Positions 1 to 38,735 of a DNA stretch of 38,735 bases are shown here, piece after piece. Position 1 is the first letter of the stretch; each line of letters opens with the position of its first letter. The stretch spans positions 1 through 38,735 of the forward strand of contig JAPYVG010000017.1 of assembly GCA_028277025.1 (NCBI GenBank), in the 5' to 3' direction. A program made the position numbers and the translations under genes. This DNA is from Sulfolobaceae archaeon (lineage in GTDB: Archaea > Thermoproteota > Thermoprotei_A > Sulfolobales > Sulfolobaceae). The notes beneath the pieces were generated by a model that searched no databases, was not told the DNA's origin, and saw only the letters and a list, made by a program, of their open reading frames with translations.

Positions 1-186
1 AAGATAAAAATCCCGTGCTCACCCTTAAATAGTATTACGCGAAAACAAGTTCTTACAGAACGAGAAAAGATTGTTGAATAAAATTATATTAAATTAACAA
101 AATTGTTGACCACACTCTTCTTTTAGCTGACATCGTTTAATCGTGTTTAAAAATGTAAGGGATAAGAAAGGGAGTGTTAGGGAGCC

Positions 187-217
187 CCCACATACGATTA
201 TGAGATAATCGAGTGGG
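187..217. repeat. Stem-loop with two-part stem
   Basis: The outer stem is CCCAC (187-191) with GTGGG (213-217). The inner stem is a perfect 7-bp pair, CGATTAT (195-201) with ATAATCG (205-211), closed by a GAG loop. It lies in non-coding DNA of the presumed provirus edge. It could be an RNA hairpin or a protein-binding palindrome. Confidence 0.45.
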
Positions 218-482
218 TTTGATTAATGACAAACAGTAAAATAAAATCGGACGGCGTTAGTGTCACTAAGGGCGACGTGTATTTCATAATATAGCAATAA
301 GAAATACCCGCCCCGCCGCGCGTTTTAATTCGACGCCGTGGACGTGAGTTTTTAGTTAGCAAAAATTCCTCAAGACGCTGTGAATTTTTCCGCTATAATC
401 TAACCGCAAAGTTCAGTATTTAATCTCGAGATCCTCGCCGTCTTCTTTCAACTCCACGCAAATCACGGCAATTTTTGACGAG

Positions 483-512
483 TTGCCAATGCTTATAAAT
501 CTGAATTGGCAA
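483..512 (+). promoter_or_regulatory. Palindromic operator-like site around the TATA box of the relic integrase gene
   Basis: Perfect 8-bp arms TTGCCAAT (483-490) and ATTGGCAA (505-512) enclose a 14-nt centre that contains the TATA-like TTATAAAT (493-500). The int(N) ATG at 532 lies about 35 nt downstream, as expected for a promoter with a very short leader. A dimeric repressor bound to both arms would cover the TATA box. The repressor role is inference. Confidence 0.5.
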
Positions 513-531
513 CCATAATACGGTAAGTGAA

Positions 532-1113
<582 letters not shown>

Positions 1114-1284
1114 ATCATCTTTTTCATTTGAACATTTTAAAAATTATTGCTTTTATAATACCAAATACTTTCGGCTGACTCTCTCAAAGTGACTTATAAC
1201 TTCCTTATTGGGAATCTCATATAATACGTAACTAGTAGTACTTGCTGTTTTAAATATATCCTATATTGACAAATTGATTTTCTG

Positions 1285-1506
1285 GTGGTTAAGATTCCGG
1301 TAAAATACGTTTGCAAAAACTGTGGATTTGTTTTATATAAATTTGAAAGAGTGGGACAAGATTTTTATGGTGTTAGAACTCCATCTGAAATAAAGACAAT
1401 CTTTGGTGGTAAATGTCCTAGATGTGGACATGAGCTCTCTACACCCACAATTGAGGACATAAGGATAACAGTTAGGAAGAGGATTTCTCCAGTAATTGAA
1501 GAATAA
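1285..1506 (+). CDS. Small zinc-ribbon protein
   Basis: A 73-residue protein of unknown function with two CxxC knuckles, CKNCG near residue 10 and CPRCGHE near residue 44. These would bind one zinc ion. The rest is charged, without a membrane segment or signal. The start is GTG at 1285. A TATA-like TTTAAATATA near 1249-1258 places transcription initiation close to that codon, so the message is probably leaderless. It ends inside the tail of the convergent kinase gene (overlap about 35 nt). Small archaeal proteins of this type often bind nucleic acid or other proteins, but nothing here decides it. Confidence 0.8.
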   Translation: MVKIPVKYVCKNCGFVLYKFERVGQDFYGVRTPSEIKTIFGGKCPRCGHELSTPTIEDIRITVRKRISPVIEE

Positions 1507-2065
1507 CGTCTAAGGGAACTCCTTTCAAATAAAGTTTAGCTAAGTCACTCCTTTTAAACCACGATAGGATTGAGGAAACGTTTTTAGGTTTCTCCTTTAT
1601 TGAGGCTGAGTCATAATCTATTATATATACGTCATTTTCCGTCACTATTACGTTTTTATAGGGCCGGCTTAATTCCTTATGTTCTATTCTTTTATCTTCT
1701 AGTCCTTTAGCCTTAATTAGTAATTTCTTTATTACATCTATATTCTCATTTTTAGTCACACTCCTCCCTTTCACATAATCCATGATTATGAAGTTCTTTC
1801 CATAAGAATATACTCTCGGGGCTATAGGGTAAGCGAGGTCTTGTATTTTAGCCTCTATTTCTAGACTCTCTTTTGGTGAATCACTTCTCCTAATTTTTAT
1901 CACTCTATTCTCATCGAGAAGTGCAACTATTCCAGTCTTTCCCTTACCTATGACGTAAACTTCTCCTACTCTAATATCACCAAAAGAATATAAATATCTT
2001 ATTCCATGTTCTATTAACTCTTTATAAATTTCCTCTGAGAAAAAGGGGTAAATGAACTTCTTCAC
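1472..2065 (-). CDS. Atypical archaeal Ser/Thr protein kinase (COG2112-like)
   Basis: A small kinase-fold protein. From the GTG start at 2065 (197 aa) I see a glycine loop GKGKTG (about 40-45), a lysine in VIKIRR (57), a catalytic-loop equivalent [10 protein letters not shown] (129-138) and a metal-binding IIDYD (D150) in place of DFG. This layout fits the archaeal RIO/Bud32-like predicted kinases of COG2112. An ATG 42 nt upstream (2107) is possible. GTG 2065 gives a 4-nt GTGA overlap with the stop of the CCA-adding enzyme gene, the usual junction in this genome, so I prefer it. Substrate unknown. It is probably cotranscribed with cca and thpR. Confidence 0.8.
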
Positions 2066-3306
2066 TTCAACCAGGGTGGGGTTTTTAGTAAGAATTTGTT
2101 TATCCAAGGGTCGTCACCAACGTTTGTTAACCAGTTCACCTCTAGAGTAAAGGGATGTTTGAAGTTCAGATTTTTCCTTGCAATTTCTTCCAATTCGCTC
2201 TCTTTTCTTTCTTTAATTGAGTATAATCTACCGTCTTCGCCGACCCAAACGTTTTCATTAAATTGTATAAATTTGTCCACATGCTCTATTTGGTAATACA
2301 TCGGGCCAATATTTAAGTAATATTTTCCAATATTCTTACTTTCAACTTGTATTCCTATATACACCTCACTCTCATTACCCCATGCGTTAATGTCTATTAA
2401 TCTAAACCCGGCGTTTGTTATTACGTTTCTTAATTTCTCAACATTTCTCCATACTTGACCCCAGAGGATATCTTCTACGACGGTGTTTTTGAATTTCAAC
2501 TTTAAAATTAGGACGTCCCCTTTTATTTTATCGTATTTTTTATCCTTAGGAAAGAAGAAGTCTAAAGATGGTTTTCTCAGATAATATCTCGAGGCTAGAA
2601 TGAATGTGACTAAGCTCTTTAATGATACTGCAGATGAAGCGTTCCTTTTGGGATCTACTGGATCTGGTATTTGTAATGGTTCACTGAACTCCTTTTTTTG
2701 TTTTACTATTTCAACTCTTACTGGATGCTTCCATTTGCTCGCTTCTTTAAGCACGTTTATGAAAGAACCGTAATATACTATAAGCAGTTCTGAAACGTAG
2801 CCTGAAAAACCCTTGACCTTTATTTCGGCACCATAAACTCCTATCCCTTTTAAAAACCTTTTTAATAATCTCACTTCATCCTTTCCTCTTTCGTCTAATT
2901 TAGAAGTTATAAACCTAGTATGAAAGGGTGTTCTATCTGCAGCCGTTATAGCCTCTTCACCGCTATTTAATCTCAGTGCTGGGACTATATCTACTTCAAC
3001 TCCTTCAATTTTAACTATGATATATGGGTGTTCTGCGTAAGCTATTGTATAATTTAAGTCTCTGACTCTTGTGAGTAATTCGTTTAAAGCCTTTTCCTTA
3101 AGGTATTCCTTTCCCACTTCCTTAGGATAAAATACGAATATGTCTAAGTCTGTGTCTCCCTTTAACCATGTTCCCTTTCTGTAAGAACCTTCAACTTCCG
3201 CGTCTAACCCTTTAAGCCTATCTAAAACTTGTTGGACTATTTCTTCTAAGCGTTTCTTATCTTCTTCATTTGGTTTTATTAATTTCAGTACTTCCTCCTC
3301 TATCAA
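2062..3306 (-). CDS. cca: CCA-adding enzyme (class I archaeal tRNA nucleotidyltransferase)
   Basis: Adds or repairs the 3'-terminal CCA of tRNAs from CTP and ATP without a nucleic acid template. None of the three tRNA genes in this window encodes CCA, so the enzyme is needed for all of them. The 414-residue length is normal for archaeal class I enzymes. The nucleotidyltransferase signature [18 protein letters not shown] spans residues 40-57, with D53 and D55 as metal ligands and a third acid in VEVDIVPAL near residue 107. The gene overlaps thpR upstream by 41 nt and the kinase downstream by 4 nt, so the three form one unit. Confidence 0.95.
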
Positions 3307-3853
3307 TTGCTTTCACTTCAAATAGTGGTTCGTAAATAGGCCCTTTTGAGGTTAACGTGCTTTTAAATAATATAATTTTATCAACCAAAAGCTCGCCAAA
3401 AGACGTACTTTGATATTCGTTTACAATGTTTAGTAAGTTAATTAAATTCCTAGGCCCCTTAACCCTCCCAACCGTTAAGTGAGGGGTGAACTCTTTCTCA
3501 TCTTCTGGTCTTATTCCCCTAGCTACTAATTCCTTATACAATGAACTCCTTAGTAATCTTAGTTCTTGCATTCCTTGGCTTAGCCCTATCCATACTACTC
3601 TCGGCTTGTTTAAGTTGGGGAAGGCTCCACTACCGTAGAGTGAGACTTTAAAGGAGTTGAAACTTACACTTTTCACTGCATCTTTGATTAAATCCAGTTT
3701 ATTTTCTTGTACTTCACCAATGAACACAAGAGTTAAGTGTAAATTCCATGGTTCAACTAGTTTAACTTCTGCTCCACTTCTCTTTATCGCTTCCATCATT
3801 TCTAGTACTTTAGGGAATTGTGGAATCTCAACGGCTGTAAATAATCTCAACAC
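3266..3853 (-). CDS. thpR: RNA 2',3'-cyclic phosphodiesterase (ThpR/LigT, 2H family)
   Basis: Opens 2',3'-cyclic phosphates on RNA and shows 2'-5' ligase activity in vitro. This chemistry is relevant to tRNA splicing ends in Archaea. The two defining HxT motifs are present: HLTL at 39-42 and HLTVGR at 125-130. The 195-residue length is typical. It is the first gene of a minus-strand unit with cca and the kinase, and its 3' end overlaps cca by 41 nt. It diverges from the UPF0200 gene across a very short intergenic region (3854-3890). Confidence 0.93.
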
Positions 3854-3890
3854 TTTTAAAGCCCCAAAAAGATTTGTTTAGTGGTCACTA

Positions 3891-4418
3891 ATTAAGATAA
3901 TTGCAATTACCGGTATGCCTGGTTCTGGGAAAGGCGTGTTAAGTGAGCTGTTCAAAGAAAAGGGGGTTAAAGTAATTGTCATGAGCGATGTTCTAAGGGA
4001 GAGGTATGAAAGGGAGAAGAGGGAAGGGGAGAGGCTAATGGATTTCGCCAAGAGGATGAGGCAAACTTATGGAAGGGGAGTTGTTGCAAAACTATGTTTA
4101 GAAAAGATTAATGGAGAGGAGAAAGTTGTGGTTTTTGACGGTGTGAGAAATTGGGAGGAGATAGAGGAGTTTAGAAAAGTTGGGGAGGTGGTGATTATAA
4201 ACGTCCATGCCCCTCCAAGATTACGTTATGAAAGGCTATTGAAGAGGGGGAGGAGCGATGACACTCTCACTTTTGAAGGACTGAATAAGAGGGACTTTGA
4301 GGAGCTAGAGATGGGTATTGGTGTTGTTATTGCCCTGGCTGATTACGTTATTGTTAATGACGGGACAATAGAGGAATTTAAGAGAAGGGCTGAAGAATTA
4401 ATTAATAGACTCATATGA
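3891..4418 (+). CDS. UPF0200-type P-loop nucleotide kinase-like protein, probable ATT start
   Basis: A P-loop protein related to nucleotide and dephospho-CoA kinases. The exact substrate is not settled for this family. The first ATG (3915) lies inside the P-loop and would remove its first strand and glycine. Reading upstream in frame gives [15 protein letters not shown], the family's normal N-terminus, with ATT at 3891 where the family has ATG. No ATG, GTG or TTG occurs between 3891 and the in-frame TAG at 3879. A TATA-like CTTTTAAAG near 3852-3861 is about 33 nt from the ATT. I therefore call 3891 (175 aa). The gene overlaps the UPF0201 gene by 4 nt. Confidence 0.85.
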
Positions 4419-4849
4419 CTAAAATAATATTTGAGGCTGAGGTAAGACCTTCCGAGAATAAGGATAAGGTCATTAGTGCTATTAGTAATTTCTTTGATTT
4501 CGAAACATTAAGGGAAGAGAAAAGTGATGATAATATAATTATTATTGCAGAGGCTAGAACCCTTAAATCTTTAATGAAGTTTCATAAGGCTTTAAGGGAT
4601 GAAAGAATACTTGATTCTGCAAGGAAGTATTTACAAAAGGGTATTAACGGTAGTATCATCTTCTTTATGTTAAATAAGCAAGCTGCAGCTGTTGGGAGGA
4701 TATCGTTTGTTGATTCCGAGAAAGAGTCACCTTTAGGCCCTATCAAAGTTACTATAGAATACAGAGACCCTCAAGCAGTAGTTGATTGGCTTACTCCTAG
4801 GACTGCTAAAGGGGTGCCTTTATGGGAAAATCCTATGCCTCAAGAATAA
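4415..4849 (+). CDS. UPF0201 family protein
   Basis: A 144-residue archaeal protein of the UPF0201/COG1325 family, thought to be RNA-related because its fold resembles ribosomal-protein-like folds. No catalytic role is established. The C-terminal block with PLGPIKV and [10 protein letters not shown] is characteristic. It starts at an ATGA overlap with the UPF0200 gene, so the two are translationally coupled. Its last 17 nt overlap the convergent RNase Z gene. Confidence 0.88.
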
Positions 4850-5708
4850 AATACGAGAAAGGCTCTGGTATGAACGTTTTACTAAAAATTCTTTTAGCCT
4901 CCCAAAGCAATGGAGATACATCGTCGTACCTGGGGCTTATGTGAATTAAAGCTAACCTTTTTACATTTGCCCTTAGTGCGACTTCTGCTGCATCTTTACT
5001 ATTAGAATGCCCATATTCGCTTGCAGACTGTTCATTTAGAAAGGTGGAGTCGTGGAGCAATAAATCAACGCCTTTAACGCTTTCAATAACACTATTACAA
5101 GCTGCTGTGTCACCGGTATAAGCTATTGTTAACCCTTTTTTTATGTACAAGTAGTCCTCTGGTACTAGTACTTTACCACCTATTTCAACTCTTTTCCCTT
5201 CCTTTAACTTTCTTATAATACGCCAATCGTGAACACCTTCTTTTCTTAACTTCTCCGCATCAATTTTCAATTTATCCCTTTCTTTTACTAGAAACCCGTA
5301 AGACTCGATAGTATGGCAAGTTCTGAAAGTGGTAATAGTAACTTCTTGGTCTTCATAATGGTCAGTAAAGGTTATTTTAAAATCTGGGTAAAAGTGGGTT
5401 TTTTTGAAAGCGTCTTCTAAGAAGTCCTTTAACTCTTTAGGGCCTATTATTAATAGTTCCTCTTTCCTAGAGTACATCCCCATTGTCTCTATCATTCCGG
5501 GTAAGCCTAAGACGTGATCACCATGCATGTGAGATATTCCTATTACTCTAAGTTTCATAAAACTCAAATTATACTCCATCATTCTATATTGTGTTCCTTC
5601 CCCACAGTCCAATAAGACCTCTAAGCCCTCTCTTCTAATTAGGTACGCGGGTAAACCTCTTTTATTAGGAACTCCTCCCCCAACGCCGATAAAATATATT
5701 TTAAACAT
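4833..5708 (-). CDS. rnz: Ribonuclease Z (tRNA 3'-endonuclease)
   Basis: A metallo-beta-lactamase-fold endonuclease that removes 3' trailers from pre-tRNAs so that CCA can be added. The zinc motif HMHGDH is at 60-65. Further ligand regions are AYTGDTA, LLHDSTF and the C-terminal LIHISPRY. The 291-residue length is that of the short RNase Z form. It overlaps the upstream methyltransferase gene by 8 nt and is the last gene of a prs, methylase, rnz unit. Functionally it belongs with the CCA-adding enzyme encoded 2 kb away. Confidence 0.95.
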
Positions 5709-6615
5709 TTTTCCTAACTACATATACGGCTCTGCTTAAACTTTTATGCTCATATATCATGTGTATTTTAATATCCTTAAACCCCGCTTCCTTTAGTTTA
5801 TCCCTCCAATCAAATTTAAAGTCTGTAGAGAAGACTAATGTATTACTGTGTTCAGAAGCGTTGTAAAAGAACTCTTCATAAAGCTCACTAAGGCCTTTAG
5901 GGCTAAACGACCTACCGTATGGTGGGTCTGTTACTATTGATTCGATCTTTTTAATGGGAATTTTTCTAGAATCTGCTTGAAATAAATCACATTCATAACC
6001 GAAATATTTTAAGTTCTCTTTAGCTTTGCTTAGCATTTTTAAGTCTATGTCACTTCCCACGCATTTTAACCCTAACCATTTAGCCTCTATTAAGATTGTC
6101 CCAGTTCCAACAAATGGATCGTAAATTTCTCTACTTTCTGATAAATTTACCATTACTCTTCCGAGTTCAGGGTTTAATGTTCCAGACTGCGTGTATGGTC
6201 TTTTAGAGTGCGAAATTAGGCTTTTTGAGTCCTTCTCGGCTTTCGTTATACCAGCAATTACTGTTTTCCCTTCCGTGATTATTAAGTCAAGTTTTTCACA
6301 ATTTCTCGAAGTTTTCACGTTCTTTATAATTTCCGAGTATATTGGGATAGCGTAAGACTTATACTCTCTCATTAAGACATTTAAGTCTACCGAAAAGCAC
6401 ATCCCCCTTACTTTCTCTATTATATCTTTTACGTCAGAAGAAATTGAGAGCACTTCTCCGCTTTTCTTTATGAAGGCTGACTTTTGGGCTATTTTAGGGT
6501 CTCCTTCATAAATTGCTACGCCGTAGAGGTACTCCCTTTCATTCCCGTGGATTAATGCCCTTAGTTCATCTAATGATAAAAAAATGTTATTTAAGTTAAG
6601 TATTGCGTAGTTCAT
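5701..6615 (-). CDS. tRNA (guanine-N2) methyltransferase, Trm-G10/Trm11 family
   Basis: An AdoMet-dependent methylase expected to make N2-(di)methylguanosine at position 10 of tRNA. The C-terminal half has the SAM site DPFVGTGTILIEA followed by CVGSDID, and the catalytic DPPYGRS. Just before these, SKRPYTQSGTLNPELG matches the family's linker. The N-terminal half would be the THUMP-containing tRNA-binding part, somewhat short at this length (304 aa). It starts in a 4-nt overlap with the stop of prs and overlaps rnz downstream. Confidence 0.88.
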   Translation of the reverse strand: MNYAILNLNNIFLSLDELRALIHGNEREYLYGVAIYEGDPKIAQKSAFIKKSGEVLSISSDVKDIIEKVRGMCFSVDLNVLMREYKSYAIPIYSEIIKNVKTSRNCEKLDLIITEGKTVIAGITKAEKDSKSLISHSKRPYTQSGTLNPELGRVMVNLSESREIYDPFVGTGTILIEAKWLGLKCVGSDIDLKMLSKAKENLKYFGYECDLFQADSRKIPIKKIESIVTDPPYGRSFSPKGLSELYEEFFYNASEHSNTLVFSTDFKFDWRDKLKEAGFKDIKIHMIYEHKSLSRAVYVVRKNV

Positions 6616-7484
6616 ATTCTTCTCGCTATGGATTCAGCAACATCTACTACAATAACGTTTTTGTTTTGTGGTATTGTGTTAGTAACTATTATATCCTTAA
6701 TTCCCGCAGAGATGAGTTTGTCATAAGCATCGTTTATGAGCAACCCGTGAACTGCCACGGCAATTACTTTCTTTGCTCCTTTAGAATAAGCTATTTTGGA
6801 AGCTTGTACCATAGTACCCCCAGTACTTATTATATCGTCTACCAAGATCACGTCTTTTCCATCAAGCTTTAAGTCTGGTAAGTTTTTAATCCTCACTTCG
6901 CCAGTTTCTAGATCCCTCTCTTTTTCAATATAAGAAAATTCACAGTTTAATTCTTCAGCTAGTCTTTTAGCCCTCTCTAATGCTCCCTTGTCTGGGGCTA
7001 AAACGAAAGGTGAGGAAACTATGTTTTTAGTTGCTCTAGCCAGTTCTGGTATTGGGTCTGCTATTTTTACTTCTCCGTCAAAGTATTCCAATTCCTCATA
7101 ATGGTGGGGTTCTACTACTATGAGTGAGCTGGCACCGCTTTTCTTTATTAAATTAAGTATTGTTTTTATACTTACAGCCTCACCTTCCTTAAATCTTCTG
7201 TTTTGTCTTGCATAGGCTAAATAAGGTATTGTTACTGTGATTTTTGAAACTTTCATATCGCTTAATGTTTCTAAGATCAATAAAAGCTCAATTACATGCT
7301 TGTCTTGAGGGGGGTAAAGCGATTGTACAAGTAAAACTTCTTTATTGCTTAATTGTTGTGGAATTCTTACGTACGATTCTCCGTCTGGGAAAATTTTGTG
7401 CTCTACTTTGACCAGAGGTAATGAGAGTATTTTTGCTAGTGACTCATCTATCCCGTTTGTTGCGGTACCGCCAATAATAATCAT
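6612..7484 (-). CDS. prs: Ribose-phosphate pyrophosphokinase (PRPP synthetase)
   Basis: Makes PRPP from ribose 5-phosphate and ATP for purine, pyrimidine, histidine and tryptophan synthesis. The PRPP-binding loop VDDIISTGGT lies near residues 215-225. The N-terminal FPDGESYVRI and the flexible-loop segment YARQNRRFKEGE are also typical. At 290 residues it is a normal archaeal class enzyme. It is the first gene of the minus-strand operon with the Trm-G10 methylase and rnz. It diverges from the GPN GTPase gene across 55 nt that must hold both promoters. Confidence 0.95.
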   Translation of the reverse strand: MIIIGGTATNGIDESLAKILSLPLVKVEHKIFPDGESYVRIPQQLSNKEVLLVQSLYPPQDKHVIELLLILETLSDMKVSKITVTIPYLAYARQNRRFKEGEAVSIKTILNLIKKSGASSLIVVEPHHYEELEYFDGEVKIADPIPELARATKNIVSSPFVLAPDKGALERAKRLAEELNCEFSYIEKERDLETGEVRIKNLPDLKLDGKDVILVDDIISTGGTMVQASKIAYSKGAKKVIAVAVHGLLINDAYDKLISAGIKDIIVTNTIPQNKNVIVVDVAESIARRI

Positions 7485-7539
7485 TAAAATATTTAATCAA
7501 CAAACGTTTTTAAGATTAATATCTAAGCGTGGTTGTAAG

Positions 7540-8304
7540 ATGTACTTCATCTTTATGATCGGAACTGCTGGGTCTGGGAAGACAACTTTAACTAAAGCTC
7601 TTCAAGATTACTTACTCGATAATGAGTTAGACACTGCAGTAATAAACTTAGATCCCGCGGTAGAGAATTTGCCTTATAAACCGGATATAGACGTTAGAGA
7701 TTATGTTGATGCCTTTGAGGTGATGACTAAGTATAATTTAGGGCCTAATTCTTCACTTATAGCTTCAATAGATTTACTTTTAACTAAGGCTAAGGAGTTG
7801 AAGGAGGAGTTAAGCGAGTTAGAGGCTAATTACGTAATTGTTGATACACCGGGGCAAATCGAACTTTTTGCGTATAGAGAAACTGGGAAAATCCTCACAA
7901 AGCTAATTGTAGAGAATAATAAGGCGGTTTCTCTCTTTTTATTGGACTCATTTTTAAGCAAGGACGCGAGAAGTTTTATATCTCTTTTACTTCTTTCGAG
8001 TTCTGTTAAGTTTAGAATAGGTTTACCTCAAATCTTAGTCTTAAATAAGGTAGATTTGCTGACTGAGAAAGAGTTAGAGAATATGAAGGGCTGGGTTGAA
8101 GAAGGTAGGATAATTGACGAATTAGGTAAGCTTGACGAGTATTCTTTCGAATTAGTAAAAACGGTGGTTGAAAATATTGATAATTTCCCAGTACCGGTTT
8201 CAGCATTAAATAATGAGGGTTTTGATGAGCTTTATGCAGAAATTCAGAGGGTTTTAGCTGGTGGGGAAGACTATGAGACAGAAGAACCTAACCCTAGGCT
8301 TTAA
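7540..8304 (+). CDS. GPN-loop GTPase
   Basis: A SIMIBI-class GTPase, homologous to eukaryotic GPN1-3, which help RNA polymerase assembly. The archaeal role is less certain. Motifs: P-loop GTAGSGKT (8-15), the GPN tripeptide at 68-70, G3 DTPGQ (102-106) and G4 NKVD (169-172). I use ATG 7540, because it places the P-loop near the N-terminus and follows a TATA-like GTTTTTAAGA (7506-7515) by about 26 nt. The longer frame upstream runs antisense through prs. It is followed 25 nt later by the PCNA gene but PCNA has its own promoter. Confidence 0.92.
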   Translation: MYFIFMIGTAGSGKTTLTKALQDYLLDNELDTAVINLDPAVENLPYKPDIDVRDYVDAFEVMTKYNLGPNSSLIASIDLLLTKAKELKEELSELEANYVIVDTPGQIELFAYRETGKILTKLIVENNKAVSLFLLDSFLSKDARSFISLLLLSSSVKFRIGLPQILVLNKVDLLTEKELENMKGWVEEGRIIDELGKLDEYSFELVKTVVENIDNFPVPVSALNNEGFDELYAEIQRVLAGGEDYETEEPNPRL

Positions 8305-8308
8305 AAGC
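8299..8308 (+). promoter_or_regulatory. TATA box of the PCNA2-PriS-Gins23 operon
   Basis: CTTTAAAAGC is centred about 26 nt upstream of the PCNA ATG (8330). This is the archaeal TATA-to-initiator distance and indicates a leaderless transcript. It overlaps the last codons of the GPN GTPase gene. Confidence 0.55.
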
Positions 8309-8329
8309 TTTTAGATAGATTAATCTAAT

Positions 8330-9067
8330 ATGAAAGCCAAGGTTATAGATGCTCAAGGTTTTTCATATATCTTTAGGACGCTTTCTGAGTTTATGGATGA
8401 AGTTACCTTAAATTTTGATAAGGACGGTTTAAAAATTAAGGGAATTGATCCTTCAAGAGTTACTTTTGTTGATATATTTATACCTTCAGCATATTTTGAG
8501 CAATACGAGCTAGATAAGGAGTTAAAAGTGGGAGTGGGTCTTGAGGATCTAGTAGAAGTTTTAAAAACTGCTGAAAAGGAGGATTCATTATATCTTGACA
8601 TCTCTGAGGATAAAATTTCTTTAACCCTAGATGGGGAATACGAAAGGACTTTCACCCTACCAGTACTAACCCCTTCAGAGGCTGAAACACCTAATATAAG
8701 TCTAGAGTTTCCATTTAAAGCTTCATTGTTAACTGCTACATTCACTGACTTAATAGACGAGCTCGAGGAAGTAGGAGGTGATTCTATAAAGCTAAAGTCT
8801 GAGGGCGGTAAGTTATATATAACAGTGTCGAGTGATATGGGGGATTCAACTGTAGAGTTATCAAAAGATAACGGTGCATTACTTGACAGTGAAGGGAGTG
8901 ATGCTGAAAGCACTTACGGGCTTGAGTATATTGCAAATACTACTAAAATGAGGAAGCCTTCAGATACATTAGAACTAGCTTTCGGTTCTCAAATCCCATT
9001 AAAACTAAGATATAATTTACCTCAAGGGGGGTATGCGGATTTCTACATCGCCCCAAGAACGGAATAA
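8330..9067 (+). CDS. pcn2: DNA sliding clamp subunit, PCNA2 type
   Basis: One subunit of the heterotrimeric PCNA of Sulfolobales, which tethers polymerase B1, Fen1 and ligase to DNA. The N-terminus MKAKVIDAQGFSYI, the GIDPSRVTFVDIF block and the C-terminus with GSQIPLKLRY and GYADFYIAPR match PCNA2 of Saccharolobus solfataricus (as I recall it) rather than PCNA1 or PCNA3. Length 245 is typical. It overlaps priS by 35 nt. The large antisense open frame over it is a shadow. Confidence 0.93.
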   Translation: MKAKVIDAQGFSYIFRTLSEFMDEVTLNFDKDGLKIKGIDPSRVTFVDIFIPSAYFEQYELDKELKVGVGLEDLVEVLKTAEKEDSLYLDISEDKISLTLDGEYERTFTLPVLTPSEAETPNISLEFPFKASLLTATFTDLIDELEEVGGDSIKLKSEGGKLYITVSSDMGDSTVELSKDNGALLDSEGSDAESTYGLEYIANTTKMRKPSDTLELAFGSQIPLKLRYNLPQGGYADFYIAPRTE

Positions 9068-9932
9068 AATTATTTACGATTTATTTAAAGAGTATTACCA
9101 ATATGCAAAGCTCGAACTCCCTAAGGATATGGAGTTAAGGGAGTTCGCATTTCAGCCCTTTAACTCTGAAACCTATGTTAGGCATTTGTCATTTGCTAAT
9201 GAAGAGGAATTAAGGCAATACATATTACAAAATGTTCCACTTCACCTTTATTATTCATCTGCAAGATATCAATTGCCTTCAGCAAAGGAAATGGAGGAAA
9301 AAGGATGGCTAGGGTCGGACTTGCTTTTTGATTTAGACGCTGACGAAATTTGTAAACTTAGGGTTAGGAAGTTCTGTGATGGTATAGAGACTTTTTCAGA
9401 CTGTCAAGGCATAGAGTACGCTGAACTAGATAATGAATGTGTTTCTTTGATGTTAGAAAAAGCCTTTTTGATTCGTGATAAGCTAAAGGAAGATTTCGGT
9501 TTACAAGCTAGGATTTTCTTCTCTGGTAATAGAGGGTTTCATATAAGAGTTGAGTGCTATGGTGATTGTGCTTTGTTAGATTCCGAAGATAGGAGGGAAA
9601 TAGCTGAATATTTTATTTCTCCTCCAGATTTTGAAGGAGTTAAAATAGATGAACAAGTAACAATAGACCCCAAAAGGCTTGTGAGGATCCCTGGTTCTCT
9701 AAACGGGAAATCCGGCCTTAGAGTAATGGAAGTTTTAGGGGGTTTTGAATTCGACGAATCTTTATCCCCTTTCAGTGGGGAGGTTATCTTTTATTCCTTT
9801 GTTACTTCTACTTTACGGGCGTTAAATGAAGAGATTAGGTTAAAAAAGGAAAGTGCAATTAAATTACCAGCCAGTATAGGAATTTATTTGACATTAAAAG
9901 GGTTAGGGGTTATTAAGGCCTATGTCAGATGA
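9033..9932 (+). CDS. priS: DNA primase small (catalytic) subunit PriS
   Basis: The polymerising subunit of the archaeal/eukaryotic primase. Catalytic acids lie in LLFDLDADE (D100, D102), with SGNRGFH (H170) and VTIDPKRLVRIP (D212) completing the active site. The start at 9033 gives an N-terminus of the same length as known Sulfolobus PriS. At 299 residues it is shorter than the roughly 330-residue S. solfataricus protein. The segment between AEYF and KIDEQ is short, and the cysteine knuckle (C107, C115, C124) seems to lack one Cys-x-x-Cys pair. It lies between PCNA2 and Gins23, overlapping each, so the replisome parts are cotranslated. Confidence 0.94.
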   Translation: MRISTSPQERNKIIYDLFKEYYQYAKLELPKDMELREFAFQPFNSETYVRHLSFANEEELRQYILQNVPLHLYYSSARYQLPSAKEMEEKGWLGSDLLFDLDADEICKLRVRKFCDGIETFSDCQGIEYAELDNECVSLMLEKAFLIRDKLKEDFGLQARIFFSGNRGFHIRVECYGDCALLDSEDRREIAEYFISPPDFEGVKIDEQVTIDPKRLVRIPGSLNGKSGLRVMEVLGGFEFDESLSPFSGEVIFYSFVTSTLRALNEEIRLKKESAIKLPASIGIYLTLKGLGVIKAYVR

Positions 9933-10374
9933 GCTCATAAGTATCGTACAAAATGAGTTAGATAAGGACGAATTAACTGAAATAAGGTTAGATAAGTTGT
10001 TAAAGTTAGTTGATAGTCTGAGAAAGTTGAGGAGGAGATATAGTGACGAGATTCACGATATTGAAATAAAGAGTTTTGAAGAGCTAATAGAGTCCCTTTT
10101 TGAGTTAAGGATTGAAAAGGTTTTAGAGGGTAGTAAGTTAAATGATAGTTTTGATAAACAATTTTTATCAATTCTTAACACAATGAGGGTTATTTATATC
10201 TCTTTTCTCTCTGGGAAATACTACATATTTAATGATAAAATTTTATGTAAGGTCGTTTCCCCCTTTATGAGGAAGGGTGTTCTGTTATCTCCCGGAGATA
10301 TTGTGTTATTGCCTATTCACGAGGTTTTAGCTTTAATAACCAGTGGATATATTACTCCAATAGAAGTAGTATGA
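9922..10374 (+). CDS. GINS complex subunit Gins23
   Basis: A subunit of archaeal GINS, which with Cdc45/RecJ-like protein and MCM forms the replicative helicase. The 150-residue protein is helical at the N-terminus, with a small beta domain at the C-terminus around [26 protein letters not shown], the arrangement of the Gins23 (Psf2/Psf3-like) type. Its position right after priS (11-nt overlap) is conserved in Sulfolobales, where the gene after priS encodes Gins23. The assignment rests on this context plus the C-terminal domain, since the sequence itself diverges fast. Confidence 0.82.
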
Positions 10375-10658
10375 AAGTCCCTAAAGTGATTACAACATAT
10401 TGTCCGAAATGTAAGACCCATACCGAACATTCAGTCTCGCTCTATAAAGGTGGTAAGAGGAGGACTCTAGCAGAAGGCCAGAGAAGGTATGATAGGAAGA
10501 ACATAGGTTATGGGAGTAAAAGAAAGCCTGAACAGAAAAGGTTTGCTAAGACTACAAAGAAACAGACTCTCATGTTAAAATGTCAGAAATGCGGATATAC
10601 TATTATGAAAGAAGGAATAAGGATGAAGAAAATCGAACTCGTTGAGGTGGTCAAATGA
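10371..10658 (+). CDS. rpl44e: 50S ribosomal protein eL42 (L44e)
   Basis: A 95-residue zinc-binding large-subunit protein near the E site. Zinc ligands are CPKC (11-14) and CQKCG near residue 74. The basic centre has [16 protein letters not shown], a family signature. It overlaps Gins23 by 4 nt (ATGA) and eS27 by 4 nt, placing it in the run from PCNA2 to Nop10. Confidence 0.97.
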
Positions 10659-10855
10659 CTTCAAAGTTTAAAGTATTAATACCGGAACCTAAAAGTAAGT
10701 TTCTAAGGGTTAAGTGTAAGAATTGTGGAAATGAACAAACAGTGTTTTCTCATGCTACTTTCCCGGTGAGATGCCTATCTTGCGGTGCACAATTGATTAT
10801 ACCGACGGGTGGAAAAGCAAAAATAGAGGGAGAAACACTTAGAGTATTAGGATGA
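10655..10855 (+). CDS. rps27e: 30S ribosomal protein eS27
   Basis: A 66-residue zinc-ribbon protein of the small subunit. Its four cysteines form CKNCG (21-25) and CLSCG (37-41), and the C-terminal GGKAKIEG is typical. A purine-rich GAGGTGGTC precedes the ATG and can act as the ribosome-binding site. It overlaps both neighbours by 4 nt. Confidence 0.96.
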
Positions 10856-11643
10856 TTTACAATAAGAACCCTATTCCAAGTGAAGGAGAAGTTTTAATTG
10901 CAACGGTAAAGCAAGTTTTTGATTACGGTAGTTATGTTACTTTAGATGAATATGCAAATATTCAAGCGTTTTTGCCGTGGAGTGAAATTAGTAGCAGATG
11001 GGTTAAGAATATCAGAGATGTTGTAAAAGAGGGTAGGAAAATAGTAGTTAAGGTAATAAGGATTGATAAAAGGAAGGGCACTATTGACGTATCTCTTAAG
11101 AAAGTAACGGAAGATGAGAAGAGGAAGAAAATGTTGCAGTGGAAGAAAACTCAGAAAGTAGATAAAATATTAGAAATAGTGTCACAGAAACTACATAAGA
11201 GTGAACTAGATGCGTGGAAGGAAGTAGCGTTTAAGTTGGAAGACGCTTATGGCGATCCTTACGAGAGTCTAGTTAGGGCAATTAAAGAAGGGGATAAAAT
11301 ATTGAGAGACGCCGGAGTTCCAGAGGTGTGGATAAAGCCGTTAATGGAGGAGATAGGTAAGCACATAGAAGAGAAGAAAGTTAAAGTAAGTGAGATAATT
11401 ACTTTGAGGAGTATGGATAAGGATGGGATTGAGAAGATTAAGAAGGCTTTAGGTAGTGCTATTGAAAAGTTGGAAAACCCGGATGTTGAGATTAAAATAT
11501 ATACTATCGGCGCACCGCGATATAGGATTGATTTAATAGGGACAGATGCTAAGACATTATCTCAGTTAATTCAATCCTTAATAGAGAACATCAAAAAGGC
11601 TAGTGAGGAAGAGGGGATTTCGTTTTCGGTGGTTAAGAAGTGA
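10852..11643 (+). CDS. eif2a: Translation initiation factor aIF2 subunit alpha
   Basis: The alpha subunit of the aIF2 heterotrimer, which brings Met-tRNAi to the small ribosomal subunit. The N-terminal S1 (OB) domain covers about residues 10-85 ([20 protein letters not shown], then [20 protein letters not shown]). A helical middle domain and a C-terminal alpha-beta domain (about 175-260) follow. Length 263 is normal. It overlaps eS27 upstream by 4 nt and nop10 downstream by 4 nt (GTGA). Confidence 0.95.
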
Positions 11644-11810
11644 AGTGGAAGATAAGAAGATGCCCTAAAGATTATACTTATACTTTTAAAGATATATGTC
11701 CTATTTGTGGAGAAAAGACAATTATACCAGTTCCTCCTCGTTTTTCTCCGGTTGATAAGTACGTAAAGTATAGGATAGAGTTAAAAAAGGGAATTAAGTT
11801 GAACTGTTAG
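11640..11810 (+). CDS. nop10: H/ACA ribonucleoprotein subunit Nop10
   Basis: A 56-residue zinc-ribbon component of the H/ACA guide RNP for pseudouridylation, together with Cbf5, Gar1 and L7Ae. From GTG 11640 the protein reads [20 protein letters not shown], then [17 protein letters not shown], and ends KLNC. CPKDYT, PICG and PPRFSP.DKY define Nop10. The start overlaps the aIF2-alpha stop by 4 nt, and aIF2-alpha followed by nop10 is a conserved archaeal pair. It is easy to miss because of its size and GTG start. Its last 17 nt overlap the convergent aglB. Confidence 0.95.
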
Positions 11811-14070
11811 TTACTACAATTGTGGGCGGTATTATTACGTTAGGCATTACGAATTGGTAAACTAATACTATAATATACACTATGGCTTCTCCGCCTACTG
11901 CTGGGGTTGCACCAACTGGATACAATGCTATATAAACTGGTTTGAAGTAGAGCATGTTAACTCTAGGTATGAATCCACTAGGATTAATCAGAGTAGAACT
12001 TGAAGAAGACAATGACTGTAAGCTTACTGAGAAAGGTGCTTGTACTGGTCCTTGATTTAATGATTGGAGTCCTTCAATAAACATGTTAACGATTAATGAG
12101 TTATATGCTTTGGAAGTCCATGCCATAGGTAATGAACTGGCAACTATTTGTGCTAATTGTGGGTTAAATTGTGCTAAAGAGAATGCTGTTTCATTGATAA
12201 ACGTGAAATTGGTATACTCATCTAATGGGTAACCAGCTATTGTTGTCATAGCCCCCATAGCCTTCGCGATATCTCCAAGACTTGTAGTATATCCAATAAA
12301 AGTTCCAGGGAAGTTGGTGGGATATCCTATGAACCACACGCTTTCACCGTTAGAGGTTACGTACTGAGTTACTGCATCATATGCTACTATATAAACTGGG
12401 ATTGTGTAGTTAGGACTGCCGTATGGGTATAAGTGGAAATCGTTCTCTAATACGTTTACAGCAAAGGTTTCGTTATTTAGGAACATTTCTGCCATTAGCT
12501 TTATTTGTGTACCGTTAAGTGTATTGTTCTCGTCAATTACACTCCTATTACCAACTACTTCTATCCAATACCCATAGTCCCACCAGCTCAAGATAAAGGC
12601 GTTATGTGGGGCGTTATGATTTATCCAATCTAATGCTGAAACCCATGCGTAATTTAATTCTAGGAACTGAGTCGCGGAATTTAGTATTGCCGGGGGCTGA
12701 TAACTTATTTCTATTGCTATTCCAGCGTCCGCTAAAAGTGATGCTCCTACGATTCCCAACATTATTATTGGAACAACCCTTATCTTTTTCTCCATAAACT
12801 GTGTGACAATCTCTCCAATGCCAACTCCAGCTAAAGCAGCAACTATATAGGCTGTATAATTAAACAAGTAAGGTTGTTCTGAAGTCCCGTAAATGCTTGC
12901 GACTCCTAGAACTAACAACCATAAAGCTGGTAAGTCTTGTCTCCTCGTTAGTATAAAGAACATACCGATAATTGAGAGGAAAATCGATATTCCGAAATCC
13001 TGTATCATTGCTGTTACAGGCTGTGGAATGTATTCTGCTACAGTCCTATCAATGGGCACAGAGTATTGGAAGAATGGGTCGATTATAGCATAATATCTTG
13101 AGGGTATTGGGCTTTTACCAAGTGCGGCTAACCCTAAAATACCTAGTGTTAAGATAAATACTATTGCCGCACTAATTATTATGTTCTTAGAGCTGAGGAT
13201 TTCTTTAGGTAAGGTTTGCCTTAAGTAAAGTTCTAGATATAAGAATAGTGGAATAATGAAGAGTGATAAACCATGTGCTGCACCCGACATAAAACCTATG
13301 TTGTTGGGTGAAAGTGAGGTTAGAAAGGCTGAGGTTATTGCTAATACTGTCAAGATCTTAGGGACTATCTCCTCATTTTTGTTAAGTAGAACTATTAGGA
13401 ATGCGGCTAATGCAAGACTAAGATCTATATATGTGTAACCTCCCCATGTGATATTTGCTAAAAATATCATTATACCGGCCGGTATCCCGTATAATGGGTT
13501 CCTCCTCTTTATTCCAATACTTAAGAAATAGATTGCGAAAAGTACAAAAGTTGCCCCCCAAGAAGTTTTTGGCAACCCACCGAGTAGGTTCTTATAAGTT
13601 AATGAGGGAGATACCGCAACTACAGCTGCTGCAACATAAGCTCCTACTCTATTTTCTATTAACGAATCTACTGCAAGAAATGCCGCAACTACCCCTAACC
13701 CGTCAAGTACTATATCAGAAACTACTGCTAAAGTATAAACTATATTGGGCCCATAAGTGGAATAGAACGGCATAGAAAATAATGCTACTAACCACGATAA
13801 TCCTATAGTATTTCCTAGTTCAATGAAATAACCCCATGGGAACCAACCATGTACATCTGGTGGCACTGCGTACCAGTTTCCTCCGGCTTTAGCTATTAAT
13901 AGTGCGTTATAGAATAAGTACCACGGGTCAAACTCGTTTACTGTTTGTGGATATGCAGTAGCATTGACAATTCTTATCAATATAGAGATTATTACTAAAC
14001 CGGTGACGACAATTACGTCTAGAAGTTTGAATTTATCAAATTTTAAAATTACCTTAGTAGACTGCATCAA
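11794..14070 (-). CDS. aglB: Oligosaccharyltransferase AglB (STT3)
   Basis: Transfers the lipid-linked glycan to Asn in N-x-S/T sequons of exported proteins, acting on the outer face of the membrane. The N-terminal part has about a dozen membrane segments. The first loop carries [12 protein letters not shown] with a metal-binding acid (D48). The soluble part begins with the defining WWDYGYW near residues 495-501, followed by [13 protein letters not shown] hydrophobic segment closes the C-terminus, which is unusual in position. At 758 residues it is within the crenarchaeal range. It is transcribed alone. An Agl24-like enzyme of the same pathway is encoded at 18.1-19.1 kb. Confidence 0.93.
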
Positions 14071-14164
14071 CTAACTATCGAGCAAATGTTATATAAGCTT
14101 AATCCAGATTCATGGAGGGTATGAGTGGGAAAAATTTAAATGGTAAAGGGTAAAATTTAAGGTT

Positions 14165-14418
<254 letters not shown>

Positions 14419-14581
14419 AATACTATTAAATAACGCTATCCGCATTTATAATCATATACATTGGATTGATTTACAGATAACTAATTCCCATTATTTAGCT
14501 GATAAGGATGTATACTCATGTTCGCTTTCAGATTTTACGTATGAATAATTTTTAAAATGAGTTTATGGGAACTCTTTCAAG

Positions 14582-15613
14582 ATGATTGATAAAGCTATCC
14601 TTTTCATATTTATTTTGCAAGGTACTGTTTTCTCCTATAGTATTTCCGCTTATGCTGTTGGTGCGGGTCAAGTTAATATTTATAATTATACTATAAACGC
14701 CACCTGGTTAGGTGATGCATTTAATATTTCCATGAGTTTAAACTACACGTTTAAGTATCTTAAAGCACCCCTAAACGCCACTAGTTATAAAACATCTAAT
14801 TATTTTATGGCCCCTACTATTTATGATATTTTCTATCTTAATCCCCAGGGGGGTATACAGTATATTCTATATTTTACTAACTATTCAGCAACTACTGTAA
14901 CTCTTGACGGAAAAAGCATACCTGCAATAAAGTTTTACAATGGTAGTACATATTTAATTGTTTCAGCTCAGTATGGTTTTCCAATTGAGGGTTACGGAGA
15001 AAACTACTTACCTTTCTCAATTAAGGGGGCTACAGCAAATTTAAGCATAAACTTGAATAAGCTTTCTCCTTTACCATCATTTGATTCCCAATATTCTCTT
15101 TACTATCTAATTCTTAACTTCCCTCACGAGAGTTATGATATTGGGATTGTAAGCCCTAATGCTAAGATTTCAGTGACAAACGTTACGTTAGTTAAGGGTG
15201 AAAGTGTGGGTGTAATAAATATTATGGCAAATGGTTATGCTACAGTTATCTTACCGTTAAGCGGTTTTCCAAATTTCATAGAACCTTTAGGGGAGATAAT
15301 TTATAATTCTTCTCGTTATTACTTTTATATGAACGTTACGAGGAACTATTATGGAACTTATTATTTACCAATATACTATAATGCATCAAATCCCTTCATG
15401 GGGCTCACTATAGGACATTATTTTGTATTATTTTTTCCAATAGGTGGGAATATTTCGATTTATTTAAACAACTTATATAATCCTATAATTTCCTATAAAG
15501 TCATAGAAAAAGAAAACACTTACTTCTCATTATTTCTAATAATAGGTGCAATATTGTCAATTGTCATAGTTTCAGTAGTTGTTATAAAAATTTTAAAATC
15601 TCGTAAGGTATAG
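14582..15613 (+). CDS. Secreted, membrane-anchored protein rich in N-glycosylation sequons
   Basis: Not a family I recognise. Residues 1-25 look like a signal peptide or anchor ([20 protein letters not shown]). Residues about 315-337 form a single membrane helix ([20 protein letters not shown]), with a short basic tail KSRKV inside. The extracellular part is rich in Tyr, Asn and Ser and has about a dozen N-x-S/T sequons, so it is likely modified by AglB. A TATA-like TTTTTAAAATG lies about 30 nt upstream of ATG 14582. The gene lies between an int(N) relic and sucD, so it may be cargo of the lost provirus or a resident surface protein. It overlaps sucD convergently by 32 nt. Confidence 0.75.
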
Positions 15614-16424
15614 TGGCCACTGGAATACCAGCCTCTTTAAACGCTTTTACTTTGCTCTCAAAAGTTCCCATTCCCATATAAACGACTGCCCCAGCATGTC
15701 CCATTCTTTTCTCTCTAGGTGCTGTCATACCGGCTATGTATGCTACAATTTTCTTCTTTATTAACCCTTCCCTTTTCATTTTTGCAACTCTCTCTTCCAT
15801 TGTCCCTCCTATCTCCCCAATTATTACTATTTCTTCTGTTTCTGGGTCTTCATCAAACATTTTAACGACTTCTTCTAAGGACGTTCCTACTATCGGGTCT
15901 CCTCCTATTCCTATTACTGTCGACTGTCCTAAGTCTTTCTTAATAATTTCAGCTATCTCATATGTTAACGTCCCAGAACGTGAAACTATTCCTACTTTCC
16001 CCTTTCTGAAGGCTCTTGGTGGGAAGATTCCGATATTAGCCTCTTCTGGTACTATTATGCCCGGGCAATTAGGCCCTATTATTCTTGTCCCTTTAAGTCT
16101 TGCATATCTTACAATCTTCAGCATATCAAGAACCGGTATGTGTTCTGTTATTACTACTACTAATGGAATGTTATTATCAATAGCTTCATAAATTGCGTCT
16201 GGAGCGTACTTTGCTGGAACAAAGACTATGCTGGCATCTATTTCGTGTTCTTTAATCGCATCGGCTACTGTGTCATAAACTGGGACTCCGTAAACTTCTG
16301 TGCCTCCTTTACCAGGCGAGACACCTGCAACTACTTTGGTACCGTATTCTTTCATCAGTTTTGTGTGGAATGAGCCTTCTCTTCCAGTTATGCCTTGTAC
16401 TAGGACTCTGGTATTTCTGTTTAC
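15582..16424 (-). CDS. sucD: Succinyl-CoA synthetase alpha subunit, no standard start codon
   Basis: With SucC it interconverts succinyl-CoA and succinate with substrate-level phosphorylation in the citric acid cycle. The phosphohistidine loop region [12 protein letters not shown] and the C-terminal [13 protein letters not shown] are present. The first ATG (16355) would delete the CoA-binding Rossmann start. The frame upstream encodes [20 protein letters not shown], which belongs to SucD. Between 16356 and the in-frame TGA (16437-16439) there is no ATG, GTG or TTG, only TGC, AGT, ACG, CTC, GTA. I place the start tentatively at GTA 16424, overlapping the sucC stop. An unusual start or a one-base sequence error are both possible. 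Confidence 0.9.
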
Positions 16425-17437
16425 GAGCGTACTGCATCACCTATACAATCTATTGCGTTGTCGTAAATCGGTACACCATGTTCCCTCAATATTTTCCTTC
16501 CTTCTTCTTCATTTGTCCCTACAAGTCTTACAAATAACGGTATTTTAACTTCTTGTAACGCTGAGATTATTCCTAAAGCTACTTCGTCACATCTGGTAAT
16601 ACCGCAGTAGATATTCATTACGATCTTCTTAACTTTATGAGTGGATGAAAGTGTCAGAATTGCCTTTTTGACCTCCTCTCTGTTCGCCCCTCCTCCTATA
16701 TCGTAAAAGTCCGCTGGGTTCCCTCCCATAATTTTGACCAAATCCATTGTAGCCATTGTAAGTCCAGCACCGTTTCCTATTATTCCTATATCTCCTTCCA
16801 ATTCAACGAATGAGGAAGGAGGAGTATATTCCCTTCCTAACTTTTCTAGTAAATCTTTGTGTCGATATAGAGCATTATCCTCTAATATTACTTTAGAATC
16901 TAAAGCTATCAATCTCCCATCTTCAGTTATGGCTAATGGATTAATTTCTGCTAATTCTGCCTCATATTCCGTAACTAGCCTGTACAGTCCCCTTATAATC
17001 CCTTCTAGACCATGTACTTGTAAATATTTTTCTATCTGAATTATGTCAAAACTTCTGACTCCTCTCTCTATGGGTATGTGAAATATTTTAACGTTTTTGC
17101 TTTGTTCGATATCTATTCCACCCTCCGGTGATGCTACTATTATAGGTTCTGCTGTTTCTCTATCAATCAATGCTGAGAGGTAAACTTCTTTCTTATGTGG
17201 AATGAACTCTTCTACGAGGAATTTTTGTACCCCTAATTTTCTCATCTCTGCGATGGTGCTCTCTACGTCTTCAGTAACTTTTACTAATCCTCTCTTACCC
17301 CTACCGCCTTCCAATAACTGAGCCTTAACTACAGCTTTTCCTTCCCATCTTATAGGTTTATCAATAACCACCCCCTTAGGCACGGGGATTCCTACGAGTC
17401 TAAACAGCTCTTTTCCTTCATACTCGTACAATTTCAT
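16421..17437 (-). CDS. sucC: Succinyl-CoA synthetase beta subunit
   Basis: The ATP-grasp subunit that binds nucleotide and succinate. N-terminus [20 protein letters not shown], glycine-rich ATP-binding [14 protein letters not shown] (about 35-48), [10 protein letters not shown] (metal site) near residue 165 and [12 protein letters not shown] near 222 are family marks. At 338 residues it is shorter than bacterial SucC (about 390) but usual for this lineage. It overlaps the HhH-GPD gene upstream by 20 nt and ends where sucD begins. Confidence 0.95.
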
Positions 17438-18143
17438 GTTTTTTCACTTGATAGTATTTGCATATATCCTTAAATAGACAACTTTTACATTTTGGATTAT
17501 TAGTGCAAAAAAGTTTACCTACAGTTACTAAACCTGCATGGATGATCTTTAGTTTATATAAGTCTTTTCCTACTTTTTCCTCTATTAACCTTTTCGCATC
17601 TTCTTTTGTCAAATTAAAATTTAGAATAGAGCCGAGTACTTTTCGTGAGTAGTTTGATCTTGGAAAAACTGGAATGTTTCCGGCGAAAAGTAGTAATGCC
17701 TCAGCTGTTTCCTCTCCAATCCCTTCAACTTGCTTAAGCAATTTCTCGTCTCTAACTAATTTCTCTATTCCTCCTATTTTCTCTGTAGTTTCGGCTATTT
17801 TTCTAAGTCTTTTAGCTTTTGTCTTATAAAAATTAACCGGTTTAATTAACTCTTCGAGTTCTTTTTCAGAAACCTTACCAAGATCTGTAACCTTATTTAT
17901 ACCTACTTCTCTGAGTTTTTCCAAAACTTTTTTGACAGTTTCCCATTTTGTCATCTGAACCAAAATAGAGGATATTACTAGGTAATCTACGTTTTTTATT
18001 CCATCCCACCATTCCGGTGAATAAGGATCTGTTATTATCCAACCGGCTTTGGCTAGAGTTTCTTTATTTTGTTCTAATATTTTTATAAGTGTATCAGTGT
18101 GCAGTGACTTCTTCACCTCTTCAGGTAGCGTCCGTGTCATCAT
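17418..18143 (-). CDS. HhH-GPD iron-sulfur protein, endonuclease III-like (COG2231 type)
   Basis: Base-excision-repair superfamily protein. The helix-hairpin-helix VEGIGEETA is at 139-147 and a C-terminal [4Fe-4S] cluster has C213, C219, C222 and C228. Two catalytic positions differ from endonuclease III. The HhH lysine is Glu (GIGEET), and the segment that should carry the catalytic Asp reads [10 protein letters not shown]. It may therefore bind rather than cut DNA, or use another acid. It overlaps sucC by 20 nt and the agl24-like gene by 4 nt. Confidence 0.8.
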
Positions 18144-19102
18144 ATTTCATTTGATAATATATCAACTAATTTTTTAGTGCCAGGCTCAAAAACGTTTGGT
18201 TTTTTAGCCTTTTCGATAGCATCTAATATTATCTCATTTGACTCCCATGTAGAGGGGTCGTCTAAAAACGTTGCACCGAGAACTCTTGCATAAATTTTCG
18301 TATCTTCTTTTGTAGTGGCGTAAATCCATTCATTATTATAAACTATTATAGTAGGTTTACGATACATTACTACAGCTTCCATAGCTGTTTTTCCTTGATG
18401 TGTCACGACTACTGAGGAATTCGCGATTAGCCTCTCGATGTCCGTTGTAAAGCTTATAAACTCCCAGTCTTGTCTTTTTCGTTTATAAATTGAGGGTTCT
18501 ATTCTTCCAGTCTGTATTATGAATTTCCTCTTTGTATTAAGAGAGATTAGAGTATCGAAAAGCCTTTTAAATCCCATACTTCCAGTGGTTACGAGTACAT
18601 AATCTCCATCTTTGCTTTCATATTTAGGTTTACCAACTATAGGCCCTACTACAATTCCGTTCTTGTAAAGTTTTTTCTGCTCTTCCCAGTGTAAAAAGAC
18701 CGCTTTAGATATGTGAGAGAGAATTTCTATACTTTTTCCTTTAGTAATGAACCTATCCTGGCTTTCTATTGCAAAAAGCTTGCTCCCCTTTATTTTTTCT
18801 ATAACTGCTGGGATTAGAGAGTGATTAGAGCCCGTTGCAATAGTTACTTTATATTTTGGTACTCTAATGGACTGTGCTACTATTTTAGGAAGGTTCTTTA
18901 TTAACGAAAGGTTTGTTTCATTAGGCTCTTTTCCTTTCTTAACGTAAAAAATTCTCCTTGATATGGGTTTTACTAATTCTTCTGAGAACTTATCGCCTTC
19001 TGGGATTATGAAATCTGGTTTAAATGGTAGATATTCGGCTATTGCTACTCCAAAGCCCGTATGCCCTCCGCCACTGGCTATTATTAGTAAATCATTTTTC
19101 AT
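18140..19102 (-). CDS. agl24: Agl24-like N-acetylglucosaminyltransferase (Alg13/Alg14-type, GT28)
   Basis: Likely adds the second GlcNAc of the N-glycan core on dolichyl lipid at the cytosolic membrane face, the job described for Agl24 of Sulfolobus acidocaldarius. The N-terminal (Alg14-like) half opens with SGGGHTGFG, holding the GGGH motif at 11-14. The C-terminal (Alg13-like) half has [13 protein letters not shown] and [20 protein letters not shown], with a glutamate in AMEAVVM for sugar-nucleotide binding. Length 320 agrees. MurG-like relatives are the alternative. It diverges from thrS and overlaps the HhH gene by 4 nt. AglB, the last enzyme of the pathway, is 4 kb away. Confidence 0.75.
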
Positions 19103-19130
19103 TAAACTATTTTATTTTGTACTGGATAAA

Positions 19131-20762
19131 ATGGCTAACATGGAAGAGTATAAAAATGTATGGCTTAAGGCTGGAGTTATTTACGCATTAAATCTTTTAT
19201 CTGCGGGCTATAAGCCAGTAGAAGTAGGTCTAGGTGAGAGAGATTTTTATGTAGACATAGAATCTCAAACGAGCTTAACACTAGATGAAGCTAAAAAGTT
19301 TGCTGTTTATAAGAATTATAACTTCGTTGTAAAAGATGGGTATGTGGAATATAATGGTGCTAAAATAAAAGTGGATGGAGAAATAGCTAATGTAGAACCT
19401 AAATACTTTGAAATACTCAACATTTCTGTTCATCATCCAACTCCGGAAGTACAGTATGTAAGGATTAGGGGAGTTGGGTTTGAAAAAGAGGAGCAATTAA
19501 AGGACTATTTAAGTTGGTTGGAAAAGGTTTCTGAATATGATCACAGAAGCCTTGGTGAAAAATTAGATCTATTTAGTTTTCCCGACGAAGCTGCACCGGG
19601 TGTCGTATTATTTCACCCTAATGGTCAGATAATTAGGAAGGAATTAATTCATTTCATGGAAGAGATTAACGAAAGTATGGGTTATAGAGAGGTTTATACT
19701 TCTCACGTTTTTAGATCTATCTTATGGAAAATAAGTGGGCACTATGAACACTATAGGGATAAAATGATACTGTTTAAGATGGACGAGGAAGAAATGGGAA
19801 TTAAGCCAATGAATTGCCCCGCACATATTTTAATTTATAAAAGTAAATCTAGAAGTTACAAAGATTTGCCCATAAGGTTTTCCGAATTCGGTCACGTATA
19901 TAGATGGGAAAAGAAAGGTGAGCTTTACGGGCTTTTAAGAGTTAGAGGCTTTACGCAAGATGACGGTCATATATTCTTAAGAGAGGATCAACTCAAAGAT
20001 GAAATAAAAATGTTAATAAAGAAGACCTTAGAGGTTTTATCAGTTTTTGGGTTTAAAGACGAAGATGTTAGGATTAACCTGAGCACGAGGCCAGACGATA
20101 GTATTGGGACTGATGAACAATGGAACAAGGCTACTGAAGCGCTAGTTACGGCTTTAAATGAACTGGGTGTAAAATATAATATTAAAGAGAAGGAAGGGGC
20201 GTTTTACGGGCCTAAAATAGATTTTGATATTAGGGACTCGTTGGGGAGATGGTGGCAGTTATCTACCATCCAAGTAGACTTTAATCTACCGGAGAGGTTT
20301 AAACTAGAGTATGTTGATAAGGACGGGAGTAAAAGAAGGCCAGTGATGGTTCATAGGGCAATTTATGGTTCAATAGACAGATTTATGGCTATACTCCTTG
20401 AGCACTTTAGAGGCAAATTACCCACTTGGCTTTCTCCGGTTCAAGTAAGAATTTTACCAGTCACCGAACAGGTTGAAGATTATGCCAATCAAGTATTACA
20501 GAGTTTAAGAGAGAAGAGAATAAGGGCTGAAATTGATAGTGGGGAAGAGACCCTTTCAAAGAGGATTAAGAGGGCATATGATGAAGGTGTGCCATATATT
20601 ATAATTATTGGAAATAAGGAAAAAGAGAAAGGAGAAATTACTGTTAGAGCGAGAGGAAACATGGAAGTTAAATCGGTAAAACCAGAGAAGTTTATACAAG
20701 CTTTACTAGAGGAAATCAAGAATAGAGATTTGACCCAGACTGCAATAAGTAAGATTAAATGA
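19131..20762 (+). CDS. thrS: Threonyl-tRNA synthetase, catalytic type without editing domain
   Basis: Charges tRNA-Thr, such as the one at 32.7 kb. Class II motifs are clear: motif 2 in [19 protein letters not shown], zinc ligands in MNCPAH and VMVHRA, and the anticodon-binding domain from about residue 440 (VQVRILPV). The roughly 140-residue N-terminus is not the usual archaeal editing domain. It matches the Sulfolobus catalytic ThrRS, which relies on a separate editing protein. The true start is ATG 19131 or ATG 19140 ([10 protein letters not shown]). Homologues as I recall them begin at the second. The upstream extension is antisense to agl24. Confidence 0.93.
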
Positions 20763-21235
20763 TAGTTTATGGTATTTATAAAAGTCCCTTAGGTACAATT
20801 ACAGTAGCCAAAAACGAAAAAGGTTTTACTATGCTTGATTTTTGTGATTGTGCTGAAAAGGAATTGGTAGATAATTCAGTTTTTACAGATTTCTTTTATA
20901 AACTCGATAAATACTTCTCTGGAGAAAGGGTTGAGTTCAATGAACCAGTAGATATAAATGTCAATCCCTTTAGAAAGCGCGTTTTTAATGAGGTTAGGAA
21001 AATAAAATGGGGACAAACAAGGACTTATAAGGAGATTGCTGAGGCCGTAAAAACTTCTCCCAGAGCAGTTGGTATTGCCCTTTCTAAGAATCCCGTTTTA
21101 CTTATAATTCCTTGTCATAGAGTCGTTGCTGAAAATGGCTTAGGCGGTTTCTCAAGGGGAGTTGATCTGAAGAAAAAACTTTTAGAATTGGAAGGCATAA
21201 GAGTGGATAATATTTCGAAAAAGTTTATTATTTAA
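20759..21235 (+). CDS. ogt: Methylated-DNA--protein-cysteine methyltransferase
   Basis: Removes O6-alkyl groups from guanine by transferring them to its own cysteine in a single-turnover reaction. The active site PCHRVV has C119. [20 protein letters not shown] is the DNA-binding helix-turn-helix with the arginine finger, and the C-terminal [17 protein letters not shown] is typical. 158 residues. Its ATG overlaps the thrS stop by 4 nt, so the two are cotranscribed. Confidence 0.95.
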
Positions 21236-21252
21236 CTATTAGAAATTTACTT

Positions 21253-21942
21253 GTGAAAGCCGTTATCCTAGCTGGTGGTTTCGGTAAGAGGTTAAGGCCA
21301 CTTACTGATGAGAGACCTAAGCCATTAATTGAGATTGCCGGAAAACCTATTATTGAGTGGCAGATCCTATGGTTGAAGAAGTTTGGTATAAATGCATTCT
21401 ATATACTAGCCGGTTATAAGAAAGATATTATGGTTGATTGGGTTTCTAAAAATCAAGAGAGGCTTAATGTCTCCATAGCGATCTTAACAGAAGAAGAACC
21501 ACTGGGTACCGGTGGGGCTATTAAAAGGCTCGAGGGGTTTATAAACGAGGAATTTTTTGTACTTAACGGTGATATTCTCACAAACATTGACGTTACTAAG
21601 CTTAGATGTGATAATGCGATTGCCTCGATAGCCTTAGTGCCCCTAAGGAGCCCTTATGGTATTGTTAGGCTGGATAGTGAGGGTAAGGTTATTCAGTTTG
21701 TTGAAAAACCGTTACTTAAGGAGTACTGGATTAACGCTGGTGTTTATTACACAAAACCGGAGATTTTTGAGTACTTACCTACAAAGGGTGATATTGAGAA
21801 AGAGACTTTTCCTAAGCTTGCGGAGAAGGGTTTGCTAAAAGGTGTGACTTTTGATTCATCATATTGGCGTTCAATAGATACTATAAAGGATTATGAAGAG
21901 GCCAACAGTGAAATCCATGAGATATTTAAAGGTTTAATCTGA
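21253..21942 (+). CDS. Sugar-1-phosphate nucleotidyltransferase
   Basis: Makes an NDP-sugar from a sugar 1-phosphate and NTP. The N-terminal [19 protein letters not shown] (7-25) is the nucleotide-binding signature. Then come [20 protein letters not shown] (metal Asp) and FVEKP. At 229 residues it is a minimal catalytic domain without the left-handed helix of larger relatives. Mannose-1-P guanylyltransferase and glucose-1-P thymidylyl/uridylyltransferase types cannot be separated by eye. The start is GTG 21253, 17 nt after ogt. Supply of sugar donors to the N-glycan pathway is a plausible role. Confidence 0.85.
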
Positions 21943-22131
21943 TAACAAGATAACTTCATCATCTTCTTCCTCTTTAGCATATTTTTCTATGAATTTTTCT
22001 AATCCCAGATCTCTTATTTCTCTCATTAATTTTCTTCTTAACTTATAGAACTCTTCTTCACAATCTATCGGCACGTTATTCTCTACTATCTCCAGAATTA
22101 TATTTATTAATTTAATTTTTTCATCATTCAT
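21934..22131 (-). CDS. Small acidic helical protein, unknown
   Basis: A 65-residue protein without a recognised domain. It is helical and charged, with a basic patch ([12 protein letters not shown]) and a very acidic C-terminus ([12 protein letters not shown]). Its end overlaps the sugar nucleotidyltransferase gene convergently by 9 nt, and it is on the same strand as the next small helical gene, 31 nt away. Support comes from an ATG start, codon use like its neighbours and tight packing. Confidence 0.6.
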
Positions 22132-22162
22132 GAGCTAAAATAGTCTTTATATATACCTCTCT

Positions 22163-22492
22163 CTACTGCGAAAGTGTTCTTTCCTCAACAAGTTTCTTTA
22201 CTTCCTCATAGAGGTTTCTAATTTCTTCTTCTTTAATTCCTATTTTCTCGGCAACTTTGAGAGTTTCTTTTACAATTCCTAAATAATTACTAGACGAGAA
22301 GTTTTGGACAGAGATTGAGCTCATTCCTAAAGCTAATGCTAAAACATCCTTCCCGGTCTTTTCTTGTGCAAAGGCTACTATAGCTTTTATTGTGTTTTCC
22401 CAGACCTTGGAGGCAAGGGATGGGTTATTATTTTTAATCATTTCAAGCGATAATAATAAGGCTTGTCCTATGAATTGTTCTGAAATTCTCAT
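22163..22492 (-). CDS. Small all-helical protein, unknown
   Basis: 109 residues, predicted all helix with heptad-like C-terminal segments (EIRNLYEEVKKLVEE). I do not recognise a family. ATG start at 22492, about 80 nt before the divergent membrane-protein gene. Together with the 65-residue protein it may form a two-gene unit. Confidence 0.65.
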   Translation of the reverse strand: MRISEQFIGQALLLSLEMIKNNNPSLASKVWENTIKAIVAFAQEKTGKDVLALALGMSSISVQNFSSSNYLGIVKETLKVAEKIGIKEEEIRNLYEEVKKLVEERTLSQ

Positions 22493-22570
22493 CCATTATA
22501 TCTATTTCCTTTAGGTTAAATAGCTTTGGGAGACGGTTTTTTATTTAATTTGTTCTTTAAATTCTCATAA

Positions 22571-22785
22571 ATGCTAAAAAAGGAAGAAGTAATTTCACCC
22601 CTTATAGGGGGATTACTTGAGATTCTCTTTTTTATTAATAACTTGTCGGTTTTCTCATATATAGCATATAAGATAGTTCATATTCATTCTGTTGTAGTAG
22701 GAATAATATTACATTTAATAGCTGCTATTATTATAGGCTTAATAGGAATTAAGGTATTAGAGATAACTAAAATAGAGGGGTTTGG
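22571..22785 (+). pseudogene. 5' part of a small membrane-protein gene split by the IS607 element
   Basis: About 72 residues with two membrane helices (PLIGGLLEILFFINNLSVFSYI and IILHLIAAIIIGLIGIKVL), ending KIEGFG at the insertion point. The frame runs only two codons into the element before TGA. The second half is probably the membrane segment at 24709-24888. A protein of about 130 residues with four helices would result. Leaving out the element puts the two parts one base out of frame, so either a G was lost at the junction or the exact edge differs. Function unknown. Confidence 0.65.
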
Positions 22786-22900
22786 GCTTCATTGAATTTT
22801 CATGAATTTGTATTCAATTCTCAGCCCTTGGGCTTCACCGGAGTCACGGGGCATTGTCCCGTTCATACCCCTCCGCCCCTTTAGCGGGATAACCCCAACC
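22786..22900 (-). ncRNA. Putative omega RNA (reRNA) at the right end of the IS607 element
   Basis: TnpB proteins use an RNA from the 3' end of tnpB through RE, whose guide is the flanking DNA. Here the minus strand carries GAATTGAATACAAATTCATG and AAAATTC just before the edge, able to form a short stem. The mini-element has the same stem with GG/CC in place of AA/TT, so pairing is kept. The guide would read into the flank below 22786. The 5' end is a guess. Confidence 0.45.
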
Positions 22901-24084
22901 CACCTACTCCCAGTGGGAGTAAAAAAGAGGTGGGGAAACCCGCACATCTTGAGGTAAATATTGAGAGACGCGTTTAGTTGCCTATCCAGAGTGAACCCAC
23001 ACCTCTCGCAATGAAAAGTCCTGCCGACCTTTCGGGAAACCCATCCACATCTGGGGCAGGACTTGGAAGTGAGGTGTGGGTTCACCTCCTTAACGAAAGA
23101 ACCATAAAGGGGAGCCTTATATTTAAGCACGCGGTGAATAGTCCTCCACACAGTCCTTGAAACCTTCTTAGACAGCTTATCATCAGCGTCTTGGAACATT
23201 GACTGCTTATTCAACTTCTCAACAGCAAAAGTCGTCACAGGATACATTTCCAGCAACTTATTCACAAACTTGTGAACATAATCTAGCACGCGGTTCCTCT
23301 CCCTATGAGAATACTTCTCCATTAACACCTTCCCCTTCCTACCGTGTTTAGAAGCAAAAGACTGTATTTTACTCCTCTTCAACTCCATACCGAATTTTAG
23401 ACTATACAACTCCTTCAAGGAAAATGTAACAAACTTCTCCCCATCATAAGCGTCTAATGTGTACAAGTTACTATCAATTGCTAGGAAATCTATGGGAGTA
23501 AACCAAGGTAACTTATAACGAAATGGTAGGTATACTTTGTCCTCCTTAATTATGGGCTCACCCAACTCAAGTCCTTCAACCCTCCTTGAAAACCAAGTGT
23601 GAGACCAAGAGAAGGTAATATACTCATAAGGTCTTACTGTAATCCTAACTTCTTCGCCCTCAACTTTCCTAAGAGTAGACTTTACCCTAACGTAAACCTT
23701 CTTCAATCTAGGTTTCCTCAATGACGCTTGCCCCTTCTCGGCCCTCCTCTTCCACCCCTTTAATATTGAGTAAGCGTCAATTATAGCCTTGTCCACGTAG
23801 TGGGAAGCCAACTTGTTAACTTTCTCAAGCTCATCCCTTAACGTCTTGTAAACTTCCTTTTTCTTAGGCAGGGTTATTTTGATCTTAGTGGCTTTCTTAC
23901 CTTTCACTTCTTTTCTCTCAACTTTTACCCTCTCCCATAACCAGTCTAAAGCCTTCTGTAGTAGGTGTTTATAGTTTTCTAATAATATCTTGCTCTCCTC
24001 CTTCTTATCGTTCTTCAGAGAGTACGTTAGGTAGACGTATTCCTCCTCCGGTTGGAATGATTTAAGCCTTAAGCTCTTCGACAC
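22789..24084 (-). CDS. tnpB: TnpB, RNA-guided nuclease of the IS607 element
   Basis: The ancestor-type Cas12 nuclease, which cuts DNA matching its RNA guide and so helps the element persist. The RuvC residues are D204 (IDFLAIDSN), E289 (FAVEKLNK) and D367 (TLDRQLNAS), all present. The zinc ribbon has C343, C346, C359 and C362. Length 431 is complete for this class. It overlaps tnpA by 23 nt. Its C-terminal codons coincide with RE and the putative omega RNA. Confidence 0.93.
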   Translation of the reverse strand: MSKSLRLKSFQPEEEYVYLTYSLKNDKKEESKILLENYKHLLQKALDWLWERVKVERKEVKGKKATKIKITLPKKKEVYKTLRDELEKVNKLASHYVDKAIIDAYSILKGWKRRAEKGQASLRKPRLKKVYVRVKSTLRKVEGEEVRITVRPYEYITFSWSHTWFSRRVEGLELGEPIIKEDKVYLPFRYKLPWFTPIDFLAIDSNLYTLDAYDGEKFVTFSLKELYSLKFGMELKRSKIQSFASKHGRKGKVLMEKYSHRERNRVLDYVHKFVNKLLEMYPVTTFAVEKLNKQSMFQDADDKLSKKVSRTVWRTIHRVLKYKAPLYGSFVKEVNPHLTSKSCPRCGWVSRKVGRTFHCERCGFTLDRQLNASLNIYLKMCGFPHLFFTPTGSRWVGVIPLKGRRGMNGTMPRDSGEAQGLRIEYKFMKIQ

Positions 24085-24646
24085 ACTTCTTCACCTTCTC
24101 ATATTTGTGGCTCCTCATATCATATAACTTTCCGCTAAATGATACCATTATAGAGGTCAAGTCTTCGATTAGTCCCTGCTCTGGTGTTTTGTCCTCCCTA
24201 TTTAATACCACGAGCTCGCAGTTGTGTGCTTTGCATATTTCCTCAAGTATATCGAAACCGAATCTAACTAGTCTGTCTGGGTATGCAATGATTACTTTCG
24301 ATACTTCGTTGTTTAGTATCATCCTCAACAACTTGAGGAATCCTTTTCTCTTCATGTTTAATCCAGAACCGACGTCAGTTATTACTTGGTCGTATTCTTT
24401 AACGTTCTCCTCCAAGTATTTTACTTGGTTTATTAAGTCGTCTTTCTGTTTGTTTGATGATACCCTGGCATAGAGTATCACTTTCCTCTTCCTAACAATT
24501 CCCATGAGTCTTTCTACGTCCTCTTCTTTAAACCTCCATTTTCCACTCTGTAGTATCACGGGTTTTATGTAACCCTTCTTAACATAGCTCTGTAGTGTGC
24601 GGTATGATATTCCTAGTTTTTGGCACACTTCCTTAGGTTTAAGCAT
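24062..24646 (-). CDS. tnpA: TnpA, IS607-type serine recombinase
   Basis: Catalyses excision to a circle and insertion at GG-like dinucleotides. The N-terminal MerR-like helix-turn-helix (MLKPKEVCQKLGISYRTLQS) spans residues 1-50. The resolvase-like domain begins LYARVSSNKQ with R61 and nucleophile S63, followed by YPDRLVRFGF. The N-terminal DNA-binding domain is the IS607 hallmark. I use ATG 24646. An ATG at 24667 adds seven residues (YVSLTT) that are unlikely to belong. Confidence 0.92.
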   Translation of the reverse strand: MLKPKEVCQKLGISYRTLQSYVKKGYIKPVILQSGKWRFKEEDVERLMGIVRKRKVILYARVSSNKQKDDLINQVKYLEENVKEYDQVITDVGSGLNMKRKGFLKLLRMILNNEVSKVIIAYPDRLVRFGFDILEEICKAHNCELVVLNREDKTPEQGLIEDLTSIMVSFSGKLYDMRSHKYEKVKKCVEELKA

Positions 24647-24708
24647 TGTAGTTAAACTCACATACAAAGTATATAAACTTCACGGTTTATCGAAAACTGT
24701 TGGCGACG

Positions 24709-24888
24709 GCATTATCGTTTTGGTCTGCAATTGTCTTAGGTATTCTTTTCGGTTCAGCAGTACTTGCCCTCTTTAGTCTTCCAATCCACGTGATCCTTAT
24801 GCCTATTAAAGTTACATTAACTTACATATTCGCACATATCTTTTACGGCGTAGTTACTTACGTAATATATTTTATCCTAAAAAAGTAA
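24709..24888 (+). pseudogene. 3' part of the membrane-protein gene split by the IS607 element
   Basis: Two hydrophobic helices (WSAIVLGILFGSAVLALFSL and YIFAHIFYGVVTYVIYFIL) and a KK end. A TTG at 24700 could act as a start, but 24700-24709 belong to the element end, so the native protein began elsewhere. It is the natural continuation of 22571-22785. The segment might still be expressed from the element edge. Confidence 0.6.
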
Positions 24889-25141
24889 AACCTTGATTAT
24901 ATGTTTGGTTATTTCTTTGTTGTAAAATGAACTAAACGTATCTTTTATCAGAGTTAATCACACTCCCTACCATTACACCTTAGTTAGCAATTTTTTGCAT
25001 ACTAACTTCTTTAGGGATTAGTAAACTTGAAGAGCGAAAAGCCAGTTTATGTACTTCTCTCAGTAATCATTATGAGGTAGGTTTTAGCTCTCAATACTGA
25101 GGAATTCTTCTAAACTCTCTTCTTACTAAGGAAATCAGTTG

Positions 25142-25363
25142 CTAAAGTTTAGTGAGGGTCACTCTATAAACGTCATCTACCTTTGAGAGTTCTATTTTAC
25201 ATTTGAATTTTTCAGCTAACGGAATAATGTCCCTATATAAAACAGTCGTGTCATCAGTTAAAACTATTATTGTTTCATTTTTACTTATTTTTCTTAACTT
25301 ATTATAAACTATGAGATGGGGCACTGAGCAACATAACCCTATTAAATTTATTTCTTCAGTCAT
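25142..25363 (-). CDS. TusA-like sulfur carrier with altered active site
   Basis: Fits the small TusA/SirA fold in length and pattern: INLIGLCCSVPHLIVYNKL, then NETIIVLTDDTTVLYRDIIPLAEKF, then a final strand YRVTLTKL. The usual CPxP motif is CSVP, preceded by a second Cys (C11-C12 from ATG 25363). A thiol carrier role is therefore likely but the chemistry may differ. ATG 25375 is the alternative start. It is divergent from the TusA-fusion gene and belongs to the sulfur locus that follows. Confidence 0.7.
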   Translation of the reverse strand: MTEEINLIGLCCSVPHLIVYNKLRKISKNETIIVLTDDTTVLYRDIIPLAEKFKCKIELSKVDDVYRVTLTKL

Positions 25364-25431
25364 TTTTACCGCCAAATTTTTAATATATCGAGTAATGAAA
25401 GTTAATTAATCTAATATTTAAAACTATAATT

Positions 25432-26376
25432 ATGGAATTGCGGATTGAACAAGCTCACAAGCTATTGGATGTTGAAAAATTTTCCAGAATTTATATGCTT
25501 AAGAATGTTAAAAAGTTGTATTGGGGTTATGAGGCTGAGTTACAATTGGCGAAATTTATAACATTTAAGTGCTTAGTGTCAACCAAAAACAATCAAGTTA
25601 TAATAACAGAAAAGAGTGGGAAATTCATCATAGAAATTAATATAGATAAAGATGAGGTGGTTAGAATAAAAGTGAAGTCTGAAAACCCGTTACTTAAAGA
25701 GGCTTTAAAACTTAGAATAGAAAAGAATCTAGAGAAACTGAAGGACGTTATACCTCTAGTAAGGGCTAATGATAAGAAAAGAGTAGTATTTATGAAAAGT
25801 ATTGGTGACCATATTCTCGACCTTAGGGGCACAGCTTGTCCAGTCCCGGAAATTGAAACTAAAAAGAAACTCATTGAACTCAAGACGGGCGAAAGTCTTG
25901 AAGTTTTAATAGACAATCCGGCTGCAGTAGAGATAACTTTGCCAGAAGTCTCACGTTTATTTAACTGTAGGTATGAAGTGTTCGATATGGGTGATTACGT
26001 CTCGTTTGTTTTTTATAAGTTATCTTCTACTCCTACGAGGACTGAATTCTTAGAGGCTGTTGAGTCAAAGAATGGGGAATTATTGTCACAGCTTATTAAG
26101 AACGGAGTTTTCCGAGCTTTCCTCTATTCATATTTCGATAAAATAATGAGGAAGATTACTTCTGATATTATACGTAAAGAGGACTTAAGGCACGAAACCT
26201 ATGGCCTTATAACTGCCGCCCCTATTGGTAGGGGGTGGTTACTTACAGCGATAGTTGATAAAGATAAAATTCTCGCAATTAGATTAGACCTAGATAACCA
26301 AGTTTTATTCGGAGAAGAAGCAATAAAAAGACTTCCTATTGAAGGAGAACTAAATTTATTTTATCTTTATCATTAA
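25432..26376 (+). CDS. Three-part protein with a central TusA domain
   Basis: Residues 127-197 are a complete TusA domain (DHILDLRGTACPVPEIE, active C136) closely similar to the stand-alone TusA at 29.8 kb. It is flanked by about 120 residues N-terminal, an alpha-beta domain without a motif I can name (possibly START-like), and about 115 residues C-terminal containing YGLITAAPIGRGWLLTAIVD, also unrecognised. No signal or membrane segment, so cytosolic. The flanking domains could bind the partner or substrate that loads or unloads sulfur. It is the first plus-strand gene of the sulfur locus, separated from the rest by a MITE-like element. Confidence 0.75.
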   Translation: MELRIEQAHKLLDVEKFSRIYMLKNVKKLYWGYEAELQLAKFITFKCLVSTKNNQVIITEKSGKFIIEINIDKDEVVRIKVKSENPLLKEALKLRIEKNLEKLKDVIPLVRANDKKRVVFMKSIGDHILDLRGTACPVPEIETKKKLIELKTGESLEVLIDNPAAVEITLPEVSRLFNCRYEVFDMGDYVSFVFYKLSSTPTRTEFLEAVESKNGELLSQLIKNGVFRAFLYSYFDKIMRKITSDIIRKEDLRHETYGLITAAPIGRGWLLTAIVDKDKILAIRLDLDNQVLFGEEAIKRLPIEGELNLFYLYH

Positions 26377-26410
26377 AATAATTAATAAGTAAAAAAGTGT
26401 TAATAAATAC

Positions 26411-26539
26411 GATAGTGTCGTCACTTGCTTATTTATATTTCTATAATTTTTAGACTTTATATAATATGCGAATTTATTGTTAATTCTTTATATATAGAAT
26501 CAACGTTTAATAAATTTATACCCTAATGACGACACTATC
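26411..26539. mobile_element. 129-bp MITE-like element with 13-bp TIRs and 8-bp target duplication
   Basis: Perfect terminal inverted repeats GATAGTGTCGTCA (26411-26423) and TGACGACACTATC (26527-26539) bound an AT-rich, non-coding interior. Immediately outside both ends is the direct repeat ATAAATAC (26403-26410 and 26540-26547), an 8-bp target-site duplication. These features define a non-autonomous DNA transposon. The parent IS cannot be told from 13 bp. Families with 8-bp duplications, such as IS6, IS1 or IS256, are candidates. Its interior contains TATA-like stretches that could influence the gene at 26585. Confidence 0.75.
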
Positions 26540-26584
26540 ATAAATACAAATAATTTTTTACTTCTAATAGCAAGATAAAATGGG

Positions 26585-26938
26585 ATGATACAAAAGGATA
26601 ATTGTGGCTGTGTAATTGAGAGGAAATACGCATCTGATTATTTACTGAAACGATTTTATCAAGGGAGTAAGGGGAGGGAGATCTGCAAGGCCAGTATAGA
26701 CGGTAGTCGTTCATTTACTTTATACCTATCTAAAGAAGGAATATTATCTTATAAGGCATCAGAATGCCCAATTCTCATAATAACTTTGGAAGCATTATGT
26801 GAAGCGTTCGAAGAACATAAAGGTAATGTTAATCGTGAGAGTTTAGTGAGTAAGGTGAAGTCAATAAAAGGATTTCAGTTCAATACATTATCAGAAAAAA
26901 TCACCGAATTATTTCTTGAATGTTTAAAAGTAATTTAA
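26585..26938 (+). CDS. Cysteine-containing protein of unknown function
   Basis: 117 residues, not recognised. The N-terminus has CGC (7-9), and further cysteines occur at about 33, 60, 71 and 112. The middle (GSRSFTLYLSKEGILSYKAS) is beta-like and the rest helical. ATG start just 3' of the MITE-like element. The gene stands alone between the TusA-fusion gene and the beta-propeller gene. The several Cys residues and the setting suggest a link with sulfur handling, but that is only inference. Confidence 0.6.
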   Translation: MIQKDNCGCVIERKYASDYLLKRFYQGSKGREICKASIDGSRSFTLYLSKEGILSYKASECPILIITLEALCEAFEEHKGNVNRESLVSKVKSIKGFQFNTLSEKITELFLECLKVI

Positions 26939-27069
26939 AGTAATAATTTGTTAAAGATTAATGAGGAATATTTGACTATAATTTGTTTTTTACATATTTT
27001 GCAATAATAGGGTATAAAGGGTTTAAAAACCAATAATTCTTAATATTTTTAATTACCTAAACTCATTTG

Positions 27070-28281
27070 ATGAAGGGGATGTCGTATAGGATCTGGTTAA
27101 TAGTAGGTTTTGTACTAATCGTATTAATAGGCGTAGGTGCAGCATATATAATGTTAAAAACTCCTTCATCTTCTTCGTCGGCCTCCACGTCATCACCTAT
27201 TGTCTCACCGTCATCTGGGTCTTCGCCAGTTAGCAACAATTTCTATTTACTGGTCTTTACACAGAAGGGATTAGTACAAGTCATAGACCCGTTCTCTCAA
27301 TCCTCTCAGTTTTTAGGTTTTCAGCGCGTTGCTAACATATCATTAAACACTCCAGCGCAAGTGTACTATTGGGATGAGGTACCTAATGGACACATGTTTA
27401 ACCAGACTTATATCTTAGTTCCAGTTAATAACGGTACAGTATATATAGTCAACGCCAAGACAATGAAGGTAGTTGATACGATAACGGTTGGTCACAGTAT
27501 AGGCTTCATAGGTGTTGCTTTATCTCCAAACGGGGAATATGCGGCTATAGCAGATGGTCCTTCCGGTAAAGTTGAGGTAATCGATCTAGAGAACTTGCAA
27601 GTAGTTTGGAGTGATACATTTCTTTCACCAGTTAACGGTAAAACGTTCTACCCTTGTGACGTTAGATGGGCACCAAACGGACAGTATTTGATTGTCCCAC
27701 TAAGATTTAATGATAGTGTAGATCTGATAAATGCTTCAAACGGTGCTGTTATTAAAGTTCTAACTACATCTTTAGGTTCCCAGCCTTATATGGTGTCTCC
27801 AAATATGCAAGGTACAATGTTAGCAGTGGAGTTTGCTGGGAACGATTCAGTGGGATTCTATTCATTGCCTAATCTACAATATATGGGCATGGTGACGATG
27901 CCCTCTGGAATAGTTCCTCAGAGAGGGGTATTTACGCCTAGTGGGAACTATTACTTAGAGGCCCCAGCTAATGCAAACGAAATTATTGTGATATCCACCT
28001 CTAACTTTAACATAGTGAGTACAATATCTTTACCGAGTATATCACCAGCTGGATTAGCTGATATAGAATTAACTCCAGGGGGGAGTTATGCTTATGTTGT
28101 TATTCATGGCTCTGTCACTAGTGGCGGAATGGTAGTTCTAATAAACTTAAACACGTTATCAATAGCGTATGAAGTACCCTTAACAACCGCACCAGCGATA
28201 GTTATACCAATAAGTACTTCTACTGCGAACTATTTAGTGGACTATGTTATGTTACCTCCAATAACCGGATTACATTGTTAG
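27070..28281 (+). CDS. Membrane-anchored beta-propeller protein ending in Cys
   Basis: Residues about 7-30 form one membrane anchor ([20 protein letters not shown]), followed by a Ser/Pro/Thr linker (about 32-55). The rest faces outward and has YVTN/YncE-like propeller repeats of about 40-45 residues: [87 protein letters not shown]. The last residues are GLHC. A C-terminal Cys could carry a persulfide or bind metal. N-x-S/T sequons suggest glycosylation. The start is ATG 27070 (ATG 27079 also possible). It leads the run of seven plus-strand genes ending with DsrE. Confidence 0.75.
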
Positions 28282-29190
28282 GTGATTAGGGTGAGAATAA
28301 ATCCATTTTTCTATGTTTTTACCTTTTTTAATTTTACTGTATTTTTACCAATAGTGATAACTGGTTTAAGGGTTTACTTATTATGGTATTCACCCTTAGC
28401 AGATAGTGGACAAAGCAGTTTCTTACATCCTTTCTTGTTATTTGTAGTATTATATTTGGTCTTAAGTTCTATAATAGGAGTTATAACATATAATCTTCGC
28501 AGAGGGAGGTTTATTTTAGTTTATGGCCCTATGAGAATTAGGAACGTTATTAAGGCTACTCTTAGAGATAAAGTAGGGAGAATAATCCTAATAACTTATT
28601 CTATTGCCTACTTTATATCTTACCTCATTGTCTCTGGACTTCTGTTAGTACCTAATATTAATGTAAGTCCGTATTTCTTATGTCTAACACAGTTATCCTA
28701 TGAAGGATATGGAATTCAAGTAATCGGCGGTTACTTTGTATTAAATTATTGGTTACTCGCTTTAGGGGTTTTAAACGATGTAATCTTAACGCTTGCGTTG
28801 GTTTTAGGTTATTATATAATGTCGTTAATTTACGTGTCTTTACACGCATTTGAGTGGAAAGTACCTAAAAGTTTTAGAATGATGATAAGTAATAACATAG
28901 CCGGGTTTTTAACAGCCTCAGTTCCTTCAATAGGCACTATCGCTGGGATCTGTTGTTTAACACCTACTGCTATAAACTCATTGCTCTTTCTCTTGTCATC
29001 TTCATACCCTACTCTAACGAAAGGCGTAATGTGGAAGTACGGTACATTTATAGCTGGCGCCTGGACTGGCGGAATATTGCAAGCGATCTTTCTTTCCTCC
29101 CCTACTATAATTGGGGTGTTTTTAATAGGAGTGGGAATTTACGAAATCTACAAGATCTCACAAACCTTAGCTAACAGGGTGAGAATATGA
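28282..29190 (+). CDS. Polytopic membrane protein of the sulfur locus, unknown family
   Basis: 302 residues with six to seven hydrophobic helices. The segment SVPSIGTIAGICCLTPTAIN contains a Cys-Cys pair in a loop or half-helix, and GTFIAGAWTGGILQAIF follows. I cannot assign a transporter family. The start is GTG 28282, directly after the propeller stop, or GTG 28291. The gene overlaps doxD by 4 nt, so the propeller, this protein and DoxD are probably translated together and may form one membrane complex. Confidence 0.7.
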   Translation: MIRVRINPFFYVFTFFNFTVFLPIVITGLRVYLLWYSPLADSGQSSFLHPFLLFVVLYLVLSSIIGVITYNLRRGRFILVYGPMRIRNVIKATLRDKVGRIILITYSIAYFISYLIVSGLLLVPNINVSPYFLCLTQLSYEGYGIQVIGGYFVLNYWLLALGVLNDVILTLALVLGYYIMSLIYVSLHAFEWKVPKSFRMMISNNIAGFLTASVPSIGTIAGICCLTPTAINSLLFLLSSSYPTLTKGVMWKYGTFIAGAWTGGILQAIFLSSPTIIGVFLIGVGIYEIYKISQTLANRVRI

Positions 29191-29762
29191 GCAAGATAAA
29201 AAATAGGGTGAAGGAAAAAGAAGAGAAGATCACAACAATATTTGATAAAGTATGGCCTATATTATTACGCTTCGGTATAGCCAGCATCTGGATATATGCT
29301 GGGGTCTTTGAAAAGTTACTAAACCCAGGGTTCCTTAACCCTGGTTCTACTTCCTATGTGGGTATAACTATACAAGTCCTTATGCAAGGCCCTATTATGA
29401 GGGGATTCTTGGAGGCGGTAGTTTTGCCCCACGTAATGCTTGTAGGGGAACTTGTAATGATAGGCGAAATTACTTTTGCAATTCTCACTCTTACTGGAGC
29501 CTTCTCTAGACTCGCAAATACTGTGGCCTTTTACACTAATTTTATATACTTTCTTTCAGCGTATTGGGCTGATACTGAGGAGTATGGGATAAATTTACTC
29601 ATGATGCTAGTGGACTTGTATATTATAATAAATGGCGTGAAGGGTCCTTCAATAGACTCTTTAATAGCTAGGAAGTGGAATAAGATAAATGACTGGAAGC
29701 TGTGGTTTTTAGTGGGCTCTTTATTTTATCTTTCTATCATACTTTTCTTATATTTCACATAA
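29187..29762 (+). CDS. doxD: DoxD-family protein (thiosulfate:quinone oxidoreductase-like)
   Basis: DoxD is the membrane subunit of the thiosulfate:quinone oxidoreductase of Acidianus, where DoxA is its partner. This 191-residue protein shows the DoxD pattern: four helices, with WPILLRFGIASIWIYAGVFE, then a long outer loop with NPGFLNPGS, and FLSAYWADTEEYGINLLMM. No doxA is seen nearby, so the partner could be the propeller protein or lie elsewhere. GGTGAG precedes the ATG. The gene is followed by 73 nt containing the promoter of tusA. Confidence 0.75.
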   Translation: MSKIKNRVKEKEEKITTIFDKVWPILLRFGIASIWIYAGVFEKLLNPGFLNPGSTSYVGITIQVLMQGPIMRGFLEAVVLPHVMLVGELVMIGEITFAILTLTGAFSRLANTVAFYTNFIYFLSAYWADTEEYGINLLMMLVDLYIIINGVKGPSIDSLIARKWNKINDWKLWFLVGSLFYLSIILFLYFT

Positions 29763-29775
29763 AGTAATTTAAAGG

Positions 29776-29784
29776 TTTATAAAT
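29776..29784 (+). promoter_or_regulatory. Putative TATA box for tusA-yeeE-dsrE
   Basis: TTTATAAAT lies in the only sizeable gap of the cluster (29763-29835). Transcription would begin near 29805 and leave a leader of about 30 nt before GTG 29836. This would separate the second half of the locus from the propeller-doxD half. Confidence 0.4.
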
Positions 29785-29835
29785 GAACTATTTTTTTATG
29801 CGTTATTTTCGGAAAAATAATTAGGGCGAATAAAA

Positions 29836-30087
29836 GTGAGTGGAGAATTAATGTCTAGGAACCCGGATCAAATTTTAGATGTTAGGGGCGAGTCCTGTCC
29901 AGTCCCAGAAATGGAAGCTAGTAAGAAACTCAAGAAAATGAAGCCCGGGCAAATCTTAGAAGTTATAACTGATCATCAACCGGCAGTAGATGTGACTTTA
30001 CCTTCGCTAGCGAAGAACTTAGGATACCCGTTTACAGTGATTAAAGATGGTGAGGTGTATAGGGTAAGGATATTAAAGGTGAAATAG
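29836..30087 (+). CDS. tusA: TusA family sulfurtransferase
   Basis: A cytosolic sulfur carrier that holds persulfide or thiosulfonate on its Cys and passes it to partners such as DsrE proteins and Hdr-like complexes. [18 protein letters not shown] has the CPxP motif with C21, and the fold is completed by [20 protein letters not shown]. 83 residues from GTG 29836 (ATG 29851 is an alternative). It is followed after one base by the YeeE-type transporter gene, a pairing seen in many bacteria. Confidence 0.92.
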
Positions 30088-30088
30088 A

Positions 30089-31327
30089 GTGGCAAACCCT
30101 AGTATGATTTTACAGCCGGTCTATAACGAGAGCTGGGCAGAGGTTTATGCACTTTTCGCGTTAAGCGGATTTATTTTAGGTTGGGTAGCACAAAGGGGTA
30201 ATTATTGTTTTGTAAACGCTATGACTTCCATTTTTACCACCAGAAGCTTTGAAAGGTTTGGTGCACTTCTGATACTTTTTGGATTATCAGCCTTAGGTTG
30301 TGGTCTATTAGTTGCATTCGGTGTAATTCCAGCTGTAGACCAATATTATTTTAACTATTTCGCCGGCTGGTACATTCTGGTGGGATCCTTTATCTTCGGA
30401 TTTGGGGCTGCATTAGCTGGTGGGTGTAACTTATCAATGTTATATAGGGCTGCAAGCGGTTACGTACAGAACTGGATAGAACTGTTTGGGATGATGATTG
30501 GTACATATGTATTTGCTGTAGGTATTTGGCCGTTCCAGCAATACACTATGGAGAAAGGTATATTCTCTACTACAATGGGAGGTTACGTGGAGTACTTACC
30601 TTATGTTATATTTCACTCAGTATCTCCTATGGCAATTTATATAACGACTTTAGCTCTAGGCTTATCACTGGTGTTTCTAGGGTTATACTTACAGCAATAC
30701 ACTAAAAAGAAATGGTTAGCTAACTTGAGGATGTTCACTCCTACAGTTCCAAGTACTATGACTCTGAACCCATCGCAACAAACGATCAGTAGCGAAAGCA
30801 AGAAAACAAGCTTAAAGCAAGAAATAAAGGATTTATTACTCTTGAAGAAGCCTTATGGTACAAACATATCTACAGTTCTATTAGCTCTTGATATGATACT
30901 AGTATTTGTAGCCGGTGCTGGTTATACTTTCAATTATTTAGTAATCACTTCTTCAGATGGTGGTAGGTTCTTTGAATACATCTTAATGTTATTCGGAGTA
31001 AACTTGTTTACAAACACTCCGTGGTTTAATGACTCACTATCTATAGTAGACCCAAGTACTTTAATGGTCGTAATGTTATGTGTTGGTGCTTTCTTAGCTT
31101 CTTTCTTAAGCGGAGACTTCAAGATCAGAATTCCAAAGGAGAAGAAGAGACTCCTAATAGGGTTCATAGGGGGTATGTTGGTAGGTATAGGAGTAAGGAT
31201 GGCTTTAGGTTGTAATGTGGGGTTAATGTGGACTAATTTCGCACAATTAGGTTACGACGGTATAATATTCTTATTTGGTATGCTAGGGGGAGTATATTTA
31301 GCAGTTAAAGTCCAAGAGAGGCTGTGA
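30089..31327 (+). CDS. YeeE/YedE (TsuA)-type sulfur compound transporter
   Basis: TsuA-type proteins import thiosulfate through a path of conserved cysteines. This 412-residue membrane protein has two homologous halves. The first has GWVAQRGNYCFVNAM (C40) and ALAGGCNLSMLYRAASGY (C113). The second has GMLVGIGVRMALGCNVGL near residue 385. The GCN motif in each half is the family mark. The halves are joined by a polar loop (about 210-255). The substrate could be thiosulfate or another sulfane compound. GTG start at 30089, right after tusA, and a 4-nt overlap with the next gene. Confidence 0.85.
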   Translation: MANPSMILQPVYNESWAEVYALFALSGFILGWVAQRGNYCFVNAMTSIFTTRSFERFGALLILFGLSALGCGLLVAFGVIPAVDQYYFNYFAGWYILVGSFIFGFGAALAGGCNLSMLYRAASGYVQNWIELFGMMIGTYVFAVGIWPFQQYTMEKGIFSTTMGGYVEYLPYVIFHSVSPMAIYITTLALGLSLVFLGLYLQQYTKKKWLANLRMFTPTVPSTMTLNPSQQTISSESKKTSLKQEIKDLLLLKKPYGTNISTVLLALDMILVFVAGAGYTFNYLVITSSDGGRFFEYILMLFGVNLFTNTPWFNDSLSIVDPSTLMVVMLCVGAFLASFLSGDFKIRIPKEKKRLLIGFIGGMLVGIGVRMALGCNVGLMWTNFAQLGYDGIIFLFGMLGGVYLAVKVQERL

Positions 31328-31602
31328 ACATGTTGGAGAGTAGATATTTAAGAAGATTGCTAGCACCTCTTATCCTTTCGCTTTTCGCGATAGGTTGGTA
31401 CAGGTTTAGCGAAATAACGTTATCTCATGCGAATCAGATAGCTCTGAACACTGCTAATTTTGCCGTTTATGTGCAACAAACGCAATTCGATGGTTACCTA
31501 ACGGCTACCAAGTACATTTGTTACGTTGTAGTCTACGTCGGTTTAGCACTCTTCTGGTATAATTTAGTAAAGGTTGTGGAGGTGAAGGAGAAGAATGGTT
31601 GA
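31324..31602 (+). CDS. Small two-helix membrane protein
   Basis: 92 residues with helices at about 10-28 (RLLAPLILSLFAIGWYRF) and 62-82 (YICYVVVYVGLALFWYNLV) separated by a polar outer loop. No family recognised. The start GTG 31324 overlaps the YeeE stop by 4 nt, and its end overlaps dsrE by 8 nt, so it is almost certainly part of the transporter unit, perhaps as an accessory subunit. Confidence 0.65.
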   Translation: MNMLESRYLRRLLAPLILSLFAIGWYRFSEITLSHANQIALNTANFAVYVQQTQFDGYLTATKYICYVVVYVGLALFWYNLVKVVEVKEKNG

Positions 31603-31948
31603 CGTTGCAATAATGATGGTTTCTGGCGAATACGAAAAGATGTACATGGGGATTATTACTGCTATAGGTTATGCTTCTAGCGGGAATCGTATATATATGT
31701 TCTTTACGATGGATGCGTTGAAAGCTCTGACTGAAGAGAACGAGAAAATAGTCCTACCTAACGCTAAACCGCTAAAGTACTATTTAGACAATTTGATAGA
31801 ACTAGGAGGCGACGATTTAGAGATAGCCGCGTGCGAGTTCGGTATGAAGATTAAAGGGATAGAGAAGTTAGCGTACAAAGTTAAAGTCAGCGGGGTCTCT
31901 GAATTTGCAATGAAGAGCAATGAGGCTAAAATAGTCTTAATCTTCTAG
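31595..31948 (+). CDS. DsrE-family sulfur-transfer protein
   Basis: 117 residues. VDVAIMMVSGEYEKMYMGII and the later DDLEIAACEFGMKIKG (C80) follow the DsrE/DsrE2 pattern, in which the Cys accepts sulfur from TusA. In Sulfolobales, DsrE and TusA proteins move thiosulfate groups to the Hdr-like sulfur-oxidising complex. It is the last gene of the cluster. A C-terminal membrane segment is absent, so it is soluble. Confidence 0.8.
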   Translation: MVDVAIMMVSGEYEKMYMGIITAIGYASSGNRIYMFFTMDALKALTEENEKIVLPNAKPLKYYLDNLIELGGDDLEIAACEFGMKIKGIEKLAYKVKVSGVSEFAMKSNEAKIVLIF

Positions 31949-32025
31949 TTGATTATTTTTGTTAACTACTTTTCCGCCAGGTTAGGCTCACTTAAAAATG
32001 ATTTTTATACTTTTTATGACAAGAA

Positions 32026-32033
32026 CTTTATAC
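32026..32033 (+). promoter_or_regulatory. TATA box of the membrane-protein gene at 32055
   Basis: CTTTATAC lies about 26 nt upstream of ATG 32055, which points to a leaderless transcript and decides the start against the upstream ATG at 31998. Confidence 0.5.
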
Positions 32034-32054
32034 ATTTGTCGAAAACCAAAAATT

Positions 32055-32579
32055 ATGAACACTGATTACTTGAAGAGGGGAAATATTGTAAGCTTAATAG
32101 CATCGTTAATTATCTTATTCGGATTAACAATTTTAGAATTTAACGGGATAAATTACGCTCTCTCGGTAACCTTCATCACCATTATGTGGATTGTTTGGCT
32201 CTTAGCAATACCTTCATTTATATCATATCGTAATGCCAAGTTAGAAAAGCCAAAGCTTATGGATTATTTTGCTGTAATGGCAATAATAATAACTCTTGTA
32301 GGACTTGTATTATCTTCTATGGGAGAATTCCTAGGTATAGAAATAATTCTAATCGGATATTCACTAGAACCTATAGCTGGTATTTCAATCTATTTAACGG
32401 CGAATAAGATTAGTTACTTATTCTCCTCACTTTTCTTCTGGGGTGCCGTAGTATTTACAGCTGGATTACCATTATATCTAGTTAATTTAGGAATTATAAG
32501 CATAATAGGTGATATAGTGAAAATGATAGGGATTACGGGGTTACTTTTGATAACTAGACAGTCAAGCTCTATCAGTTGA
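32055..32579 (+). CDS. Six-helix membrane protein, unknown
   Basis: 174 residues, nearly all hydrophobic, with about six helices (IVSLIASLIILFGLTILEF to IVKMIGITGLLLI). No charged or Cys motifs suggest a function. ATG 32055 is chosen because the TATA box at 32026-32033 sits at leaderless distance. The upstream extension (MIFILFMTRTLYICRKPKI) is unlikely. It follows the sulfur locus after about 100 nt with its own promoter, so it need not belong to it. Confidence 0.65.
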   Translation: MNTDYLKRGNIVSLIASLIILFGLTILEFNGINYALSVTFITIMWIVWLLAIPSFISYRNAKLEKPKLMDYFAVMAIIITLVGLVLSSMGEFLGIEIILIGYSLEPIAGISIYLTANKISYLFSSLFFWGAVVFTAGLPLYLVNLGIISIIGDIVKMIGITGLLLITRQSSSIS

Positions 32580-32713
32580 TAAAAAGTTTCTCCATTTGCA
32601 GTGAATTCCTAGTCCCATTAAATAAATTGAAAGTGTATTTCTACTATATTGCAAATTTAACCTTTGCTGTTGCATTAACGTACTATTCTATAAAAAGAGT
32701 AGAACGTAAAATA

Positions 32714-32788
<75 letters not shown>

Positions 32789-32861
32789 ACTATTTTATGT
32801 ATTTTTGTAAAGGGTTATAAATGTATCGTAAAGTATATTTAGCTTCTTTTTGTCCTAACTC

Positions 32862-33020
32862 TTAGGCGATTCTAACTCCTAGTTCGGTTAATGTATACTT
32901 ACCTCTTATTCGTGTAATTACGCTATCTCTCTGTAAGTCCTCTATCAGTTGATATATTCACATTATCTTTAATGTCCTTGAATGTGGCCTTTTCTGAACT
33001 TTTAAGAAAGTAAGACTATT
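32862..33020 (-). pseudogene. Relic of a winged-helix transcription regulator
   Basis: Two frames together give a winged-helix protein. The first reads SYFLKSSEKATFKDIKDNVN and then breaks. The second, displaced, reads QLIEDLQRDSVITRIRGKYT and LTELGVRIA, then stops at 32862. In an intact gene the recognition helix would lie between these parts, and about a dozen residues are missing. No start remains. Its function and targets are lost. It lies next to tRNA-Thr in a decayed zone. Confidence 0.5.
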
Positions 33021-33462
33021 TTAGTTTTTATTTGCGATACTAATATCTTGTCTTTAGTACTCATAATTAAGAATGACACAGTGTAAATATAAAGTTTATC
33101 TCTTACTTTACTTTATATACTTTTAACTAAACAAATTAAGTGATATAATAGGTAGAAAACTTACGATAATAGTCGGATTAATATTCCTGATTATAAGCGG
33201 TTATGAATTTACACACGACTTCAATATAGGGGAAGCCCTTTTTTAGTTTCACACACCACTTTATGCATCATAATCCGCTTTTTTCGACAGAAAGTATAGG
33301 GTTACCGTGAAAATTTCTCATATCAAATAGCTAGCATGTTAGGATGAATTATAGCGACAATTTCGCCCCCCAGATAATGTATCAGCAATCTTACTCACAG
33401 TGGTCACATTATTAGTATGAAAGAGACTGGGGAAAGAGTTTACTATAGATTTACCATCTTCA
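33021..33462. other. Gene-free stretch
   Basis: I see no gene. A plus-strand frame near 33140-33246 encodes a hydrophobic peptide (GRKLTIIVGLIFLIISGYEF) ending IGEALF, but it has no standard start. TATA-like CTTTATATAC occurs near 33112-33122. Together with the winged-helix relic this looks like decayed DNA. Confidence 0.45.
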
Positions 33463-33906
33463 TCACATGAAAGTATTTGGCTTTCCGCCTAATCTTTGAG
33501 AGCCCTTTAAATATAAATCCCTTGGATCGAGCAACTCTAACGCAAACCTATACGCGAAACTCTCTTCTCCGAACTTCTCCTCTATTAGTTCTAAGTCTAT
33601 CCTCCTTACTTCCCTTTCATCAGCAATTCCTAAAATATGTAAAATCTCGTGGAGTAACAGAACGTATAAATAATCGTACTCAAACCCCAGTTCCCTAGCC
33701 CTCATGTACTGCTGGGAGTTAACGTAAATAGTATAATCGTTAGCCCTAACGTAAGCTAAGATATGAGGGGGCAAATAGTCAACGAGTTTAACAGAAATAC
33801 TTGGTACCTCCTTTCCCAGTTTCCTCTTCAAATCCTCTTTTATGTCCTCAAGTACTATATCTATTAATATTCCTAATGCTGGCATAATTTTAACTCTCTC
33901 AACCAA
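33463..33906 (-). CDS. Putative zinc metallopeptidase-like protein (HExxH)
   Basis: 147 residues with a zincin-type site LLHEILHILGIADE: H86, E87, H90 and a probable third ligand D96, in the HExxHxxGxxD arrangement. The upstream part is alpha-beta and the downstream part helical. No signal peptide, so probably cytosolic. Substrate unknown. ATG at the eighth codon (MPALGILIDI) is another possible start. It follows the metallophosphoesterase gene by 5 nt on the same strand and is probably cotranscribed. Confidence 0.75.
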   Translation of the reverse strand: MVERVKIMPALGILIDIVLEDIKEDLKRKLGKEVPSISVKLVDYLPPHILAYVRANDYTIYVNSQQYMRARELGFEYDYLYVLLLHEILHILGIADEREVRRIDLELIEEKFGEESFAYRFALELLDPRDLYLKGSQRLGGKPNTFM

Positions 33907-33911
33907 AGTAT

Positions 33912-34481
33912 TTAAACACTTTCCCAGTCCTTAAGCTTAACAATTTCCACCCTTTTATCCGGTATTATTACTACATATCCGTGATCATTATATAGGTTTT
34001 TTAGACTAGTTAAAGTACCAGCATTAACGCACTTAATGGAATTGAATTTAACTAAAGCATGTGAATGGCCTAGGATTAAGAAGGAGTGCGTTGGAAATAA
34101 GAGTCTAAAAAACGAACAGAAGAGAAAAGGTGGAATAGACGGATTAACTCTCTTTAAAAGCCTGGCAAAGAACCTCTGACTACTCTCTTTAAAGAACTGA
34201 TGACCGTGCAGTAAAACAACGTTAAAGTTAGGGTAAATTAACTCAAGCACATCAGTATCCCCATCTACTACATCCTCGTCACCTTTCACGAAAACTGTTG
34301 GAACCGTAAAAATAGACCTATAGTCAAACCTAGGATCAACGACTATATCCCCTAAAAGCACTAAAAGGTCTGGATTCTCAGCGGATACAATTCTTTTAAG
34401 AGTATCTGGTTTTGAATAGGGTAAATGAATATCGGAAAAAACTAAGACTTTGCCTTTAACATTAACCTTTAACCTTCTCAT
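33912..34481 (-). CDS. Metallophosphoesterase (YfcE/MJ0936-like)
   Basis: Calcineurin-like phosphoesterase fold, 189 residues. Metal ligands are in FSDIHLP (D17, H19), LLGDIV, VKGDED (where many relatives have GNxD), LLHGHQF and LGHSHA. Small archaeal proteins of this group hydrolyse phosphodiesters in vitro, and the physiological substrate is open. It is upstream of and close to the zinc peptidase-like gene. Confidence 0.85.
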   Translation of the reverse strand: MRRLKVNVKGKVLVFSDIHLPYSKPDTLKRIVSAENPDLLVLLGDIVVDPRFDYRSIFTVPTVFVKGDEDVVDGDTDVLELIYPNFNVVLLHGHQFFKESSQRFFARLLKRVNPSIPPFLFCSFFRLLFPTHSFLILGHSHALVKFNSIKCVNAGTLTSLKNLYNDHGYVVIIPDKRVEIVKLKDWESV

Positions 34482-34660
34482 GCTGTATTACTGGACAACT
34501 TAACTCATATTCTTTACTCAATCTATGTATAAATTGACTGTATAAACGCCAGACTCTAATGAAGTGGTATTAAACTATAACATGTGCTCACCAATAAATG
34601 CGTAAGAACCCTTTTAGTAAAGGAAGGACTGAATCCTTTTTCACGTTGATAGAAATCTTT
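34482..34660. other. Short gene-free stretch before a tnpB-derived element
   Basis: No open frame of note. It must hold the minus-strand promoter of the metallophosphoesterase gene near its left edge. Confidence 0.4.
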
Positions 34661-34900
34661 TTATATTTGTTTGTAACAAACTTTTGTTGATAAATGATGA
34701 TCTCTCACGCCGATGTGGGCTATGCCCAAAAGGGTGGGAGTGATTGCAGAGATGTGAGCCCCGTGCCGTTGGGCTCGAAGGAGTCCCATGACCCACCCAA
34801 AAGGTGGTTGAGGGCTAAGTCCCTACACTCGATCATGAATGAACATAAAATGATTGAAATGAAAGTGTAGGGACAAACGGTAAGTACTCGCCTAATCGTT
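34660..34900 (+). mobile_element. Minimal tnpB-derived (IS200/IS605-type) remnant
   Basis: It contains the last part of a tnpB gene and its right-end structures. The 11-bp inverted repeat GTCCCTACACT/AGTGTAGGGAC (34819-34829 and 34864-34874) spans the stop codon. Just outside is CAAACG/CGTTTG with a 16-17-nt loop (34874-34902). At the left, GTTTGTAACAAAC (near 34670) forms another palindrome. The exact edges are uncertain. No transposase remains. Confidence 0.55.
34694..34870 (+). pseudogene. C-terminal tail of TnpB, short open frame
   Basis: ATG 34694 opens a 58-residue frame. The last 35 residues (VPLGSKESHDPPKRWLRAKS, ending NEHKMIEMKV) resemble the basic tails of Sulfolobus TnpB proteins of the IS605 group as I recall them. 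All RuvC residues and the zinc ribbon are missing, so it is not a nuclease. The open frame may be left over because the RE region doubles as guide RNA. The minus-strand open frame here is a shadow. Confidence 0.55.
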
Positions 34901-35026
34901 TGGCTCATGGAGAGTAAAGATAAACGGCCTTTACTCGTGATAGAAGATCATAAGTAAGAATAACGAGAAAATAGTAAAGAGTAAGAGCAGATAATTGTTA
35001 AAATGCAAGACTACATTACTATTTCT

Positions 35027-35800
35027 TTAAACCTCAATCTCACGTGTAATAGGCCGATTATGAGACCTACTACGAAAGAAATTATCACTAACCTGATTAC
35101 TTGGACTTCGTAGGCTGTCAGCTTTACCGGCATAAATAGTGATTCCCCTTGATATGATCATTAGACCTCCTATCGTCATAACTGATATTATTGCCAGTTT
35201 TTGGTTATCTGTAACGTTTTTGAATTGCAACTTTCTCCTCCATAATTCTCCTATACCGTAGAACAATACTATTCCTATTGTAATAAAGGTGTACTTAAGG
35301 AAAACAGTCGAGAGGAACTGTATCCACCAGTTCAGTAGATCGTGAATCTCGAAAAGCTGAATGAATATAAAACTAGAATAAAATATTGTCCAATCCGCGA
35401 GCCTACTATTCTTGAAAGGTCCGTAAACTCTCAGCCAAGGCATTTTAGCGGGCTCTCTTAACCCTACATCTGCCGTCCGATTTATCAGCCTTACTGGGTC
35501 TTCTAAAACCCACATTATCCCTCTTCAAGTTCTTACTCTCCCCTCGTAGTCCATTTTAATGCCTTTTACTAGCCTCCCCAGAGGGAAAAACAACTCGATT
35601 CCCCTATCTGTAGGAGAAGTCAACATGTCCAGTAACATGTGTAAAAACACGCCTAAACCGAGGTAAGGACTAAAAAGTGTAACGGCTATAACAAAAAACA
35701 AGTTGTGGAATAAAGCTCTGTGTAGCTGATACCTTGCAAATATCGCTCTTTTAGTAAATATACTCTCTGTCCAAGTGTTTACCCGTGGCGTAACTTTTCC
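35027..35800 (-). pseudogene. Broken membrane hydrolase-like gene (YdjM/DUF457 type)
   Basis: One frame runs from 35800 to 35027 with an in-frame TGA at 35525-35527. The upstream part has HRALFHNLFFVIAVTLF and HMLLDMLTSPTDRGIELFFP, the His/Asp motifs of YdjM-like membrane proteins. The downstream part (ATG 35515, 162 aa) continues without a gap from GRVRT-stop-RGIMWVLEDP and has three helices. No start codon exists before an in-frame TAA at 35801-35803, so the N-terminus is lost. The downstream part alone could still be translated. Truncation plus a stop make decay the best reading. Confidence 0.6.
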
Positions 35801-35832
35801 TTACTTTTAATTACTTTTAATTCCACCACGGG
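35782..35832. repeat. Inverted repeat at the truncated edge of the YdjM-like relic
   Basis: CCCGTGG (35782-35788) and CCACGGG (35826-35832) enclose 37 nt with two copies of TTACTTTTAA in tandem (35801-35820). It lies exactly where the YdjM-like gene loses its 5' part, so it may mark the deletion or insertion that broke it. Confidence 0.35.
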
Positions 35833-35914
35833 CTAAGGGATCATACATATTCACCCTAGTCGAGGGAAACACCTATATGCGTGTTTAAGTTCATATGAAG
35901 AATTCTCTTAACGG

Positions 35915-37075
35915 TTATTTAACTTCTTTTGAGAAGTGCGAGAAGAGTAAGGCTCCGAAAAGAGTGGTTAAGAGAGTCATTAAAATTACGGCGAAGTAAC
36001 CATCTGTGTTGAGTACATTATACGTGAGTCCTAAAGAACCTACTACTATACCCGTCTCCCCTCTAGGTGTCATTCCAATCGAGATCAAGAACGCCGACCT
36101 CGAGCTCTTTGTTTGCAAGTAAGCGAACGGAAAGACGCCTACTATTTTGAAGACCATTGCGATCACGAAGAGCTCTAGGCCGAGAATCATTCCGTTGAAA
36201 GTAATGTTCTGAATATTAAGCTGAAAACCTACTGTAACAAAGAAGAGGGAGCCGAAAATTGCAAGGAGAGACTCGGAAATCCGTAGGAACTCCTCTCTTT
36301 TCTTACTCTCAGCGAGCGCAATGCCGGCAAGGAATGCTGGTACAACCGGAGAAAACCCCACAGTATTCAAGATAAACACTAACCCAAACAGTGATATAAA
36401 CGGAAACTCCTCTACGTAATTCTCCCCTATTCTATCAGCTAACTTGGGTAAAATCACTACAGCTAAGGCGAAAGCTAGTGCCCCTATTACCATGTAAAAA
36501 ACGATTGTCTTTGCAACGGACAGAAATGAAGGTTTCTCACCCGAGATCAAGGATAGTGCCACAGTCAGTAATAGCAAATCAACGACGTCATCAACAGCTG
36601 AGGCCACTGTAATGAAGTTCGAAATACTTCCCTCCACGTTTCTCTCCTTTAATATCGATGAAACTGCTGCAATACTAGTTGCGCCCACCGAAACGGCTAA
36701 AATCAATGACTGTGGATAAGGGAGAAGTGCCAGAGCGACTAGGAAAGGTACTAAAGCTCCGAAAAGAGCCCCTAGTATACCATAAATTCCGGAGCTTTTT
36801 AAGGTGCTCATCCCGTGCTCAAGTCCTGAAGAATAAATGAGCAGAATCATGGAGAATTCTGCTAAAAAGGATAAGTAATCATTAACAGTAAACAAAGGCA
36901 TGTTCAAAATCCTGTTAAAGACTTCGCCAAATCCGTAGGGGCTTAATATGATCCCCGTTATGATCTCTCCAATAATAAGGGGCAAACCGTATCTCCCCAT
37001 ATAACTCCTCACTATCTCAGCAACAAAAATTAATATGAATATTTCTAGAAGAGCGAATAAGTAGTCCGATTCCAC
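35915..37075 (-). CDS. CPA2-family cation:proton antiporter
   Basis: 386 residues with 11-12 membrane helices, a Kef/NapA-type monovalent cation/H+ exchanger. The ion-binding double Asp is in ASAVDDVVDLLLL near residue 160. GLPLIIGEIITGIILSPYGFG near residue 30 and a glutamate-containing MTPRGETGIVVG near 348 are conserved. There is no cytosolic TrkA-N domain. In an acidophile it could help pH and Na+/K+ balance. It stands alone next to decayed genes. Confidence 0.9.
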   Translation of the reverse strand: MESDYLFALLEIFILIFVAEIVRSYMGRYGLPLIIGEIITGIILSPYGFGEVFNRILNMPLFTVNDYLSFLAEFSMILLIYSSGLEHGMSTLKSSGIYGILGALFGALVPFLVALALLPYPQSLILAVSVGATSIAAVSSILKERNVEGSISNFITVASAVDDVVDLLLLTVALSLISGEKPSFLSVAKTIVFYMVIGALAFALAVVILPKLADRIGENYVEEFPFISLFGLVFILNTVGFSPVVPAFLAGIALAESKKREEFLRISESLLAIFGSLFFVTVGFQLNIQNITFNGMILGLELFVIAMVFKIVGVFPFAYLQTKSSRSAFLISIGMTPRGETGIVVGSLGLTYNVLNTDGYFAVILMTLLTTLFGALLFSHFSKEVK

Positions 37076-37374
37076 GATAGACTTAACGACTGAGGAGAAT
37101 AATAAGCCTTTTGATACCTACAATTCGCAGGCTAGGTTGCATTCGTATCACACTATAAGTCAGTTTCTTATTATTCAACGTAAAGAGTAAACAGAGGTCT
37201 GTAGTGAATAACAAGCGGTTAAACGCTTTTGAAGCTTTTTCTCTTTCCTTCAGTGGACAAGCCCCCATGGAGAAAATTATTATTCCTAAAGGTTGTGAAC
37301 AAGAAAAGTGAGATTTGAGATTAAAGAGAATAGGATCCATTCTAAAATCGTGAGGGTTAGAAACGCTAGGTTCT
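37076..37374. other. Gene-free stretch
   Basis: I see nothing convincing. The minus-strand frame at 37083-37340 has poor composition and no family features. A short hairpin GCGGTTAAACGC lies near 37213-37224. The left part should hold the antiporter promoter. Confidence 0.4.
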
Positions 37375-38367
37375 TCATAATATTGCCCTTCCGAAGATTT
37401 TTAATAAGTCTAGTTTTGAGAAATCACCCATTGCAAATTTTAATACTAATTCTGGTGGGGTCTTCATTAATACTTTTTCTAACCCCTTAACGTTACCCTT
37501 CTTCTTAGCGTCTTTAATAACTTTAGCGTGGACTTGTAGGGTCCAATAAAGTTTACTCTTTTTAAACTCCTTCGTGAAGTCCTTCCCTTTTAATAAGCTC
37601 TCTGCCATTATCTTTGATGACATAATAGAAGGTCTTATCCCTTCCCCCGTAACTGCGTAAACTGTGCCTAGTGCTTCACCAATATATTTACCGTTTAACC
37701 TCTCTTCTATTACTCCATAATCTGCTACTTTAGCGCCATGAAAAGATTTTATTTTCCCTTTAACTAAGCCTTTTAGCCTCTCTTTCAATAAATCTATAGA
37801 CGCATATCCACCTATACCTATTTTTGAACCGTCCTCTTCTGGGAAAATCCATGCATAACCCAATAAATCGGAGTAAAAGTACATCTCTACTGTTTCTGGA
37901 TCTATTTTATAGTCCGTAATGTATTGAATAGCTGGTATGGCATAATCTTCGCCCTTAAAGGAGTAATGCCCGGTAGCATAAATAACCCTATCAGCCTCCT
38001 CCTCCTTTTCGTTTACAAATAACTTACCGTCTTTTTCAACTACTTTAGAGTTTAACCTCAAGTCGACTTTCTCCCCTAAAATCCTCAAAAACCTGGGCTT
38101 ATGTACTATATATCCCAATATCTCTCTTCCCTTTATGTCAAACACTAGTTTATTATCTAAATAGATTTTGAAACCTTTAATTTCAGAAATTATTGCCTCT
38201 TTTGGTATCTGAATGTACTCCTCTATGCCCCTTAATACTCCCCACGCGCAAGGTTTTAATCCTACGTCATTTAGGTTTTCGTATACTGTAGCTTCTATTT
38301 TAGTCCCCTTTAAGAAATAGGCTAATGAAAGCCCAGCCGGTCCTCCGCCAATAATTGCAATTTTCAC
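37375..38367 (-). CDS. Geranylgeranyl reductase family flavoprotein
   Basis: FAD-binding oxidoreductase of the family that saturates isoprenoid chains of archaeal lipids or quinones. GGGPAG at 7-12 binds FAD. KPCAWG (39-43) fits the family's active-site Cys region. YAWIFP (171-176) followed by GIG (184-186) is the YxWxFPx(7-8)GxG signature. At 330 residues it is shorter than the main Sulfolobus lipid reductase (about 450), so it may act on another prenyl substrate such as the caldariellaquinone side chain. It diverges from the DEAD-box gene. Confidence 0.85.
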
Positions 38368-38429
38368 AATCTCTATTATAGCGCCCGCTTTTTAAATAGA
38401 TTTATTAATTTGTATTACGCCAGCATATT

Positions 38430-38675
38430 ATGTTTTCACCCGAGATAGATAGAGCTCTTAAAGAAATGGGTTTTAGTAAGCTAACCATAGTTCAAGAAAG
38501 AGTGATCCCATTATTATTAGAGGGAAAGAACGTTGTCGTACAAGCGAAGACCGGGAGCGGTAAGACGGCCGCATTCGGAATTCCTATAGTAGAGTTAGGC
38601 TTGCCCTCACTTGTCCTTTCACCTACTACCCTAGACCCCAAATTCATCACCCCGAAAATAATTCAAGGGAGTTAA
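38430..38675 (+). pseudogene. DEAD-box RNA helicase, truncated after motif Ia
   Basis: The Q motif (F15, Q22), motif I AKTGSGKT (39-46) and the beginning of motif Ia LVLSPT (61-66) are normal. After ACCTACTA (about 38627) the sequence changes to TLDPKFITPKIIQGS and stops. A complete helicase needs about 300 more residues (DEAD, SAT, helicase C), none of which follows in the remaining 60 nt. An insertion at about 38628 with the rest beyond the window is the simplest reading. The ATP site alone cannot unwind RNA. Confidence 0.75.
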
Positions 38676-38700
38676 AAAGTGAATAAAATAATTTAACTAA

Positions 38701-38735
38701 ATATTCTTGCAAAATAGTAATATTATCTTGCAAGA
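38701..38735. repeat. Tandem direct repeats at the window edge
   Basis: Two copies of an AATATT-(AT)-CTTGCAA unit occur about 20 nt apart, the second ending in the palindrome TCTTGCAAGA at the last base of the window. They lie beyond the truncated DEAD-box frame and may belong to the end of an inserted element. Confidence 0.35.

Follow-up and report, generated by a model that had tools for sequence, protein, structure and literature searches.

The genes at positions 25142 to 31948 of the window, the whole 38,735-nucleotide stretch of a Sulfolobaceae archaeon that was analysed (GenBank assembly GCA_028277025.1, contig JAPYVG010000017.1), form a real unit, and on balance we favour the reading that they encode a two-block sulfur-acquisition system. 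Block B, with genes for a TusA sulfur carrier, a YeeE-type transporter, a small membrane protein and a DsrE-family protein, would provide import and is of a known kind, that of the YTD clusters. Block A, with genes for a beta-propeller, a 302-aa membrane protein (mem302) and a DoxD paralogue, would work at the outer face and may be an undescribed extracellular, quinone-linked sulfur-handling unit.

Both blocks lie on the forward strand. Block A consists of the membrane-anchored propeller, predicted to be extracellular and modelled with AlphaFold (27067..28281), the polytopic mem302 with a vicinal CC pair at residues 224-225 (28282..29190; CC codons 28951-28956) and a DoxD without DoxA (29187..29762; PF04173, 177 bits). 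Block B comprises an 83-aa TusA with the CPxP motif (29836..30087; PF01206, 73.6 bits), the YeeE/TsuA-type transporter (30089..31327; PF04143, 189 bits), a 92-aa protein assigned to the membrane by hydropathy and lacking a Pfam match (31324..31602), and the DsrE-family protein (31595..31948; PF02635, 27.4 bits, and PF13686, 27.1 bits, both above cut-off). Upstream of the propeller are a 77-aa TusA-like protein in which CC-S-x-P replaces CPxP (25142..25375, reverse strand; PF01206, 44.8 bits) and, on the forward strand, a 314-aa protein whose middle part is a TusA domain (residues 128-193; PF01206, 55.3 bits) with an unassigned flank on either side (25432..26376) and an unassigned protein of 117 aa that matches nothing in Pfam or NCBIfam and in which C7, C9 and C61 are invariant (26585..26938). 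An earlier sequence-only reading had named a Cys-terminated propeller, a membrane protein, DoxD, TusA, YeeE, a small membrane protein and DsrE here; ORF coordinates and Pfam/NCBIfam matches place all of them at the locus, and translation bears out the terminal cysteine. The overlaps that it listed were also recovered: 4 nt between mem302 and DoxD, 4 nt between YeeE and the small membrane protein and 8 nt between the latter and DsrE. The propeller stop codon abuts the mem302 start. The two unusual TusA proteins of that earlier reading are present, and the count is refined to three TusA-type proteins in the set.

The set was sought in 31 Sulfolobaceae genomes. The propeller, mem302, the cluster DoxD and a high-scoring YeeE are common to the same 23 genomes, and the remaining eight are alike in lacking the propeller, mem302 and the high-scoring YeeE. 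The order propeller-mem302-DoxD is kept in 23 of 23 genomes, as is TusA-YeeE-small membrane protein-DsrE (in G003, the contig ends within the DsrE frame). In all 22 genomes where a single contig holds both, blocks A and B are neighbours; three layouts occur, with 853-5017 bp between mem302 and YeeE. With gene order and linkage conserved in 23 genomes, the arrangement of the locus goes beyond chance. The proposal of one linked system is thus upheld by co-occurrence and adjacency in these genomes; the genes are not scattered in relatives, and their adjacency survives rearrangement. Three further genes accompany the set: that of the 314-aa TusA-domain protein adjoins it in 22 of the 23 genomes (Cys136 and Cys179 invariant in 23/23 rows), that of the 117-aa protein in 21 (its cysteines in 22/22 rows), and that of the 77-aa TusA-like protein, an optional member, in 12 (CC invariant in 13/13 rows, the window row counted). 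The propeller, mem302, YeeE and any DoxD are missing from G046, a 2.2-Mb genome that fits S. acidocaldarius and that we presume to be this species. The engineered S. acidocaldarius strain RK88, which has sor, doxDA and sqr, is reported to yield less sulfate than strong and moderate sulfur oxidisers (PMC11323534).

Outside Sulfolobaceae, G504, a genome of another archaeal class, encodes propeller, TusA, YeeE, small membrane protein and DsrE in one run, with the propeller directly upstream and with amino acid identities to the set of 41, 59, 66, 43 and 51%, respectively. The mem302-DoxD pair is missing between propeller and TusA, and mem302 was not found in four genomes of this family, in a search without a positive control and with a fragmented G504 assembly. 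The propeller occurred in 1 of 400 genomes of the class, in a search centred on an amoA-bearing genome, and in one of four genomes of the family. As mem302 was not detected with G504 and the propeller is rare in its class and family, the link of block A to block B is not a strict one. Two phylum draws gave strong propeller matches in 16 of 398 and in 15 of 386 genomes, every one of them within the 31 Sulfolobaceae; 22 further genomes of one draw matched only weakly (E-value no better than 4e-14), and we took these matches for generic propellers. Four distant propeller/mem302 pairs were also found, the members of each seemingly from one genome; one pair is labelled Nitrososphaerales.

These layouts bear on an alternative in which block B is the sole importer and block A a separate, co-regulated sulfur-dependent quinone reductase or surface thiol redox enzyme, with no handover from propeller to YeeE. 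Divergent transcription of the two blocks in 13 of the 22 genomes speaks for it, as does the absence of mem302-DoxD between propeller and TusA in G504. However, it is the propeller, not mem302 or DoxD, that heads the YeeE block in G504, which ties the propeller to import, and the linkage of A and B persists through all three layouts. We regard such a division as possible but rather doubtful.

The two-block reading relies for its import step on block B, where the roles first proposed, import by a YeeE-type protein, relay by TusA and acceptance by DsrE, are backed by the families of the proteins, by their conserved cysteines and by the YTD, TsuA and SoxT modules in the literature. YeeE residues C40, C113 and C375 align with C22, C91 and C293 of TsuA (6leo, Spirochaeta thermophila), and these cysteines, together with C331, are invariant in 24/24 rows. 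Since YeeE stays far below the NCBIfam TsuA cut-offs (78.5 bits against 400 for NF052577; 71 against 645 for NF041049), we file it as a PF04143 family member rather than as TsuA. The 83-aa TusA matches the TsuB part of the TsuA-TsuB fusion structure 8k1r, and its Cys21 is found in 27/27 rows; Cys66 of the small membrane protein is invariant in 24/24 rows and Cys80 of DsrE in 23/23, one row cut at a contig end being left out. In the alignments, every block A and block B protein but DoxD has invariant cysteines. The TsuA-TsuB (YeeE-YeeD) systems of Escherichia coli and S. thermophila share the three pore cysteines and the adjacent TusA-type gene, whereas the YeeE described here is longer (412 against 339 aa in 6leo) and lies beside block A.

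Import of selenium by a YedE/YedF-type system would be suggested by the best NCBIfam matches, YedE/FdhT for YeeE (110.5 bits) and YedF for TusA (46.4 bits). Both scores, however, are under the cut-offs (350 and 79), the TsuA cysteines are kept in YeeE, and the DsrE and DoxD partners indicate sulfur. We know of no selenoprotein machinery in Sulfolobales and consider this reading very improbable.

The closest parallel for block B is the YTD cluster of sulfur disproportionators and cable bacteria, made up of yeeE/yedE, tusA, dsrE and conserved hypothetical genes, of which the dsrE-like and hypothetical genes are now named DsrEFH type II (PMC13293266). As in that cluster as portrayed there, the genes for a YeeE-type transporter, for TusA and for a protein of the DsrE family form a single adjacent run in the window. 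Unlike the YTD cluster, block B has a single DsrE-family match by Pfam and a small Cys-containing membrane protein, is joined to propeller-mem302-DoxD and occurs in Sulfolobaceae. The SoxT1A module of Hyphomicrobium denitrificans, a proposed feeder of sHdr, resembles the set in combining a YeeE-like importer, an adjoining extracytoplasmic protein with a C-terminal cysteine (there a periplasmic protein carrying a C-terminal CxxC) and a small membrane protein (PMC11582611). In that module, however, the partner is a DsbA-like thioredoxin and no propeller is involved, the loading of sulfur falls to Sox proteins, and DoxD is not mentioned in the passages of that paper on the module.

A second YeeE paralogue is present in Sulfolobaceae, with an 86-89-aa ORF directly downstream in all four loci examined of seven. 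In G080, which we take to be S. tokodaii, the YeeE of the set is complete and the second paralogue is found only as a 33-position fragment. A Sulfolobaceae YeeE that rises 211-fold on sulfur in Acidianus brierleyi is described as absent from S. tokodaii (PMC11323534). As G080 has the YeeE of the set, the sulfur-induced YeeE is probably the other paralogue, and we dropped it as expression evidence for the set.

The DoxD of block A could instead belong to a second thiosulfate:quinone oxidoreductase (TQO), in which the propeller and mem302 replace DoxA and the product is tetrathionate; in favour of this, the fixed block joins a member of the DoxD family to a protein predicted to be extracellular. 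The cluster DoxDs nevertheless form a clade of their own in the tree (support 100/100), separate from DoxDA and DoxD2A2, and a cysteine invariant in 33/33 DoxDA-type sequences, a feature of the present alignment rather than a published criterion, is missing from 25/25 cluster-type ones. Against the NCBIfam TQO large-subunit model, the cluster DoxD scores 24.5 bits (cut-off 300), compared with 333.4 bits for one DoxDA-type DoxD and 138.7 bits for a DoxD2-like one, also below the cut-off. The reported absence of DoxA agrees with the lack of a Pfam DoxA match among 18 ORFs of the window and of any match, in frames of at least 60 aa, to a DoxA profile built from 33 DoxA-like neighbours, three of which Pfam identifies as DoxA. 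This profile matched only four genes in the 25 cluster stretches, all adjoining DoxDA-type DoxDs, and no DoxA lies beside the cluster DoxDs. A second TQO thus seems unlikely. By these sequence features the cluster DoxD is not of the TQO type; therefore, transfer of electrons to quinone, which it may carry out, is argued from a distant paralogue. The nearest genome in the DoxD tree, G086, is presumably Stygiolobus caldivivus, and the type species of the genus is an anaerobic sulfur reducer, so it is not certain that the system serves oxidation.

The propeller is modelled with a helix at residues 6-28, a low-confidence linker, the propeller itself, a helix at 383-393 and a low-confidence tail at 398-403. 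Translation perhaps starts at the ATG at 27079 rather than at 27067, given that in 15 of 23 relatives the first start is at the matching MNYK/MSYK. Two cysteine codons are of interest, that of Cys197 (27655-27657) and that of the last residue (28276-28278). The C-terminal GLHC is present in 86 of the 89 family members among the matches listed; this conserved Cys arm has the low-confidence model expected of a flexible tail and might work like the sulfur-carrying arm of SoxYZ, although we claim no homology to SoxY. In structure comparison, the fold is generic and is common to YVTN/YncE propellers and thiocyanate dehydrogenase, from which the protein differs by its membrane anchor and its invariant C-terminal GLHC arm. 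The matches include thiocyanate dehydrogenase and nitrous oxide reductase, whose copper site is built from several histidines, and a copper-propeller enzyme was therefore considered. The family has only two invariant histidines, one of them in the tail and the other not kept in G504, and this candidate was set aside as conserved histidines are too few. A metal redox enzyme like these, with a site of Cys196, His346, His402 and Cys403 (numbered from the ATG at 27070), is likewise a quite improbable reading of the propeller. Mem302 matches nothing in Pfam, in NCBIfam or among PDB sequences; its AlphaFold model is poor (pLDDT 72.5, below 50 around the CC pair) and gives no meaningful fold match. 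The CC pair is kept in 59/59 family members and, judged by charge distribution, would lie near the outer side.

Under the two-block reading, we infer that the substrate of block B would be a compound with sulfane sulfur; thiosulfate and fragments of polysulfide or polythionate are the likeliest candidates, and uptake would be through YeeE with its three-cysteine pore. The sulfur would then be loaded onto TusA and DsrE, and these may supply the Hdr-like (sHdr) pathway of the cytoplasm, which all members of Sulfolobaceae are reported to have (PMC11323534). Block A would act on the outer face, where the propeller, held by its one N-terminal helix, could present the mobile Gly-Leu-His-Cys arm and one further cysteine, with mem302 contributing its vicinal pair; DoxD might pass electrons from oxidative thiol loading to caldariellaquinone. 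A more specific version, which we put forward tentatively and as possible rather than probable, is a Sox-free archaeal extracytoplasmic sulfur-loading machine, with the propeller as a GLHC-arm carrier whose thiol mem302 and DoxD oxidise while reducing quinone, and whose arm supplies YeeE, TusA and DsrE. If true, the propeller would do the job proposed for SoxXA, SoxYZ and DsbA/SoxS in bacteria.

The entry of sulfur into the cytoplasm of Sulfolobales has been named an open question (PMC8551704; PMC5461723). The gene set is a defined candidate for this step in acid-loving hot-spring archaea. A third DoxD type is likewise delineated by the set, as are protein families to which no function has been assigned and a terminal cysteine motif whose conservation extends to at least two archaeal classes.

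All the genes named in the sequence-only reading, and the overlaps between them, are present in the window as stated. DoxD, YeeE, DsrE and all three TusA domains pass the Pfam cut-offs, the propeller (27067..28281, + strand) has YVTN/YncE-type proteins as its nearest families, and the 302-aa polytopic membrane protein (mem302; 28282..29190, +), the 117-aa Cys protein (26585..26938, +) and the small membrane protein of 92 aa matched no model in Pfam or NCBIfam. Among the 31 Sulfolobaceae genomes searched, mem302, the propeller and a YeeE scoring >165 bits were each found in 23, and the 23 genomes were identical; the other eight (G046, G110, G121, G149, G150, G151, G155 and G156) lacked all three, with G110 and G151 carrying no YeeE other than a distant second paralogue. 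G086 is the searched genome nearest to the window in the tree of DoxD genes; there, G110 adjoins G086 and G155 groups with G154, G143 and G133, positions that make joint loss of the set in more than one lineage likely.

Linkage was surveyed by placing the window proteins by BLAST on 25 stretches taken from the 23 genomes that have the set. Propeller-mem302-DoxD and TusA-YeeE-small membrane protein-DsrE each kept the same order and strand in 23/23 genomes, the two blocks lying on separate contigs in G004 and a contig end cutting the DsrE frame in G003. Where a single contig carries both blocks (22 genomes), the gap from mem302 to YeeE ranged from 853 to 5017 bp and the layout was divergent in 13, tandem with the propeller block first in 7 and tandem with the import block first in 2. 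Adjoining the blocks were the TusA fusion (25432..26376, + in the window) in 22 of the 23 genomes, the 117-aa protein in 21 and the 77-aa TusA (25142..25375, -) in 12. Because the linkage survives rearrangement, it argues strongly for joint function; the earlier proposal of one linked unit thus holds in the co-occurrence of propeller, mem302 and YeeE and in the kept order of both blocks across 23 genomes. Separately, G092 has an extra, incomplete mem302 with a cluster-type DoxD downstream of it and no propeller, far from the main set (L106, G092:C1:494000-513000), and in some genomes an additional TusA-like ORF, longer at about 230-250 aa, sits next to the 83-aa TusA (L092 12323-13021, L095 11570-12268 and L094 6544-7287).

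Just upstream of the sulfur set, a MerR-type resolvase (201 aa) overlaps a TnpB/Cas12f-like protein (431 aa) at 22789-24667 (-), a pair we take to be IS607-like; in G001 (L102) a similar resolvase-TnpB pair separates the 117-aa gene from the propeller. The 177-bp stretch separating the TusA fusion from the 117-aa gene (26387-26563) has 46-nt inverted arms, 76% complementary, with exact GATAGTGTCGTCA copies in opposite orientation; it could be either a hairpin with a regulatory role or a small mobile element. Further away, a tRNA at 1017-1113 (-) possibly contains an intron, since it is 97 nt long and has an Rfam match (51.8 bits) with no ARAGORN call, and 603-676 (-) matches the Sulfolobus sRNA Sso133 (77.1 bits).

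DoxD matches were taken from the 31 genomes except for some short fragments (G001, G003 and G138), and the tree comprised 56 sequences of at least 150 aa, two shorter ones (G004, G138) being excluded. A branch with 100/100 support separates 24 cluster-type sequences from 32 of the type found in DoxDA, the thiosulfate:quinone oxidoreductase. Every DoxDA-type gene is followed by a 150-190-aa ORF (37/37 places, 33 distinct), and all three of these ORFs that were tested were DoxA. A profile of the 33 DoxA-like neighbours matched nothing in the window, in agreement with the initial description of a DoxD without DoxA; in the cluster stretches, it matched four genes adjoining DoxDA-type DoxDs and no others. 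One cysteine kept in 33/33 DoxDA-type DoxDs is absent, with a short deletion, from 25/25 of the cluster type, and any sulfur chemistry of the latter would need its partners' cysteines. A second subgroup within the DoxDA type is probably the DoxD2 of the literature (PMC8551704). Since the DoxDA type already includes this second subgroup, the cluster type makes a third kind of DoxD. Annotations may have confused the two types, as they lie only about 7 kb apart in four genomes (L087, L088, L089 and L107).

Outside the Sulfolobales, the propeller relatives include three proteins (P0096, P0098 and P0114) that carry the labels Marsarchaeota, Nitrososphaerales and Thaumarchaeota, and a mem302 profile search added ten relatives (P0139 to P0148), two with a Nitrososphaerales label. 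For four of the ten, the longest contig of the source has a length (19067, 80901, 9952 and 8404) at which a propeller relative's longest contig is also found, a taxon label existing for the 19067 pair only, so these probably represent four distant mem302/propeller pairs on shared contigs. Strong propeller matches in two phylum draws (16/398 and 15/386 genomes) were all from Sulfolobaceae. A class draw around an amoA-bearing genome gave the propeller in one of 400 genomes, G504, which alone among the four genomes of its family has it. Its 3.5-kb contig bears a single run of propeller, TusA, YeeE, small membrane protein and DsrE (41, 59, 66, 43 and 51% identity to the window, respectively). Because the draw was centred on the amoA genome and Sulfolobaceae matches are missing from it, we infer that G504 belongs to a different class from the Sulfolobaceae. 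A mem302 search of this fragmented genome, run without a positive control, gave no match.

The mem302 relatives comprised 49 gathered proteins, aligned in 23 (A1) and 46 (A2) rows. A vicinal CC pair is present in 59/59 family members, and the motif ICCLTP is also conserved in distant relatives (39-45% identity). The placement of basic residues suggests that the preceding segment starts inside, which would put the CC pair towards the outer side; the predicted structure is poor around the pair. Outside the cell, the propeller thiols would be loaded with sulfane sulfur, and mem302 and DoxD would accept electrons and reduce quinone. Sulfur would cross the membrane through YeeE, as its family and cysteines indicate, and once inside would be handed on to the cytoplasmic Hdr-like pathway (sHdr) by TusA and DsrE, perhaps also by the TusA fusion, given the work on YTD, SoxT1A and Metallosphaera cuprina DsrE/TusA as described in PMC13293266, PMC11582611 and PMC8551704. 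The literature searched, which excluded most subscription papers and supplements, contained no description of the propeller-mem302-DoxD block or of its link to YeeE.

Both halves of YeeE align with TsuA of Spirochaeta thermophila, with C22, C91 and C293 kept as C40, C113 and C375, and the window TusA matches the TsuB portion of a TsuA-TsuB fusion of known structure, a thiosulfate transporter with its TusA-type partner. YeeE is filed as PF04143 only, because it falls far under the NCBIfam TsuA cut-offs. DsrE and the small membrane protein each have one invariant cysteine. The second, distant YeeE paralogue occurs in 14 of the 31 Sulfolobaceae genomes (51.9 to 76.3 bits), and four more (G026, G148, G133 and G080) gave split or fragmentary matches to it. 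According to PMC11323534, a YeeE of A. brierleyi is 211-fold up on sulfur and S. tokodaii lacks that YeeE. As G080, inferred to be S. tokodaii, has the cluster YeeE in full, the induced protein is most likely the second paralogue and not the cluster YeeE. If so, the uptake proposal set out there would also have to consider the cluster YeeE.
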